A stretch of 64,000 bases of DNA from NCBI GenBank assembly GCA_937922655.1, contig CALAJH010000011.1, positions 62,001 through 126,000 on the forward strand, read 5' to 3'. The DNA comes from an uncultured Bacteroidia bacterium. GTDB lineage: Bacteria > Bacteroidota > Bacteroidia > J057 > CALAJH01. The position numbers were made by a program, and so were the translations under genes. Of this stretch, positions 1 through 64,000 are shown piece after piece (within the stretch, counting starts at the first letter, position 1; each line of letters begins with the position of its first letter). A model generated the notes under the pieces. It did no database searches. It was given only the letters and a program-made list of their open reading frames with translations, and had not been told where the DNA came from.

Positions 1-1
1 T

Positions 2-91
2 GCGGCCCGCAACCGAAAATGGATAGAAGAACATTCGATGCTTTCGACTTCCTCGCGTCGTTTTTTGCGGATGTGTGAAACGTTTTTATAA
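2..91 (+). CDS. possible 3' end of an unknown gene cut by the window edge
   Basis: The frame starting at base 2 is open from the edge to a TAA at 89-91 and would give the last 29 residues of a protein, ending in RMCETFL. A second frame (base 1) is also open, to a TGA at 76-78, so the frame choice is not secure. The stop would overlap the convergent corA stop at 86-88. No domain can be recognised in so short a tail. Confidence 0.2.
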   Translation, partial: AARNRKWIEEHSMLSTSSRRFLRMCETFL

Positions 92-994
92 CCATTGTTT
101 GCGTTTGAAATAAATATAAATAATCAAAACGACGACAATCATCAGTCCCCACGCCATGGGATATCCCCACCAAACATGAAGTTCGGGCATGTTGTCGAAG
201 TTCATTCCGTATACGCCCGCAATAAACGTCAGCGGAAGAAAGAATACCGAAAGCATGGTTAGTACGCGCATGATTTCGTTGGTGTTGTGCGCGGAAAGGG
301 ATAAATAAACGTTGAGAATGTTGGCGAGATTGTCGGTGATGGCCGTGGCGCGGTAGAGATGGTTGCCGACGTTTTCCTCGACGCTTTTAAGACAATGTTG
401 GTAGGCGGGATATTCCGACCATAATTTTACGACGATGTTTTGTTGCATTCTCAAAAGACTCTTGACGACCGAGGAATGTTGTTTGAGTTCGTAAAATTCT
501 TTGAAAGTAAACGGTTGTTTGACGTTGTCAAAAATTTTGCGTTCGAAACCGTCGATGGTATTTTCGGCTGCTTCGAGAGTAATGGAATAGCTGTCGGCTA
601 CGGCCGCCATGATTTCGGCCGCCAAAGCCATTGCCCTTCGATCGTATTCTCGTTCATTGGTTTGCGTCCATTCGCGTTTAAATTTTTCAAAAAAAGGCAT
701 TTGCCCGCGATGCAAAGTAAGTACGTAATCATCGCCGATAAAAATGGCCAGTTTTCGAGACAAATCGTGTATGGTTTGGGCTTGCAGGTTCGCGCGTTCG
801 TCGAAACATCGCAACATTATAAACTGTACGCCGTGCAATTTTTCGGCTTTGGGAAGGTGGTGCGGCTCCAAAAAATCCTCGAGCATGTCGGGATGAAGAC
901 GATATTTTTCCCCGATGGCCGTCAATTCGTCCTGCGTGGGATTGGTTACGTCCACCCACACGTAACCCTCGTTTTGATATACCTGTGTTATCAC
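86..994 (-). CDS. corA: CorA-family Mg2+/Co2+ transporter
   Basis: Predicted inner-membrane divalent cation channel of 302 residues. The large N-terminal cytoplasmic domain is followed by two C-terminal membrane helices, with the family signature Y-G-M-N just after the first helix (YGMNFDN) and a basic C-terminus (FKRKQWL). An ATG at 1060 gives a longer frame, but it overlaps namZ by 70 bases. I chose the GTG at 994-992 because it forms a GTGA overlap with the namZ stop and starts directly before the conserved region (VITQVYQNEGYVWVDV). The gene is therefore probably translated by coupling to namZ. The family assignment is firm; the exact ion is not shown by sequence. Confidence 0.93.
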   Translation of the reverse strand: MITQVYQNEGYVWVDVTNPTQDELTAIGEKYRLHPDMLEDFLEPHHLPKAEKLHGVQFIMLRCFDERANLQAQTIHDLSRKLAIFIGDDYVLTLHRGQMPFFEKFKREWTQTNEREYDRRAMALAAEIMAAVADSYSITLEAAENTIDGFERKIFDNVKQPFTFKEFYELKQHSSVVKSLLRMQQNIVVKLWSEYPAYQHCLKSVEENVGNHLYRATAITDNLANILNVYLSLSAHNTNEIMRVLTMLSVFFLPLTFIAGVYGMNFDNMPELHVWWGYPMAWGLMIVVVLIIYIYFKRKQWL

Positions 995-2241
995 GGATAA
1001 AGCAAGTATTTGTTGCGAACGGCTTTGAATTTGTCGATGTCTTCCTGCCAACTTTGCCAAATATCGACGGAGGGTTTGTCGGCAACAACGTCCGCTTTTA
1101 GCTGTTCGCTTCCCGTCAGTTTTTCAAAAAAAGAATTGAAAAAAGGTTTGTCTCCGTCGTAAGATTTATACATAAGTTTCAACAATTCGACTCCGGCGAT
1201 AAAACGATTGTTGCCCGAACTTTGAGGGTCCAACGTCAGCAAATATCCATGACAAACTTGGTCTTTGTACAAGGGATTGGCCGATTTTCCCGGCGTCGGA
1301 CGCGGGGTAAAGGTGGTGGATTTGAGGGTTAAAGCGCCTAAAACCGTATCGTTGAATGTACGCGAAGTGGGAAATCCGACGACGGAAAACGGTGTTTTTG
1401 TACCTCGTCCGACGCTGACGCTTGTGCCTTCGTACCAGCACAGTACGGGATAAAGTTCGGCGGATTCGGGTGTGGGAAGGTTGGGCGACGGCGCGACCCA
1501 ATCCATTTTCGTATCGTTCCAACGCATGTCGTGCCGATAGTTTTGAGTGGTTACCACGTGCAACTTTGCTTTTTTTCCGGTTTTGAGCCAGCCTTCTTCA
1601 TTGACCATTGTCGCGTATTCGCCGACGGTCATACCGTGAATTATGGGTACGTTGTGCATTCCGACAAACGATTTGTACGCGTTTTTCATTAAAGGTCCGT
1701 CCACGAAAAAACCGTTGGGATTGGGACGGTCCAAGACAATCAACTCGACTTCGGCTTGTGCGCAAGCGTCCATGACGTAAGTCAAAGTGGAAATATAAGT
1801 ATAAAATCTTGCGCCGACATCCTGTACGTCGAAAACGACGAAGTCGAGGCCCGAAATTTCGGATTGACGGGGGCCGTGGCGCTCGCCGTAAAGGGAAACG
1901 ACGGGAATACCGGTTTTGGGGTCTTTGCCGTCCACAACCGATTGTCCCGCTTCGGCTTGTCCTCGAAAGCCGTGTTCGGGGGCGAAAATGGAAACGATTT
2001 TTACGCCCGTCGTCGTGAGGGTATCGACCAAATGGGTTTGGCCGATGCGGGCGGTGTGATTGCAAACGACGGCGATTTTTTTGCCTATGAGAAAATTGTT
2101 TTCCAACAACACGGCCAATCCCGGTTTTACGCGCGGGGCCGGATTTTCGGCGGACGGCGGTTGGGATTGACCTCCGGAACCGGCGCATCCCATGCCCGCC
2201 AACATCATCCATATCCAACCCACAATTGTACCCGGTTTCAT
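991..2241 (-). CDS. namZ: DUF1343 lipoprotein, NamZ-type exo-beta-N-acetylmuramidase
   Basis: 416 residues. The N-terminus carries a lipoprotein signal (MKPGTIVG..LAGMGC, lipobox AGMGC), so the mature protein should be anchored by a lipidated Cys. The body matches the DUF1343 family (PF07075), with conserved stretches NHTARIG, FAPEHGFRG, DVQDVGARFYTY and VLDRPNPNG. Characterised members (NamZ) remove terminal N-acetylmuramic acid from peptidoglycan fragments, so a role in cell-wall turnover or recycling is inferred. The open frame extends to 2286, but the ATG at 2241 is preferred: it has AAAGG seven bases upstream, gives the signal peptide, and lies 19 bases after a TATTTTTG promoter box. Followed by corA with a GTGA overlap. 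Confidence 0.9.
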   Translation of the reverse strand: MKPGTIVGWIWMMLAGMGCAGSGGQSQPPSAENPAPRVKPGLAVLLENNFLIGKKIAVVCNHTARIGQTHLVDTLTTTGVKIVSIFAPEHGFRGQAEAGQSVVDGKDPKTGIPVVSLYGERHGPRQSEISGLDFVVFDVQDVGARFYTYISTLTYVMDACAQAEVELIVLDRPNPNGFFVDGPLMKNAYKSFVGMHNVPIIHGMTVGEYATMVNEEGWLKTGKKAKLHVVTTQNYRHDMRWNDTKMDWVAPSPNLPTPESAELYPVLCWYEGTSVSVGRGTKTPFSVVGFPTSRTFNDTVLGALTLKSTTFTPRPTPGKSANPLYKDQVCHGYLLTLDPQSSGNNRFIAGVELLKLMYKSYDGDKPFFNSFFEKLTGSEQLKADVVADKPSVDIWQSWQEDIDKFKAVRNKYLLYP

Positions 2242-2260
2242 GGTTTGCCTTTCTTCGGTG

Positions 2261-2268
2261 CAAAAATA
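2261..2268 (-). promoter_or_regulatory. TAnnTTTG -7 promoter box for namZ-corA
   Basis: TATTTTTG on the minus strand, a perfect match to the Bacteroidota -7 consensus, 19 bases before the namZ ATG. No clean TTTG -33 box is visible at the usual spacing. Confidence 0.55.
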
Positions 2269-2301
2269 CGGATTATCCCCGCGCAACGTTTTCGTTTGGG
2301 C

Positions 2302-5300
2302 TTAGCGTATCGAAAAAGGTACGTCGAGTTTGCGTAGTTCGTCGTAAAGTTCGGGAACGGGTTCGACGGCGGCGGTGCGCGATTGCAAGGCCAAGACCGC
2401 GCCCGTGGCCTCGTCCTTGATTTTGAATTTCAACGGACATTTTCCTTTGTATTTGGAGACGACGTTTTCGAGCGAAAGCACCAAGGCGTTGTCCACGCTT
2501 GAAACCACAAGTTGGATGCAGACTTCGCGCACGAGTTTGGCGACGTCTTCGAGCAGACGCACGTCGGTGATTTTCAACTCAAATTCGGAATCGGAATGGA
2601 ATCTGGGTTCGTAACGTCCGCGAATGAAAACCAAATTGTTGATTTCCAAAAAGCCCTTGAACTTGGCGTAATCTTCATTGAAAAGAGAAAAATCGAGTTT
2701 TCCGGTATAATCTTCGACGACGAACTGTCCGTATTTGGTACCTTTTTTCGAGATTCGTTCGGCGGCTTGGGTAACGATGGCTCCGAAACGCACCTCGCGG
2801 CGTTTAAATTCGGTGATGCGTTCGCAATCGGTGTTGGTGTAGGCGGCAAGAATTTCGCGGTAACGGTCGAGCGGATGCCCGGAGAGGTAAAATCCGATGA
2901 CGTTTCGTTCATGATTGAGGCGGACGATGAGCGGCCATGGGGCGGTAATCACGGGCAACGGGGGTTCGGCAAGCGGCGCCTGCGCTCCGCCGCCACCGAA
3001 AAGACTCACCGCGCCCGATTCTTTGTCCTTTTGCACGGAGGCGGCGTAAAGCGTGGCTTTGTCGATGGCGTTGGATTCGTCGGTTTTGGAGTAGGGGGCG
3101 AAATATTGGGAACGGTCGGTTTCGCCGAGGCCGTCGAGGGCGCCGGCGTAAGCCAAACTTTCCAAGACGCGTTTGCCGTGCAACTTGGCCGGTACTCGTT
3201 CGGCCAGATGGAAAATGCTACGGTACGGCCCGCCGGCCGCGCGCTCCTCGATAATGGCTTTGGCCGACGCTTCGCCCACACCTTTTATCGCGCCCAAACC
3301 GAAGCGAATTTCGGGACGCCGGGGGTGCGCCGAAAACAGGTATTCGGATTCGTTCACCGAAGGGGGTAAAACTTTAAGTCCCATGCGCCGGCATTCTTCG
3401 ATGTAAAACGTGATTTTTTCGATGTTGTCGAGGTTGTGGGAAAGCACCGAGGCCATGTATTCGGCGGGATAGTTGGCTTTGAGGTAACCGGTACGGAAAG
3501 CAAGGACGGAATAAGCGGCGGAGTGGGATTTGTTGAAGCCGTATTCGGCGAACTTTTCCATGACGTCGAAAATTTCGCCGGCTTTTTCGGGGGGGATGTT
3601 GTTTTTTTTCGCGCCTTCGATGAAGTTGGCGCGTTCTTTTTCCATGACGTCTTTTTTCTTTTTGCCCATGGCTCGACGAAGGAGGTCGGCGCCGCCGAGC
3701 GTATATCCTCCCAACGCCCTCGCGCATTCCATAATCTGTTCTTGATAGACCATGATGCCGTAGGTGTTGCTCAAAATCGGTTCGAGCAACGGGTGAAGGT
3801 ATTCGATTTTTTCCAGTCCGTGTTTTCGGCGGATAAAGGTCGGAATGTTGTCCATTGGCCCGGGGCGGTAAAGGGCGTTCATGGCGATGAGGTCTTCGAT
3901 GTTGGTGGGCTTGAGTTCTTTGAGGTATTTTCTCATGCCGTCGGACTCGAACTGAAAGGTGGCGACGGTTTCGCCGCGTTGATAGAGTTCGTAGGTTTTG
4001 GGGTCGTCGAGGGGGATGTTGTCGACGTCGATTTTTACGCCCCGGTTTTTTTCAATCATTTGGACGGCGGTGCGGATAATGGACAGGTTTTTAAGGCCGA
4101 GAAAGTCCATTTTGAGGAGGCCGGCGAGTTCGGCGGTGGGGCCGTCCCATTGAGTGGTAACGATGCGGTCGCGGGTGTTGTTGATGGCGATGGGCGCAAC
4201 GTCGGACACGTCGGAGGGTGCGATGATGACCCCCGCCGCGTGAATACCGGTGTGCCTCGCCGAACCTTCGAGCGTTTTGGCGAAACGCATCATTTTGGCG
4301 ATGAGCGGGTCGGGGCTTTCGAACGTTTCTTTGAGTTGGCGCCAATGGTCGGGGTTTTCTTCGGGGTTGAGGGCTTTGTCGAAGTTCATCCCGGGGCGCT
4401 CGGGAATGAGTTTGGAGATTTCGTTGACGGTTTGCAACGGCACGCCCAGCACCCGGCCCACGTCCTTAACGGCCGTTTTCGCGCCCATCGTTCCGTAGGT
4501 GATGATTTGCGAAACGCAATCTTTGCCGTACTTTTCGATGACGAAGTCGATGACTTGCTGGCGGCCCTCGTCGTCGAAATCGATGTCGATATCGGGAGGG
4601 GAAACGCGTTCGGGATTGAGAAAGCGCTCGAAAAGCAGTTGGTATTTGAGGGGGTCGATGTCGATGATGCCCGTTACGTAAGCGACGACGCTTCCGGCGG
4701 CCGAACCGCGCCCGGGGCCGACCATCACCCCGCGTTTTCGGGCCTCGTTGGTAAATTCCTGAACAATCAAAAAATAACCCGCGAACCCCATTTGTTTGAT
4801 GATGGCCAGTTCGCGTTTGACGCGTTCTTCGACCTCGGCCGTAATTTCTCCGTATTTTTTTTTCGCACCCTGCCACGACAAATGCGCCAGATAGTCGTCC
4901 ATCGTCGCGAAACCTTCGGGGACGCGGTAGGTGGGCATGATGAGCTCGCCCGTCAGTTTGAGTTCAAAGTCGCATTTTTCGGCGATTTCGACGGTGTTTT
5001 CCAACGCGTGGGGCAAATCGGAAAAGATTTGCGCCATTTCGTCGGGGGTTTTGAAAAAGAATTGGCGGTTGAGGCGGCCGGAGTCGTCGGTGAACCGGAA
5101 GCGTTTGGGGTCGTTGAGTTCGCGACCCGTTTGGAGGGCCAAAAGCAGGTCGTGCGCCTCGCTGTCCTCCTCGTCCACGTAGTGAACGTCGTTGGTCGCG
5201 ATGACTTTAACGTCGTATTTTTTCGCCCACCTCAACAACACTTCGTTGCAAAGGTCTTGTTCACGCAGGCCGTGGCGTTGGAGTTCGACATAATAATCGT

Positions 5301-5805
5301 TTCCGAACACCTCCAAGTACCGCAAGAACACTTTTTCCGCCTCCGCCTCGCCCTTTTTGAGAATGCACTGGTTGATTTCGGAGGCCAAACAGCACGTCGT
5401 CGCTATCAATCCATCGGAGTATTTTTGCAACAGCTCGAAATCTATGCGCGGTTTGAAGTGGTAACCTTCGGTGAAAGCCAGCGAACTCAGTTTGACGATG
5501 TTTTTGTAACCCCGTTCGTTTTTGACGAAAAGAATTTGGTGGAAGGTGTCGTTTTCGTTGTCGCTTGCTTTTTTTTCGAACCGCGAGCGTTCGGCAAGAT
5601 AAAATTCCGAGCCAATGACCGGTTTGATGCCTTTTTTCTTGGCGGTCATGACGAATTTCGGTACGCCGTACATATTGCCGTGGTCGGAAATGGCCACGTG
5701 GCTCATGCCGCACCCGCACGCTTTCGATACGAGCGAGTCGATTTTGGCCGCGCCGTCCAAGAGCGAAAATTCCGTATGGTTGTGCAACGATACGTATAAG
5801 GGCAT
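2302..5805 (-). CDS. dnaE: DNA polymerase III alpha subunit (replicative polymerase)
   Basis: 1167 residues, close to the usual 1160 for DnaE. The order is standard: N-terminal PHP domain (LHNHTEFSLLDGA, SDHGNMYG), the C-family polymerase core with GPGRGSAAGS and the catalytic aspartates in PDIDIDFDD, a helix-hairpin-helix region (GLGAIKGVGEASA) and a C-terminal OB fold (RFGAIVTQAAERISKKGTKYGQ). It synthesises DNA as the catalytic subunit of the replisome. The ATG at 5805 starts exactly at the PHP domain and lies 16 bases after a TAATTTTG box. 60 bases separate its stop from the namZ start, and namZ has its own promoter box inside that gap. A long frame antisense to this gene is an artefact of codon bias. 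Confidence 0.97.
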   Translation of the reverse strand: MPLYVSLHNHTEFSLLDGAAKIDSLVSKACGCGMSHVAISDHGNMYGVPKFVMTAKKKGIKPVIGSEFYLAERSRFEKKASDNENDTFHQILFVKNERGYKNIVKLSSLAFTEGYHFKPRIDFELLQKYSDGLIATTCCLASEINQCILKKGEAEAEKVFLRYLEVFGNDYYVELQRHGLREQDLCNEVLLRWAKKYDVKVIATNDVHYVDEEDSEAHDLLLALQTGRELNDPKRFRFTDDSGRLNRQFFFKTPDEMAQIFSDLPHALENTVEIAEKCDFELKLTGELIMPTYRVPEGFATMDDYLAHLSWQGAKKKYGEITAEVEERVKRELAIIKQMGFAGYFLIVQEFTNEARKRGVMVGPGRGSAAGSVVAYVTGIIDIDPLKYQLLFERFLNPERVSPPDIDIDFDDEGRQQVIDFVIEKYGKDCVSQIITYGTMGAKTAVKDVGRVLGVPLQTVNEISKLIPERPGMNFDKALNPEENPDHWRQLKETFESPDPLIAKMMRFAKTLEGSARHTGIHAAGVIIAPSDVSDVAPIAINNTRDRIVTTQWDGPTAELAGLLKMDFLGLKNLSIIRTAVQMIEKNRGVKIDVDNIPLDDPKTYELYQRGETVATFQFESDGMRKYLKELKPTNIEDLIAMNALYRPGPMDNIPTFIRRKHGLEKIEYLHPLLEPILSNTYGIMVYQEQIMECARALGGYTLGGADLLRRAMGKKKKDVMEKERANFIEGAKKNNIPPEKAGEIFDVMEKFAEYGFNKSHSAAYSVLAFRTGYLKANYPAEYMASVLSHNLDNIEKITFYIEECRRMGLKVLPPSVNESEYLFSAHPRRPEIRFGLGAIKGVGEASAKAIIEERAAGGPYRSIFHLAERVPAKLHGKRVLESLAYAGALDGLGETDRSQYFAPYSKTDESNAIDKATLYAASVQKDKESGAVSLFGGGGAQAPLAEPPLPVITAPWPLIVRLNHERNVIGFYLSGHPLDRYREILAAYTNTDCERITEFKRREVRFGAIVTQAAERISKKGTKYGQFVVEDYTGKLDFSLFNEDYAKFKGFLEINNLVFIRGRYEPRFHSDSEFELKITDVRLLEDVAKLVREVCIQLVVSSVDNALVLSLENVVSKYKGKCPLKFKIKDEATGAVLALQSRTAAVEPVPELYDELRKLDVPFSIR

Positions 5806-5821
5806 GTTTATTTTTTTGATA

Positions 5822-5829
5822 CAAAATTA
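5822..5829 (-). promoter_or_regulatory. TAnnTTTG -7 promoter box for dnaE
   Basis: TAATTTTG on the minus strand, 16 bases upstream of the dnaE ATG. The leader that follows is A-rich (AAAAAAATAAAC) rather than a classic Shine-Dalgarno sequence, as is usual in this phylum. Confidence 0.55.
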
Positions 5830-5990
5830 CGCCGTTTGCCGCCACGGCCACCCCGGGTTATAAACGGGACGGCGTGGGAAAATCAACGACAAAGCCTTTA
5901 TGAATTATTTCAAAAAACGTGCTAAGGTTGAACGCGGGTAACGACGACGATAGGTTAAAAACAACAACCGTTTGTCTTTGGTATCAAAAA

Positions 5991-6024
5991 CAAAAAGGGG
6001 GCCGCGCCGCACGCCCCCTTTTTG
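5991..6024 (-). terminator. strong intrinsic terminator after the TonB receptor gene
   Basis: Perfect 12-bp inverted repeat, CAAAAAGGGGGC at 5991-6002 against GCCCCCTTTTTG at 6013-6024, with a 10-base loop. The A/T ends of the stem supply a U tract on either strand. It lies 20 bases after the stop of the TonB receptor, so it ends that transcript and insulates it from dnaE. Confidence 0.85.
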
Positions 6025-6044
6025 TTTAACAACTTGTGTTTCGT

Positions 6045-8597
6045 TTATCGTTGTTTGTCTTTGAAATTCAGATTCAGGTTGGCGCCGCCGAAAAAGCGGA
6101 ACGGCATTTGCGGCACGCCGAAAAAGTCCGACGGCGTGGCAAAACGGTTGGGATGATAAAATTTTTGATTGGTAAGATTTTCAAATTCCACGAACAGACG
6201 CAGATACGGCAATATTTTATAGGAAAAATTCACGTCCAGCGTGTGGTATCCCGGAAGCGTAAGGTGGCGGTAAGAGTCCTCGGGATTGGGAACGACGGTG
6301 CGTTGTTCGCTCATGGCCATGAGCGACGCGTAAGCCGAAAACTTGTCGTAAACAAACAACAATCCCGTGCGCTGTTGGAATTGGGAAATATAGGGAATGT
6401 TTTGCTTGACGCCGAAAAACTCCTGTTCGCCGTCCAAGAAACCGAATCGGGCAAAGGCCGTCAGTCGGGCTTTGGCGCCGAGTTTCGCCCGATATTGCAA
6501 ATCCAAGTGGCCGCCGTAATTGATTTGTTTGCCGTTGTTGACCCGAACCTCGATGTAGTCCACGCTGTAACCCCGGTCTCGACCGTTGTATAAATTGAGC
6601 GTCGTCGCGTCGTTGGATTCGTAATACAAGTTTTCCAAAAACATGACGTACCCCGTCAGGGCGAGGCGGAAATCGCCGATGTTGTGCGTGTAGTTGAATT
6701 CGAGATTGCGGTTGTAGATGGGTTTGAGTCCGGGGTTGGCGAGGTGGCGGAAAAACGATTTCCACGACGAATCTTGTCCCGCTTGGTTTTGGACGACGAT
6801 GAACGAACCGTATTGGTCGTAAGCGTCGAGCGGCGAGGGCGCGTAAAACGACGAACCGTAAAAGAGTTTCAAGGCCGCGCCGTCGGTGGGGTTGAAAACG
6901 ATGCCCGCACGCGGGTTGAAAGCCGAAAAATAACGGGTGTTGTAATCGTAGCGTGCGCCGGCGGTCAGCGCCCATTTTTCCGTCGGTTTGAATATCGCTT
7001 GCCCAAAGGCCCCGAAGTTGTCGTAGCGCAACGAAAAGTATTCCGCACGAATGTCCGAACCCAAAATATTGGCTTGTATCGTACGGGTAACGTCTACCGG
7101 CCGGTCCAAGTCCTCGCCTTTCGGCGTCGAAAAATACGGTTGATACACCAAGCCGCCCGTCAGCTTCCATTTCGGAAGCGTGTAATTGACCGTCTGTTCA
7201 AAGAAGCCCATCGACCCAAAACCGAATTTATATCCCGGCTCCATGCCCGAATACACGTTGCGGAAGTTGGATTGTGAATTGAGTTCGTAAATCGAGGTCA
7301 TCATCAGCGTTTGCAAGTCCATGCGGTCGCTTACTTTTTTGTTGTACGTCGCGCTGATTTTGGTTACCGACTGCTCGTAGAAGGCCGAATGGTTGTAAAT
7401 GGCGTTGGTAGGGAAATAGCCCGTGGCCGTGGGATGGCGGGCGGAGTGGCGACTGACGTTGAAGTTCCAATCCTCGTAGGTAACGAGCGCGTCGAGGCTG
7501 TAGCCCGTACGTCGAAATTCGTAGCGCGGATTGAAGGGCGTGGACGGGGTCATGGGGCCGAACATCGTAGAAAACGTCCCCGAGGCATACTCGTTCAACC
7601 CCTCGAACTCTTTGCGATAAAAACGCGGGAGGGCGTAATTGCCGTCGTAAAAATAGTTTGCGCCCAAACGCAGTCCCACCTTTCCCAGTTTTTTGCCGAA
7701 AAGCAAATGGCCCGAATAATAGTCGTACATCCCCGAGCGCACGCCTGCGCGAACGCCGTTGATTTCTTCGGGTTTGTAGGTGACGAGGTTGACGACGCCC
7801 GCCAGCGCGTCCGCGCCGTACAACGCCGACGCCGAAGACGAAACCATCTCCACCTGTTTGACCATATACAGCGGCATGTTTTCGGCGACCATGAGCGGCT
7901 CGTTGGTCGGCGACGAAATACGCAGGCCGTCCTGCATCAAAATAAAGCGCTCCATGCCCCGAATGCCGCGCGTGGTTACGGCGTTGTAAGAGTACGGGTC
8001 GACGCTTTGGTCCACTTTGTATTCGACGTTGTCGCGAAAAAGGTCGGAAAGGTAGGGTTGGATGCGGTCTTCGATGTCTTTGGCCGTAACGACCGAAATC
8101 GTTACCGGCGCGTCGAGAATGCGTTGCGGCACGCGCGAGGCTGTAATGACGACCGTTGCGTCCAGCGTTACGGCTTCGAGCGTCAGTGCGCCGTCAATGA
8201 CCCCGCCGTTTTTGGGTACGCTGAATCGCCGACGTCCGTAACCGACGTAATACACTTCGACGTCGACCGTATCGGGGGCGTTTTCGGGCAAACGAAACTT
8301 GAAGCGGCCGTTTTCATCGGCGTAGGCGCCGTAAGATTGGCCGACGGTTTGCACCGAGGCGCCGATGAGCGCCTCGCCCGTTTCGGCGTCGTACACCCGG
8401 CCGGATACGACGCTTGCTTCCACGGGGGGCGCCGCTTTTTGCGGAGCCGGAGCGGGTTTTTGCGTTTGGATGGAAGACGGTTTTTGCACCGTTCGTCGAC
8501 GACGTACGTCTTGCGGCGCTTGGCCGTACGCCGATTCGGCGAATATTCCGATGAGGCATACGAGCATGAAGAAAATGCTTGTACAGCCGTTACTCAT
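6045..8597 (-). CDS. TonB-dependent outer-membrane receptor
   Basis: 850 residues from the ATG at 8597, which gives a clear signal peptide (MSNGCTSIFFMLVCLIGIFAESAYGQ); an earlier in-frame start at 8717 lies upstream of the promoter box and is rejected. After a basic linker comes a CarboxypepD regulatory-like domain (VVSGRVYDAETGEALIGASV), then the TonB plug (SRVPQRILDAPVTISVVTAKD, TRGIRGMERFILMQDGLRIS) and a long beta-barrel ending in an aromatic-rich strand. It should import a scarce ligand (metal chelate, vitamin or peptide) across the outer membrane using TonB energy. It is monocistronic, with its own promoter and terminator. No SusD partner is next to it, which argues against a SusC/D glycan uptake pair. 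The ligand cannot be told. Confidence 0.93.
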   Translation of the reverse strand: MSNGCTSIFFMLVCLIGIFAESAYGQAPQDVRRRRTVQKPSSIQTQKPAPAPQKAAPPVEASVVSGRVYDAETGEALIGASVQTVGQSYGAYADENGRFKFRLPENAPDTVDVEVYYVGYGRRRFSVPKNGGVIDGALTLEAVTLDATVVITASRVPQRILDAPVTISVVTAKDIEDRIQPYLSDLFRDNVEYKVDQSVDPYSYNAVTTRGIRGMERFILMQDGLRISSPTNEPLMVAENMPLYMVKQVEMVSSSASALYGADALAGVVNLVTYKPEEINGVRAGVRSGMYDYYSGHLLFGKKLGKVGLRLGANYFYDGNYALPRFYRKEFEGLNEYASGTFSTMFGPMTPSTPFNPRYEFRRTGYSLDALVTYEDWNFNVSRHSARHPTATGYFPTNAIYNHSAFYEQSVTKISATYNKKVSDRMDLQTLMMTSIYELNSQSNFRNVYSGMEPGYKFGFGSMGFFEQTVNYTLPKWKLTGGLVYQPYFSTPKGEDLDRPVDVTRTIQANILGSDIRAEYFSLRYDNFGAFGQAIFKPTEKWALTAGARYDYNTRYFSAFNPRAGIVFNPTDGAALKLFYGSSFYAPSPLDAYDQYGSFIVVQNQAGQDSSWKSFFRHLANPGLKPIYNRNLEFNYTHNIGDFRLALTGYVMFLENLYYESNDATTLNLYNGRDRGYSVDYIEVRVNNGKQINYGGHLDLQYRAKLGAKARLTAFARFGFLDGEQEFFGVKQNIPYISQFQQRTGLLFVYDKFSAYASLMAMSEQRTVVPNPEDSYRHLTLPGYHTLDVNFSYKILPYLRLFVEFENLTNQKFYHPNRFATPSDFFGVPQMPFRFFGGANLNLNFKDKQR

Positions 8598-8642
8598 GTG
8601 GTTGCAATGGTTGTTTAAGCACATTTGCTGTGTAAATTTTTG

Positions 8643-8675
8643 CAAATTTATGACAGAAAATCGTACGAAAACAAA
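8643..8675 (-). promoter_or_regulatory. promoter for the TonB receptor (-33 TTTG and -7 TAAATTTG)
   Basis: Minus-strand TTTG at 8675-8672 and TAAATTTG at 8650-8643, 21 bases apart, which fits the Bacteroidota promoter layout. The box is 45 bases before the ATG. I saw no riboswitch-like structure in the 8598-8828 leader and spacer. Confidence 0.65.
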
Positions 8676-8828
8676 TATCCAACAAAAAAATAAACGACAA
8701 AACGGTTCACAATACATTCATTACATACGAAAAAAGGGGGTAAATTCGAGAAAAATCAAAATAATTTATTGTTGAGTTTGTCAAATACGTTTTGTACGCG
8801 TAATAATATTGAAAAAATGAAATTTTTC

Positions 8829-10040
8829 TTATTGTTGTTTTTCGTCCAAATCCAACGCTTGAACGCCCGTAGGTACGGGAGGCGGGGGCGGCGCTTCGGA
8901 AGTTTTGAAACTGATGACGGGCATAACGTCGACCTCGTCCAAATCCTCGTCGTAGGGTTCGTAAACGTTGTCGGCGAACTCGCTGCCCAACAAAAATCCG
9001 TAAGGCTGAAGCTCGTCGACGTGGTCGAAGACGACCTTGACCATCGCCAACATGGGTATGGCCAATATCATGCCCGCCACCCCCCAAATCATTTGTCCGA
9101 CGAACAGGGCCGTCATCGCCGCCATCGGGTTGATTTTTACTTTGTTGCCGACGATGCTCGGCGTTATCAAGTTGCTTTCGAGTACTTGGGTCAATCCGAA
9201 AACCACCGCCACCCCCACGAAATACCACCCCGAATCCTTGGTTACCACCGTAACCAACAACGTTAATATAAACCCCGTTGCCAAGCCGATATACGGCACC
9301 ACCACCAACATCCCCGACAAAAAACCCAATAGTACCGCATATTTGATGCCCAGTATCGTCAGCCCCAGCGTTATTATCGAACCAATGATGACCACTACGG
9401 TAAACAGCCCCACGACGTAATTTTGAGCGAGTTTTTCGATGTTGCGCACCACGCGTCGAAACGTTCGACTGCGGTTTTCGGGCGTTACAAGAATGAAAAA
9501 CTTATGAAACGATCTTCGATACAACAAAAAGAAAAAAGCAAAAACCAGACTCAAACCTATGGTCAGCATCAACCCCGTCGTTTTTTCAAAAGCCACTCCA
9601 ATGAGGGCGCCGGCGCCGTGTGAGGCCTCCGTCAATTCAAACTGTAACAGCTCGTCAACGTAACCGGGGTCGAGGTTGAGTTTGTCGACCGCCACCTCGT
9701 TGATTTTTTCCTTCGAGCTATTGACGATGTACGTGAATCTTTGGCGTAAAAGCGGCGCCTCGCTCGCGAACCCCGAAAACTGCATCGAAAAAAACGTCGC
9801 TATCGAACCGAAGGAAACGATAAGCCCCAAAAGCGCCAACACCACCGCCGCTATGGAAGGTATGCGCCACTTTTCCATACGTTTGACCGCCGGCAACAAC
9901 AACATCGCCAATATCAACGCGACACAAAGCGGTATCAGCACCGAGGCCGCCAACCACAACGTCAGTATTATCAGGCCCAAAAATTGCATTACGAACACCG
10001 CGCGCATATAGACGGGCATTCGCTCAAACCACTGTTTCAT
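8829..10040 (-). CDS. AI-2E family transporter (PF01594), YdiK/PerM-like permease
   Basis: 403 residues with about eight hydrophobic segments, in the pattern of the AI-2E transporter family: two or three helices at the start (YMRAVFVMQFLGLIILTLWLA), a soluble insert, and a C-terminal membrane block (LGFLSGMLVVVPYIGLATGFI, GQMIWGVAGMILAIPMLAMVKV). Members include an autoinducer-2 exporter and Na+(Li+)/H+ antiporters, so the substrate is open. The ATG at 10040 overlaps the mqnB stop by four bases (ATGA), so translation is probably coupled to mqnB. A longer frame from 10076 is rejected because it runs into mqnB. The C-terminal tail is acidic and proline-rich. Confidence 0.88.
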   Translation of the reverse strand: MKQWFERMPVYMRAVFVMQFLGLIILTLWLAASVLIPLCVALILAMLLLPAVKRMEKWRIPSIAAVVLALLGLIVSFGSIATFFSMQFSGFASEAPLLRQRFTYIVNSSKEKINEVAVDKLNLDPGYVDELLQFELTEASHGAGALIGVAFEKTTGLMLTIGLSLVFAFFFLLYRRSFHKFFILVTPENRSRTFRRVVRNIEKLAQNYVVGLFTVVVIIGSIITLGLTILGIKYAVLLGFLSGMLVVVPYIGLATGFILTLLVTVVTKDSGWYFVGVAVVFGLTQVLESNLITPSIVGNKVKINPMAAMTALFVGQMIWGVAGMILAIPMLAMVKVVFDHVDELQPYGFLLGSEFADNVYEPYDEDLDEVDVMPVISFKTSEAPPPPPVPTGVQALDLDEKQQ

Positions 10041-10696
10041 CGCTTCAAATTTAGTTCGTCTTCCAAAATTCGCCACAAAAAAATATTCATGTTTTCAATG
10101 GCGGGGCGAATTTTCCACATCGAAACGTTGCGCGGCGCCACAACGTTGGACACGGCGCGAAACGCCCAAAAATTCGTCTCGTGCCATAACGCCGATTGAA
10201 AAAACGCCGCGCCCTCCATGGTCTCCAAATCGGCGGCGAACTTTTTACAACGCAACGCTATGGTATTCTGCGTTCCCGAACAGGTTTGCACCGTCAATCC
10301 CGCGGCCGAACGAACTTTACCGTACGGCCGGGGATTGACGAAAACGTCTTGGGGCCGGTCGGAAAGCGGAAAACCGATTTCGGCGGCGGTCATGAAGCCG
10401 TCGGGCGTTTCGGCGCCGACGTCGCCGTAACGCTCGGAGACCACCTCCCAAATTCCGCCCAACTCCGCCTTCCCGTCGTAGGCCCCCGCAATACCGATAT
10501 TTATCCACAAATCGCATCTGTCGTCTTTTTGTGCAAAAAAAGCGGTTTTTAGCGCCGTGTTTGCCGCCCCCACTCCCGTTATCCATACCGAAATCGAACC
10601 GTTGCCGTAACCCCATGGCGTTTTTGGCAACGCGTAACGTTCAATCGTCGGCAAGGCCTCCAATTCCGTTGCCGCCACAACCGCGATTCTTTTCAC
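10037..10696 (-). CDS. mqnB: futalosine hydrolase
   Basis: 219 residues of the nucleoside phosphorylase/MTAN fold. Visible family motifs are VVAATELEA at the N-terminus, ITGVGAANTALKT, INIGIAGAY, and the purine/ribose site METMEGAAFFQSA (here LETMEGAAFFQSA) followed by FRAVSNVVAPRN. MqnB cleaves futalosine to dehypoxanthine futalosine and hypoxanthine in the alternative menaquinone pathway. A plain MTA/SAH nucleosidase is the main alternative; the FRAVSN..R ending favours MqnB. The start is a GTG at 10696, two bases after the adhesin stop at 10699; the longer frame reaching back to 10819 would lie inside the adhesin gene. No other mqn gene is in the window. Confidence 0.85.
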   Translation of the reverse strand: MKRIAVVAATELEALPTIERYALPKTPWGYGNGSISVWITGVGAANTALKTAFFAQKDDRCDLWINIGIAGAYDGKAELGGIWEVVSERYGDVGAETPDGFMTAAEIGFPLSDRPQDVFVNPRPYGKVRSAAGLTVQTCSGTQNTIALRCKKFAADLETMEGAAFFQSALWHETNFWAFRAVSNVVAPRNVSMWKIRPAIENMNIFLWRILEDELNLKR

Positions 10697-10698
10697 CG

Positions 10699-13600
10699 TT
10701 AGCGAATAATCGTTATCGTTCCGACGCGATACGCTTCCATGCCGGAAAACGTCGTCGCCGTATACTTGTAAACGAACACGCCTTCGGGAACGGGTTGATT
10801 CAGATACGTACCGTCCCAACGGATGGTTTCCAACAAGCCGTCAATCTCTTGCAAATAGACGCGGTGTCCCCAACGCCCGTAAATTTCCACTTTTTGTTTT
10901 TTCATCGACGGGGCGAAAATCGTCCATTCGTCGTTGACGCCGTCGCCGTTGGGGGAAAAGGCGTTGGGAATGGCGATGCTCATGCTGTCCGCGGCGCCGA
11001 TAATCGTGTACGTTCTTGACGTTTGGCCCCGGCATCCCGCATCGTTGGTGGCGGTGAGCGTTACGGTATATACGCCCGGAAGCAGAAATTGTTTTTTGGG
11101 GTGGGTTTCGTTGGAGGTCGAACCGTCGCCGAAGTCCCACGAGTAGGTGTTTTCGCCGCGCGTCAGATTTTCAAATTCTATGAGGGCCGCGCCTACGGCC
11201 AAGGTTTCCGCCGTCGGTGCAAAGGCGGCTCGGGGTTCGGAACGAATAAAAAACACGGACTCCGTACCACAGTCGCGCCTTTCATCCGCCCAATGGCGCA
11301 AAACGTGCCGTCCGTTGTTGAGGCTCGAAAGGTCGACGGCGTTTTGGGAAAGACGTTTTCCGTCGAGTTCCCAAAAGCCGGCGCCGGGGTCGGGCAAAGA
11401 AATCGTTCCCGCGTCTTGTCGGCAAACGTTGGAAATCGGAAAACGCAAGGCTTCGGTAACGGTGATTTTGACCTCGTCGCGACAAGGGCCGTAAGTATAG
11501 GCGAGCGTGTAAGTTCCCGGTTGTCCGACGAGCGCGTAATCGAAGTACGCCGCACCGTTGGAGAGCATGAGTCCGGGCCCCGTCCATTGACCGCCTTGGG
11601 GTTGTCCCGTACCGAGGAAAAGCGGCGAGCTTCGACCGTTTTCGACGCAAAGTTGTCGGTCGTCGCCCGCGCGGGCGAATCCCCCGCCCAATAAAACGTC
11701 GCTTTTGCGCACGCAACCGTAAGCGTCGGTTACGGTCAATTCGTAACGTCCGGGCGCGAGGCCGTTGGCCGTAGGGGCGTCCAAATTCGGATTGTGGCTC
11801 CAAACGAAACTGTAAGGCGTTGCGCCGCCCGTAACGTTGAAGGTAACGGAGCCGTCGCGGTCGCCTTCGCAGGTCTCGGGTTTGAGGCTTCCGGGGGTTA
11901 CGGTCAGTTCGTCGGCCTCGCCAATGACGAAGCCGAACACCGTTTCGCATCCGTTGGCGTCGCGTACGGGAACGGAATAATTTCCACCCGAAAGATTGAC
12001 GAGCGTATCGACCTCTTGGCCGCGCCGAAGCGTGCCGGCAAAAAAGACCCGATACGGATTTCCTTCGGCAAAAGGCGTTCCGCCCGTAATCCTGAAAGCG
12101 ACGTAACCGTTCTTTTCCCCTGCGCAACGCACGGCTTTCGTCGAAACGGTCAAGGCTTCGAGCGCCGGCGGTTCGGACAAAGAAAATATCGGCCCCGAAA
12201 CCCGACAGCCCGCGCTGTCCACGACGATAACCCGTACTTGGGGCGCGGCCGCCAATTGCGAAAACACAAACGTCGTTTGCAAGGGCGCACCCGCAACGTA
12301 ATCGTCGTTGATTCCTTCCAACAGCACCCGATAAGGCCGCGTTCCGCCCGAAACGCTCACCGTAATTCTACCCGAATTGTCGTCGAAACATTTGAGGTCT
12401 TGTCGGTCGGTTTCAAACAACAAGGGGGGACGGCTGCGCAACAAAACAACGAGTTCCTGCGTAACGCCGCAATTCAAAGCGTCCCGCACCCACAATCGAT
12501 ATTCGCCCGCCGGCAGATTGGGAAACGAATCCACGGCCGTATAGTCGATGTTTATCGGCACGTCCACGCCTTGCAGGCGATATTCGTAGGGCGGGGTTCC
12601 GCCGCCGCCTTGCGGGAATATCACGCCCGAATTGTCCCCCGCGCAAAAGACTTCGCGTGTAAACGCCCGTAAATACAGGACGGTGTCCGGACCGTCAAAG
12701 TTGATGGTCGCCGTCGTTCGACAACCGTTCGCATCCATAAAATAATAAACGTATTCTTGGCCGATGTCCAAACCGGTTACGTCGGTGGGATTGACGAAAT
12801 CTTGAAAATCGACGCCGTTGGCGGAAAAACGAAAAGGAGGGGTTCCATAGAATCCGTCGGGGTCGTCGGGGTCGGGACGGACGGACAATCGAATGCGTCC
12901 TTGCGCCTGACCTCGGCATCGGGGCGCCTCCAAAGTTTGGACCACCGCCTGAATGGGACGTTCGGGGTCGGTCAAAACAAATTCTTGAACGACGACGCAT
13001 CCGTAAGCGTCGGCCACGCGCACCGAATACGTGCCCGCCGCCAAATTCGAATACGTAACCGTCGTCCCCGATTGGGAAACGCCGCCGTCGAGTTGAAACG
13101 AATAGGGCGGCAAGCCGTTGGAAACCCCTACGCTTATAGAGCCGTCCGAACCGCCCGGACACGTCGGCGTAACAAAAGAAAACACGGGATTGAGCGGTTC
13201 GTCGGGCGGGGTCATGGCAAACGGGCGCGAGGTGGTACATTGCGCCGCGTCCGCCACAAAGAATAAGTAATTTCCCGCCGGAACGGGATCGAAAATATTC
13301 GAGGCTTGGAAAGTTGTGCCGTTGGACGAATATCGAAACGGCGGCGTTCCACCCGAAACGACCACCCGTATCCGTCCGTCACCCGCAATGACTCCGTTTT
13401 CATCGGGACAACCCGCAAAACGTTCGATAACGAAATTAAACGTCGGTGGGCCGGGTTGAAGGCTGTCCACTTGCGCCGCCGTCGTCAGTTCGCATCCCGC
13501 CGCGTCGCGAACGACGAAAACATACGAACCATAAGCCAAGTTCGTAAACACGTTCGAGGTTTGAAACGCCGGCGCACCCGTTTGAAGGGCGTATTGATAA

Positions 13601-15789
13601 GGGGGATTGCCGCCCGTGGCGTCGACGCGTACGGCGCCGTTTTGGGTACAGGAAACGAGTTGGGTGACGGTTGCGGCAACGGTCAAAGCGTTGGCCGGCG
13701 GCCCAACGTTGAAATTGACGCTTACGGTGCAACCGACGCGGTCTCTGACGACGACGCCGTGCGCCCCGATGGCCAGATTCGAGAAGTTGGGCGTGGAAAC
13801 GAACGCGCCGCCGTCGAGCGAATATTCGTAGGGGATAATGCCTCCGGAGGCGACAATGGACACGCTACCCGTACCGCCGGAACAGACGGCGTTGGCAACG
13901 TTTGCGGTGGCGGCCAAGTCGGTGGGGACGAAGGCGACGGTCAAGTTGAGGGTTTCTGCGCAACCGTTGGCGTCGCGGGCGGTGAGCGTATAACTTCCGG
14001 GCGCCAATCCGGTGAAAAGCCCGGTTGTATTGCTTGTACCGGGGGAAAGGATAAACGTGTGGGGCGTTTGTCCGGAATTGACGGCGGCGGAAATTTCGCC
14101 GTTGTTGCCGCAGGAGGCATTGACAACGACGGCCGTGGGCGCCGCATACTCGTAGTTGTAGGTTTGCGCGGCGGACAATTGGGATTCGCAACCGCGCTGG
14201 TCGCGTACGCGAAAGGTATGCAAACCGGGGGTCAATCCCGTAAAAACGGGATTGGTTTGAAAACTTCCGCCGTCCACGGAATATTCCAAGGGGGGCGAAC
14301 CACCCGTGGCAACGGCGGTAATGTTTCCGACGGGGTTTTGGGGACAAGGGTGCGGGGTTACGACGAGCGTTAATGCGGGCGGTCCGCCGACGGCCGACGA
14401 TTGTGGAAATTGGTAATTGAAGCGGGAAAGGCCGTTTTGTCCCGGAGCGGCGCCGTGTTCGGGGGCGTTGTTCAAAAGACAGGTGGCGGCGTTGTTAATG
14501 GGGTCTTCGGAAAGGACGTTAATGCCGTTTTGTCCGCCGGCGACGTTGATGACGACGGTCGGAGGGGCGTTGGGGGAAGAGAGGGCGACAACGCCGCCGC
14601 CGCCGCCGCCGCCCGGCCCCATACATCGGGTGTTGTCGTGCCAGACGTCTCCACCTTTGCCGCCGCGGGCGTTGAGCGTAAGATTTTGGACGTTGGGGCA
14701 AACGATGAAAATACCGCCGCCGCCGCCGCCGCCGCCCGCGCCCTCGTAATAAGTTACGGGTGCGGAAAAACCGTTGGCGGAAACGGAGCGATTGTTGCCG
14801 TCGATGGCGCCGGCACGAATGAAAACGAGTCCGCCGCCGTTGCGTCCGGAGGGTTGGCCGTCGAGGTTGCCGTTGTCGGAGTAGTTGTTGATTTCTCCGC
14901 TTCCGCCGCCGCCGCCAAGAAAAACGCGGCTCAGGCCGGCGCCAAGAAAGGATTGAAGCGAGCGGCCGCCTTCGCCGCCCAGCGCCGCGCCGGCGCCGCA
15001 ACCGTTGGAAGAGTTGATGTTTCCGCCGCGTCCGGCTTGGGCGAAACCGCCGCCGCCGCCGCCGCCGCCGTTGTGTCGATTGCCGCCGCCGCCGCCGTTG
15101 GCCATGGCGCCGCGCGCGCGAATGTCCTCGCCGAAATGCGCCGCCCCTTCCCCTTTACGACCCGCCACAAACTGCATGTCGTACTCCTCGGGTTGGGAGG
15201 CCATAAAAAAACCGTAGGGCAAACCCAAAAACGGACAAACATTGTGATCCATGGGCGTAACGGCGCCGCCGCGAAAGCCTTTTCCCGAAACGTCCACGTT
15301 CGCCGCAAACGTCAGCGTTCCTTCGACCTCCAAAGCCAAAACGCCGCCCGTAACGCCGTTCCATTCCGCCGCCGTCAGTGTCCCGTTTATCACCACGTCC
15401 CCCGAATATTTCGGTACGTATATCATTTGCACCAAGTCGGCGGGAGTGTAAGAATTCAAAAGCTGATAAGCCAAAGTAACGACGTTGCCGGAGACCGACA
15501 AAACTTCGGAAAATTCGTAGAGTCCCGTGTTGTTTACCGCCGTAATCGAACCAAACTCAACGGGGTCGGTGTGCGAAGAAGGCTGACTGCGGTTTATGGT
15601 CAAGCCTTTCATTTGAATGATGAGCACGCGGTCGCCGGGCGCGACTATCGAACCGTTTTCAACCGTTACCTGCGATAGACAATAATCGAAATCCACCACG
15701 GGCGTGTAACGATTGACGACGCCGGAAACGGGGTTCTGGGCCGGCACCGCTGCCGCCGTAAAAATCCAAAATATAAATCCCCTCAACAT
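10699..15789 (-). CDS. giant T9SS-secreted adhesin with SprB repeats, PKD domain and type B sorting domain
   Basis: 1696 residues from the ATG at 15789, which gives a short signal peptide (MLRGFIFWIFTAAAVPAQ). Order of parts: an N-terminal beta-rich region; a block very rich in glycine (runs of up to nine Gly, coded near 14580-15090); about 11 SprB-type repeats of 65-80 residues, each with a Cys near its start and a VRDxxGC ending (for example ISVGVSNGLPP..VRVADAYGC); a PKD domain (YSWDFGDGSTSNETHP); and a C-terminal gliding-motility-associated sorting domain (NAFSPNGDGVNDEW..GRWGHRVY..PVPEGVFVYKY). Such proteins are exported by T9SS and displayed on the surface, as SprB is in gliding Flavobacteria. 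An adhesin role is inferred. mqnB follows after two bases. Confidence 0.93.
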   Translation of the reverse strand: MLRGFIFWIFTAAAVPAQNPVSGVVNRYTPVVDFDYCLSQVTVENGSIVAPGDRVLIIQMKGLTINRSQPSSHTDPVEFGSITAVNNTGLYEFSEVLSVSGNVVTLAYQLLNSYTPADLVQMIYVPKYSGDVVINGTLTAAEWNGVTGGVLALEVEGTLTFAANVDVSGKGFRGGAVTPMDHNVCPFLGLPYGFFMASQPEEYDMQFVAGRKGEGAAHFGEDIRARGAMANGGGGGNRHNGGGGGGGGFAQAGRGGNINSSNGCGAGAALGGEGGRSLQSFLGAGLSRVFLGGGGGSGEINNYSDNGNLDGQPSGRNGGGLVFIRAGAIDGNNRSVSANGFSAPVTYYEGAGGGGGGGGIFIVCPNVQNLTLNARGGKGGDVWHDNTRCMGPGGGGGGGVVALSSPNAPPTVVINVAGGQNGINVLSEDPINNAATCLLNNAPEHGAAPGQNGLSRFNYQFPQSSAVGGPPALTLVVTPHPCPQNPVGNITAVATGGSPPLEYSVDGGSFQTNPVFTGLTPGLHTFRVRDQRGCESQLSAAQTYNYEYAAPTAVVVNASCGNNGEISAAVNSGQTPHTFILSPGTSNTTGLFTGLAPGSYTLTARDANGCAETLNLTVAFVPTDLAATANVANAVCSGGTGSVSIVASGGIIPYEYSLDGGAFVSTPNFSNLAIGAHGVVVRDRVGCTVSVNFNVGPPANALTVAATVTQLVSCTQNGAVRVDATGGNPPYQYALQTGAPAFQTSNVFTNLAYGSYVFVVRDAAGCELTTAAQVDSLQPGPPTFNFVIERFAGCPDENGVIAGDGRIRVVVSGGTPPFRYSSNGTTFQASNIFDPVPAGNYLFFVADAAQCTTSRPFAMTPPDEPLNPVFSFVTPTCPGGSDGSISVGVSNGLPPYSFQLDGGVSQSGTTVTYSNLAAGTYSVRVADAYGCVVVQEFVLTDPERPIQAVVQTLEAPRCRGQAQGRIRLSVRPDPDDPDGFYGTPPFRFSANGVDFQDFVNPTDVTGLDIGQEYVYYFMDANGCRTTATINFDGPDTVLYLRAFTREVFCAGDNSGVIFPQGGGGTPPYEYRLQGVDVPINIDYTAVDSFPNLPAGEYRLWVRDALNCGVTQELVVLLRSRPPLLFETDRQDLKCFDDNSGRITVSVSGGTRPYRVLLEGINDDYVAGAPLQTTFVFSQLAAAPQVRVIVVDSAGCRVSGPIFSLSEPPALEALTVSTKAVRCAGEKNGYVAFRITGGTPFAEGNPYRVFFAGTLRRGQEVDTLVNLSGGNYSVPVRDANGCETVFGFVIGEADELTVTPGSLKPETCEGDRDGSVTFNVTGGATPYSFVWSHNPNLDAPTANGLAPGRYELTVTDAYGCVRKSDVLLGGGFARAGDDRQLCVENGRSSPLFLGTGQPQGGQWTGPGLMLSNGAAYFDYALVGQPGTYTLAYTYGPCRDEVKITVTEALRFPISNVCRQDAGTISLPDPGAGFWELDGKRLSQNAVDLSSLNNGRHVLRHWADERRDCGTESVFFIRSEPRAAFAPTAETLAVGAALIEFENLTRGENTYSWDFGDGSTSNETHPKKQFLLPGVYTVTLTATNDAGCRGQTSRTYTIIGAADSMSIAIPNAFSPNGDGVNDEWTIFAPSMKKQKVEIYGRWGHRVYLQEIDGLLETIRWDGTYLNQPVPEGVFVYKYTATTFSGMEAYRVGTITIIR
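14578..15090 (-). repeat. GGC-codon tracts encoding polyglycine in the adhesin
   Basis: At least three pure or nearly pure (GCC)n tracts on the plus strand, near 14588-14612, 14708-14737 and 15045-15085, are runs of GGC glycine codons in the minus-strand adhesin. A run of one codon is prone to replication slippage, which here would change loop length in steps of one residue without shifting frame. Confidence 0.8.
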
Positions 15790-15794
15790 ATATG

Positions 15795-15802
15795 CAAAGT
15801 TA
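15795..15802 (-). promoter_or_regulatory. TAnnTTTG -7 box only five bases from the adhesin ATG
   Basis: TAACTTTG on the minus strand followed by CATAT and the ATG. With transcription starting a few bases after the box, the mRNA would begin at or next to the start codon. Confidence 0.6.
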
Positions 15803-16359
15803 TATAAAACAATGGTATTTATTCGTGCTTTTTCGACGGACGGGGCAGAGTAAGGCCGTGAATAGCGACTTTTTCGGAAGGAACAAAAAACACGCAACAG
15901 GACCATTTCTTCGTCAATTGTCGAAGCCCGCCGTTTTCATTTTCATTGTTTCATTTTTTAAGACGGCCCGTTGAAAGCGGTTGTCGTCGCTTTTTGAAAT
16001 CCATTTACCATTGTGAAGCCCCTACGAGTCGGAAAACGATTGGGGCCCTTTTACCATTTTCAAAAAACTTACGGAACCATGCGTATAAACAAAAAATTAA
16101 AAAAATTATTGTTTTTTATTCTAAATTATTTGGTCTTGAAGCGCTTAACGGCAATTTCAATGTTTTTAATCAATTTTAATATAGAAATTGGAAGAAGGTC
16201 GAGATGAACCGATGCGTTCTTTTTTGATTTTTAAAACGGAATTTGCATCCATAAAAAGTACTTGCTCGGTGCAACCGAAAAAAAATGCGGGGAGGAGAAA
16301 GTAAAAATGTACGTGTTGTAGAAATCGTTAAATTTCGCCCGCAATCATAGTTGAGACGT
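15803..16359. other. AT-rich intergenic island between the adhesin and plsY
   Basis: About 560 bases with no supported gene. The middle (roughly 16080-16260) is much richer in A and T than the rest of the window. A 42-codon frame from an ATG at 16082 (MRINKKLKKLLFF, then hydrophobic and basic) exists but has no visible family. Just upstream of plsY, GGGGAGGAGAAAG at 16289-16301 looks like a strong ribosome binding site in front of a four-codon frame (ATG at 16307, TAG at 16319). I recognise no structured RNA here. Confidence 0.4.
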
Positions 16360-16995
16360 ATGGAAACGGCGATGGCAATGGTGGCGGCTTACGTCTTGGG
16401 TTCTTTGCCGCCCGCGATATGGATAAGCAGGTACTTTTACGGTTCGGATATACGCACGCACGGCAGCGGCAACGCCGGCAGCACGAATATGTACCGTGTT
16501 TACGGATTTAAGGCCGGTTTTGCGACGCAGTTGCTGGACGTGCTTAAAGGTTGGTTGGCGGCGATGCTTCCGGTGTGGTTCTTGGCTTTCGAGGGCTCCG
16601 AAAGCCGAACGGTTCAACAGCTTTTGTGCGGCGTGGCGGCGGTTGTCGGGCACGTCTACACCGTTTTTGCGGGGTTTAAAGGAGGAAAAGGGGTGAATAC
16701 TATATTGGGTATGATGTTGGCGATAGCTCCGGGCGCCTGCGGCGTGGGCGTGGCCGTGTTCGTGGTCGTGCTTTTGGTCTTTCAAATGGTTTCTTTGGCC
16801 TCGATGATTGCCGTTGGCTCTTTTCCCGTTTACGTTTTGCTGACCGACCCCGACAACCGTGTTTTGTTTGCGGTGGGCGTGGCGTTGTTTGTATACATCG
16901 TTTTTACCCACCGTACGAACCTGCGTCGTATGATGGCGGGCAAGGAATCGAAAGTGGATTTAATCGCCAAACTAAGGGGTAAAGCGAAAAAATAA
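16360..16995 (+). CDS. plsY: glycerol-3-phosphate acyltransferase (acyl-phosphate dependent)
   Basis: 211 residues, all hydrophobic helices plus the PlsY signatures: GSGNAGSTNMYRVYG (loop 1), FKGGKGVNT (loop 2) and THRTNLRRMMAGKE near the end. It transfers the acyl group from acyl-phosphate to glycerol-3-phosphate, the first step of phospholipid synthesis in the inner membrane. I take the ATG at 16360 as start; a TTG three codons earlier at 16351 is possible. nhaA begins 26 bases after its stop but has its own promoter box in the gap. Confidence 0.95.
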   Translation: METAMAMVAAYVLGSLPPAIWISRYFYGSDIRTHGSGNAGSTNMYRVYGFKAGFATQLLDVLKGWLAAMLPVWFLAFEGSESRTVQQLLCGVAAVVGHVYTVFAGFKGGKGVNTILGMMLAIAPGACGVGVAVFVVVLLVFQMVSLASMIAVGSFPVYVLLTDPDNRVLFAVGVALFVYIVFTHRTNLRRMMAGKESKVDLIAKLRGKAKK

Positions 16996-16996
16996 C

Positions 16997-17004
16997 TATT
17001 TTTG
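16997..17004 (+). promoter_or_regulatory. TAnnTTTG -7 promoter box for nhaA
   Basis: TATTTTTG on the plus strand, 17 bases before the nhaA ATG and directly after the plsY stop. It supports the long N-terminal start of nhaA. Confidence 0.55.
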
Positions 17005-17021
17005 CGGCAAAAATCCGACGG

Positions 17022-18674
17022 ATGAGCAAAAAAGCGGGTAAGCTTAGGTCGAAAACGGAGCGGGGCGCCAAGACCAAAGGCGCCGGTCGTGCCGAAACGA
17101 AGTCAGGACGCGTCGAAGACTCGTCGGTTGCCGGGGTCGAGGGTTCGGAGCCTGCTCCGGATGCGTCGCCCGAGGTGCAAACCCAAACGCCGCCCGCCTT
17201 TTCTCCGATATCGTCGAACGTTCTTAATCCCGAAACCGGCGACGAATTTGAAGAAGAATTCGAGGGCGCCAAACCAAAAATTCGCAAGGCCGAGGAACTA
17301 AGCGGAAAAAAAGGCGGCCGCCGGGGCGGCGTGGTTAATGTCCGTTTGCGGCGCTCGCCTATTCGTGCGGTGGCGGAGTTGGGGCCGACCTTTGCGCGTT
17401 TTGTCCGAAGCGGAACCTTTGGCAGCGTGTGGCTGATTTTCGCGACGTTGGCCGCCTTGGTTTGGGCGAACGTTGTCGGCGAACACAGTTACCTCGAATT
17501 TTGGCATCGCCACGAACTGATTATCGGCCTCGAAGGATACAATCTTTCGATGGGTTTCGTCCATTGGATTAACGACGGGCTGATGACGATATTTTTTCTC
17601 TTCGTCGGTTTGGAAATCAAGCGGGAAATATTGGCGGGCGAGCTCAGCAATCCCCGGCACGCCGTTTTGCCCGTTTTGGCCGCCGTCGGAGGTATGCTTA
17701 TGCCCGCGCTTATTTACGCTTATTTCAATTCCGGGCAAGCGACGATAAGGGGTTGGGGTATTCCGACCGCTACCGACATCGCCTTCTCGTTGGGTATGCT
17801 TTCGCTTTTGGGCAAGCGCGTGCCGTTTGGATTGAAAATATTTCTTTCGGCATTGGCCATTGCCGACGACCTCGGCGCCGTCGTCGTCATTGCTTTGTTT
17901 TATACCTCCGACTTGAACGTTCAGGCTTTGTTTACGGCGCTCGGAATTTTCGGCGTGCTGTTGTTGATGAATCGATTCGGGGTCAAGTCCATGTTTTACT
18001 ATACGATATTCGGGGTAGCGATGTGGTTGGCGATGCTTAAATCGGGCGTTCACGCGACGATAGCGGGCGTACTTTTGGCTTTTTCCCTGCCTTCGGCTCC
18101 CAAGCTCACCCCCGACTATTTGCTTACCCAAATTCGTCTTTTGACCGACGACCTTCAAAAAGCGCACGTCGTCGATAAAAACCGGCAGAAGACCCTGCTC
18201 GTCATCGATAAAATCGAAGACGTGGCCCGCGATTCGGACGCGCCCCTCAATCGTGTGGAGCATATGCTTCATCCATGGATAACCTACGTGATTATGCCGC
18301 TTTTCGCCATATCCAACGCAGGGGTTGTTCTGGAAGGAAGCATTTCCGACGTCGCCCGGCATCCCGTGGCTTTGGGCATATTTGGGGGGTTGGTTTTCGG
18401 CAAACAAATCGGCATAACGCTTTTCAGTTGGCTGGCCGTCAAGACAAGATTGGCCACCCTGCCGCAAGGCGTGGACATGAAACAGATTTACGGCGTGAGC
18501 TGGCTTTGCGGCATTGGCTTCACTATGTCTCTTTTCGTTTCCGAACTGGCTTTCGAAAGCATGGGCGAAGGAATTTTGGTAACCTCGAAACTGGCGGTTT
18601 TTGGCGCGTCGGTTTTTGCGGCTTTGACGGGTTTGACCGTCTTGAGCCTAATTTACCGCAACAAAAAAGCATAA
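17022..18674 (+). CDS. nhaA: NhaA-type Na+/H+ antiporter with a long N-terminal extension
   Basis: 550 residues, against about 390-440 in typical NhaA. Residues 1-110 are a hydrophilic extension: basic at first (MSKKAGKLRSKTERGAKTKG), then acidic and proline-rich, then basic again (GKKGGRRGG). From about residue 120 it is a normal NhaA core with 11-12 helices, including LVWANVVG, FFLFVGLEIKREIL, IPTATDIAFSLGMLSLLGKR and the paired aspartates of the ion site in LAIADDLGAVVVI. It exchanges Na+ for H+ across the inner membrane for pH and salt control. The extension is in frame, has coding-like composition and is preceded by a promoter box, so I keep it. Confidence 0.94.
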   Translation: MSKKAGKLRSKTERGAKTKGAGRAETKSGRVEDSSVAGVEGSEPAPDASPEVQTQTPPAFSPISSNVLNPETGDEFEEEFEGAKPKIRKAEELSGKKGGRRGGVVNVRLRRSPIRAVAELGPTFARFVRSGTFGSVWLIFATLAALVWANVVGEHSYLEFWHRHELIIGLEGYNLSMGFVHWINDGLMTIFFLFVGLEIKREILAGELSNPRHAVLPVLAAVGGMLMPALIYAYFNSGQATIRGWGIPTATDIAFSLGMLSLLGKRVPFGLKIFLSALAIADDLGAVVVIALFYTSDLNVQALFTALGIFGVLLLMNRFGVKSMFYYTIFGVAMWLAMLKSGVHATIAGVLLAFSLPSAPKLTPDYLLTQIRLLTDDLQKAHVVDKNRQKTLLVIDKIEDVARDSDAPLNRVEHMLHPWITYVIMPLFAISNAGVVLEGSISDVARHPVALGIFGGLVFGKQIGITLFSWLAVKTRLATLPQGVDMKQIYGVSWLCGIGFTMSLFVSELAFESMGEGILVTSKLAVFGASVFAALTGLTVLSLIYRNKKA

Positions 18675-18814
18675 GCCCGGAATACCCCCGGGGATATACT
18701 CCTCAACCCTATGCACATCGTTTATTTACATCTTGGCCGGTTAATTCCCGTGGACTTTTAACGCCCGAAACGACTCGTATCGGTTAGCGTCCACCGGCTG
18801 CCGTTGGTTTGTGT

Positions 18815-19768
18815 CTAAGCCATTCCCCGCCACGCCCCCTTGCTTTTCGTCAATGCGTTTCTTTCCCAAAACACTCCGTCCGAATAGCCTTGAATTTTTT
18901 TATCCGTTTCGGCCAAAAACAGTCTTTTTTCCGCCAAAAGCGCGTAGGTTTCGTTGATTTCCACGCCGACATAGTTGCGATTGAGCTTTTTGGCGACGAC
19001 CGACGTTGTTCCCGAACCCAGAAACGGGTCGAAAACCACGTCGTTTTCTTTCGACGAGGCCAAAATGATTTTGGCCAACAATTTTTCGGGTTTTTGGGTG
19101 GGATGTTCGGTGTTTTCGGGCATGGACCAAAACGGAATCGTTACGTCGGTCCAAAGATTCGACGGATGGGTAAGCCTGAAATTTCCGTCTTCCTCTTTTT
19201 GCCAATCTTTGGGTATGCCGTCGGCCGTGTAGGGGGCGACGACTTTTCTCTTGATTTTGACGGCTTCGACGTTGAAACAATAATCGTCGGATTTGGTGGC
19301 GAACCAAACGTCTTCGGAGGCGTTTTTCCAATTGGTTTTGGCGCCGCGGCCTTTTTCCCGCTCGAAGGTAATGCGGTTGCGGATAATCAATAGATTGTCC
19401 AAAACGCTGTGAATCGGTCCGGCCGACTTCCAATCGCCGCACAAATACAACGAGCCCGTCGGCTTTAATTTGGCCGCCACTCTCGGCAACCAGCTCTCCA
19501 AATACGCTTGGTAGTTCGCCAAACTTGACGTCTTGAATTTGACGGTTCCGAAGTCTTTGGAAAGGTTGTAGGGCGGGTCGACGAATATCAAATCGGCGAA
19601 TTCGTCGGGCAAAAAATCCAGAACGTCAAAGACGTTTTGGCAAATCGTGGTGTTACAAACGTCGTCAAACGAAACTTTTCCATTGAGAACGACGAGTTTT
19701 TCTTTAAATCGACGGTCATCGTCGTTCAAACCAAGCGTTCTGTTTCTTGTTGCTTTGGTACTTCCCAT
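18815..19768 (-). CDS. orphan DNA adenine-N6 methyltransferase, beta class
   Basis: 317 residues. The catalytic motif DPPYNL comes first (FADLIFVDPPYNLSKDFG) and the AdoMet-binding FDPFLGSGTTSVVAKKL comes near the end, the order of beta-class enzymes such as M.MboII. HPTQKPEKLL, also a family feature, lies between. It should methylate adenine in a specific DNA site; the site cannot be read from the protein. No restriction enzyme gene is next to it, so it is an orphan or solitary methylase within this window. The ATG at 19768 is chosen because an upstream ATG at 19825 begins before the aconitase terminator and would read through it. It ends 140 bases from the convergent nhaA stop. Confidence 0.88.
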   Translation of the reverse strand: MGSTKATRNRTLGLNDDDRRFKEKLVVLNGKVSFDDVCNTTICQNVFDVLDFLPDEFADLIFVDPPYNLSKDFGTVKFKTSSLANYQAYLESWLPRVAAKLKPTGSLYLCGDWKSAGPIHSVLDNLLIIRNRITFEREKGRGAKTNWKNASEDVWFATKSDDYCFNVEAVKIKRKVVAPYTADGIPKDWQKEEDGNFRLTHPSNLWTDVTIPFWSMPENTEHPTQKPEKLLAKIILASSKENDVVFDPFLGSGTTSVVAKKLNRNYVGVEINETYALLAEKRLFLAETDKKIQGYSDGVFWERNALTKSKGAWRGMA

Positions 19769-19780
19769 TAAAATTATGGG

Positions 19781-19819
19781 AAAAAACGCGGGGTTTGAAG
19801 GGGCTACCTCCAAACCCCG
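19781..19819 (-). terminator. intrinsic terminator after aconitase
   Basis: Minus strand: CGGGGTTTG (19819-19811), a 13-base loop, CAAACCCCG (19797-19789), then CG and six T. It lies 11 bases after the aconitase stop and before the methyltransferase ATG. Confidence 0.88.
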
Positions 19820-19830
19820 TCTCATGATTT

Positions 19831-22095
19831 TTATTTCCTAAATTTTTGTCCAATCAAGTTCAAGGCGCCGCCCGCCTTAAACCATTCGATTTGTTGGGCG
19901 TTGTAGGAGTGGTTTACGGCGATTTCTTCGGACGAACCGTCGGCATGGTTGAGGCGGACGGTGAGGGGTTTGCCCGGAGTAAAGGCCGTCAGTCCGAGAA
20001 TGTCGATAACGTCGTCTTCGCGGATTTTGTCGTAGTCGGCGGGGTCGGCGAAGGTGAGCGCGAGCATACCTTGTTTTTTGAGGTTGGTTTCGTGGATGCG
20101 GGCGAAGGATTTGACGAGAATGGCCCGTACGCCGAGGTACCGCGGTTGCATGGCGGCGTGTTCGCGACTTGAACCTTCGCCATAGTTGTCGTCGCCGACG
20201 ACGACGCTTCCGATGCCCGACGCTTTCAAAGCCCGGGCTACGGTCGGCACGCCCGCGTATTCACCGGTGAGCGGGTTGCGCACGCAGTCGGTTTTGTCGT
20301 TGAAGAAATTGACGGCGCCGGTGAGGGTGTTGTTGGAGATGTTGTCGAGGTGGCCGCGATATTTGAGCCACGGTCCGGCCATCGAAATATGGTCGGTCGT
20401 ACATTTGCCTTTGGCTTTGATGAGCAGGCGCAGACCCGTCAAATCCGTGCCTTCCCATGCCGGAAAAGGGGCCAAAAGTTGTAGACGGTCGCTGGACGGA
20501 TTGACTTTTACCTCCACGTTCGAGCCGTCGTCGGCGGGAGCCTGATAGCCGTTGTCTTTGACGTCGAAACCCAACGGCGGCAGTTCGACGCCCGCCGGCT
20601 CGTCCAATTTCACGGCTACGCCCTCCTCGTTGACAATCGTATCGGTGGCGGGGTTGAAGGTCAGCCGGCCCGCAAGCGTCAAGGCCGTAACGATTTCCGG
20701 CGAGGCGACGAACGAGTGCGTGTTCGGATTGCCGTCGTTGCGTTTGGAAAAATTGCGGTTGAAGGAGGTGATAATGGAGTTTTTTTCTTGTTTTTCGGCG
20801 TCGTGGCGTCGCCATTGGCCGATGCACGGTCCGCAGGCGTTGGCCAACACTTTGCCCCCGATTTCGCCGAAAACCCCTAAAAGTCCGTCGCGCTCGGCGG
20901 TGTAGCGTACCTGTTCGGAGCCGGGGGTGATGGTAAATTCGGACTTGACCTTGATTTTCTTTTCGGCCGCTTGTCTGGCCACGCTGGCCGCACGCGTCAA
21001 GTCTTCGTAACTTGAATTGGTGCAGGAACCGATAAGCCCGACCGAAAGCTCTTCGGGCCAATTGTTTTCGCGCACGGCTTGGGCCAATTGCGACAAGGGC
21101 CATGCCCTGTCGGGACTGAACGGGCCGTTGACGTGCGGTTCGAGTTCGGAAAGATTGATTTCGATGATTTGGTCGAAGTATTTTTCGGGTTGGTCGTAGA
21201 CCCCGGGGTCCGCGGTGAGGTGTTCGGCAACGGCGTCGGCGAGTTTGACCACTTCTTCGCGGCCGGTGGAACGCAGATAACGGCGCATCGAGTCGTCGTA
21301 GGCGAAGGTCGAGGTCGTGGCGCCGATTTCCGCGCCCATGTTGCAAATCGTACCTTTGCCCGTACAAGACAAACTTTCGGCGCCCGGACCGAAATATTCG
21401 AGAATGTAACCCGTGCCGCCTTTGACCGTCAAAATACCCGCCACTTTTAAAATAACGTCTTTGGCCGAGGTCCAACCCGAAAGTTTGCCCGTTAGTTTGA
21501 CTCCGATAAGTTTGGGCCATTTGAGTTCCCATGCCATGCCCGTCATGGCGTCGACGGCGTCGGCGCCGCCCACGCCGATGGCAATCATACCCAAGCCGCC
21601 CGCGTTCACCGTATGGCTGTCGGTGCCTATCATCATACCGCCCGGAAAGGCGTAGTTCTCCAACACCACTTGGTGGATAATACCCGAGCCGGGTTTCCAA
21701 AAACCGATGCCGTATTTTTTGGAAACGGACGCAAGAAAGTCGTAGACCTCGGAGTTTTCGTCGAGCGCGATTTGCAGGTCGTCGGCCGCGCCTTTTTGCG
21801 CGGCGATGAGGTGGTCGCAATGCACCGTCGAGGGCACGGCCACTTTCGGAATGCCCGCCTGCATGAACTGTAAAAGCGCCATTTGCGCCGTAGCGTCTTG
21901 CATCGCCACGCGGTCGACGGCGAAGTCCACGTAGGACTTGCCGCGTTCAAAAGGCTCGGTTGTTCGGTCGTAAAGGTGCGAATACAATACTTTTTCGGTG
22001 AAAGTCAGCGGCTTGCCCGTCAAAGCCCGTGCCGCCGCTACCTTTTCCCCTAGTCCGGCGTAAACCCGCCGAATCATTTCAAGGTCGAATATCAT
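19831..22095 (-). CDS. acn: aconitate hydratase, mitochondrial-type
   Basis: 754 residues, the length of the mitochondrial-type enzyme and shorter than bacterial AcnA or AcnB. It converts citrate to isocitrate in the TCA cycle with a 4Fe-4S cluster. The cluster cysteines are visible in [11 protein letters not shown] (one Cys) and [11 protein letters not shown] (two Cys). Other conserved parts are [56 protein letters not shown] and [19 protein letters not shown]. The ATG at 22095 lies 19 bases after a TAATTTTG promoter box; the gene is monocistronic and ends in a clear terminator. Confidence 0.97.
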
Positions 22096-22114
22096 CGTTG
22101 ATGTAGGTGAAGGC

Positions 22115-22122
22115 CAAAATTA
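22115..22122 (-). promoter_or_regulatory. TAnnTTTG -7 promoter box for aconitase
   Basis: TAATTTTG on the minus strand, 19 bases upstream of the ATG. Confidence 0.55.
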
Positions 22123-22244
22123 AGAATTTTCCATGAAACCCGAGTGTTGCATTCGAAGATTGTCAAGCGGAATAATTCACAAGCTTTTTTGTTGGCTTAT
22201 GGGGACGTTTGACGGACGCCAAGTGTTTAGCACAAAAACGGGTA

Positions 22245-22796
22245 ATGAACGGGGAAAACATTTTGGTCGTTTCGATGACGAATCGAAACGAAAGCCTGAC
22301 GCTCCATTTGGCGCGAGAATATGTCGAGCGTTTGGAGGCCGCCGGCATACCGGCAAATTTATACTCTTTAACCGAACTTCCCGCCAATTTTCTGGTCGAA
22401 GAGATGTACGGCCGGCGGAGCGAGGCGTTTATGGCCGTTGAATCCGCGATGGCGCAAGCGGAATTCTATTTGTTCGTTGTACCGGAATACAACGGCAGTT
22501 ATCCCGGCGTGGGCAAGGTGTTTATCGACGCGATGCCGCGCGAAATCTGGAAGGGCAAAACGGCGTCTTTGGCGGGCGCGTCGTCGGGGCGTTTCGGCAA
22601 CGCTCGCGGCCTCGACCACCTCAACGCCGTATTGAATTATTTGCAAGTTACCGTCTTGCCTTTTCGCGCCCATTACCCTTATTTGGAGAGGATACTCGAA
22701 CACGACTTTTGGCCTGCGGACGCCGAAACCGAGATGCGCCGGCACGTAGCCGACATCGCCGCGGCTCTTCGCCGGCCCGTTGCCGTCGGGGTCTGA
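22245..22796 (+). CDS. NAD(P)H-dependent FMN reductase family flavoprotein
   Basis: 183 residues with a flavodoxin-like fold: N-terminal phosphate-binding loop (ILVVSMTNRNESLT), VVPEYNGSYPGVGKVFIDAMP, and SLAGASSGRFGNARGLDHL, which match the FMN_red family (PF03358). It should bind FMN and reduce quinones, azo compounds or flavin with NAD(P)H; the physiological substrate is unknown. The ATG at 22245 places the first beta strand right after the start; the frame is open to 22209 without giving extra conserved sequence. It ends 11 bases from the convergent aldehyde dehydrogenase. Confidence 0.88.
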   Translation: MNGENILVVSMTNRNESLTLHLAREYVERLEAAGIPANLYSLTELPANFLVEEMYGRRSEAFMAVESAMAQAEFYLFVVPEYNGSYPGVGKVFIDAMPREIWKGKTASLAGASSGRFGNARGLDHLNAVLNYLQVTVLPFRAHYPYLERILEHDFWPADAETEMRRHVADIAAALRRPVAVGV

Positions 22797-22807
22797 TGCT
22801 TGGCGGT

Positions 22808-24184
22808 CTAAGTTTTCTCGTGTCTGAAAACGAAGGTTTTGCTACGAGAATAAAAGTCCATGGTTTGAGGTATGCCGCCGAAACCCAAGCCCGAATCCTC
22901 GTAGCCCCCGAACGGCGCCCAATCGGCGCGAAAGGTCGTCGAATCGTTAATCATCACGGCCGTTGCTTTGAGTTTGCGAGCGATGGAAAAGGCACGGTCT
23001 ATGTTTTGGGTGAAAACCGCGGCTTGAAAGGCAAACGGCAAACGGTTGGCGCGGGCGACGGCCTCGTCCACGTCCGAATAAGGACTCAGAGCCACGACGG
23101 GACCGAACACCTCCTCGTTCATGACGGGGGCGTTTTCGGGGGTGTTGCCCAAAAGGGTGGGGGCAAAAACCGTAGCTGAATGTTCAACGCCGCCGGCCAA
23201 AAGCTCGGCCCCGGTCTCCACGCTTTTTTCCACCGCCGTACGCACGCGTGCCATTGCCGCGGGCGTTATCAGCGGCCCGACCGTTGTCGAAGCGTCGAAG
23301 GGGTTGCCCGCGTCAAGCGTGCGTACCGCCCGCGAAAATTTTTCGGCAAATTCTTCATACAAATATTCGTGTACAAAAACGCGTTGCACGGAAACGCACA
23401 CCTGCCCCGCGTGATAGTATCCTCCGGTAAGCAGTAGACGGCCCGCGAGTTCGGGGTCGGCGTCGGGTTCGATAACGACGGGGGCCGCTCCGCCGTGTTC
23501 GAACACGCCTTCGACCCCGGGCGCCAATTTCGCACGCAACGCCCAACCCACCGCCGCCGAACCGATAAACGAAAACCGACCGATACCACGCGATTGAGCC
23601 AAAACCGTCGTCGCCTCGTTGTCGCATACCACAACCTCAAAATATCCGGGCGGTAAACCCGCCTGTAAAAAAACGTCGCGCAAGGCGAAAGCGGCGGACG
23701 GAGTCGTCAGCGCGGGCTTCAACAGTACGGGGGCGCCTACCGCCACGGCGGGAACGGCCTGATGCACCGCCAAATTCAAAGGATGGTTGAACGCCGATAC
23801 CGCAAAAACGGGTCCCGCGGGTTCGCAAAACGAAAACATCGTTCGGCCCGACGCCGCACGCGTCAAATCCATCGGCGTTTCTTTGCCCGATTGAAAGCGT
23901 AAATACGCCGCCGCCGTCCGTACGCCTTCCACCGCCCGCCAAACCTCGACCCGTGCGTCGCGTATCGGCTTTCCGCTTTCGGAAACTATCGGTTCGACCC
24001 AACGCTCGAAATCCGCTTTCATCAATTCAACCGCTCGCTCCAAAATCACCAAGCGTTCGTAACGCGGAAGGGGTTTGAGCGTTTTCATGCGCTCGAGTAT
24101 CGTCGCGCCTTCCGCCGCCGACTTCAGCGTATAGGTACGAAGCACCGAACGGTCGTAGGGGTGATAAATCGTTAATTCGTTCAT
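22808..24184 (-). CDS. NAD(P)-dependent aldehyde dehydrogenase
   Basis: 458 residues of the ALDH superfamily. Visible sites are the Rossmann part (FSFIGSAAVGWALRAKL), the general-base Glu in FEHGGAAPVVIEPDAD (where most relatives have ELGG) and the catalytic Cys in YYHAGQVCVSVQRVFVH. MNEEVFGPVV and the C-terminal PFGGYEDSGLGFGGI are also standard. It oxidises an aldehyde to the acid; the family resembles lactaldehyde or non-phosphorylating glyceraldehyde-3-phosphate dehydrogenases, but the substrate is not settled. The ATG at 24184 overlaps the DUF1684 stop as ATGA, so the two are co-translated; a longer frame to 24271 is rejected. Confidence 0.93.
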   Translation of the reverse strand: MNELTIYHPYDRSVLRTYTLKSAAEGATILERMKTLKPLPRYERLVILERAVELMKADFERWVEPIVSESGKPIRDARVEVWRAVEGVRTAAAYLRFQSGKETPMDLTRAASGRTMFSFCEPAGPVFAVSAFNHPLNLAVHQAVPAVAVGAPVLLKPALTTPSAAFALRDVFLQAGLPPGYFEVVVCDNEATTVLAQSRGIGRFSFIGSAAVGWALRAKLAPGVEGVFEHGGAAPVVIEPDADPELAGRLLLTGGYYHAGQVCVSVQRVFVHEYLYEEFAEKFSRAVRTLDAGNPFDASTTVGPLITPAAMARVRTAVEKSVETGAELLAGGVEHSATVFAPTLLGNTPENAPVMNEEVFGPVVALSPYSDVDEAVARANRLPFAFQAAVFTQNIDRAFSIARKLKATAVMINDSTTFRADWAPFGGYEDSGLGFGGIPQTMDFYSRSKTFVFRHEKT

Positions 24185-24774
24185 GGCAATTTTTCTCCGG
24201 CCCGAATGGCAAGGGGGAAAATGTTGTCGGGCGGAGGTACGGGACAAACGTATTTGGGATTGTAAACGCAATACGGGTGATAGGCCAAGTTGAAATCTAG
24301 GAGGTAGGTTCCCGAGGGGTCGGGGGTCAAATCCAAATATCTTCCGCCTCCGTAGGTTTCTTTGCCCGAGGTTTCGTCGCGAAAGGCAACGAAAAGGTTT
24401 TGCGGCGGGTCGTTGGGTTGCCGGTACGCACGAAGGGAGAACTTTGAACCCCGAAGTTCAAAGCGTAAATTACCGACGTAGGCCAAATTTCGACCAATGG
24501 TATCGACAATGGCGTTGGCGGACTTTTCAATAAATTCAGCCGGTACACGCCACGCGGGGTCGATTTCGTAGTACGCCAGCCCCTGAAAATTTCGACGAAC
24601 CGAATCGGGCAAAGGGGATTCGGGGGATTGCTTGAATTTTGCGTCCTTTTGCGAACGTCCCGCACGAATTTGGCGGTAGTAGTCGTCGGTCGCGCCGGGA
24701 GCGGAACGATTCAACCACCATGCCGCCGCCGCCAACACCGCCACCAAACCGCCTATGTAGTAAACGTATTTCAT
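24181..24774 (-). CDS. DUF1684 protein with an N-terminal membrane anchor
   Basis: 197 residues. A hydrophobic N-terminus (YYIGGLVAVLAAAAWWL) should anchor it or act as a signal sequence. The remainder matches DUF1684, with the conserved block FRDETSGKETYGGGRYLDL, LLDFNLAYHPYCVYN and CPVPPPDNIFPLAIRAGEKL. The family is found in many bacteria, and no activity has been assigned that I can rely on. It is the first gene of a two-gene unit with the aldehyde dehydrogenase (ATGA overlap). Confidence 0.87.
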   Translation of the reverse strand: MKYVYYIGGLVAVLAAAAWWLNRSAPGATDDYYRQIRAGRSQKDAKFKQSPESPLPDSVRRNFQGLAYYEIDPAWRVPAEFIEKSANAIVDTIGRNLAYVGNLRFELRGSKFSLRAYRQPNDPPQNLFVAFRDETSGKETYGGGRYLDLTPDPSGTYLLDFNLAYHPYCVYNPKYVCPVPPPDNIFPLAIRAGEKLP

Positions 24775-24909
24775 CGTGTTGTGTGCATCCCGTCCCTCGG
24801 GAAAACGAACCGAATATTAACACAAAAAATTCAAACGCGCAAAACCGGTTTCCCGCTACCCTTTTTTATGCTACACGCTCGTCGTGGCGTCGGCTACGGT
24901 GCGGCGTGT

Positions 24910-25338
24910 TTATTCGGGGGTGAGGGTTTCGAGGCGTTGTCCGTCGTCCCAGACGAGGTCGCCCGCGGAAAGCGATTTGATTTCATAAATCTTGGTGAAC
25001 TGTGCAACCTCGTTTTCCACCACCAAATTCTTATAGTTGTTGGTAAATTCCCATACGCCGGTGTAATCGCTTTTTTCATACGAACACCGCTCTTCGCCGC
25101 TAATAAATTTGTATTTGCCGTTGACGTTGAAAACGTAGCGGTTGTCGGCGTCGCAGGCGGGCAAAGGCAAAGTGGCGCCCGACGACGCCGTCAGTTGTTC
25201 AAGGCGCCAAGATTTTTCGCCGCCGCCCGTCAAGTCCCGTACTTGTTTGGGAAGCGTGGGGGAAGCGCCGTTGTCGTTGACGGGTTCGCAGGCGAAAAAC
25301 AAAAAACCTGCCGCCGCCATGTAGCCCAGTTTTTTCAT
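24910..25338 (-). CDS. small lipoprotein, lipocalin-like
   Basis: 142 residues. The signal MKKLGYMAAAGFLFFAC has a lipobox ending FFAC, so the mature protein begins at Cys17. The mature part (KSWRLEQLTA, PACDADNRYVFNVNGKYKF, GVWEFTNNYKNLVV) has the pattern of the lipocalin-like domain common in Bacteroidota lipoproteins: a W near the start, a CxxDN..F.. core with a second Cys in ERCSYEK, and alternating strands. A ligand or role cannot be named. It sits 37 bases after the HyfB-like gene stop on the same strand. Confidence 0.8.
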   Translation of the reverse strand: MKKLGYMAAAGFLFFACEPVNDNGASPTLPKQVRDLTGGGEKSWRLEQLTASSGATLPLPACDADNRYVFNVNGKYKFISGEERCSYEKSDYTGVWEFTNNYKNLVVENEVAQFTKIYEIKSLSAGDLVWDDGQRLETLTPE

Positions 25339-25375
25339 CGCTTTGGTTTTTCGACTTTGTGCAAACTTCGTGCCG

Positions 25376-27193
25376 TTAGCGGGTTTCGATGAGGGTTAAG
25401 GCCGTTAAAACCAAAATAAATACAAAGGCGTACAATATGTAATCTTGCACCCGGCCCGTTTGAATAAAAGACAGGGGACGAAAAAGACGAATAAAGCGCA
25501 AACTTGCACGGCGCAAAACAAACGCCCAAGGGTCGGTAATCGTCCATCGAAAACGTGCGTTTTCGGGAAAAATGGGTTTTAAGCCGTGGGTTTTTTCGCG
25601 TTGAAAAACGCCGAGCGATTGGGAAAAGGCGTGAGCCGTATATTGCATTTTGGGTGTGGACTTTGCAAAACCGCAACCCCAAACGGGCTTCACAACTTTT
25701 TTTTCATTCATGGAAAATCGAAGCGCGACGACCAAAATCAGTACGGCGGCGGGCGCCCACGTCGTCCAATCCATCGGTCCGGTTTCAAAGGCTTGGGAAT
25801 GCAAAAGACTCTTGACGCCGGCTATCGTTTGTCCGGGCGACAAACCTATGGCCAACGCCACGACGGCCGGTACGACGGCCGGTCTTATGCCGCGTGCAAC
25901 AAATCGTGGGGTTTGGGCGTCGCGCGCACGCCCCAAATACAACACCCCGAACCAACGCGCAAGTGCGAATATACTCAATCCCCCGGCCAAACACAAGCCC
26001 AACAGCGCCGTTAGGCTCGCTATCAACGAAAACGTTTCGGTGCGTTCCAAGTCTTGAAAAAGCGCCAGATAAATCAAAAGTTCGGAAGAAAAGGCATTGA
26101 GCGGTGGCAAACCGCAAAGCGCCACCGACGCAAACAACGCCAACGCCCCCCATGGGGGCATGGCCTTCATCAATCCGCCGCCCGCATTCAAGCGGGTGGA
26201 CGAGAGATTTTCAACGGCGGCCACGGCCGTAAAAAACAACAACGACTTGACGACGGCGTGATTGACGACGTGCAGCATCGCGCCGGCAAAAGCCGGTGCG
26301 GCGGCGGCCGAAACGTGGCCGGCGGAACCCAACGCCGCCGCACCCAACGCCGTCGTTATCAAGCCCATGTTTTCCATGGTACTGAAGGCCGGCACGCGTA
26401 TCGCGTCCCCGTCCACGCAGGCCAGCGCCACGCCGTACAACGAACCCGCCACCCCCCAAAACACCCACGCCGTTCCCATCGCAAACATCAAGTACTCGGG
26501 CAAAAGGGTATAGATTCGCGCCAAGCCGTATATGCCCAGATTGACGGCCAAACCGAAAACCGGCAACGTCGGCCGCATCACCGAAGCGTACGTCGGACCC
26601 ATCCACGTGTGCAAACCCGCGAGTCCCGCCTTAAATCCAAAACCGACGGCCATGAGCGCCGCCGTCGTTCCCGTTAATTTTAATTCGCTCCAAGTTTCCG
26701 AACCCGAAAGCAAGTAGGCCGCAAACAAGCACGCCCCGCCCACGTGCATTTGCACCAAATAATTGAGTGCGGGACGGACGCTTTTGCCGTTGAGCGCCAA
26801 CAAGAACGTCGCCAAACCCATTGCCTCCCACGCAAACAAAAACAATATCAGCCGGTCGGTCGATACCACGACCCATGCCGAAAGCTGAAAAATCAACATC
26901 GCATACAGTGCGGTTTTTGGCAAGTCGCGGCCAAGGGCGAAAAAAATTCCCAACACACACAAGCCTTGCATGAGGTAGGTGAACAAGGCCGACAATCCGT
27001 CGGGGGCGAAATAGCCGTCGGCCGCAACGCCGGCAAAAGAACCCGACTCGGGCGTGTAGCTCCACGTCAAATAGATGGCCGTAAAGGCCGTGAGCAGCGT
27101 CGCCCCCGCCGTCCAAAATCGCCCGATGTTTTTCGGCAAAAACAACGGGGCGTGCGCAATGGCAAACAGCACGCCCCCTATTGCGGTGGTCAT
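25376..27193 (-). CDS. HyfB/NuoL-like proton-conducting membrane subunit without its complex
   Basis: 605 residues with about 14-16 membrane helices. The central region belongs to the proton-conducting transporter family (PF00361): LILFLFAWEAMGLATFLLAL, GFGFKAGLAGLHTWMGPTYASV, MLHVVNHAVVKSLLFFTAVA and LCGLPPLNAFSSELL. The C-terminal PVWGCGFAKSTPKMQYTAHAF is the hallmark of HyfB/HycC (hydrogenase-4 component B) rather than NuoL. In other organisms these subunits pump protons within hydrogenase, Mrp or DabAB systems. Here no hyf, nuo, mrp or DUF2309 (dabA) gene is near. The start overlaps the stop of the AGMO-like gene as ATGA. Confidence 0.85.
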   Translation of the reverse strand: MTTAIGGVLFAIAHAPLFLPKNIGRFWTAGATLLTAFTAIYLTWSYTPESGSFAGVAADGYFAPDGLSALFTYLMQGLCVLGIFFALGRDLPKTALYAMLIFQLSAWVVVSTDRLILFLFAWEAMGLATFLLALNGKSVRPALNYLVQMHVGGACLFAAYLLSGSETWSELKLTGTTAALMAVGFGFKAGLAGLHTWMGPTYASVMRPTLPVFGLAVNLGIYGLARIYTLLPEYLMFAMGTAWVFWGVAGSLYGVALACVDGDAIRVPAFSTMENMGLITTALGAAALGSAGHVSAAAAPAFAGAMLHVVNHAVVKSLLFFTAVAAVENLSSTRLNAGGGLMKAMPPWGALALFASVALCGLPPLNAFSSELLIYLALFQDLERTETFSLIASLTALLGLCLAGGLSIFALARWFGVLYLGRARDAQTPRFVARGIRPAVVPAVVALAIGLSPGQTIAGVKSLLHSQAFETGPMDWTTWAPAAVLILVVALRFSMNEKKVVKPVWGCGFAKSTPKMQYTAHAFSQSLGVFQREKTHGLKPIFPENARFRWTITDPWAFVLRRASLRFIRLFRPLSFIQTGRVQDYILYAFVFILVLTALTLIETR

Positions 27194-28029
27194 GAATTTT
27201 TATGCTCTTCGGGTTTCCACGCCGGCGCAAGGAAAATGTGCTTGATTTTGTTTTTCCATGACTTGGCCGTCGCCACGTCGCGGAACATGTCCCGCCATTC
27301 ATGGAAATTGACGAAAACCGGATTGTAGGAGCCGATGTTTTTGGTCAGGCCGTAAACAACTTTTTGCTTTTCCTCAACGAACGTACCGAAAATCCGGTCC
27401 CAAACGATAAAAGCGCCCGCATAATTTTTATCCAAGTATTGAGGGTTGGAGCCGTGATGAACGCGATGATGCGAGGGGGTGTTCAACACCCATTCCAACG
27501 GGCCGAGCTTGCCCACCAGTTCGGTGTGTATCCAGAATTGATAGACGGTATTGACGCTGTTGACGATGAGAATCATAATCGGGTCGAAACCGAGGGCGGC
27601 GAGCGGCGTGTAGAAAATAAAGAGGTAGTGATGGGTCCAACTTTGACGGAGCGCCGTGGCCAAATTGTATTTTCGCGACGAGTGATGGGGGATGTGCGCC
27701 GCCCAACCGATGCGCACCTCGTGTCCGAAACGATGCGCAAAATAAAATAGAAAGTCGAAGGTAACGAAACAAAGAACCCATACCCACCATTCGTGGCCCA
27801 AACTTAGGGGGCTGGCGGCGTAAATCGTTTGCATAATTCCGAAGATGCCGCCTTTGACCAAAAGGCTTACCAACACACTGCCGACCCCGCTCGCTAGACT
27901 GGCGAAGGTGTCGTTGCGGTCGTAGACTTTTCTTCCGAACCAATAAAAACCGGCGATTCCCTCTATCGCCATACAGACTACAAAGAAGGGAATCGAGTAA
28001 TTGACGACGTTAACGGCGGTTTCCAACAT
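27190..28029 (-). CDS. fatty acid hydroxylase / sterol desaturase family protein, AGMO-like
   Basis: 279 residues, membrane-bound di-iron enzyme family. The eight-histidine ligand set is visible in HRFGHE, HIPHHSSRKYN and HRVHHGSNPQYLDKNYAG, embedded among four to six helices. The H(E)xR..HIPHHSS and SHHRVHHGxN pattern is closest to alkylglycerol monooxygenase (TMEM195-like) proteins, which cleave ether lipids; sterol or carotenoid hydroxylation are alternatives. The ATG at 28029 is 20 bases after a TAATTTTG box. It is the lead gene of the unit with the HyfB-like subunit, the two genes sharing an ATGA. Confidence 0.88.
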   Translation of the reverse strand: MLETAVNVVNYSIPFFVVCMAIEGIAGFYWFGRKVYDRNDTFASLASGVGSVLVSLLVKGGIFGIMQTIYAASPLSLGHEWWVWVLCFVTFDFLFYFAHRFGHEVRIGWAAHIPHHSSRKYNLATALRQSWTHHYLFIFYTPLAALGFDPIMILIVNSVNTVYQFWIHTELVGKLGPLEWVLNTPSHHRVHHGSNPQYLDKNYAGAFIVWDRIFGTFVEEKQKVVYGLTKNIGSYNPVFVNFHEWRDMFRDVATAKSWKNKIKHIFLAPAWKPEEHKNS

Positions 28030-28049
28030 GTAAAGTTTGCATTGCCCTA

Positions 28050-28057
28050 CAAAATTA
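28050..28057 (-). promoter_or_regulatory. TAnnTTTG -7 promoter box for the AGMO-like gene
   Basis: TAATTTTG on the minus strand, 20 bases before the ATG. Confidence 0.55.
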
Positions 28058-28128
28058 AGAAATTGTCAATTTTCTACGGCTTGAATTGGCGTTAAAAACG
28101 CGCCCTTTCGTCTTGGAGGCAAAATTTG

Positions 28129-28677
28129 TTAGACGGCTTCCACTTGCTTGACCTCTTCGGGGAAAAGACGAAGCAACAGGTTTTGGATGCCGTGTTTGAG
28201 CGTTACCATGCTCGACGGACAACCCGAGCAACTGCCGCGCAAGCGGAGCTTGACCACGCCGTCGTCGTAACCCTCGTAGATAATGTCTCCGCCGTCCATG
28301 GCCACGGCGGGGCGCACCTGCTCTTCGATGACGGTGCGGATGCGTCGGTCGAGTTCCGTTCCTTCGTCGAAAGATTGAAGGTTTTCTTCGCTTTCAATCC
28401 ATTTTTCCCCCGACTCGGCGTAACGCTTGACCTCGTCCTTAACGACGGGGATGACGTCCTCCCAACGCGACTCCGTATTCTTGGTTATGGTAACGAAATT
28501 TCTTCCGATAAAAACCCCTTGCACGAAGGGATATTTAAAGATTTTTTCCGCAAATTTGGAGCGTCCTTCGGCCGACGATGCGTCGGGGAAGTCCGCCACG
28601 CCGCCCGTAATCAGCGTACGGTCGGTAACGAATTTCAACGACGCCGGGTTGGGGGTCATTTCCGTGTAAATCAACAT
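28129..28677 (-). CDS. nfuA: Nfu-type iron-sulfur cluster carrier
   Basis: 182 residues: an N-terminal Nfu_N domain (YTEMTPNPASLKFVTD, FPFVQGVFIGRNFVTITK-like) and a C-terminal NifU-like domain with the cluster motif CSGCPSS. The motif Cys pair binds a 4Fe-4S cluster, likely at a dimer interface, for delivery to target proteins. Length and order match the eukaryote-like NFU1 form that is usual in Bacteroidota. It stands alone, divergent from the PMT-like gene. Confidence 0.94.
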   Translation of the reverse strand: MLIYTEMTPNPASLKFVTDRTLITGGVADFPDASSAEGRSKFAEKIFKYPFVQGVFIGRNFVTITKNTESRWEDVIPVVKDEVKRYAESGEKWIESEENLQSFDEGTELDRRIRTVIEEQVRPAVAMDGGDIIYEGYDDGVVKLRLRGSCSGCPSSMVTLKHGIQNLLLRLFPEEVKQVEAV

Positions 28678-28712
28678 ATCTATTTAGAATCGTTCCAAGG
28701 ATATAACCCCAA

Positions 28713-29981
28713 TTGCGGCGAATTAGTTTACTTGTCGCGCCGTCGTTTGCGGCCTTGGCGCTTTTCGGTCCCCAATACGACCCCGACCTGTTTTATTACA
28801 CTTCGGGCGCGTTGAATTGGGAACCGGGGCGGCCGCCTTTATACACCGTTTTTTTGTCGGTATGCCGAAGGATATGGCCGTCGCCGTATTTGCCGGCGTT
28901 GTTGCAAATCGCGCTTTGGGCTTTGGCGGCGCGGGCTTTGCTCAACGCCGTGTTTTTTGACGAACGCTCCAAAAACGTTGCGGCATGGATTTTGGCGTGG
29001 GAACCCGTGGGGATGTATTATCGGGCGTCGTTGTTGTCGGAGGGATTGTTCGAGTCCGCGTTGATGTTTCAGGCGGCTTTATATTTGCGCCAACGGCATG
29101 TATGGGCGGGCGTGGCGGGGGGATTGGCTTTGCTGACCCGATACACGGCCGTCTTTTGCGCGCCGCTTTGGTTGTGGGCCGCGTTCTCGCCGCGAGCGCG
29201 TTGTTCCACGCTTGCGCAAAAAGAAATTTTCGCCGTAGCCAAACGTCCAGGGTATTTATCCGACAACCGTTACTACGCGCTTTTCGGCCCGTATCTGGCT
29301 CTTATGATTATTGTCGTGGGACATCAAATGTCGTCGGGCGGCATTACGGGGCCGGGAGCGTTTTTGGCGTATCACGCCCGTACGCCCGTTCCCGAATGTC
29401 CCGTGGGCGACGACTTGCCCCGTCAGGAAGCGGTGCGTCGTCAAGCCTTGTGTTTGACCGAAAAATTTTCCGCTTGGCCTCCCTCCGTCGCCAAAGTCAA
29501 AGCCGATTCCGTTCTTTTGCAACGTTCGTTGACGTTGTCGGCCGTCGATTGGGCGCTTGTTTACCTTCGTCACGTAGGCGAAAATCTTCTTGCCGCCGTT
29601 GTCCGAAATCGCCTCGATTACCGCAACGACGAAATCGCCTTTCTCGAACAGGACTATCGCGAATTGGACGAACTGGCCTTTCGGCTTTACGGACTGACGC
29701 GCAACGTTCCCGTGTTTTGGGAAAAAGCCGCGGTTTGGAACGTCTATATGACGCTTTTTTTTCTGATGTTGGTCTTAACGGCGGGCATGCGGTGGAAAAA
29801 AAGAATGAACGGCCGTGTGTTTTTAATCTTGTCCGCCGTTTTGCCGATGATTTTACTTTTGCTTGGCCCCGTTCCTTACAAGACGCGTTTTGTGGCGCCG
29901 TGGCTGGGTTTGTCCGCCGTTTGGACGATTGCCGCGTGGACGCACAAACCCCACAACCTAACGCAAACGGGATACGGATAA
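28713..29981 (+). CDS. multi-pass membrane protein resembling PMT/ArnT glycosyltransferases
   Basis: 422 residues with about nine hydrophobic segments. The N-terminal arrangement (an acidic pair in YDPDLFYYTSGAL on the first outer loop, then PPLYTVFLSV) recalls GT-C membrane glycosyltransferases that use polyprenyl-phosphate sugars, but no diagnostic motif is certain. A soluble stretch lies around residues 225-330 with two regular Cys (PECPVGDD, ALCLTEKF). The only usable start is a TTG at 28713, preceded by AAGGA 11 bases upstream; upstream in-frame starts are absent. Function is therefore a guess. Confidence 0.7.
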   Translation: MRRISLLVAPSFAALALFGPQYDPDLFYYTSGALNWEPGRPPLYTVFLSVCRRIWPSPYLPALLQIALWALAARALLNAVFFDERSKNVAAWILAWEPVGMYYRASLLSEGLFESALMFQAALYLRQRHVWAGVAGGLALLTRYTAVFCAPLWLWAAFSPRARCSTLAQKEIFAVAKRPGYLSDNRYYALFGPYLALMIIVVGHQMSSGGITGPGAFLAYHARTPVPECPVGDDLPRQEAVRRQALCLTEKFSAWPPSVAKVKADSVLLQRSLTLSAVDWALVYLRHVGENLLAAVVRNRLDYRNDEIAFLEQDYRELDELAFRLYGLTRNVPVFWEKAAVWNVYMTLFFLMLVLTAGMRWKKRMNGRVFLILSAVLPMILLLLGPVPYKTRFVAPWLGLSAVWTIAAWTHKPHNLTQTGYG

Positions 29982-30024
29982 ACGTTGAACCGGCTCGCGG
30001 CGCTTCAAGTAAATCGGCTTAATC

Positions 30025-30072
30025 TACCCCGAAAAATTTGCGATAAAACACTTTTAGCCAACATTCGGGGTA
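30025..30072. repeat. inverted repeat downstream of the PMT-like gene
   Basis: TACCCCGAA at 30025-30033 and its exact complement TTCGGGGTA at 30064-30072, with a 30-base spacer. No U tract follows, so it could be a protein-binding site, a 3' stabilising stem or chance. The rest of the 252-base spacer before fabD shows nothing I recognise. Confidence 0.35.
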
Positions 30073-30233
30073 TGCGCCAACAAATTCTATCGAAACGGCG
30101 CAAAAATCCGCGACAACGCGTAAATTTGCGAGACAATGCGGCAACGTTTGTTTTTAACGCATCGATGCCGTTCAAACCTTGAACGTTAAAAGCCAAAGGG
30201 CGTCGGATTAAGCGGTTTACGGGTATATTTTGA

Positions 30234-31121
30234 ATGAAAAAGGCGTATTTATTTCCGGGTCAAGGGTCGCAAACGCCGGGTATGGGTAAAAGCGTGTTCG
30301 ACGCGTCGCAAGCGGCGCGGGCACGGTTTCGCGAGGCCGATGAAATTTTGGGTTTTGCTCTTTCGGAAACGATGTTTCACGGCAGCGCCGAGGAATTGAC
30401 CCGCACCGAGGTTACCCAACCCGCCATTTTCGTGCATTCGGTCGTTTTGGCCGAATGTTTGCAAGTCGTCAAAGACGCGGCCATGATGGCGGGACACTCG
30501 TTGGGGGAGTTTTCGGCATTGACGGCGGCGGGGGCGTTGAGTTTTGCCGACGGTCTGCGCTTGGTGGCCGAACGGGCGGCGGCCATGCAGGCGGCCTGCG
30601 ACGCCCATCCCTCGTCGATGGCGGCCGTCGTCGGTTTGGACGACGATGCGGTTGAGGCTTTGTGCAAGCAAATCGACGGCGTCGTTGTGCCGGCGAACTA
30701 TAACTCTCCCGGACAGCTGGTGATTTCGGGCGCGACGGCCGCCGTCGAAGCGGCGGTGGCTTTGGCCAAAAGTCGTGGCGCCAAAATGGCCAAACTATTG
30801 CCCGTCAACGGGGCGTTTCATTCGCCGCTTATGGAACCGGCACGCGAACGTTTGGCCGCCGCCATCGCCGTCGCCCCGTTCCGTACTCCCGTTTGTCCCG
30901 TTTATCAAAACGTGAACGCGGCGCCCGAAACCGACCCCGAAACCATTCGTAAAAATCTTGTCGCCCAATTGACCGCCCCCGTACGTTGGACGCAAACCAT
31001 TCAACGCATGGCCGCCGACGGCGCCGAATCGTTTCATGAAATCGGTCCGGGCAAAGTTCTGCAAAACTTGGCCAAACGCATCGTCCCCGAAATTCCCAAT
31101 TTCGCCCAAGCCGAACCGTAA
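30234..31121 (+). CDS. fabD: malonyl-CoA:ACP transacylase
   Basis: 295 residues. [13 protein letters not shown] opens the protein, the nucleophile Ser89 lies in [10 protein letters not shown], and the catalytic His in [18 protein letters not shown] and [13 protein letters not shown] complete the family pattern. It loads malonyl groups onto acyl carrier protein for fatty acid synthesis in the cytoplasm. The ATG at 30234 starts right at the first beta strand. The Fur-family gene follows after 29 bases and may be co-transcribed. Confidence 0.96.
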
Positions 31122-31150
31122 CCTTTACAACGTTTTCGCGTAAACATCGC

Positions 31151-31609
31151 GTGGCTACGACCGACGAGGTTAAAAAAATTTTCAACGACTATTTGGATAG
31201 GCTCGGGCGCAGAAAAACGCCCGAACGCATGGCCATTTTGGAAGAAATTTATTCGCGAAACGACCATTTCGACGTCGAATCCTTGTATTTGGTGTTGAAA
31301 TCGAAAAATTGTCGGGTCAGTCGGGCGACGGTCTACAATACGCTGGATTTGTTGGTGGAATGCGAGTTGGTGGCGCGTCGTCATTTCGGGGGCGCCCAAG
31401 CGTTGTACGAACGCTCGCACGGTTACAAACAACACGACCATCTTATTTGCGACGATTGCGGGCGGGTCTTGGAGTTTTGCGACCCGCGCGTTTCGGAAAT
31501 ACAATCGCTCATCGGCGATTTGTTGCAATTCGAGGTTCGAGGCCACGCCTTGGTGCTTTACGGCAAATGCAACAAGGACGATTGTCCGTACCGCGTCGCA
31601 AAAACTTAA
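31151..31609 (+). CDS. Fur-family metalloregulator
   Basis: 152 residues from a GTG start. The winged-helix part contains [15 protein letters not shown] and the recognition helix [13 protein letters not shown]. The dimer domain has the [15 protein letters not shown] segment, with one CxxC zinc site, and a second site CNKDDC near the end. It should repress genes when it binds a metal or sense peroxide (PerR); the sensor residues do not allow a firm choice between Fur, PerR and Zur. It sits 29 bases after fabD, and its stop overlaps the convergent gene by four bases. Confidence 0.92.
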
Positions 31610-32238
31610 TCCTCTTTGGGCCAACGCCCTTCGATAAACATTTTAATCAACGCCGCGTGAGAAAGCGGCGAAGAAACATCGTCGAGCTTGGCGTTGGTGC
31701 TGTAATCGAGGAGAACGACGATTTTTTGCCCGGCCAACGAACGCAGTTTTTCCACCTCTTGGGTTAAATAATTTTCCAGTACGTATTTGTATGCGGGCAA
31801 ATAAATTTTTTTTCGCGCGTCGAAATAAGAAAGGAGGTCTCCGTTTCCGCCGAGGTGTCCTAGAACCCTGCCGTGGACTCGGGTGGTTCTTTTGACGCCG
31901 GTGGTTTTCGTCGAACGCAAAGCGTTGAAGTCGGGGCCTTTTCGGGGATTTTCGGGGTAGCCTTCGAACACTTTCAAACCTTGCCATATCGCTTCGACCG
32001 AAGCCCCCGTCAAATTGGGCCACAAAGGGACGGGAATATTGCCGTGGGGGTAGAACGGACTGAAGCGCACAAAGTCGTCGGGGGCTTGGGAGGTAACGTC
32101 GATAATTTCCGCGTTTGGCAAAGATTTGAGAATGTTTGCGGGTTTGGATTTTTTGTGCTTGACCACGATTCCTTTGGGCGCGGCGAACAAATCCGGCGAA
32201 TCGGCAAGCGCAGGTTTTCGTTTGTTTTTTTTGCTCAT
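31606..32238 (-). CDS. conserved hypothetical protein
   Basis: 210 residues, soluble, no signal peptide. The first 35 residues are basic and probably disordered. A compact middle reads [24 protein letters not shown] then [13 protein letters not shown], and later [10 protein letters not shown] and [12 protein letters not shown]. This combination recurs in an uncharacterised family (possibly DUF6939, from memory and not checked). The [10 protein letters not shown] and EAIWQGLK segments look like a conserved active or binding surface, but no function can be assigned. It stands alone between fur and the large repeat protein. Confidence 0.75.
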
Positions 32239-32269
32239 ATTAGTTCGATGTTGGTTTTGATTTACGGAA

Positions 32270-35020
32270 TCAACGGGCTTCGCTTTTGTAATCGTCGGAA
32301 TGGATGCGTTGGGCTTTGATGCGGTACTCTTCGCCGGGACGGTGTTTTTCGACCCAAACGGTCATAATCGAGCCGTCTTCTAGGGGAACGAAATTGGGTC
32401 GGTAGCAGTCGGCGGCGGGGGCGCAGTTGAGTTTGGCTTTTCGGAAGATGTTTCCCGTGCCGAGGGAAAGTTCGGCGTAATAGATTTGGCGTTTACCGTT
32501 TTTTTTGTCGGTTTGGGGCCAGACGTAATAGGCGCGGTTGTCGTAGCCGGCGCCGGCGTCGAACCATGCGTTTTCTTGCAATCCCGTTCCGATTTTTACG
32601 CCTTCGCCGCCGTGGATGGGGTCCCAAAAACGTTTTCCGCGCGAATCGATGCGTTGGGCGACGAGCCAATAGACGTCGAGCGAGTCGTCGGGTTGTTCGA
32701 TCCATGTTAAAAGCGCGCCGGAGGAGGGTAGGGGGGCGAGGCGTGGGGCGGTTTGGTTGTTCATGTTTTCGGCGACGACCTTTCCGGCGCCGTCCCAGAG
32801 GCGTTTTCCGTCGGGGGTAAGTTTTTGCATGACGATTTGGGTGTAACCGTGTCCGAAGCGGTCGTCGGTCCATGCGAAGTAGACGTCGTCGGCGCCGTCT
32901 TTGACGGCGATGGGAAAGCGTTGATGGCCTTTGGATTGGGCGAGTTTGACGCCGGGCGCCGCCCATTCCCCGATTCCCTTATTGCCCAAGCGTTGCCCGA
33001 CGATGCAATATTCGCCGTAACGGTCGTCCATCCAAGCGACATAGGTGCCGCCGTCCTTGTCGCCGACGGCCGTACAGTTGAGTTGATAGCCTTTGTCGAC
33101 GGTGAAGGGCTTGCCGTTTTCGGGGTAGGATATTTTGCCTTTGGAATTAAAGACCTGCATGTAGAGGTCGAACCCCGTTTCATAGAGGGCGCGGGCGTCG
33201 GTCCAGATGGCGAGTATGTCGCCATTGGGCAGAACCGAAAGTTGGAGGTTGTTTTGGGTGCGTTCGGCGGTGCAGACCGGCACGCCGTTGAGTTGCCAAA
33301 CGGGCGCTCCCGTCGTATCGATGTATTGGATGTAAAGGTCGTCGTTGAAGTTGCGTCTATCGAGCCAGCCAACGACGACCCCTCCTTGGTAGGGAATGAT
33401 TTTGGTAACGTTTTGATAACTTGGGGCTTTGACGACGGGTAAACCGCCGTAACGCCACATCGGCCGGCCTTCGTGGTCCAAACGTTGGATGTAAACGTCC
33501 GAATTGTCCTTTCCGGCGCGGTAGTCGTCCCAGACGATGTAAATTTCGGCGTTGTTTCCGCGACAGGCGAGTAGGTTGTCGATGCGTGCGTATCCGACGT
33601 CGTCGGAGCCGACGACGACGCGGGGTTCGGGACGAAAGCTTGCCTTTCCGTCCTTGTTGATGTGTTGAATCGAAACTTGCGTGGCGTGTTCTTTGTTTTC
33701 GTCAATCCAGATGAGCCATGCGCCGCCTTTGCCGTCGTTGGTACAGGATAGGTGCAATTGTTTTTGAGGGCCGGCGCAAACTTCAAGGCCTGCGGCGGGC
33801 CAAAGGGCTTGACCCAGCCGGTCCACTTTTTGGGCGTAAATGTCGGGGTTGCCGTGGCGGTAGTCGGTCCATGCGATGATTTGGTCTCCGCGAAGGGAGG
33901 TGGCGACGAAGGTCGGGTTTTTTTGGTCGCCTTTTTCGGTGCAAATCGGCGCTCCTTGGGGTTGCCATGCGGCATTTCCCGAGGCCACCTCCACTTTTTG
34001 ACCGAAGACGTCGGCGTTGCCGTAGCGGTGGTCTTCCCAAAAAATCATTGCTTCCTGACCCTTGGAAACAATTTGGGGCGAAAGTTGGTCGCCAAAGGCG
34101 TCGCAGACCGTTTTTTCGTACACCGATTGCCCTTGGCGGTTGATGCGGCTGAGCATTACGTCGCGTTTGAGCGAGTTTTGCCCGCTTATTTCGTAAACAC
34201 AGAGCATGCCGCCGAAGCCGTCGGCACAGGCGGAAGGATTGCGAATGTTGAATCCTTGTTTTTGCGCAAGGGCAACGCCGTTGTCAAACCATTTGCAAAA
34301 GCCGTTGAAGTCCACCAATTGCCCGTAAACCGACGTAAAGACCTTGTGTCGGGAGTCTTCCCACAAAACGATGACGCTACGGTCTGCGGATGCGACGAGG
34401 GAGATGTTTTTTTGGGCGCCGGGCGCGGAAACCACTTTGCGCCCGTCTTCTTCCCAAAGGACAAAACCTTTGTCGTTGAGGTGCTGCCCGTAGACGTCGG
34501 CGTCGTTGTTTTTGTTGCGATAATCCTCCCAAAAGACGTAAAGGCCGCCCTTGCCGTCCACGATGGCTTTGGGATTTTGTTGTCTGCAGGTTTTACGGGC
34601 GACGAGCACGCCGGCGGGGGGCCAAACGGCTTCGCCTTTGGCGTTGAGGCGCTGGGCGAAAACGCGCTCGTTTTGTACGCCGAAGCGCAAATCCTCCCAT
34701 ATCACGTAACACCCTCCCGTACCGTCGGCAATGACCGAATGCGCGTATTGGTGGGCTTGAACGGGACAAACGCTTTTGGCGCCGCCGGAGGTTACGGGGT
34801 CGCCCGAGGCGTTGAGCCTTTGGTAGGACAAATTGACGTAGCCCGTACCGGGCTGGCGCGTTTTGTAAATGACGATGTTGCCCTGATGCCCGTCTTCGAC
34901 CATGACCGGGTGGCTGTGCACCCCCGCACGACTCGTTACCGCGTCGTAGACCGTTACCGACTGCTGGGCAATTACTCCTCTAAAAGCAAAAAAATATACC
35001 AAGACCGCCAATTGGCGCAT
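32270..35020 (-). CDS. secreted 916-residue protein of about 16 tandem W-x-D-x-R repeats
   Basis: A signal peptide (MRQLAVLVYFFAFRGVIAQQ) is followed by about 16 repeats of 52-60 residues. Each repeat has a strand with a W-[EDTLM]-D-x-R core (VIWEDLR, VFWEDYR, IAWTDYR, IVWDDYR, FAWTDDR), then DVYxQxL and a GxxxW strand. Some repeats (4, 7, 13-15) are degenerate. Such repeats are expected to form beta-propeller blades; 16 would make two eight-blade or several smaller propellers. No T9SS sorting domain is present at the C-terminus (ends KSEAR). The ATG at 35020 is preferred over a TTG three codons earlier. Role unknown; binding of a surface ligand is a guess. Confidence 0.87.
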   Translation of the reverse strand: MRQLAVLVYFFAFRGVIAQQSVTVYDAVTSRAGVHSHPVMVEDGHQGNIVIYKTRQPGTGYVNLSYQRLNASGDPVTSGGAKSVCPVQAHQYAHSVIADGTGGCYVIWEDLRFGVQNERVFAQRLNAKGEAVWPPAGVLVARKTCRQQNPKAIVDGKGGLYVFWEDYRNKNNDADVYGQHLNDKGFVLWEEDGRKVVSAPGAQKNISLVASADRSVIVLWEDSRHKVFTSVYGQLVDFNGFCKWFDNGVALAQKQGFNIRNPSACADGFGGMLCVYEISGQNSLKRDVMLSRINRQGQSVYEKTVCDAFGDQLSPQIVSKGQEAMIFWEDHRYGNADVFGQKVEVASGNAAWQPQGAPICTEKGDQKNPTFVATSLRGDQIIAWTDYRHGNPDIYAQKVDRLGQALWPAAGLEVCAGPQKQLHLSCTNDGKGGAWLIWIDENKEHATQVSIQHINKDGKASFRPEPRVVVGSDDVGYARIDNLLACRGNNAEIYIVWDDYRAGKDNSDVYIQRLDHEGRPMWRYGGLPVVKAPSYQNVTKIIPYQGGVVVGWLDRRNFNDDLYIQYIDTTGAPVWQLNGVPVCTAERTQNNLQLSVLPNGDILAIWTDARALYETGFDLYMQVFNSKGKISYPENGKPFTVDKGYQLNCTAVGDKDGGTYVAWMDDRYGEYCIVGQRLGNKGIGEWAAPGVKLAQSKGHQRFPIAVKDGADDVYFAWTDDRFGHGYTQIVMQKLTPDGKRLWDGAGKVVAENMNNQTAPRLAPLPSSGALLTWIEQPDDSLDVYWLVAQRIDSRGKRFWDPIHGGEGVKIGTGLQENAWFDAGAGYDNRAYYVWPQTDKKNGKRQIYYAELSLGTGNIFRKAKLNCAPAADCYRPNFVPLEDGSIMTVWVEKHRPGEEYRIKAQRIHSDDYKSEAR

Positions 35021-35244
35021 TTTTTCCAAAATAATATGCGAATTTAGCGTATTATTTCCGTTTTTCGGAAACGATTTTCACACTATTTGTAAACGCTCTT
35101 GCGAATAAAGCGGTCGAAAGTATTTTAACGGCCCGTTTTAACATCGATGCGGTTTATTAAACCCTCGCGGGAACGCATTCGCTTTAAGGACGAGCGCTTT
35201 ACATTCGCCAACGGTGGGCATAATCAAACAATCGACGGGCGCTT

Positions 35245-35910
35245 ATGCGTACGAATCTAAAATTATTTAAAGTTTATTGGCTTTTGGCGGCGGCGTTTAT
35301 TCTGCTTTTGCCGTTCAAGCCTTATCCGCTGAGCTATGTGTTGAAAGCGGCGCCGATATGGCTGTGCGCGTTTGCCGCACTGGAACATATTCGCGGCACG
35401 CGCGGGATTCGTTTGGCGCTGGGCATGGTTTTTTGCTCGGCGGGCGACGTTTTTTTGGACCTCGACCGCGAAAAATTTTTTGTTTTCGGACTGGCAAGTT
35501 TTCTCGTCGGCCACTTGTTTTTCATCGATTCGTTCGCCCGGCGCATGAAGCTCAATCAAAACGCCCTTTTCCCCGTCGCTTTTTACCTGCTTTTTTCGAT
35601 TGCAATGGGTTTTTTGCTTTTTAATAAAATCGAGGACAAAAACATGATTATCCCCGTATTCTTGTATTTGGGGGTGATATTCATGATGGCGACGGTGGCC
35701 ACCTTGCGCACTTGGCGCACCAACCGGGTCGTTTTGGGCGCCGTGACGTTCATGCTCTCGGACACGCTTATCGCTTTGGACAAGTTCGTTTATCCGTTTC
35801 CCGACATTTCCCTGCCCGGTAATTTGACCGTAAGCGCCGCTTCGTTGTCCATCATGCTGACGTACTATTTGGCGCAATACTGGATTACCAAGGGCTCGAT
35901 TGCGGGATAG
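35245..35910 (+). CDS. YhhN/TMEM86-family membrane protein, lysoplasmalogenase-like
   Basis: 221 residues with seven to eight helices. The family motifs SAGDVFLDL (after helix 3) and FMLSDTLIALDKF (after helix 6) hold the conserved acidic residues thought to form the active site. Characterised relatives hydrolyse the vinyl-ether bond of lysoplasmalogens. Lysoplasmalogenase activity in this organism is inferred; plasmalogen metabolism is not shown elsewhere in the window, although the AGMO-like gene at 27.2-28.0 kb would also act on ether lipids. It precedes mfd by 55 bases. Confidence 0.88.
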   Translation: MRTNLKLFKVYWLLAAAFILLLPFKPYPLSYVLKAAPIWLCAFAALEHIRGTRGIRLALGMVFCSAGDVFLDLDREKFFVFGLASFLVGHLFFIDSFARRMKLNQNALFPVAFYLLFSIAMGFLLFNKIEDKNMIIPVFLYLGVIFMMATVATLRTWRTNRVVLGAVTFMLSDTLIALDKFVYPFPDISLPGNLTVSAASLSIMLTYYLAQYWITKGSIAG

Positions 35911-35938
35911 CGCGGGCCGGCGAGCGGCGATATTTTCG

Positions 35939-35946
35939 TAATTTTG
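35939..35946 (+). promoter_or_regulatory. TAnnTTTG -7 promoter box for mfd
   Basis: TAATTTTG on the plus strand, 19 bases before the GTG start of mfd. Confidence 0.5.
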
Positions 35947-35965
35947 CTTTGCAAAACGATTTTTC

Positions 35966-38900
35966 GTGCATATTAAAGGTCTGGTTCGCGAATACGCCGC
36001 ATGTGTCGGCGCCTTGTTGGAAAACGAACGAATTTGGGTGAAAGGAACGTATGGCAGTCAGCGGTCGTTGATTGCCGCGGCCTTGTTCGAAAGACGAGGA
36101 AAGGCCATGTTTGTCGTACTCCCCGAACGCGACGAGGCGGCGGGCTTTTGTTCCGACCTCGACCTCATGCTTCCCGACAAACACGTCGTTTATTTTCCCG
36201 CCTGCGGTAAACGACCCTACGAAATCGAAGCCGTTGACAACGCCAACGTTCTCAAACGCGCCGAAACCCTCAACCATATCCTTCACACGCCGTCCGAAGA
36301 TTTGGTCGTCGTCGCTCATGCCGAGGCGCTCTTCGAGAAAGTCATCAATCGCCGGGCCTACGTTGGTTCGATTCTCAGACTTGAAGTCGGCGACAGCCCG
36401 GGCATGGAGGTCGTCATCGACACGCTCGAAGAATACGGCTTTACCCCCGAGGGTTACGTTTACGAACCCGGACAATTTGCCGTGCGGGGCGGCATTATCG
36501 ACGTCTTTTCTTATTCCAACGACTTGCCGTACCGCCTTCAGTTTCACGCCGACACCATAGAGTCCATCCGCGTTTTCGACCCTGCAAGCCAGCTTTCGGT
36601 TAAGTATTCAAAAGAAATTATTCTTGCGCCCAACGTCCGCACTTATCGCGTCGAGGAGGAGCGGATTTCGCTCTGGGATTACATGCCCGGCGATACGCTT
36701 ACCGTTTTGGTCGACTTCGAGTTTTCATTGGCCGAACTCGAAAAATTGAGCGCCAAGGCACGGGCGGAATACGAAAAAATCGTTTCCGAGACCTCGGGAC
36801 AAACCCGCCGTTCGGCTCCCGACGAACTTTATCTTTCACCCGAGGCGCTTAAGCAAGCGTTGGCGGGCAAAACCATCGTTGAGTTTGGCTCAAAAACCTT
36901 CTTTTCGGAAAACAAATTCGAGTGGCCCGCCCTCCCGCAAACGGCGTTCAAAAAAAATTTCAAGCTTTTGGCCGAAAATTTGGCGGCTTTTGGCGAGGCG
37001 GGCGGACGCAACCATCTTTTTTGTGAAAACGAGCATCAACAGCGGCGTTTGCAAGAAATTCTTACCCAAGTAGGCGGAAATTTGGAATTCCAAGCCTATC
37101 CCTGTTCGCTTTACAAAGGCTTTACGGACAAGCTCCTGAGAATCAACGTTTATACCGACCACGAGATTTTCGACCGCCGCCATCGTTTTTCGCCCCGTTC
37201 GGCGCCCAAGCCCAAAGACCCCGCCATTGCCCTTCGCGAGCTTACCCAACTTCGTCCCGGAGACTACGTTACCCACGTCAATCACGGCATTGGGCGTTTT
37301 GCCGGCTTGGAAATTGTTAAAGTCGGCGACAAAACCCAAGAGGCCCTAAAAATCTTTTTTTCCGGAGACGACGTCATTTACGTCGGGGTCAATGCGTTGC
37401 ATAAAATCGCCAAATACACAGGGCGCGAAACCGAGCCGCCCAAGCTTTCCAAACTCGGTTCGCAGGAATGGTCGAAAACCAAGGCCAAAGTCAAAAAGCG
37501 GCTCAAAGAATTGGCTTTCGACCTTGTCGAACTTTACGCCAAACGCAAGGCCTCCAAGGGGTTTGCCTTTTCGTCCGATACTTTTCTTCAACACGAACTC
37601 GAGGCGAGCTTCCTTTACGAGGATACCCCCGACCAAATCAAGGCTACTCAGGACGTTAAACGGGACATGGAAGCCCCTTGTCCGATGGATAGGCTCATAT
37701 GCGGCGACGTCGGCTTTGGAAAAACGGAAATCGCCGTTCGCGCCGCGTTCAAGGCCGCCTGCGACGGCAAACAGGTCGCCGTTCTGGCGCCGACGACCAT
37801 CCTCGCCATGCAGCACTACCATACTTTTTCCGAACGCTACAAAGGTCTGCCCGTCAACGTCGAATTCATCAATCGATTTAAATCCGCCAAAGAACAAAAA
37901 GACGTTGTCGCCCGGCTTAAAGAAGGAAAAATCGACGTTCTTATCGGAACGCACCGGATTTTGTCCAAAGACGTGGTTTTTAAAGATTTGGGGTTGTTGA
38001 TTATCGACGAAGAACATAAATTCGGGGTGGCGGCCAAAGAAAAACTCCGACTGACCAAAGTCGGCGTGGATTCGTTAACTTTGTCCGCCACGCCCATTCC
38101 GCGTACGCTTCAGTTTTCGCTCTTGGGCATACGCGATATGTCGGTGATTGCCACGCCGCCGCCCAACCGCCGCCCCGTCGAAACCATCGTCACCACTTTT
38201 TCCCCCGAACTCGTTCGCGACGCCGTTGCCTACGAACTTCAACGTCAAGGTCAAGTGTTTTTTATTCACAACCGTATCAAAGGTTTGGTAGAAATTGCAA
38301 ATATGATACAAAAGCTCGTCCCCGAAGCCCGGATTTGTATCGCCCATGGACAAATGGACGGCGAACAGATCGAAAAAAACATGACGGCCTTCGTCGAACA
38401 CGAGTACGACGTCTTGGTTTGCACTACGCTCGTTGAATCGGGTTTGGACATCCCCAACGCCAACACCATTATTATTGACGGTGCGCACAACTACGGTTTG
38501 AGCGACCTGCACCAAATGCGCGGACGCGTCGGACGTTCCAACCGCAAAGCGTTTTGTTATCTGTTGGCTCCCCCCGTTATTGCCCGTACTTCCGAGGCCA
38601 ACAAACGTTTGCAAGCCATCGAAGATTTTTCCGACCTCGGCGGTGGTTTTCAAATCGCGATGCGAGACCTCGACATCCGCGGCGCCGGAGACATTCTCGG
38701 AAAAGAACAATCCGGTTTTATTACGGAAATTGGCTACGAATTGTACCAAAAACTCCTTGAAGAGGCCGTGCGCGAGCTTAAACGCGAACGCCTCGGCGAA
38801 GACGACGACAACCCCGTTGCCGACGAGCGCGATTGTCAAGTCGATTTGGACGTCGAATTGCGCATTCCCGCCGAATATATTCCCAACGTTGCCGACAGAC

Positions 38901-39292
38901 TCAACTACTATCAACGCCTAAGCAACGCGACCGAAGAAAAAGATTTACAAACGGTCATGAAGGAAATGATTGACCGTTTTGGCGTCCTCCCCCCCCAAGT
39001 TACGGCTTTGGCCGACGTCGTGCGCATACGCGAACTCGGAAAAAAATGTCAATTTGAAAAAATTACGCTAAAAAACAATAATTTTACGGTCTCGTTGCCG
39101 TCCAATCCCCAAGACCCTTTTTATTCGGGGCCGGAATTTCAACGGTTGATGGGGTTTATCCAAGGTCAAAAGCGGCGTTTTCAACTTAAACAGACGGGAA
39201 AAACTTTGTTGCTTGTTTCCAAAGGGGTGGAAACGTTGTGCGACGTTTGGGTGTTGATGAATGACATTTGTCAGGCGATGAGTAAAAAATAG
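35966..39292 (+). CDS. mfd: transcription-repair coupling factor
   Basis: 1108 residues, normal for Mfd. The UvrB-like N-terminal modules are followed by the RNA-polymerase interaction domain (around LRPGDYVTHVNHGIGRFAGLE), a superfamily 2 helicase core (ICGDVGFGKTEIAVRAAF, IIDEEHKFGV, SATPIPRTLQFSL, GRVGRSNRKAFCYLL) and the C-terminal TRCF domain. It removes RNA polymerase stalled at lesions and recruits UvrA. The start is a GTG at 35966. Only one base separates its stop from the next gene, a REC-GAF-SpoIIE protein, so they form a transcription unit. Confidence 0.97.
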   Translation: MHIKGLVREYAACVGALLENERIWVKGTYGSQRSLIAAALFERRGKAMFVVLPERDEAAGFCSDLDLMLPDKHVVYFPACGKRPYEIEAVDNANVLKRAETLNHILHTPSEDLVVVAHAEALFEKVINRRAYVGSILRLEVGDSPGMEVVIDTLEEYGFTPEGYVYEPGQFAVRGGIIDVFSYSNDLPYRLQFHADTIESIRVFDPASQLSVKYSKEIILAPNVRTYRVEEERISLWDYMPGDTLTVLVDFEFSLAELEKLSAKARAEYEKIVSETSGQTRRSAPDELYLSPEALKQALAGKTIVEFGSKTFFSENKFEWPALPQTAFKKNFKLLAENLAAFGEAGGRNHLFCENEHQQRRLQEILTQVGGNLEFQAYPCSLYKGFTDKLLRINVYTDHEIFDRRHRFSPRSAPKPKDPAIALRELTQLRPGDYVTHVNHGIGRFAGLEIVKVGDKTQEALKIFFSGDDVIYVGVNALHKIAKYTGRETEPPKLSKLGSQEWSKTKAKVKKRLKELAFDLVELYAKRKASKGFAFSSDTFLQHELEASFLYEDTPDQIKATQDVKRDMEAPCPMDRLICGDVGFGKTEIAVRAAFKAACDGKQVAVLAPTTILAMQHYHTFSERYKGLPVNVEFINRFKSAKEQKDVVARLKEGKIDVLIGTHRILSKDVVFKDLGLLIIDEEHKFGVAAKEKLRLTKVGVDSLTLSATPIPRTLQFSLLGIRDMSVIATPPPNRRPVETIVTTFSPELVRDAVAYELQRQGQVFFIHNRIKGLVEIANMIQKLVPEARICIAHGQMDGEQIEKNMTAFVEHEYDVLVCTTLVESGLDIPNANTIIIDGAHNYGLSDLHQMRGRVGRSNRKAFCYLLAPPVIARTSEANKRLQAIEDFSDLGGGFQIAMRDLDIRGAGDILGKEQSGFITEIGYELYQKLLEEAVRELKRERLGEDDDNPVADERDCQVDLDVELRIPAEYIPNVADRLNYYQRLSNATEEKDLQTVMKEMIDRFGVLPPQVTALADVVRIRELGKKCQFEKITLKNNNFTVSLPSNPQDPFYSGPEFQRLMGFIQGQKRRFQLKQTGKTLLLVSKGVETLCDVWVLMNDICQAMSKK

Positions 39293-39293
39293 T

Positions 39294-41000
39294 ATGGAAA
39301 AGTTGTACGTACTTTTTGTAGACGATGAAACGACGGTGCTTAATTCCATACGCCACGAACTGAGCGCCGAGTTGGGGCCCGAGTACGTCATCGAAACGGC
39401 GGACTCCGCCGAACTCGCTCTCGAAATCTTCGACGAACTTCGCGACGACGGACGCGAAATCGCCGTCGTTGTCTCCGACCAACTTATGCCGCGTATGAAA
39501 GGAGACGAATTTTTGATTCGCATTCATCGCTTTGCCCCCGAAATCAAAAAAATTTTGCTTACCGGCCAAGCAAGCGCCGAAGCCGTCGGCAACGCCGTCA
39601 ATCACGCCGGCCTTTACAACTTTATCGCCAAACCGTGGCGACAAGGCGACCTCTCCATGACCGTCAAAAACGCTTGCAACGCCTACAAAACCGAGCGTAA
39701 CCTCCGCGAAAAGCAAAAGCTCATGGCCGACGTCGAACGTTACGTACGGGTCTTGTCCGAAGAGATTCGTCTCTTTCCGTGGATGGAAAAAATGCTTCGT
39801 CGAATCGTCAAGGACGCCGAATGTTCCCGGGCGCTGTTTTACGTCACGGTGAACAATCAATCGTTTTTTCTGCAATGCGACGTCAACGGCGATATTTTGG
39901 TGCAGGAAATCAACAAAAAAGAATTTGCGGCCCGTTTCCCGGCTTTGGTTTTCGACCGCGTCGCGGAATCGTTACAGCCGTTTTTGTACGATTCCGACCG
40001 TCAGGGCGTGCCTGCCGAATGGTCGCTTTTAGGTTCGTTTTATTGCATTCCCTTTGAACGCAAAGAACGATGCGTGGCCGTGCTTTATCTCGAATCGCCC
40101 AAAAAACGCGGTCATTTTACCCCCAAGCGCATCGAATTTATCAATACCGTCGTTACCCAAGCCGCCGTTTCTTTGGAAAACGCAATGCTTTATGAAGCGG
40201 CCGAGCAGAGAGTACGGGACCGCTCGCGGCTTTTGGACCTCAAAAACCGTGATGTTGAGGCGGGGGTCGAATACGCCCGCAAAATTCAATACGCCATTTT
40301 GCCCGACCCTGCCGGCCTCGAAAAATATTTTTCCAAAGCCTTTGTTTGGTACGAAGCCAAAGACGTGGTCAGCGGCGATTTTTATTGGTTCGGAGAAAAA
40401 GGAGGGTTTGTTTTTTTGGCGGCCGTCGATTGTACGGGCCACGGCGTTCCGGGCGCCTTTATGAGCGTGCTTGGTTACGCCCTGCTCAACCAAATCATCA
40501 TGGAAAACAACATCCTCGAAACCGACAAAATTCTTTCGGCCCTTCACCAACGGGTCTTCGCCATGCTTTCCAAAAAACAAAAGGAAAAAGACCAACTCGA
40601 CGGCATGGACGTTGCCTTGTGCCGCTTCGACCTCAAAAAAAACCTCTTGCAGTTTTCCGGCGCCAACCGTCCCCTTCTCCATTACGGCCTTCAAGGCATG
40701 ACCGAGTACAAACCCTATCGCTTTGCCGTCGGTTCTTCGCAAGAAAATCCCGCCTTCGGCGCCGAAAACATCAAATTCACCCCCGGCGACGCCGTTTATC
40801 TTTTCACCGACGGTTTAGGCGAACAAATCGGCGGCGACAAACGTCAAAAATTCTCTTATCGCCGCGTGGTCGATTTGCTCGAACTCAATGCCGGCGAACC
40901 CATTGAAAAACAAAAACAAAAAATCATCGAGGCTTACAACGATTGGCGCGGAAACAACGCTCAGACCGACGATCTGCTCGTTATCGGCGTCAAACCCTAG
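39294..41000 (+). CDS. response regulator with GAF-like middle and SpoIIE-type PP2C phosphatase output
   Basis: 568 residues. Residues 1-125 form a receiver domain with acidic pair D10-D11, phospho-acceptor D62 (VVVSDQLMP), Thr in LLTGQ and Lys in FIAKPW. A GAF-like region of about 130 residues follows (CIPFERKERCVAVLYLE), then a coiled linker, and residues 330-568 are a SpoIIE/PPM phosphatase (IQYAILPDP, DVVSGDFYWF, DCTGHGVPGAFMSVLG, DGMDVALCRFD, LFTDGLGEQIGG). It would dephosphorylate a protein such as an anti-sigma antagonist when its receiver is phosphorylated. No partner kinase is in the window. It lies one base after mfd. Confidence 0.92.
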   Translation: MEKLYVLFVDDETTVLNSIRHELSAELGPEYVIETADSAELALEIFDELRDDGREIAVVVSDQLMPRMKGDEFLIRIHRFAPEIKKILLTGQASAEAVGNAVNHAGLYNFIAKPWRQGDLSMTVKNACNAYKTERNLREKQKLMADVERYVRVLSEEIRLFPWMEKMLRRIVKDAECSRALFYVTVNNQSFFLQCDVNGDILVQEINKKEFAARFPALVFDRVAESLQPFLYDSDRQGVPAEWSLLGSFYCIPFERKERCVAVLYLESPKKRGHFTPKRIEFINTVVTQAAVSLENAMLYEAAEQRVRDRSRLLDLKNRDVEAGVEYARKIQYAILPDPAGLEKYFSKAFVWYEAKDVVSGDFYWFGEKGGFVFLAAVDCTGHGVPGAFMSVLGYALLNQIIMENNILETDKILSALHQRVFAMLSKKQKEKDQLDGMDVALCRFDLKKNLLQFSGANRPLLHYGLQGMTEYKPYRFAVGSSQENPAFGAENIKFTPGDAVYLFTDGLGEQIGGDKRQKFSYRRVVDLLELNAGEPIEKQKQKIIEAYNDWRGNNAQTDDLLVIGVKP

Positions 41001-41988
41001 ACTTAACCCGTTCCAACGCCCCCGCCGCCGCCCAAATCGGAACCTCCACGTTGTAAACCGCCTTGCCCGTTCTTTCCAGCAATGTAAAAAGCGCCTTTCC
41101 CGCTTCGTTTTTTTTGTCTTTGGACATCAACGATTCCATGGCGTGCATCGAAAAATTCGACAACGGCGGCATGTATTTTCTTAATTTTTCGACTATCGTT
41201 TCGGCTTCGATGGAATCCAGCCCCGCAAATTCGACCGAAAGCAGGGTTTCGGCGGCCATACCCCACGCCACCGCCTCGCCGTGAAGCAGGCCCGTGTCCA
41301 TGAGCAGGCCCTCGATTGCATGACCGACGCTGTGGCCGAAATTCAAGATTTTTCGCAAGCCTTTTTCCGTCGGGTCGCTTTCGACCACCGCCGTTTTGAT
41401 TTCGTACGACCTGCGTATCAACGCTTCGTCGTCGAGGTTTTCCGCTTGAAAAAAATAGTCCGCGTCGCAAACCAAGCCGTGTTTGAGGACTTCGGCCATA
41501 CCCGCGCGACGTTGGCGTTCGTCGAGCGTGGCAAGAAAGCGTGTGTCGTAGAACAGAAATTCGGCTTCGGCAAAGGCGCCGATAATATTTTTTGCCGTTC
41601 CGATGGACGTAGGCAAATCGACGGCCGTTTTTCCGCCGATGCATGCATCCGCCATGGCCAAGAGGGTCGTCGGTACGAAAACAAAAGGGGCGCCGCGCAT
41701 CCATGTCGCCGCCGCAAAACCCACGAGGTCGGTGGTCATTCCCCCGCCGACGGCGACGACGGTCGTTTTTCGCTCGGCGCCCGAGTCCCAAAGGTATTGC
41801 CAAAAACGTTCCGTTTCGCGAAGGGTTTTGTGTTTTTCTCCCGACCGAACGAGGTAAACCGGCTCAAAATCGACAAATTTTTTTTGATGAAGGCTATAAA
41901 CGTTTTCGTCGACGGCGATTCGTCGGTTTTTCGACAAGAGTCCGGACAAATCTTTTTCGAGGCGTCCGAAGCGTAAGGGTGCGGACAT
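40990..41988 (-). CDS. aroB: 3-dehydroquinate synthase
   Basis: 332 residues, slightly shorter than the usual 350-360. It makes 3-dehydroquinate from DAHP in the shikimate pathway with NAD+ and a divalent metal. Conserved parts are VVAVGGGMTTDLVGFAAAT (NAD site), VPTTLLAMADACIGGKTAVDLP, and the metal ligands in GMAEVLKHGLV, NFGHSVGHAIE and LLHGEAVAWGM. The ATG overlaps the upstream carboxylase stop by one base (TAATG). Its stop overlaps the convergent phosphatase gene by 11 bases. Confidence 0.95.
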   Translation of the reverse strand: MSAPLRFGRLEKDLSGLLSKNRRIAVDENVYSLHQKKFVDFEPVYLVRSGEKHKTLRETERFWQYLWDSGAERKTTVVAVGGGMTTDLVGFAAATWMRGAPFVFVPTTLLAMADACIGGKTAVDLPTSIGTAKNIIGAFAEAEFLFYDTRFLATLDERQRRAGMAEVLKHGLVCDADYFFQAENLDDEALIRRSYEIKTAVVESDPTEKGLRKILNFGHSVGHAIEGLLMDTGLLHGEAVAWGMAAETLLSVEFAGLDSIEAETIVEKLRKYMPPLSNFSMHAMESLMSKDKKNEAGKALFTLLERTGKAVYNVEVPIWAAAGALERVKSRV

Positions 41989-43589
41989 TAGGTTTGAATC
42001 ACGCCGAGTTTGTAGCTTTTGCGAATGGGGGCGTGGTTGGCGGCCTCAATGCCCGCGGAAATGATTTTGCGTGTTTGCCGGGGGTCGATAATGCCGTCCA
42101 CCCACAACCGTGCCGCCGCATAATACGGCGAAAGCTGTGCGTTGTAACGGGCGGTGATGGTCTCCAGAAGTTGGGCTTCTTTTTGCGGGTCGATGGTTTC
42201 TCCTTTTTTTTCGAGCGCCGCCACCTGTATTTGCAAGAGCGTTTTGGCCGCTTGCATTCCGCCCATGACCGCGATTTGCGCCGACGGCCATGCGTAAATC
42301 AAGCGCGGGTCGTAGGCTTTGCCACACATCGCGTAGTTGCCCGCGCCGTAAGAGTTGCCCACCACGAAGGTCAATTTCGGAACGACGGAGTTGGACATTG
42401 CATTGACCATTTTCGCCCCGTCCTTAATGATGCCGCCGTGTTCGGAACGACTGCCGACCATAAAACCCGTTACGTCTTGCATAAACACCAAAGGAATGCG
42501 CTTTTGGTTGCAGTTCATGATGAAGCGGGCCGCTTTGTCGGCGGAATCGGAATAAATCACGCCCCCGAATTGCATTTCGCCTTTGCGTGTTTTGACGACA
42601 AGGCGCTGATTGGCTACAAAACCCACGGCCCATCCGTCCACCCGCGCCAAGCCGCAAACGATGGTTTTTCCGTAGCCCGCTTTGTATTCGACGAAACTGC
42701 CCGCGTCGTAGACGCATTTGAGCAGTTCGTTCATGTCGTAGGGTTTGATGCGGTCGTCGGGCAGAATGTCGAAAATTTTTTCGGCCGGGTATTCGGCTTC
42801 GACGGGCGCCTTGCGGTTAAAGCCGGCTTTGGGGGCTTCGGCGGCTTTGTCGAGGAGGGCTTTGACGGTATCCAGACACTCGCGGTCGTTTTTCATTTTG
42901 TAGTCGGTAACGCCCGAAATTTCGGAATGGGTAACGGCCCCGCCGAGCGTTTCGTTGTCGACGTCCTCGCCGACGGCGGATTTGACCAAATACGAGCCGG
43001 CCAAAAACACCGAACCCGTTCCTTCGACGATAAGCGCCTCGTCGGACATGATGGGCAAATAGGCGCCGCCCGCCACGCACGGCCCCATGATGGCCGCAAT
43101 TTGTATGATGCCTTCGGCGCTCATGACGGCGTTGTTGCGGAAAATGCGTCCGAAATGGTCTTTGTCCGCAAAAACCTCGGATTGCATGGGCAAATAAACG
43201 CCCGCGCTATCGACCAAATAAACGATGGGCAGTCGGTTTTCGATGGAAATTTCTTGGGCGCGTAGATTTTTTTTGCACGTCATGGGGAACCAAGCGCCCG
43301 CTTTGACGGTCGCGTCGTTGGCGACAATCACACAGGTACGGCCCGAAACTTTGCCGACGACCACGACCACGCCCGCCGACGGGCAACCGCCCTCGTCGGC
43401 ATACATTTCGTCGGCGGCAAGGGCGCCGATTTCGACGGCGTCTTCGGGGGCGTCGAGCAGGTATTCGATGCGTTCGCGGGCCGTCATTTTGCCTTTTTCT
43501 TTGTGTTTTTTGACGGCGGCGGGGCCTCCACCCGCGCGAACGGCGGCAAGTTTGGCATTTAACGTTTCAATGGCGGCGATAAGGCTCAT
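41988..43589 (-). CDS. acyl-CoA carboxylase beta subunit (carboxyltransferase), MccB/PccB type
   Basis: 533 residues with two crotonase-like halves. GGPAAVKKHKEKGKMTARERI opens the protein, and VIVANDATVKAGAWFP, LVDSAGVYLPMQSEVF, MGPCVAGGAYLPIMSDE and GNSYGAGNYAMCGKAYDPR are typical of methylcrotonoyl-CoA carboxylases (MccB). It transfers the carboxyl group from biotin to an acyl-CoA, probably 3-methylcrotonyl-CoA in leucine breakdown. The biotin-carrying alpha subunit is not in the window. It starts with an ATGA overlap with the secreted unknown gene and ends in a TAATG overlap with aroB, so all three are probably co-translated. Confidence 0.93.
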   Translation of the reverse strand: MSLIAAIETLNAKLAAVRAGGGPAAVKKHKEKGKMTARERIEYLLDAPEDAVEIGALAADEMYADEGGCPSAGVVVVVGKVSGRTCVIVANDATVKAGAWFPMTCKKNLRAQEISIENRLPIVYLVDSAGVYLPMQSEVFADKDHFGRIFRNNAVMSAEGIIQIAAIMGPCVAGGAYLPIMSDEALIVEGTGSVFLAGSYLVKSAVGEDVDNETLGGAVTHSEISGVTDYKMKNDRECLDTVKALLDKAAEAPKAGFNRKAPVEAEYPAEKIFDILPDDRIKPYDMNELLKCVYDAGSFVEYKAGYGKTIVCGLARVDGWAVGFVANQRLVVKTRKGEMQFGGVIYSDSADKAARFIMNCNQKRIPLVFMQDVTGFMVGSRSEHGGIIKDGAKMVNAMSNSVVPKLTFVVGNSYGAGNYAMCGKAYDPRLIYAWPSAQIAVMGGMQAAKTLLQIQVAALEKKGETIDPQKEAQLLETITARYNAQLSPYYAAARLWVDGIIDPRQTRKIISAGIEAANHAPIRKSYKLGVIQT

Positions 43590-44752
43590 TTCTTTTTGCG
43601 TTTATTTTTTTTGAGCATGACGGGGTCGGGACCGTCGAGTTTGGGACGCGGCGGCGGCAAGACGTCGTCGTCGGTTTGAATCAATTCTTCGACGCGCGAG
43701 CGCCGAAACTTTGGCGGACGGTTGAGGTCGACGCCCATTTCGTAGACGCGCGTTTTTTCTTTAAGCGCGTTTCGACGCAACTCTTCGGGGTCGTATTTTT
43801 CCAGCGTTGGCTCGTAGACGCGAACGTTTCGGTAGGGGGTAAAGTAGCCCTTGCGAAGCTCGTAGATTTTTTTGACGAACTCCCATCCGTCGTACGAGCC
43901 GTCAATGCCCCGGGGGCCGACTTTTTTGCCGTCTTCGAGGTGGTCGACGATAATCATTTTTCGCCGCTTGTTTTCCATACCTACGTAGGCTTCCCCGTAA
44001 TTGAGGTTGAAGGGCGAATTTTGACTGTACTGATACACCAAACGACATTTCATACCGTTTTTGGCGTAAAAAATCGGTACGCCAAAATAGACTTTGTTGG
44101 AATCTTGGGGGTCGAAGGCGACGACGTCGGCGATTTTATAGTCCGTGCCGCGTTTGTAGCCGTTCCAACCCAAAACGACGTAATAGCGCAATTTTCCCTT
44201 GATTTTTTTCGACAGCCGCTCCTGATAGCGTCCGTCAAAGGAAAGCACGCCGTATTCGGTGTTGCGCGGGTGATAGTAAAGGGCGCCGTACCATTCGGTG
44301 TGGGGCACGATGAGCGCGTCGAAGCGCGGAATTTTGTGAATTTCCGTACGTTGGATTAAAGGAATAACGAATATTTTCGGATTTTCGCCTTTGACGGCCG
44401 GGAACCGGCGTTGTATCATTCCATAGTACGTGTAATTTTCTTTGGAATTGACCAACGTGTCTTTGTCCACGAGCGTCCACGTGAATATGCGAAAGCTGTT
44501 GTCTTGAGGCCGAATAATCGAAACGGTTTTGAGCGAATCGAAGGGATAGTCGAAACTTTCGGGGCGTAAAAGGGTTTGGCGCAAAAGGGTCATGAACGTT
44601 TGGTTCAGCTCTTTTTTGTAGGCCAAAGAGTCGTGTTTGAGAATTTCCTCGCCCATTCGGGCGAGTTTTTTTTCCACCAACGGCAACTCGGAGCCTTGCG
44701 CCCACAGCGTTTGCGTCCATGCCAAGATTATCGCGACGACGATGTTTGCCAA
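43586..44752 (-). CDS. secreted hypothetical protein coupled to the carboxylase
   Basis: 388 residues. A short signal peptide (MANIVVAIILAWTQTLWAQ) is predicted. The start is a TTG at 44752, the only option because an in-frame stop lies just upstream. The body has a regular beta pattern (HTEWYGALYYHPRN, RYYVVLGWNGYKRGTDYKIADVV, KRRKMIIVDHLED) and a basic, proline-rich C-terminal tail (PPPRPKLDGPDPVM, KKNKRKKK). The segment LGWNGYKRGTDYK looks conserved among Bacteroidota proteins from memory, without a known role. Lead gene of the unit with the carboxylase and aroB. Confidence 0.75.
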   Translation of the reverse strand: MANIVVAIILAWTQTLWAQGSELPLVEKKLARMGEEILKHDSLAYKKELNQTFMTLLRQTLLRPESFDYPFDSLKTVSIIRPQDNSFRIFTWTLVDKDTLVNSKENYTYYGMIQRRFPAVKGENPKIFVIPLIQRTEIHKIPRFDALIVPHTEWYGALYYHPRNTEYGVLSFDGRYQERLSKKIKGKLRYYVVLGWNGYKRGTDYKIADVVAFDPQDSNKVYFGVPIFYAKNGMKCRLVYQYSQNSPFNLNYGEAYVGMENKRRKMIIVDHLEDGKKVGPRGIDGSYDGWEFVKKIYELRKGYFTPYRNVRVYEPTLEKYDPEELRRNALKEKTRVYEMGVDLNRPPKFRRSRVEELIQTDDDVLPPPRPKLDGPDPVMLKKNKRKKK

Positions 44753-44830
44753 GCTTGACTTATTGTGGCGCTAATATACGCCGGTTTGCGGAATAAGTAT
44801 GGAATTAACGCAGGGTTTTTGACGACGCTT

Positions 44831-47203
44831 TCAACCTTTTCGCACTTCAACCCGTCCGTCTTTTTCGAGGATTTCGATGGCGCGTTGAAGGGTTTTGTCG
44901 GCGTCGGCGTCGGAAAGGGTCTTTTTTTCGTCCCACATCGTCATCGAAAGCGCGTAACTCGGTCTGCCCCCGTCTTGGGGCCGATAAACGTCGAAAAGCT
45001 TCACTTCCTTTATCAACTTGGGATTGGCCGAACGCACCAGTTTTTCGATTTCGGCATAAGCGATATCGCCGACAAAAAGGCTCAAGTCCCGTTGAACGGA
45101 TGGGAATTTGGGAATCTCTTGAAAAACGGGGTAAGGAGCGGGCTTGATTTTTTCCAATCCGATTTGAGCGAAAAACACCGGACCGCGCACCTCGTGTTCT
45201 TTGAGCGCCGATTCGCGCAAGGCGCCCAAACGCCCCAAAACGCTTCCGTCGGCCGAAACACATTTCATGCCGTATTCCCATTCGTATTCTTGGGCAAAAG
45301 TCTCGTATTTGACGACGACGGCCGTTAGGGCGAAAAGCCGCTCGACGGCGCGTTTGAGCGTGAAAAAGTCGGTTTCGCGCGGCGGCGTTTTCCAGTGTTG
45401 GGGGCCGCTTGTCCCGGCGACGAGTATGCCCAAAACCGTCTCTTCATCGTATTCGTCTTGGTTTTTGCGATAAATTTTGCCGATTTCAAAAAATTTGGGC
45501 GCGACGGCCTTGCGGTTTTGGTTGTAGGCCAAAACCTCGAGCGAAGTGTAAACCAAAGATTTTCTCAATACCGCGTGGTCTTCGGAAACGGCGTTGACCA
45601 CCGCCGCCGAATCGGCTTCTTTTTTTCGGGCGGGGATGAGCGAATTGGTTCGGATTTCACGAAAACCGTCGGCGGCCAGATAGTCGGCCAAACGATGACG
45701 AAAGTCGTAAACGTCGTTGGGCGCTGCGGGGTAAATACAAAAAACCTCGCCGACGCGCGAACGGTTGATTCCCCAAATGCGCACAAACTCTTCGCACAGG
45801 TCTTGTTCGCGGGTAACGTCGGTGCGGTAACGCGGCACCACGGCGCGAATACGGCCCTTATCGGCGGGGCGGCATTCGATTTCCAAACGCGAAAAAACGT
45901 CGATAAAATCGGTGTCGGTGATGTTGGGGTCGCCGATAAGCCTGCGGGCGCGTTCAAAGTCGAATTCGATGTTTTTGGGGGTCAAGTCGGTAAAGACTTG
46001 GTCGTCGGGGTCGGAGACGGTCCCGCCCGCCCATTGAGTAACGAGCCAAGCGACCCGCGCAAGGGCGAAAACCGTTATCGCGGGATCGGTTCCGCGCTCG
46101 AAGCGATACGACGTCTCGGAATGCACCTGCGTCCGCCGCGCGGTTTTTCTTATCGCCGACGGCAAAAAATACGCCGATTCCAAAAAAACGTTTTCGGTGG
46201 CTTCGGTAACCCCGCTGTTTTCGCCCCCCATGACCCCCGCAATACACAAGGGTTCGTGGGCGTCGCCGATAACCAAATCCTCGGGGCCGACGACCGACGT
46301 TTTCCCGTCCAAACGTTTGAAAATCGTTTCGGCGGACGGGGTTTGAACCACGATTCCGACACGGATTTTGTCGCGGTCGAAGGCGTGAAGCGGCTGGCCG
46401 ATTTCCAGCATGACGTAGTTGGTGGCGTCGACCACGCAATTGATGGAACGTTGGCCGACGGCTTCGAGTCTACGACGATATTTTTCCGGCGTGGGACCGA
46501 CGCGCACGCCGTCGATGGTCATGCCCGAATAACGCAAACAACGGGTTCGGTCTACGACCTTTACAGGGACGGGACAAGGACGGTCGCCCGCAAATTCAAC
46601 GATTTCGGTAGGCTTTCGGATTTTTCGGTGAAGGAAGGCGGCCAAATCGCGGGCCACGCCGTAATGAGAAAGCGCATCGGAACGATTGGGGGTAACGCCG
46701 ATGTGAAAAACAACGTCGGTATAAACGTTCAAGGCGGTGGCGGCCGGCGTTCCGGCGGGCCAATGCTCGTCCAAAACGAGGATGCCGTCGTGTCCCGTTC
46801 CCAATCCCAGTTCGTCTTCGGCGCAAATCATTCCCTCGGACTCCACGCCGCGTATTTTCGAGCGTTTGAGCGTCAGCGCCGGGCCGTCGACGGGATAGAG
46901 CGTCGTGCCGACGAGGGCGACGGCAACGGTTTGTCCGGCGGCGACGTTCGGCGCCCCGCAAACGATGGACAAGGGTTTTTCGTTGCCGACGTTCACCGAA
47001 CAAATACGCAGACGGTCGGCGCCGGGGTGGGCATCGACGCTTTCCACCTTGCCGACGACCACCCCCGCCAACGCGCCGCGCACGGACTCGTATTTCTCAA
47101 TGGCTTCCACCTCCAAGCCCACGCTCGTGAGCGCGTCGGCGATGAATTCGGGCGCTTCATCGATTTCGACAAAGTCCCGAAGCCAGTCGAGCGAAATTTT
47201 CAT
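44831..47203 (-). CDS. pheT: phenylalanine-tRNA ligase beta subunit
   Basis: 790 residues. N-terminal tRNA-binding domain (VVVGKVESVDAHPGADRLRICSVNVG), B3/B4 editing domain, B5 core and C-terminal ferredoxin-fold anticodon-binding domain (FQEIPKFPSVQRDLSLFVG) are all present in order. With PheS it charges tRNA-Phe. PheS is not in the window, so the two subunits are encoded apart. The ATG at 47203 lies only four bases after a TAATTTTG promoter box. Confidence 0.97.
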   Translation of the reverse strand: MKISLDWLRDFVEIDEAPEFIADALTSVGLEVEAIEKYESVRGALAGVVVGKVESVDAHPGADRLRICSVNVGNEKPLSIVCGAPNVAAGQTVAVALVGTTLYPVDGPALTLKRSKIRGVESEGMICAEDELGLGTGHDGILVLDEHWPAGTPAATALNVYTDVVFHIGVTPNRSDALSHYGVARDLAAFLHRKIRKPTEIVEFAGDRPCPVPVKVVDRTRCLRYSGMTIDGVRVGPTPEKYRRRLEAVGQRSINCVVDATNYVMLEIGQPLHAFDRDKIRVGIVVQTPSAETIFKRLDGKTSVVGPEDLVIGDAHEPLCIAGVMGGENSGVTEATENVFLESAYFLPSAIRKTARRTQVHSETSYRFERGTDPAITVFALARVAWLVTQWAGGTVSDPDDQVFTDLTPKNIEFDFERARRLIGDPNITDTDFIDVFSRLEIECRPADKGRIRAVVPRYRTDVTREQDLCEEFVRIWGINRSRVGEVFCIYPAAPNDVYDFRHRLADYLAADGFREIRTNSLIPARKKEADSAAVVNAVSEDHAVLRKSLVYTSLEVLAYNQNRKAVAPKFFEIGKIYRKNQDEYDEETVLGILVAGTSGPQHWKTPPRETDFFTLKRAVERLFALTAVVVKYETFAQEYEWEYGMKCVSADGSVLGRLGALRESALKEHEVRGPVFFAQIGLEKIKPAPYPVFQEIPKFPSVQRDLSLFVGDIAYAEIEKLVRSANPKLIKEVKLFDVYRPQDGGRPSYALSMTMWDEKKTLSDADADKTLQRAIEILEKDGRVEVRKG

Positions 47204-47207
47204 GCCG

Positions 47208-47215
47208 CAAAATTA
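47208..47215 (-). promoter_or_regulatory. TAnnTTTG -7 box four bases from the pheT ATG
   Basis: TAATTTTG on the minus strand, then CGGC and ATG. The mRNA should start at or next to the initiation codon. Confidence 0.6.
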
Positions 47216-47331
47216 GCAAGAATCGAGCATGCCGCGTCCGTGCGGGCCCGGGAATTTCGCATCGACGTCGACGCCTGCCGGCCGTTTCTCGTCTCCTATC
47301 GGACATGCCGATGGGTTTGGCGAAAATGGCG

Positions 47332-47339
47332 TAACTTTG
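47332..47339 (+). promoter_or_regulatory. TAnnTTTG -7 box seven bases from the carB ATG
   Basis: TAACTTTG on the plus strand, then CGTTGGT and ATG. No Shine-Dalgarno sequence is possible in so short a leader. Confidence 0.55.
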
Positions 47340-47346
47340 CGTTGGT

Positions 47347-50154
47347 ATGGCGGAAAAATTGGGGACGGTGCTGCTCATAGGCAGCGGGCCGATAATCATT
47401 GGTCAGGCGTGCGAGTTCGACTATTCGGGAACGCAGGCGGCAAAGGCCTTGCGCGAGGAAGGGGTGCGGGTGGTATTGGTCAATTCCAACCCCGCCACCA
47501 TCATGACCGACCCCATGACGGCGGACAAAGTGTATCTGCTTCCCCTAACCCGCGCAACGATAGAACGGATACTCAAAGAAGAAAAGCCCGATGCGGTTTT
47601 GCCTACCATGGGCGGACAAACGGCGTTGAATTTGGCCATGGAGTGTCAAAAAGCGGGTTTGTGGGAAAAATACGGGGTTAAACTCATCGGCGCGGATTTC
47701 GACGCCATCCGTACCGCCGAAGACCGCGAGGCGTTTAGAAAAAAAATGGTCGAAATCGGCGTGGACGTACCGCGTTCGATGATAGCCCGTTCGTATTTGG
47801 AGGGCAAGGCCGCCGGTCAGCACATCGGTTTCCCTTTGGTCATTCGCCCGTCTTATACGCTCGGGGGTACGGGCGGCGGGTTCGTGGAAAACAAAGCCGA
47901 CTTCGACGAGGCCCTGCGACGCGGACTCAACGCCAGTCCCGTCCACGAAGTCTTGATAGAAGAGAGCATTTACGGTTGGAAGGAGTTTGAACTCGAACTT
48001 TTGCGCGACCATGCGGGAAACATCGTCGTGGTTTGCGGCGTCGAAAACATTGACCCTACGGGCATTCACACCGGCGACTCGATTACCGTCGCTCCCATTC
48101 TTACCTTGTCCGACAAGGCTTATCAACATCTTCGCAACGTCGCCAAAAAAGTTATGCAGGCGCTGGGCAATTTCGTCGGCGGTTGCAACGTTCAATTCGC
48201 CGTCCATCCCGAAACGGGCCGAACGGTGGTCATAGAAATCAATCCGCGCGTTTCTCGTTCGAGCGCCCTTGCCTCCAAAGCCACGGGTTATCCGATTGCC
48301 GCCATTGCCGCCAAACTTGCGCTGGGACTCCGGCTCGACGAACTGGTCAATCCCATCACGGGTACGTCCGCTTTTTTCGAGCCGACCTTGGATTACGTCG
48401 TTGTTAAAATTCCGCGTTGGAACTTTGACAAGTTTCCCGGCGCCAACGACCGTTTGGGTTTGCAGATGAAGTCCGTCGGGGAGGTGATGGGCATCGGAAA
48501 AAACTTCGCCGAAGCCTTGCAAAAAGCATGTCAATCATTGGAGGTGAAAAGAAACGGTTTGGGGGCGGACGGACGGGAAATTCGCGACCGCGATTTTTTG
48601 CTCAAAGAACTCTCCAAACCGGGATGGAACCGGGTGTTTTTGATTCACGACGCTTTTTCTTTGGGTATTCCGCTTTCGACGGTGGAAAAACACACGAAAA
48701 TAGACCCGTGGTTTCTCAACGAAATTAAAAACGTTTGCGAAATCGAAAAAGAACTTTCGCAATACACCCTTGATTCCTTGCCCGACGAACTCTTGCGTCG
48801 CGCCAAAGAACACGGTTTTGCCGACCGTCAAATCGCGCATCTCGTTCGTTGTTTGGAAAGCGAACTTTTGAGGCGAAGGCTTCAATCGGGGATTATCCGC
48901 AACTATAAACCCGTCGATACCTGCGCGGGGGAATTCGACGCGAAAACCCCGTATTATTACTCGACGCTCAAACGGGGAATCAACGAAACCCAAACCTCCA
49001 ACAGACCCAAAGTATTGGTTTTAGGTTCGGGACCGAACCGTATCGGTCAAGGAATCGAGTTCGACTATTGTTGCGTTCACGGCGTTTTGGCGGCCAAAGA
49101 GGCGGGTTATGAAACGATAATGGTCAATTGCAATCCCGAAACCGTTTCGACCGATTTCAATCTTTCCGACAAACTTTATTTCGAGCCCGTATTTTGGGAA
49201 CATGTTTACGAACTCATTCTACATGAAAAGCCCAAGACGGTTATTGTGCAGTTGGGCGGGCAGACGGCGTTGAAATTGGCCGAAAAACTCCACAAATACG
49301 GGGTTCCGATTGCCGGAACGTCTTTCGATTCGATAGACTTGGCCGAAGACCGCGGTCGGTTTTCGGAGCTTTTGCGAACTTTGGGCATTCCCTATCCTCC
49401 TTTTGGCGTGGCCAAAAACGCCTCGGAGGCTTTGGAGTTGGTGCGGGAGGTGGGCTATCCCGTGCTGGTGCGTCCGTCGTACGTCTTGGGCGGGCAACGC
49501 ATGAGAATCGTCATCAACGACGAGGATTTGGAATCCCACGTCATCGACGTTCTCAACGACCTTCCGGGCAACAGCGTTTTGGTGGACAAATTTTTGTCCG
49601 GCGCGTGGGAGGCGGAGGCCGACGCCATATGCGACGGCCAAAGCGTCCACATCATGGGAATCATGGAACACATCGAACCGGCGGGCATCCATTCGGGCGA
49701 TTCCACCGCCGTGCTTCCTCCTTTCGGCTTGTCGTCCGCCGTCGTCGAAAAAATCGAGCGCTACACGACCCAAATCGCTTTGGCTTTGAAGGTAAAGGGG
49801 CTGCTGAACGTACAGTTTGCCGTCATGGGTGAAGACGTTTACGTCATCGAGGCCAATCCTCGCGCCTCGCGCACCGCGCCGTTTATTTGCAAAGCCTACG
49901 GCGTGCCTTACGTCAATTACGCGGTAAAAATCATGCTCGACGCCGCCAAGATAAGCGATTTTTCCATTCCCCCGCGTCCCGAGGGTTTCGCATTGAAAAT
50001 TCCCGTCTTCTCTTTTGACAAATTTCCCGAAGTCAATAAAGAACTCGGTCCGGAAATGAAGTCTACGGGCGAAGAAATTCGCTTCATCGCCGACGTTACC
50101 GACGAGGCATTCGTCAAATTGTATACGCAAAGGAATCTGTTTTTGAGTCGGTGA
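47347..50154 (+). CDS. carB: carbamoyl-phosphate synthase large subunit lacking the C-terminal MGS domain
   Basis: 935 residues against about 1070 in E. coli. Both ATP-grasp halves are complete: [22 protein letters not shown] and [21 protein letters not shown] in the first, [18 protein letters not shown] and [15 protein letters not shown] in the second, each with its Mg-ATP site ([26 protein letters not shown]). The protein ends at [25 protein letters not shown], just where the methylglyoxal-synthase-like allosteric domain would begin. The enzyme makes carbamoyl phosphate for pyrimidines and arginine. Without that domain the UMP/ornithine control of E. coli CarB should be absent. carA is not adjacent. 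Confidence 0.95.
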
Positions 50155-50161
50155 TGTAATT

Positions 50162-50314
50162 GTGAATCGTTTTCAAAGTTTATTGTCGGACGACGAACGA
50201 GACGTTGCGCTTCTCAAAAAAGCGCTTGAAAGCCCTTTGGGTTGGGTTAAAGACTCGTTACGAAAACAACCCAAGCCCTCGCGGGAATGTGTTTTCACAT
50301 CCCCGCGATTATAA
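50162..50314 (+). CDS. possible 50-residue protein after carB
   Basis: A GTG-start frame begins eight bases after the carB stop (MNRFQSLLSDDERDVALLKK at its N-terminus) and ends at TAA 50312-50314. The first 35 residues look like an amphipathic helical protein with normal codon use. The end of the frame runs through the hairpin at 50280-50307. No family is recognised. It could be a small carB-linked gene, a gene remnant or chance. Confidence 0.3.
   Translation: MNRFQSLLSDDERDVALLKKALESPLGWVKDSLRKQPKPSRECVFTSPRL
50280..50307. terminator. 12-bp hairpin between carB and the M1 peptidase
   Basis: CGCGGGAATGTG (50280-50291), TTTT loop, CACATCCCCGCG (50296-50307). On the minus-strand RNA all 12 pairs form (one G-U); on the plus strand there is one A-C mismatch. 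A long A/T tract lies on the peptidase side (50315-50335). It is a likely 3' end for the peptidase mRNA, though a U tract after the stem is missing. Confidence 0.45.
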
Positions 50315-50332
50315 TCCAAAAAGAAAAAAAAA

Positions 50333-53300
50333 TTAAAACGTCCGTCCGACGGTCAGTATCCATCGAAACGCGAAAGGTTTTTCGCCGGGCGGCGGGGCGT
50401 CAACCCAAATCGGAATGTCGAAACGGAATACCAAATTCTTTTCAATCCTTGAAAACGTGGGAACTTTGACGTCCAAAACCACGCCGATACCTGCGTCTTG
50501 CCGCCAAACGTCGAATACCGGTTTGTCGAAGCCGACGGTGCGTTCGTTGAAGGCCAATATGCCGCCGTCGTAAAAAAGATAGGTTTTGAGGGCGGCGCGG
50601 TCGAAAGCATAGCGTCTTTTCACGCCAAAAAGCCGTTCGAACTCCAATTCGACGTTCACCGCCGCGCCCGACGTCGAGCGATAGCCTTGCCCCGTAACGC
50701 GGGTGGCGTTGGGACGGTAACCCGTATAGCCGCGCAAGTTTAAACCGCCGCCGTATTGAAAATGGTTGCGCAACGAACCATCGCCCCCGGCCATCCATGC
50801 GTTGGGAATGTACCCCCGCGCCCGTAAAAAGTCGTTTTCGTACTGTTCTTCGGGATTGCCGCCCCACATGTACAGTTGGGATTCGACGGGAAGCGCGCCC
50901 ATGCCGTATTGCGCAAAAAAGCGGGTGCGCAACCGCAAGCGATTGAAAAAGTCCTTTTCATGAAGCGAGCGCGCGTTCACGGTCGCAAAATACGCGTCCG
51001 TTCCGGGTGCGGCGGTGCGCAACTCCGTCAATACATTGCCGTAACCCCTGACCAAAGGATAGTTTTTTTCAAAGCCGACGGTCAGCGAGGCGTTGGCTAC
51101 GTTGTGATTCCAATGGTCGGGTTCGTTGAGAAAGTAACGGTATTCGAACCGCGAGCGAATCATGTATTTGTAAAAGCCATAGACGCGGTGGAAACGGGGG
51201 TTGTAGGGCGAACCGACGGCAAAAGTTTTACCGACGCCGGCTTTGTAAAGTTGGAGGCCGTCGCGAAATTCGGCCCGAAGCTCGACTCGCGCCAGCCGTC
51301 CCAAGAACGGCAACGCCGTCGAATATTCGGCCTTGACGTTTACGGGCGGAAAAGATTTTTCGTATTCGGAAAATACCGCTTGCCATTCGGGCAGGGCGTC
51401 GGCCTGAGGCCAACCCGTGTTGTACCATACCGACGCCCTAAAACGGTGAAAATCGTTTAAATAACTTCCTTCGGCGGAAATGCCCGGTTGGAAGCCCGCG
51501 TAGGCGTTCCACCACAGATTGGGAAAAAAATTCGCTTTGTAACGTTTCCATTCCGAATAATAGCCCGGTTTTTCCATGAAACTCCAGCGCACGGGCTTGC
51601 AACCCGAAACGTTGTTGAGCAGGTTTACGTCTCCCAATCGATACGAAGGGTCGATAATCACTTTTTTTAACGGCGACGGCAAATCGAGTTCGACGGTATG
51701 GGTTTTGTTGATAACGTCCCAGCCGTACCATTGGGGCAAAATCGTACGATTGGAGTCTTTTTTTTCAAAATAAGTGTTGGGGACGAGGTAGTGCAGGGTG
51801 TCTCGGCTTCGGGTAACGACGGCAAAATCCAAAGGCATTTCCATTCGTCCTTTGCGTTTGAACTTGATTTTTGCGTTCAGCCCGCCGTATTGGGTCTTTA
51901 CGCACGAAACTTTGTAGTCGAGTTTTTTGTCCGTTTCGAGCCATTGGTCGAAAAACCACGTCAAATCGGTTTTGGCGACGTCGGTAACGGCTTTACGGAA
52001 GTCGTCGGGATAGGGGTGGGCCATTCTCCACTTTTCGAAGTAGTTTTGCATGGCTTTTAAGAACAATTTTTCGCCGAGGAGGTACTGGAGGTTGTAAAGC
52101 ATGACGGCGGTTTTGTAGTAAACCTGTCCGTAACCGCCGCCGTGTCCGAGGGCTCCGTGGAACCGGTCGGAATGGGTGTTCAAAAAGCCGTCGTAGCCTT
52201 TGGCGGCGGCGGTGATGTAGCCGTGGTAGACTTCGGTGAAACGCGTTTCGAGCTTTGGATTTTCGGGGTCGTAAGGGCCTTCGATTTTTTCAAGGGCCCA
52301 AGCGGTTAGAAACTGGGTAAAGCCCTCGTCCAAAAAGGCGCGGTAGGTTTCGTTGGTGCCAATCATGCCGAAGAACCAATTGTGTCCCACTTCGTGCGCC
52401 AAAAGCCCTTTGTAACCCGGGGAAATGTCGCCGTCGAGGGTGAGCATCGGGTACTCCATGCCGTCTTTGGCGTCGGCGACAATCATTTTGGGATAGGCGT
52501 ACATGCCGATGTCCTGGGAATAGACGCGAACGACCTTGGCGGTGAATTCGGCGGCGTCCTGCCAGCCGGCGGCGTTTTCTTCGCGGGCCAAGGCGACGCA
52601 TTTGATTCCGTTCCATTCGGCCTCCCCGATGCGATAGGTGGGGTCGGCGGTGAAGGCGAAGTCGTGAACGTTCTCGGCGTGAAAACGCCATGTTTTGTTC
52701 GTGCCGTCGGGGGCGATGATTTGTTGGGCGGGGGTGCCGAGTTTTTTGTCGGCAAAGTTTTTGAGTTCCAACTTTTGGCGTAAATCCGGCGGCATGACCT
52801 CGGCCTCGTTTTGCAACACTCCCGTTGCGTCCAAGACGTACTGTTTGGGCAGGGAAATGGCCACGTCGTAGGTTCCGAATTCGCCGTAAAATTCCCGGCT
52901 CAGATGTTGTTGGGTGGCGTGGCGAAAATTGCGGTCGTAGACGCAGACGCGCGGATACCAGTGGACAACGTCGAAATGCTTGACGGTTTTGAGCGTGCCG
53001 TCGGCTTGGCGTTCCTTGACGGCAAAGACCTTCATTCGCCGACGTTGGCTTCCCCACCCAAAATAAGTAGTGAAGTTCATTTCGAAGCGACAACTTGCGC
53101 CGGGCGCCAAGGCCTCGCGCAATTTGACGCGCATTATCGTGTTGTCTATAAAGAACTCCGCGGGGGCGCCGTTGTGTTTGACCGACTGCACTTCCGTCCC
53201 TTTACCGTTTTTTTCGTAGGTCGTATATACGATGGGTTCTTTGTTGGCCCGCTGGAGTTTTTCGTAATAACTGCCTTTGACGAAAGCGTTTTGATAAAGA

Positions 53301-53569
53301 TGAAAATAGACTTCGGTGAGCGTGTCGGGAGAATTGTTCCAGTATTCGAGCGACAGATTGCCCTGAATAAGGTTGATATCGTCGCGGAGGCGTGCGGAAA
53401 TGACGTAGTGAACGTCTTGTTGCCAATAATCGGAGGGCATGTTCCGATTTTTCCAATAATGGGGATTGGCGGGCGAACGATAGGTGTTGGGTGGCAGGAC
53501 GAAGTCGGTTTGGGCGAAGGCGCCCAGCCACGTCAAGGTCGTTACCGCCGACAAAAGAAAAATTTTCAC
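50333..53569 (-). CDS. M1-family metallopeptidase with a large C-terminal extension
   Basis: 1078 residues from a GTG at 53569, giving the signal peptide VKIFLLSAVTTLTWLGAFAQ. The catalytic domain has the full M1 zinc site: H392-E-V-G-H396 (LLAHEVGHNWFF) and E415 in FLDEGF, the exact H-E-x-x-H-x18-E spacing. The last 450 residues are beta-rich and barrel-like (many alternating aromatic strands, ending FAFRWILTVGRTF), which suggests an outer-membrane anchored or autotransported form. It would act as an aminopeptidase outside the cytoplasm. An ATG at 53623 lies upstream of the promoter box and is rejected. Confidence 0.9.
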   Translation of the reverse strand: MKIFLLSAVTTLTWLGAFAQTDFVLPPNTYRSPANPHYWKNRNMPSDYWQQDVHYVISARLRDDINLIQGNLSLEYWNNSPDTLTEVYFHLYQNAFVKGSYYEKLQRANKEPIVYTTYEKNGKGTEVQSVKHNGAPAEFFIDNTIMRVKLREALAPGASCRFEMNFTTYFGWGSQRRRMKVFAVKERQADGTLKTVKHFDVVHWYPRVCVYDRNFRHATQQHLSREFYGEFGTYDVAISLPKQYVLDATGVLQNEAEVMPPDLRQKLELKNFADKKLGTPAQQIIAPDGTNKTWRFHAENVHDFAFTADPTYRIGEAEWNGIKCVALAREENAAGWQDAAEFTAKVVRVYSQDIGMYAYPKMIVADAKDGMEYPMLTLDGDISPGYKGLLAHEVGHNWFFGMIGTNETYRAFLDEGFTQFLTAWALEKIEGPYDPENPKLETRFTEVYHGYITAAAKGYDGFLNTHSDRFHGALGHGGGYGQVYYKTAVMLYNLQYLLGEKLFLKAMQNYFEKWRMAHPYPDDFRKAVTDVAKTDLTWFFDQWLETDKKLDYKVSCVKTQYGGLNAKIKFKRKGRMEMPLDFAVVTRSRDTLHYLVPNTYFEKKDSNRTILPQWYGWDVINKTHTVELDLPSPLKKVIIDPSYRLGDVNLLNNVSGCKPVRWSFMEKPGYYSEWKRYKANFFPNLWWNAYAGFQPGISAEGSYLNDFHRFRASVWYNTGWPQADALPEWQAVFSEYEKSFPPVNVKAEYSTALPFLGRLARVELRAEFRDGLQLYKAGVGKTFAVGSPYNPRFHRVYGFYKYMIRSRFEYRYFLNEPDHWNHNVANASLTVGFEKNYPLVRGYGNVLTELRTAAPGTDAYFATVNARSLHEKDFFNRLRLRTRFFAQYGMGALPVESQLYMWGGNPEEQYENDFLRARGYIPNAWMAGGDGSLRNHFQYGGGLNLRGYTGYRPNATRVTGQGYRSTSGAAVNVELEFERLFGVKRRYAFDRAALKTYLFYDGGILAFNERTVGFDKPVFDVWRQDAGIGVVLDVKVPTFSRIEKNLVFRFDIPIWVDAPPPGEKPFAFRWILTVGRTF

Positions 53570-53590
53570 GCCGTGTATCGAATTAAGGCC

Positions 53591-53598
53591 CAAAATTA
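53591..53598 (-). promoter_or_regulatory. TAnnTTTG -7 promoter box for the M1 peptidase
   Basis: TAATTTTG on the minus strand, overlapping the epimerase stop codon and 21 bases before the GTG start. It decides the start choice of the peptidase. Confidence 0.55.
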
Positions 53599-54525
53599 CG
53601 AAAAAGCGCGTTGTTTGAACCATTCGGCGGTGGTTTGCAAACCGTCGAACAAAAGCGTTTCGGGGCGAAAGCCCGCCGCCTCAAAAAAATTTTTCGGGCT
53701 GATAGAGCTTCTTCGCTGTTCCCCGGGTTTGGGGGGGCCGAATTCGGGGGTAAATTGACGATTGAAAAAGGCGTTGAGGCCGTTGAACACGTCCACTACG
53801 GTGTGTTCTTTGCCCGTACCGATGTTGAAGGCCCCGGAACGCTCGAGCCGGGTCAGGGCGAGGACGTTGGCACGGGCTACGTCGCCGACGTAAACGTAAT
53901 CGCGGGTTTGGAGGCCGTCGCCGTTGATGCGCGGCGCCATGCCCTGCAACATACGGTTTAGAAAAATGGCGACGACTCCGGCCTCGCCATGGGGGTTTTG
54001 TCGGGGACCGTAGACGTTGGCGTAGCGCAAGGCTCGATATTCCAAGCCGTAGTTCGCTTGGTAAACGAAAAGATACTTTTCCACCGCCACTTTGGCCGCG
54101 CCGTAGGCCGAAATCGGCTGTAAAGGGGCGTCTTCCGGGGTGGGGAATAGGTCCTGTTCACCGTAGCACGCCCCGCCCGTTGATGCGAAAACAACGGTTT
54201 TCGTACCCCCGAGCCTACAACCCTCCAATACACGAATCGAGCCGACGACGTTGGTCGTCGCGTCGAAAGCCGGGTCTTCCATCGATTTGCGCACGTCTAT
54301 CTGCGCCGCCAAATGAAACACCGCGTCATAACCGCCGTCGGCGATGGTTTTCGTCGTCGCCGGATGGGCTATGTCGGCCTCGATGAGGCGTACGCCGTCG
54401 GGGACGTTGTGCGCAAAACCCGTCGAAAGGTTGTCCAACACCTCGACTTCAAAACCCTCGGCCAAAAGCGCATCCACGGTGTGCGAACCAATAAAACCCG
54501 CGCCGCCCGTAACCAATACTTTCAT
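53596..54525 (-). CDS. NAD-dependent nucleotide-sugar epimerase, GalE-like
   Basis: 309 residues of the extended short-chain dehydrogenase family. The Rossmann loop GGAGFIGSH is at the very N-terminus (MKVLVTGGAGFIGSHTVDAL), the catalytic Tyr-Lys pair is in YGAAKVAVEKYL, and RYANVYGPRQNPHGEAGVV is the substrate-side motif. It interconverts UDP- or dTDP-sugars; the closest pattern is UDP-glucose 4-epimerase-like proteins of cell-envelope pathways. The frame runs to 54924, but the ATG at 54525 is exact for the fold; the rest of the frame crosses the divergent LRR gene promoter. Confidence 0.92.
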   Translation of the reverse strand: MKVLVTGGAGFIGSHTVDALLAEGFEVEVLDNLSTGFAHNVPDGVRLIEADIAHPATTKTIADGGYDAVFHLAAQIDVRKSMEDPAFDATTNVVGSIRVLEGCRLGGTKTVVFASTGGACYGEQDLFPTPEDAPLQPISAYGAAKVAVEKYLFVYQANYGLEYRALRYANVYGPRQNPHGEAGVVAIFLNRMLQGMAPRINGDGLQTRDYVYVGDVARANVLALTRLERSGAFNIGTGKEHTVVDVFNGLNAFFNRQFTPEFGPPKPGEQRRSSISPKNFFEAAGFRPETLLFDGLQTTAEWFKQRAFS

Positions 54526-54540
54526 GTGCGCGAATTTCGT

Positions 54541-54548
54541 TATTTTTG
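54541..54548 (+). promoter_or_regulatory. TAnnTTTG -7 box seven bases from the LRR gene ATG
   Basis: TATTTTTG on the plus strand, then CGAAACG and ATG at 54556. Confidence 0.55.
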
Positions 54549-54555
54549 CGAAACG

Positions 54556-55341
54556 ATGACGATGCGAATCTTTGCCACTCTGATTCTGGCGTGTACGGTT
54601 GCCGCCTGCGACCCCAAGTCCAATCCTTGCGACGAGCCGTCCAATCGCGCCTTTTACGATTTCCAACGCGCCCTCGACGCGCAGTGCGACGTCGAAACCC
54701 TCGCCGTGGCCGGAAAACAAATCGAATCCGTTCCCGACGAAATTTCCCGCCTTACGGCCCTCAACACCCTTTATCTCAACAACAATCGGCTTTCCACGCT
54801 TCCGCAAGCCCTCTTTTCGCTGCCCATACAATATTTGTATATCCACAGAAATAATTTTACCCAAATTCCCGAAGGTTTGAACGCCCTGACGGATTTGCGC
54901 ACTTTGGACGCGGGCAACAATCAAATCAACAACCCCGCCGTCGGCAATTTTTCCCGCTTGCGCTGGTTAAATCTGCGCAACAACGGCATAGAACGGCTTT
55001 CGAGCGACTTTGTCTCCGCACCCGAACTGGCGTTTTTGTATCTGCAGGACAACCGTATCGATGCTTTGCCCGAGCGAATCGGAGAATTTTCCCAACTTTC
55101 GATTTTGGACGCAAGCGGCAATCCGCTTACCGACCTTCCCGCCAATTTCGGCAATTTGAAACGTTTGCAATCGTTGCGTTTGGAACGGGCGGCGTTTACG
55201 GATATGCCGGCGGTCATCGCGGGTTTGGATTCGACCAACGGAGGTTCGTTGCGCGAGCTTCGTTTGTCGGGCAACCCCATTCCCTCCTCAAAACGCGCCG
55301 AAATTCAAGCCCTTGTGCCCAAAGCCAGAATTTTTTGGTAA
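54556..55341 (+). CDS. leucine-rich-repeat lipoprotein
   Basis: 261 residues. [18 protein letters not shown] is a lipoprotein signal with lipobox TVAAC. About eight leucine-rich repeats of 20-24 residues follow (for example [55 protein letters not shown]), with a capping Cys early in the mature part. Such proteins bind other proteins at the cell surface or in the periplasm; the partner is unknown. The start at 54556 is set by the adjacent promoter box; a second ATG at 54562 would serve nearly as well. The ACMSD gene follows 80 bases later. Confidence 0.88.
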
Positions 55342-55421
55342 CGTTAAATTGTGCCTCGGGCGTTGAAAAATTTTTTGATTGGCGTCCATTTCAAACGGCA
55401 TTTGACGATTCGCCTACCGCC

Positions 55422-56438
55422 ATGTTAAAAATCGACATCCACACTCACATTTTGCCGAAAAAAATGCCCGATTTTGCCAAACGTTTCGGTTACGACGGCT
55501 TTGTTCATCTCGAACACGGACCCGATTGCACGGCCAAAATGATGGTGGGCGAAAAGTTTTTTCGCAAAATCGGTTCCAATTGTTGGGATTGTGGGGAGCG
55601 ATTGCGGGAGATGGACGAAAAAGACGTGGCGGTACAGGCGCTTTCCACGGTGCCGGTGTTGTTTTATTACTGGGCCAAAGGCGCCGACGCTTACGAAACC
55701 GCAAAATTTTTGAACGACCACATCGCCGACGAGGTCGCCAAGCATCCGAAAAGATTTGTCGGTTTGGGAACGCTTCCCATGCAGGCGCCCGATTTGGCCG
55801 TCAAAGAACTCGAGCGTTGCGTTCGCGAACTGGGAATGCCCGGCGTACAAATCGGCTCCCACGTCAACGATTGGAACCTCGACGCGCCCGAAATTTTTGA
55901 GGTCTTTGCGGCGGCGGAACGTTTGGGCGCCGCCGTTTTTGTGCATCCGTGGGATATGATGGGCAAAGACAAAATGCCCAAATATTGGCTTCCGTGGTTG
56001 GTGGGAATGCCCGCCGAAACGTCTTTGGCGATATGCTCGATGATATTCGGCGGTGTTTTCGAACGTTTGCCGAATTTACGCGTGGCCTTCGCCCACGGCG
56101 GCGGCGCCTTTCCCGCCACCGTGGGCAGAATTGAACATGGATTTCTTGTCCGTCCCGACCTTTGCGCCATCGACAATCCCGTCAATCCACGCAACTACCT
56201 CGGCAAATTTTGGGTCGATTCCCTCGTTCACGACCCGCGTTGTTTTCAATATCTTTTGGAAACGATGGGAGAAGACAAAGTGGCTTTGGGTACCGACTAT
56301 CCTTTTCCGTTGGGGGAATGGCTGGGCGAATGGCGACCCGGAAAAATCGTCGAATCCCTTCAAAACGACGCCCTTAAACAAAAAGTTTTGGCCGACAACG
56401 CTCTTGCTTGGCTTAATTTGCCCAAAGAACGATTCTAA
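55422..56438 (+). CDS. amidohydrolase-family decarboxylase, ACMSD-like
   Basis: 338 residues of the amidohydrolase-2 fold. Metal ligands are visible in [10 protein letters not shown] (HxH), FVHPWDMM (His), [10 protein letters not shown] (His) and [12 protein letters not shown] (Asp). [25 protein letters not shown] is highly typical of 2-amino-3-carboxymuconate-6-semialdehyde decarboxylase (ACMSD), which branches tryptophan breakdown away from quinolinate. The ATG at 55422 fits the first strand; the frame is open to 55335. No other kynurenine-pathway gene is certain in the window, but a cyclase-family gene of the kynurenine formamidase superfamily lies 0.5 kb further on the other strand. Confidence 0.9.
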
Positions 56439-56564
56439 TTCCAATCGTCGGCGTTGTCCGGCGTCCGATACAAGCGATATGGTTGTAACCGACGCAATAT
56501 TAAGCCGCGTAAAAAGTCCCTTAAAATCGACATAACCAACTAAGCCTAATTAAAATATACAACC

Positions 56565-56939
56565 ATGGATAAAATGCGTCTGCTTATGGAGCTTGAGGCA
56601 GACTTTAAAAAGCTGGGAGAACTTTTTGCGGAATTGACCGAGCGGGCGATAGACGAGGGAATCAGTCGATTTCCTGTTTTTGTCGCGTCCCCGGGGCCGA
56701 TAGCCTTGGGTGTGGCCGTCGCCGCGCCCGCCACGCATTCCGTGTTCAAATTTTATTTCATGACGACGGTCGAAGAATTGGCCCGAAAAAAAGTCATTGT
56801 GGACGCGGCGGCGTTCAAAAAAGCTTTTCGCAACCCGCTGGAAAACGCATGTATCATCATCGTCGCCGAAGAACCGCAACTGATATTCATCCCTTACCGC
56901 GAGCCGAGCTTTGAGTTCGAACCCGTTTCGTTAAATTAG
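56565..56939 (+). CDS. hypothetical protein, 124 residues
   Basis: Soluble, mixed alpha/beta protein without signal peptide. It opens with an amphipathic helix (MDKMRLLMELEADFKKLGELFAEL) and later has RFPVFVASPGPIALGV and ACIIIVAEEPQLIFIPYREPSFEFEPVSLN. The pattern looks like a small conserved Bacteroidota family. No catalytic motif is visible. It ends nine bases inside the convergent cyclase gene. Confidence 0.7.
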   Translation: MDKMRLLMELEADFKKLGELFAELTERAIDEGISRFPVFVASPGPIALGVAVAAPATHSVFKFYFMTTVEELARKKVIVDAAAFKKAFRNPLENACIIIVAEEPQLIFIPYREPSFEFEPVSLN

Positions 56940-57680
56940 TTTAAACGTCGAAAGGGGATAAAGCACGGGCTTGGACGGGGCGGCGTCGGCCATGAAGGGC
57001 GCAATTTGCAAATTCAAGGCGTATAATCCGTCGGAAACATCCTGCGGAACAAATATAAACTCGGTAATGGTGCGTTGGGATTTTGCCGATTCGATGCGTG
57101 AATCTTGGGGTAAATCCCAAAAAATGCGGTGGTTGGAAAGTTTACCGTCGTCGTCGGCCTTGTCCACCGAGGCAAAATCCACCAACACATGTTCAAAACC
57201 CGACCGGCGAATTAGACGCATGGCGTCGTTGGAAAAAAACGCGGAAAAGTCTCCGAAAGGCTCGTTTCGTGTCCGAACGGCAAGGGCGCGAATCCCGGAT
57301 TGAAAACCCGCGCGTTGCATCGCGGCGTGCAACGCATCCGCCGAAACGACTTTGTCGTCGGGAGAAAGACGGGGATAATATTCGTCGGAGGTTTGGCCGT
57401 CGGGTTCGACGCTTACGACAAGGCAGGTTGTCAAAAGCGGGATTTCGACGTCGCAAACGAATATTTTTTCGGCCGTCAAGTGACCGATGCATTCGGTGTG
57501 GGTGGCGTTGCAATGAGGGGTAAGGGTGTAGATTTCACAATTGCACGGGCCGCCTTCGGCCACCGAACCCACGAAACTTCCCGCACGGTACACTTGCGAT
57601 GTTGCCGCCGACGCTCCGAACGCCGATACCTGTTGTCCGCCAAAATCCAGCCGTATCGCCAACGAAGCGCCTTTTTGCAT
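56931..57680 (-). CDS. cyclase-family hydrolase, divergent kynurenine formamidase-like
   Basis: 249 residues. It resembles the metal-dependent cyclase family (PF04199), whose members include bacterial kynurenine formamidase. The metal site here reads H56-C-N-A-T-H61-T-E63-C-I-G-H67: Glu63 takes the place of the usual Asp in H-x-D, and the first His is shifted one residue. DLPQDSRIESAKS and VLVDFASVDK are also in family positions. Its ATG follows the stop of the second T9SS adhesin with no gap (TAA then ATG), so translation is coupled. Substrate unknown; other lactone- or amide-hydrolysing roles are possible. Confidence 0.75.
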   Translation of the reverse strand: MQKGASLAIRLDFGGQQVSAFGASAATSQVYRAGSFVGSVAEGGPCNCEIYTLTPHCNATHTECIGHLTAEKIFVCDVEIPLLTTCLVVSVEPDGQTSDEYYPRLSPDDKVVSADALHAAMQRAGFQSGIRALAVRTRNEPFGDFSAFFSNDAMRLIRRSGFEHVLVDFASVDKADDDGKLSNHRIFWDLPQDSRIESAKSQRTITEFIFVPQDVSDGLYALNLQIAPFMADAAPSKPVLYPLSTFKLI

Positions 57681-60350
57681 TTACCGTATCAATGTGATGC
57701 TTCCCGTGCGGTGAAGTTCTCGGTTCGAGCCGTAATAATCCGCGCTGAAAAGATATACGCCTTCGGGACAATCGGCGCCGCTGTCGTTTTTACCGTTCCA
57801 TTGTACGAAGTCTCCTTTACCGACATCGGATTTAATGGAATATACCCTTGTGCCCCAGCGTTCGTAAATCGAGACTTCGATTTTTTCGTAGCCTTCGGGA
57901 ATCGAAAAGGGAAATACGTCGTTGACGCCGTCGCCGTTGGGCGTAAAAACGTTGGGCAGCCCCGCGTGGACTTTTCGTCGCGGTTTGACCCGCACGCCGA
58001 TGGTGTCCGTGGTGGTGCAACCGTTGGCGTTCACGGCGGTAACGGTGTAAACGGCGCTGGCGACGGGCGTGGCGACGACGCTCGTTCCCGTCGAGTCGGA
58101 GAGCGTGTTCGACGGCCGCCAATAAAAGGCGACGGCGTTGCCCCGGGCTCGAAGGATTGTACCGTCACCTTCTTCGATTTCCGATTTTTCGCTTTCGAGC
58201 GTCAATTGGGGCGGCAAAACCACGGCGACGTCGACGGTCAGCGTTTCGGCGCACGCACCCGTAATGCATACGCATTGGTAGCTTTGGTCGGCGTCGGGGG
58301 AAAACAGGGCGGTGGCGCCGTCGTCGAAGACGGTCAGACTCGGGGCGGGAGTCCATTGGTAGCTTTGGGCGCCGGAGAGTTGTACGGTGGCCGTTTCCCC
58401 GCGACAAATGGTTTGCCGTCCTTCGGGATTTATCTTTACCCCCGGCAAAAGGGTGGCTTCGATGACGGCGTTTCCAATGCGTCCGCATCCGTCGCGTACG
58501 GTTAGCCGATAATTTCCGCCGACGCCGGTCGTCAAAGAGGCTTCGTTTCCAACCGACGTGCCATTGCGTTCCCACAGATATTCGACGGGTTCTTGGGCGC
58601 CCGTTACTTCGGCGACAAAAGTCGCCGTTCCCCCGCCGGGGCAAATGTCGGCTTGTGTCGGCGTAACGTTTACGCTCAACGGCGGCAAATCGCTTTCGGA
58701 TATCGTCAAACGAAATTCGAGTGAATCGCAACCGTTCGAGGCCCAAAATCCGTATTCTCCAAACGCCGAAACGGTTTGCGTCGGTCCGTAGGCGTTGGCA
58801 AAAGTCGTCGGTCCGAACCAACGATACCTTAATCCCGTAGCCGGCGTATAATTGACGACGCTCACGACCGCACCTTGCGAACAGAAGTCTTGCATGTTCA
58901 CGCCGATACCCAAATTGTCGGGAAGCGGGGCGGGCAAGGCAAGGGAGATGGGTTCGGAATCGGCAAAACCGCATTCGTTCGTGGAACGCGCAAAAACGGC
59001 GCCTGCGGTTGCTTCATCGAGAACGAGCGAATATTGCGTTCCGTTGGCCGCGGACGAATTGTTGTAAAACCATTCGACTTCCACGTTTGCGGTAAACACT
59101 ACCGTTTCGCCGGGGCAGGGTTGTGAAGGCGAAACGGAGATTTGGGGCGTTGAGGGCAAAGTACCGACGGTCAAGGTGCGGGTTTCGGACTCGGCTATGC
59201 AACCGTTGAGCGTTCGGGAAAAAGAATACGTTCCGGGGACGTCGGTTTCCCATTCGGGCGCGACGCCCAAGCTTTCGCCGTTCAAAAACCATTCGATTTC
59301 GCCTTCGGATTGGGCGGGGGTCAGTACCGCCGTTTCGCCCGGGCAAATGAAGGCATTGAACGGAGCCCATTCGGCCGTCGGCCTTTCGGGAACGCTAACG
59401 TCAATGTATTGAGTGGAGCCTTCGAGAAGGCTCTGACAGGCTCCGGATAAAAACAATCTGCGTCCGAAACGGTAAACGCCCGGTACGGTGGCGGTAAAGG
59501 TTACCCTTGCGGAATCGGGGTGGGGGGAAAGCTCGGGTTCCGTTGCACCCTCGGGAACCGAGACCGTAAACCACTGCCCCGAATACGGCGCAACGTTTGA
59601 GCCTCGCAAACGTACCGTTCCCTCGCAGGCATCCACCAACGACGAAAGAATATTGGGAATCGTGGGGGGAACGGGCGGCCTGCAATTGAGCAAGGCGGGG
59701 GTGGGGTTACCCGCCCAATCGAAAAGCACGGTTTCGCCGTCTATATTGGAGAGCGTGTTTGAGATATAGGATACTTCGTCGCAACATTCGGGGGTGGGAC
59801 AAAAACGAAAGACACGGGGATTGGGATTGCCGGAGTTGGAGAAACGGCCTTGTTCGGATGTGTTGCTTGCGTACATGAGGTATACGGTATCCATGAGCCC
59901 CGAGAAATCGAGGGCGTCGGCGGAAAAAAGGGCGCTGGTTACAAGAATGACCCGGGCGCCGGCGGGGAGGGTGTAAGGAGGGGTAAGTTGGTCGGACACT
60001 TCGACAATTGCGGCGCAATCGGGATACTGCAAATTTGCCCGCCATTGGTCGACAACGCTTCCGGTATAAGCGGTGGGTGGGACGAGGTGGTTGGCGTTGT
60101 TGGGAAAATTGATAATCGGCGTTTGGGAGAGATAAGCCGGCGACAAATCAATGGATTCGGAGCCGACGCGCATAAACACCATTTCGTTCAAGCCTTCGGG
60201 TAGATTCTGACCGGTTTGAAGGTTGGGACAAGAATTGACCAAAATCGCTTCGACTTCAATGCATCCCGGTTCTTGCGCCTTTGTCGTCGCCCATGACCAC
60301 GGCGCAAGAACCGCTCCCAATAAAATAACAAGTTTTGCCCGGCTCTTCAT
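57681..60350 (-). CDS. T9SS-secreted adhesin-like protein with type B sorting domain
   Basis: 889 residues. Signal peptide MKSRAKLVILLGAVLAPWSWATTKAQ. The first 200 residues have a lamin-tail-like or similar domain (EVEAILVNSCPN..LNEMVFMRVGSES). Several Ig-like modules follow with repeats such as ICPGETAVLTPAQSEGEIEWFLNGE and PCPGETVVFTANVEVEWFYNN. The C-terminus is the gliding-motility-associated sorting domain (LPNVFTPNGDGVNDVFPF..ERWGTRVYS..PEGVYLFSADYYG). It should be surface-displayed or released by T9SS. Unlike the giant adhesin it has no SprB repeats. The cyclase gene abuts its stop. Confidence 0.9.
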   Translation of the reverse strand: MKSRAKLVILLGAVLAPWSWATTKAQEPGCIEVEAILVNSCPNLQTGQNLPEGLNEMVFMRVGSESIDLSPAYLSQTPIINFPNNANHLVPPTAYTGSVVDQWRANLQYPDCAAIVEVSDQLTPPYTLPAGARVILVTSALFSADALDFSGLMDTVYLMYASNTSEQGRFSNSGNPNPRVFRFCPTPECCDEVSYISNTLSNIDGETVLFDWAGNPTPALLNCRPPVPPTIPNILSSLVDACEGTVRLRGSNVAPYSGQWFTVSVPEGATEPELSPHPDSARVTFTATVPGVYRFGRRLFLSGACQSLLEGSTQYIDVSVPERPTAEWAPFNAFICPGETAVLTPAQSEGEIEWFLNGESLGVAPEWETDVPGTYSFSRTLNGCIAESETRTLTVGTLPSTPQISVSPSQPCPGETVVFTANVEVEWFYNNSSAANGTQYSLVLDEATAGAVFARSTNECGFADSEPISLALPAPLPDNLGIGVNMQDFCSQGAVVSVVNYTPATGLRYRWFGPTTFANAYGPTQTVSAFGEYGFWASNGCDSLEFRLTISESDLPPLSVNVTPTQADICPGGGTATFVAEVTGAQEPVEYLWERNGTSVGNEASLTTGVGGNYRLTVRDGCGRIGNAVIEATLLPGVKINPEGRQTICRGETATVQLSGAQSYQWTPAPSLTVFDDGATALFSPDADQSYQCVCITGACAETLTVDVAVVLPPQLTLESEKSEIEEGDGTILRARGNAVAFYWRPSNTLSDSTGTSVVATPVASAVYTVTAVNANGCTTTDTIGVRVKPRRKVHAGLPNVFTPNGDGVNDVFPFSIPEGYEKIEVSIYERWGTRVYSIKSDVGKGDFVQWNGKNDSGADCPEGVYLFSADYYGSNRELHRTGSITLIR

Positions 60351-60440
60351 CGAATGTCGTTTACCAATCCCAAAATTGGTTTCAAAAAGTTAATAAATCT
60401 TGTTGTATTTGTGAACGATTTGTTAAAGCATTTTCGTAAG

Positions 60441-60842
60441 TCATTTTCTAAACAGGTAAATCCCTAAAATTACCAGCACGACGGCAAAAAGCTTTTTTAC
60501 GGGTTGGTCGACGTCGATGTTTAATCCCGGAATGTGGACAAGGTCGGGAAGTTTGTTAATCCATTTTGAACTGAAATAACTGCCAAACATGACACCGAAT
60601 CCCAAAATCAGGGCCCAATCGATGCGTGCGTTTCCGACTTTGTAGTATTGGTAGGCGCCGACGGCGGCAAAAGGAATGGCGAGCATCATGAGCGAGGTGC
60701 CTTGGGCCGTTTTTTGCGTTGCGCCCATGATTAACACCAAACCCGGGATGACGATGACGCCCCCACCCAAACCAATGGCCCCGCTCAAAAGGCCCGTCAA
60801 TACGCCCAGCAAAACCAGTTTGACCAAAATATCGATTTCCAT
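60441..60842 (-). CDS. half-size TSUP (TauE/SafE) membrane protein
   Basis: 133 residues with four membrane helices. GLLSGAIGLGGGVIVIPGLVLIMG is the repeat signature of the sulfite/taurine exporter family, which normally has two such repeats (about 250 residues). Here only one half exists, so it should act as a dimer. The ATG at 60842 is chosen because the longer frame overlaps tdk. It follows tdk by 28 bases on the same strand and is probably co-transcribed. Substrate unknown. Confidence 0.85.
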   Translation of the reverse strand: MEIDILVKLVLLGVLTGLLSGAIGLGGGVIVIPGLVLIMGATQKTAQGTSLMMLAIPFAAVGAYQYYKVGNARIDWALILGFGVMFGSYFSSKWINKLPDLVHIPGLNIDVDQPVKKLFAVVLVILGIYLFRK

Positions 60843-60870
60843 CAACGATTGAATAACAATTAAATGAAAT

Positions 60871-61506
60871 TTAAATGAAATTGGGGTTGGATAAATCGGG
60901 CAGGAAAAGCTCTTCTTGTTTGGCGCCGGCGAGGTTGCGTTCTCTGCAGGCCTCGTTAAAGGCACGTCGGGACATCGGCTCGTAGGATTCGCTTTGGCCC
61001 AATAGGATGGTCGAATCGCCGGGAGCCTTTCGAAACGAAAAGTGCGCCGGCTCTTTGGTGCGTACGCATATCGCATGAAGTTTGGTAACGTATTCGGCGA
61101 TGGCCAAAAGATAAGGCATGGGACCGAAAGGCTTGCCGGTAAAGTCCATGTCGAGTCCGGCGACGATGACCCGAACGCCCCGATTGGCGAGTTTTGCGGC
61201 GGCGTCGCACAAGTCGTCGCCGAAAAACTGCGCCTCGTCGATGGCTACGACGTTCAATCCGTCGGACAAATCCAAGATTTTCGAGGCGTGGGTTACGGGA
61301 ACGGAAGGAAGGGAGGTTCCCAAATGCGAAACGATTTCCGTTTCCGAATAGCGCACGTCCATCATGGGTTTGAAAATTTTGACCGTTTGGCCGGCCAGCA
61401 TCACTTGACGCACCCGCCGAATAAGTTCTTCGGTTTTGCCCGAGAACATACATCCGCAAATAACCTCGATTCTGCCCTGCGACGGCGGCACCGCGTAAAA
61501 ATCCAT
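60871..61506 (-). CDS. tdk: thymidine kinase
   Basis: 211 residues. The Walker A loop GCMFSGKTEEL, the Walker B DEAQFFGDDL and the lasso-loop region YEPMSRRAFNEAC are present. It phosphorylates thymidine for the salvage pathway. The zinc-binding lasso of most TK1-type enzymes has two CxxC pairs; here the first pair is reduced to one Cys (AICVRTKEPAHF) and the last pair is lost, so zinc is probably not bound. The ATG at 61506 is 16 bases after a TATCTTTG box. The TSUP gene follows. Confidence 0.93.
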   Translation of the reverse strand: MDFYAVPPSQGRIEVICGCMFSGKTEELIRRVRQVMLAGQTVKIFKPMMDVRYSETEIVSHLGTSLPSVPVTHASKILDLSDGLNVVAIDEAQFFGDDLCDAAAKLANRGVRVIVAGLDMDFTGKPFGPMPYLLAIAEYVTKLHAICVRTKEPAHFSFRKAPGDSTILLGQSESYEPMSRRAFNEACRERNLAGAKQEELFLPDLSNPNFI

Positions 61507-61522
61507 CGTCCGCTTTTGGTTG

Positions 61523-61530
61523 CAAAGATA
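61523..61530 (-). promoter_or_regulatory. TAnnTTTG -7 promoter box for tdk
   Basis: TATCTTTG on the minus strand, 16 bases before the tdk ATG. Confidence 0.5.
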
Positions 61531-61627
61531 CGCGCAAAACCGAGAAATCCGCCCCCCTCAAAGACAAAATTTCTTCATGCAAGGCAAGGTGTTTTTTGTA
61601 AAAACAACGCGCCGGAAAACGAACGAG

Positions 61628-62647
61628 TTAAAACACGTCCCAATCGCCGAGGGACAACTCCCATGCGTTGGGGTTGTAAACGACGTCGCCGGCGCCGAAG
61701 TCCAAAACGAGGTGGCGAAGTGGACGGGGATTGAAACGCGCGGGTACTTTGACGAATCCGGCGGCCGTCAGCGGGGCGAGCAAAGCGGATTTTCCGGCGA
61801 CAAAGACCAAGTCGGCATTTTGGGCCGTTTGGCGCACAAGGCCGGCCAACGTTCGCGCGTCGCCCGCAAAATCCATCATCAACAGCGCCGGACAACCGAA
61901 AAGTACGTCCTTTTTATAAACGACCAACGCTTTTTTCCCTTCGGAACGCAAAAAATACGCCGAATGCTCGCCGGCGGGGCGTTCAAAATAACGCCAATTG
62001 AGGTATTGTGCCGAGCGTAGGCGTTGCACGGGCGCGTTTTTTTCGGCGAAAAGCCGGGCGTGTTCGTCGTCGAAACACGTTACGGGGACGGCTTCTCCCG
62101 AGACTTTTATCTTTTTAAGGGACGTAAACGCTTTTATCACCGCTCCCGCCCATGCGTTGACGATGGGAATTTTCATTTTGGCGTCCAGAACGTTTTTGGG
62201 TTTTAACGGCAAAAGATAAACGTCGTAGTCCAAAACGATTTTGTAACCGTTGTATTTGAGAAAAGTATGAATACTTTTTTCGTTGGGATAAGTGTAAATG
62301 AAATCCACGCCGCGTCGGGGCAGGTCGAGGTGGGCGAATTCGGCCAATTTTCTGAATTCTCCTTTTCCCCGGGCTTCGGGCACGACGGCCACGTCTTGAA
62401 TAACCCCCGCCGTTTTGATTTGCCCGTTGACGAGCATTGGGTAGGTGGGGACATGGTAATAACCGCCAATATTTCCGTTTTCGTCGTGAAGGACGTAGAC
62501 CCACGAGGGGTTTCGGGCATATTGCCAATCCCAAAATTTGCGGTCGAAAACGGGGGCTTTATGGGAATCCTCTTGTTGCAGGACGGTTTTTACGGCGGCG
62601 ACGAGGCGCTCGGGGTCATCCGCGAGCGAGGCGTTCCATCGGGACAT
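61628..62647 (-). CDS. GNAT/FemAB-like acyltransferase
   Basis: 339 residues. An N-terminal GNAT-type half has DRKFWDWQYARNPSW, GYYHVPTYPMLVNGQ, the acetyl-CoA loop DVAVVPEARGKGEFRKLAEF and TYPNEKSIHTFLKYNGYK. A second half has YLNWRYFERPAGEH, an echo of the first. This tandem arrangement resembles GNAT proteins of exopolysaccharide loci. It likely transfers an acyl group to a sugar or small molecule; the substrate is unknown. The ATG at 62647 overlaps the deacetylase end by 32 bases; the longer frame has no support. Confidence 0.8.
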   Translation of the reverse strand: MSRWNASLADDPERLVAAVKTVLQQEDSHKAPVFDRKFWDWQYARNPSWVYVLHDENGNIGGYYHVPTYPMLVNGQIKTAGVIQDVAVVPEARGKGEFRKLAEFAHLDLPRRGVDFIYTYPNEKSIHTFLKYNGYKIVLDYDVYLLPLKPKNVLDAKMKIPIVNAWAGAVIKAFTSLKKIKVSGEAVPVTCFDDEHARLFAEKNAPVQRLRSAQYLNWRYFERPAGEHSAYFLRSEGKKALVVYKKDVLFGCPALLMMDFAGDARTLAGLVRQTAQNADLVFVAGKSALLAPLTAAGFVKVPARFNPRPLRHLVLDFGAGDVVYNPNAWELSLGDWDVF

Positions 62648-63473
62648 GAGGCAAATTTTGGCGTTTAAGATACGATTGTAGAACGGCGCCGGCGCCGGCA
62701 AAGCGAAACTCTTTGAGCATCGCCCGGGTGTTGGCAAGCGTTTTGGACAAGCGGGTGTAATGGGTGAAACGGGCTTTGCGTTCCATGGGTATACGTGGAT
62801 GGCCGGGGTCGTACTCCCACGGATGGATATAAAACATGACGGGCAGGTTTTGGACTTGGCGCGTGCGAATACCCTTGCGAGTGAAAAAATAAGGCAACAA
62901 TCGAAAATACGCGCCCCCGACCGCCGGCCTTTTATGTAGAAACGCAAAAGTGGACAAAGGAAACTCGACAATGTCCGCCTCGGGAACATAATACGGCACG
63001 TCGGGTGAGGTGGAAACGCCGTAACGCCACGTTTTGACGGGGCTAATCGAACAGTCGAGCGTATACCCTTCCTCGCGCAGAATTTGCAACGCCCAAAGAC
63101 TTCGAGGCGTAACGCTAAAATAAGGGCTTCGATGGGCGCTAACGGCTTGCCCGCTTATGTCTTCGACGCGGGCCTTGGTTTCGCGTACTTCGATGCGAAA
63201 GGCCTCGGGCGAAAGGTCGTAAACCTTTTCGTGGGTCATGCCGTGGGAACCGAGTTCATGGCCTCCGGCCGCAATACGCTTGACCGCCTCGGGATAGCGT
63301 TCGGCCACCCAACCGAGAATAAAAAATGTACCTTTCGCATCGTACTCCGCCATTAAGTCCAATAGTGGATACAAACCTTTTTCCAGCCGGCGTTCGTAAC
63401 GCTCCCACGAATCGAAAGGCAACTCCACGCCGTGGTACCAATCCTCGACGTCCACCGTAAACGCAAAGTCCAT
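62616..63473 (-). CDS. polysaccharide deacetylase (NodB fold) with DUF3473-like C-terminus
   Basis: 285 residues. The NodB motifs are TVDVEDWYH (motif 1, catalytic Asp), HELGSHGMTHEKVYDL (motif 2, metal His), RSPYFSV and FYIHPWEYDPGHPRI. The last is typical of deacetylases of exopolysaccharide loci linked to PEP-CTERM or exosortase systems. It removes acetyl groups from a polysaccharide. The start at 63473 opens directly on motif 1; the frame is open to 63677. It is followed by the acyltransferase-like gene with a 32-base overlap, so the two probably work on the same polymer. No signal peptide is seen. Confidence 0.88.
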   Translation of the reverse strand: MDFAFTVDVEDWYHGVELPFDSWERYERRLEKGLYPLLDLMAEYDAKGTFFILGWVAERYPEAVKRIAAGGHELGSHGMTHEKVYDLSPEAFRIEVRETKARVEDISGQAVSAHRSPYFSVTPRSLWALQILREEGYTLDCSISPVKTWRYGVSTSPDVPYYVPEADIVEFPLSTFAFLHKRPAVGGAYFRLLPYFFTRKGIRTRQVQNLPVMFYIHPWEYDPGHPRIPMERKARFTHYTRLSKTLANTRAMLKEFRFAGAGAVLQSYLKRQNLPHVPMERLARG

Positions 63474-63635
63474 TTTCTTTTGAATTATTGAGGCGAATAT
63501 ACGATTTTTTCCCTTGTATCGGCTTCGGTAATCGGCATATTTTTCTTCAATTCCCATAAAATTTGGATACGAATAACAAAGAGAGGTACCGTTCGTTTTT
63601 ATTGTCGTTGCCGCTAAAAGTCGGCCGTTTGTGAG

Positions 63636-63643
63636 TATCTTTG
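63636..63643 (+). promoter_or_regulatory. TAnnTTTG -7 box upstream of the M14 peptidase
   Basis: TATCTTTG on the plus strand, 98 bases before the ATG at 63742. The spacing leaves a leader of about 90 bases, which contains a small GGGG/CCCC hairpin near 63693-63707. Confidence 0.4.
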
Positions 63644-63741
63644 CAACCGTTTCTATTTGCAAAAAAACATACGTCAAATTTCTGCATTGAAGACGGGGGC
63701 GTTTCCCCTGATTAAAAACGCAATTCCTGCCATTTATTTAT

Positions 63742-64000
63742 ATGAAGAAAATATTACTCTTTTTTTTATTCGTTTTTTTATTGCCGGTTGCGGCGAACGC
63801 GCAAAGCAAGCCCGATTTGCGTACCCCTCACGAAAAAAACGGCGCCAACTACACGGCCACCCACATTGAAGCCATAGCCTATTACGAACTCTTGGCCAAA
63901 TATTTTCCCGAAAAATGTACTCTTTTAAAGTACGAAAACGCGACGGACGTGGGCAAACCCTTGCATCTTTTCGTCGCGGGGGAAACGAACGTTGTCCGTA
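63742..64000 (+). CDS. M14-family metallocarboxypeptidase, N-terminal part only
   Basis: First 86 residues of a protein cut by the window end. A signal peptide is clear (MKKILLFFLFVFLLPVAANAQ). After it, THIEAIAYYELLAKYFPEKCTLLKYENATDVGKPLHLFVAGE matches the start of M14 zinc carboxypeptidases (substrate-side strand with the D-x-G-x-P-L pattern); the metal ligands lie beyond the edge. It would act outside the cytoplasm. Confidence 0.75.
   Translation, partial: MKKILLFFLFVFLLPVAANAQSKPDLRTPHEKNGANYTATHIEAIAYYELLAKYFPEKCTLLKYENATDVGKPLHLFVAGETNVVR

Follow-up and report, generated by a model that had tools for sequence, protein, structure and literature searches.

A T9SS type-B adhesin gene tightly followed by mqnB in an uncultured Bacteroidia bacterium: a probable lineage-specific pairing

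Three described systems come close to the locus reported here: the SprB/SprF type-B units of Flavobacterium johnsoniae, the mqnB genes of Bacteroidota in their usual surroundings, and the sigma-ABfr promoters of Bacteroidota, for which the consensus TAnnTTTG is quoted in PMC7366714. The locus lies in a stretch of 64,000 nucleotides from an uncultured Bacteroidia bacterium (contig CALAJH010000011.1), referred to below as the window.

As in the SprB/SprF units, the adhesin of the window has SprB repeats and a type-B CTD, and three type-B genes of the same genome are followed by tightly spaced PorP/SprF genes. Unlike those units, the window adhesin gene is followed by mqnB and a PF01594 permease gene without PorP/SprF, and upstream of it lies a divergent PF02660 gene; the adjacent PorP/SprF gene of an SprB-like gliding adhesin is therefore lacking. 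The mqnB gene resembles its usual Bacteroidota counterparts in belonging to the futalosine route and in being present as a single copy in the genome, but neither a PTPS/queD-like gene nor mqnD adjoins it. The putative promoter element TAACTTTG directly before the adhesin gene is like the sigma-ABfr promoters. By contrast, the profile built from the boxes of this genome showed no conspicuous −33 element. No report of an adhesin-mqnB pairing was found in the literature searched, the adhesin/menaquinone topic included.

Gene layout and predicted products

The adhesin, mqnB, and permease genes follow one another on the minus strand (Table 1). Two nucleotides separate the adhesin stop codon TAA (10701-10699) from the mqnB GTG (10696-10694), and the mqnB stop codon TGA (10039-10037) overlaps the permease ATG (10040-10038) within the sequence ATGA. 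Both junctions are exactly, to the base, as described in the initial annotation.

Table 1. Positions of genes and promoter-like elements around the adhesin-mqnB junction
Feature	Position in window	Strand	Basis or remark
T9SS type-B adhesin, 1,696 aa	10699..15789	−	Pfam and TIGR04131 matches
mqnB, futalosine hydrolase, 219 aa, GTG start	10037..10696	−	TIGR03664, PF01048, alignment with 9 homologues
AI-2E family (PF01594) membrane permease	8829..10040	−	Pfam match
PF02660 gene upstream of adhesin	16351..16995		Divergent from adhesin
Bacteroidota −7 box TAACTTTG	15795..15802	−	Ends 5 nt before adhesin ATG; 15.4 bits, partly circular
Possible separate −7 box TAAATTTG	10046..10053	−	5 nt before permease ATG; 8.5 bits, may be chance
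TAAATTTG box before TonB-dependent receptor gene	8643..8650	−	13.5 bits

The ATG at 15789 was preferred as the adhesin start over that of the longest ORF (15906) because a signal-peptide-like stretch, MLRGFIFWIFTAAAVPAQ, recognized by reading of the residues without a predictor, opens there and because the −7 box ends just before it. From this start, the protein comprises an AgmC-N-like glycine-rich N-terminus, SprB repeats, a PKD domain, and a CHU_C/TIGR04131 sorting domain, with Pfam matches to SprB (PF13573, 167.5 bits), PKD_4, and CHU_C (PF13585, 53 bits). Among the 150 of 288 candidates scored, at least eight SprB stretches had E ≤ 0.001, and at least five were over the cut-off. TIGR04131 matched residues 1606-1680 with 45.5 bits (cut-off, 35), and it is through this type-B CTD that the adhesin is predicted to be exported by the T9SS. 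The match to the AgmC N-terminal domain model NF047640 reached 187.8 bits, where the cut-off is 275. The AgmC-N-like domain occupies window positions 14530-15720 (minus strand); such domains were found in 24 of the 40 genomes searched, the genome of the window included (where four genes carry it), and outside the window they often lie within frames of ∼640 aa.

The G+C content of the adhesin gene (0.587) was the highest of the nine local genes measured. At third codon positions, GC3 was 0.658 for the adhesin and 0.632 for mqnB, within a local range of 0.526-0.705. Recent horizontal gain of the adhesin was considered and rejected, given that GC3 was not deviant, though G+C was at the upper end; blastn revealed no plasmid relatives.

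MqnB matched the futalosine hydrolase model TIGR03664 with 128.1 bits, just over the cut-off of 124.7, and also PF01048. It retains the residues E-x-M-E-x-A-A and S-N, which do not vary across a ten-row alignment, and futalosine hydrolase activity is predicted for it; searches against solved structures returned one weak match (5dk6, E 1.7e-4). The GTG start falls within the column range of the homologue starts, which is soft support because four of the ten rows had been trimmed by eye to an inner Met. The AI-2E transporter family PF01594 matched the permease with 168.6 bits, and we know of no link between permeases of this family and quinones.

The rest of the futalosine pathway is present in the genome. 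MqnC is encoded on C12 (435.8 bits; cut-off, 428.1) and MqnE on C65 (463 bits; cut-off, 434.55), and there are two PF02621 genes, one on C1 and one on C74, neither of which matches any NCBIfam model; from their N-termini, we take the former to be MqnA and the latter to be MqnD. The C74 gene shares 4 bp with the end of a penicillin-binding-protein gene. The futalosine genes thus lie dispersed over the genome, next to genes unrelated to them. On C1, the PF02621 gene (L179, G000:C1:150624-154752) is divergent from a T9SS gene that is itself followed by PorP/SprF, and a single opposite-strand gene separates mqnC from a T9SS gene (L193, G000:C12:97260-101681), so that, with mqnB, three futalosine genes sit near T9SS cargo genes. 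This proximity of the mqnA-like gene and mqnC to T9SS genes is curious, was noticed post hoc, and is compatible with chance in a genome with 30 T9SS type-B genes among an estimated total of roughly 2,470.

Promoter boxes and the probable transcription unit

The −7 box TANNTTTG, the Bacteroidota consensus as it appears in PMC7366714, was used for a scan of gene starts. A scan with the sigma-70 consensus was set aside as ill-suited to Bacteroidota. Genes were called in ∼660 kb of the genome, with starts taken from a home-made codon caller (that of mqnB was corrected), and two of the C12 stretches counted (L170 and L183) overlap by ∼5 kb. With these definitions, TANNTTTG was counted for a gene when it ended no more than 40 nt before the start. 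This held for 46 of the 118 genes whose neighbour is divergent and for 48 of the 126 same-strand genes preceded by a gap of >50 nt. Among same-strand genes with shorter gaps, the counts were 5 of 26 at 11-50 nt and, at ≤10 nt, 2 of 110. About 60% of the promoter-needing genes here have no exact TANNTTTG within 40 nt.

A promoter profile was trained on the exact TANNTTTG boxes before promoter-needing genes of the genome, and any exact box scores well with it; the 15.4 bits of the adhesin box are partly circular because this box was probably in the training set. For mqnB, the profile gave −9.5 in the 60 nt before the start, and the best value within 300 nt was 7.3 bits, 155 nt upstream. A pattern scan of minus-strand positions 10054-15794 found no exact TANNTTTG. 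No convincing promoter-like site was thus found within the adhesin gene, where an independent mqnB promoter, coupled with recent insertion of the adhesin, would have spoken against the initial annotation.

The presence of a −7 box before the adhesin and the absence of one close before mqnB make shared transcription of the two genes likely, and the sequence suggests that adhesin, mqnB, and permease probably constitute one transcription unit. The earlier proposal of a single unit is supported in this respect by the 2-nt gap, the ATGA overlap, and the strong box at its head, with co-transcription itself deduced from these features. Given that ∼60% of promoter-needing genes do without an exact box, mqnB may have a promoter of its own, and co-transcription is favoured rather than proven. 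The candidate box before the permease lies inside the 3′ end of mqnB, and such a box is rare before tightly packed genes (2/110). Further downstream, the TAAATTTG box before the TonB-dependent receptor gene likely marks the start of a separate unit.

Gene order in relatives and tight pairs within the genome

mqnB was searched for in 22 genomes of the order, including that of the window, which is the sole member of its family among them, and was present in 21. The 100 other mqnB loci compared derive from 80 named contigs and 20 relatives; 17 of the 20 relatives belong to the order, these being the order genomes with mqnB that were compared with their context (from the 20 available besides that of the window, G004, G015, and G020 were left out). 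At least three of the 100 loci are duplicates (L111, L121, and L139 repeat L078, L077, and L075, respectively), and six offer <1 kb upstream of mqnB, L165 only 51 nt.

The comparison with related Bacteroidota, proposed in the initial annotation, showed the pairing to be hardly conserved: a type-B adhesin lies directly upstream of mqnB in 1 of the 100 loci (G010), and a type-A T9SS protein does so in one (G002). A scan of upstream C-termini covered 74 members, three duplicates having been dropped and 24 loci also falling outside because the 400 nt before mqnB contained no end of a same-strand ORF of 60 codons. TIGR04131 and CHU_C were each found in 2 of the 74, the window included; with a local CTD profile, antisense matches sometimes scored above true ones.

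In G010, which belongs to another family of the order, the adhesin directly before mqnB (L080, G010:C126:1-9000) is a 1,306-aa frame with IgGFc-binding, PKD, SprB, and CHU_C domains and an N-terminus that differs from that of the window adhesin. A copy of TAACTTTG overlaps its stop codon, ahead of the mqnB GTG, and by this position may provide G010 mqnB with its own promoter. In an order-wide search, the C-terminus of the window adhesin matched a G010 gene on C36 with 101.7 bits and the mqnB-linked gene on C126 with 88.4 bits; orthology of the two adhesin-mqnB pairs was rejected because the C36 gene outscores that on C126. In a search of a smaller set, from which the window's own locus (L052) was absent, the best match of the window CTD was the mqnB-linked adhesin of G010 (85.1 bits). 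The type-A protein of G002 lies ∼75 nt upstream of mqnB (TIGR04183, 58.5 bits; cut-off, 23).

With any similarity to any part of the window adhesin counted, a similar stretch was detected in the compared flanking DNA of 10 of the 100 mqnB loci, directly upstream and on the same strand in two (G010 and G002) and 2.0-6.3 kb away, on either side, in eight. On the basis of G010, G002, and these adhesin-like stretches, there may be a weak real association between adhesins and mqnB. A divergent PTPS/queD-like gene (PF01242 query) lies within 300 nt of mqnB in 41 of the 100 loci, and an mqnD-like gene lies within 300 nt downstream in 40. At E 1e-6, none of the 100 loci yielded a relative of the window permease. 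Neither PorP/SprF nor mqnB was found within the 1.5-kb flanks of 29 C-terminal homologues of the adhesin, a result obtained with a single PorP query and without a positive control.

Within the genome, TIGR04131 gave 30 matches, of which 27 exceeded the cut-off. For 8 of these 30 T9SS type-B genes, a same-strand gene starts −4 to +5 nt from the stop codon; the followers are PorP/SprF in three cases and, in one case each, a thiolase, chorismate synthase, a GTPase-like protein (DO-GTPase2-like, PF19993, below its cut-off), Cyclase, and mqnB. For the background, 304 kb of the genome was used, in blocks (the window among them) that had not been selected for the presence of adhesins; there, a same-strand gene follows at the same spacing for 51 of the 210 genes. 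The frequency for type-B genes was not beyond chance (Fisher p = 0.82), the two counts having used slightly different start rules. The adhesin-mqnB pairing is thus not special within this genome, where tight pairs with unrelated genes occur at the background rate. Given that about a quarter of the genes examined are tightly followed, finding a surface-protein gene hard against the gene of a metabolic enzyme constitutes weak evidence of shared function.

The cyclase-like case is also in the window, where a T9SS type-B gene at 57681-60350 is followed without a gap by a PF04199 gene at 56931-57680 (minus strand). In the chorismate synthase pair, the T9SS type-B gene overlaps aroC by one base (stop/start) at approximately record position 185270 (L175, G000:C11:178997-192269). 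This pair was not found in 20 other aroC-bearing genomes of the order, as judged from flanks of ≤1.5 kb.

Origin and meaning of the pairing

With gene families, junctions, box positions, and non-conservation in the sampled relatives as observed, we regard it as highly probable that the three genes make up an ordinary compact operon specific to this lineage, the pairing being a local accident without functional coupling. They would be transcribed from the −7 box that ends 5 nt before the adhesin ATG. The adhesin would leave the cell via the T9SS through its type-B CTD, MqnB would cleave futalosine in the cytoplasm for menaquinone synthesis, and the permease would handle cargo unrelated to the other two products. 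The pairing would have arisen when genes were rearranged in this lineage, whose genome is densely packed and often has T9SS cargo genes standing directly before unrelated genes. No functional coupling of adhesin and quinone need then be assumed, although the absence of a link is something that we infer. It is unlikely that the adhesin was instead recently inserted upstream of an mqnB gene that continues to be expressed from a promoter of its own, located within the 3′ end of the adhesin gene. Such an event would fit a gene order not shared with the relatives examined, the high G+C of the adhesin, and an N-terminal domain that is multi-copy and widespread (four genes; 24 of 40 genomes), as expected of a shuffled family, but the strand between the adhesin and permease boxes holds no exact TANNTTTG, the best-scoring site before mqnB is 155 nt away, and the GC3 values of both genes are ordinary for the region.

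The initial annotation had suggested that the arrangement ties quinone supply to surface display. Adhesin transcription would then set the supply of MqnB, and the menaquinone-based proton motive force for T9SS secretion and gliding would rise with surface display. The tight junction and single strong promoter box agree with this proposal, as do the second adhesin-mqnB pair in G010, the type-A protein before mqnB in G002, and the positions of mqnC and of the PF02621 gene read as mqnA relative to T9SS genes. We nevertheless find the proposal unsupported and consider it very unlikely: a type-B adhesin directly precedes mqnB in a single one of the 100 other loci, equally tight pairs with thiolase, chorismate synthase, and other unrelated genes occur at the background rate, the mqnB-linked adhesin of G010 is not the best match in that genome, and MqnB is predicted to catalyze a single step of the futalosine route, the remaining genes of which are located elsewhere. 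Slightly less credible still, and in our judgement likewise very improbable, is a general form in which T9SS adhesin genes of this lineage lead the transcription units of chorismate/menaquinone-route enzymes, such that quinone synthesis and proton motive force rise with surface display. The cases behind it are adhesin-mqnB, adhesin-aroC, the adhesin/porP genes divergent from the mqnA-like gene, and mqnC one gene away from an adhesin.

Were a link of this kind real, the locus would give genetic access to the way in which T9SS bacteria adjust their energy supply to the traffic at their surface. As an ordinary compact operon, its main value lies in the caution that it urges on reading function from tight junctions in a densely packed genome.
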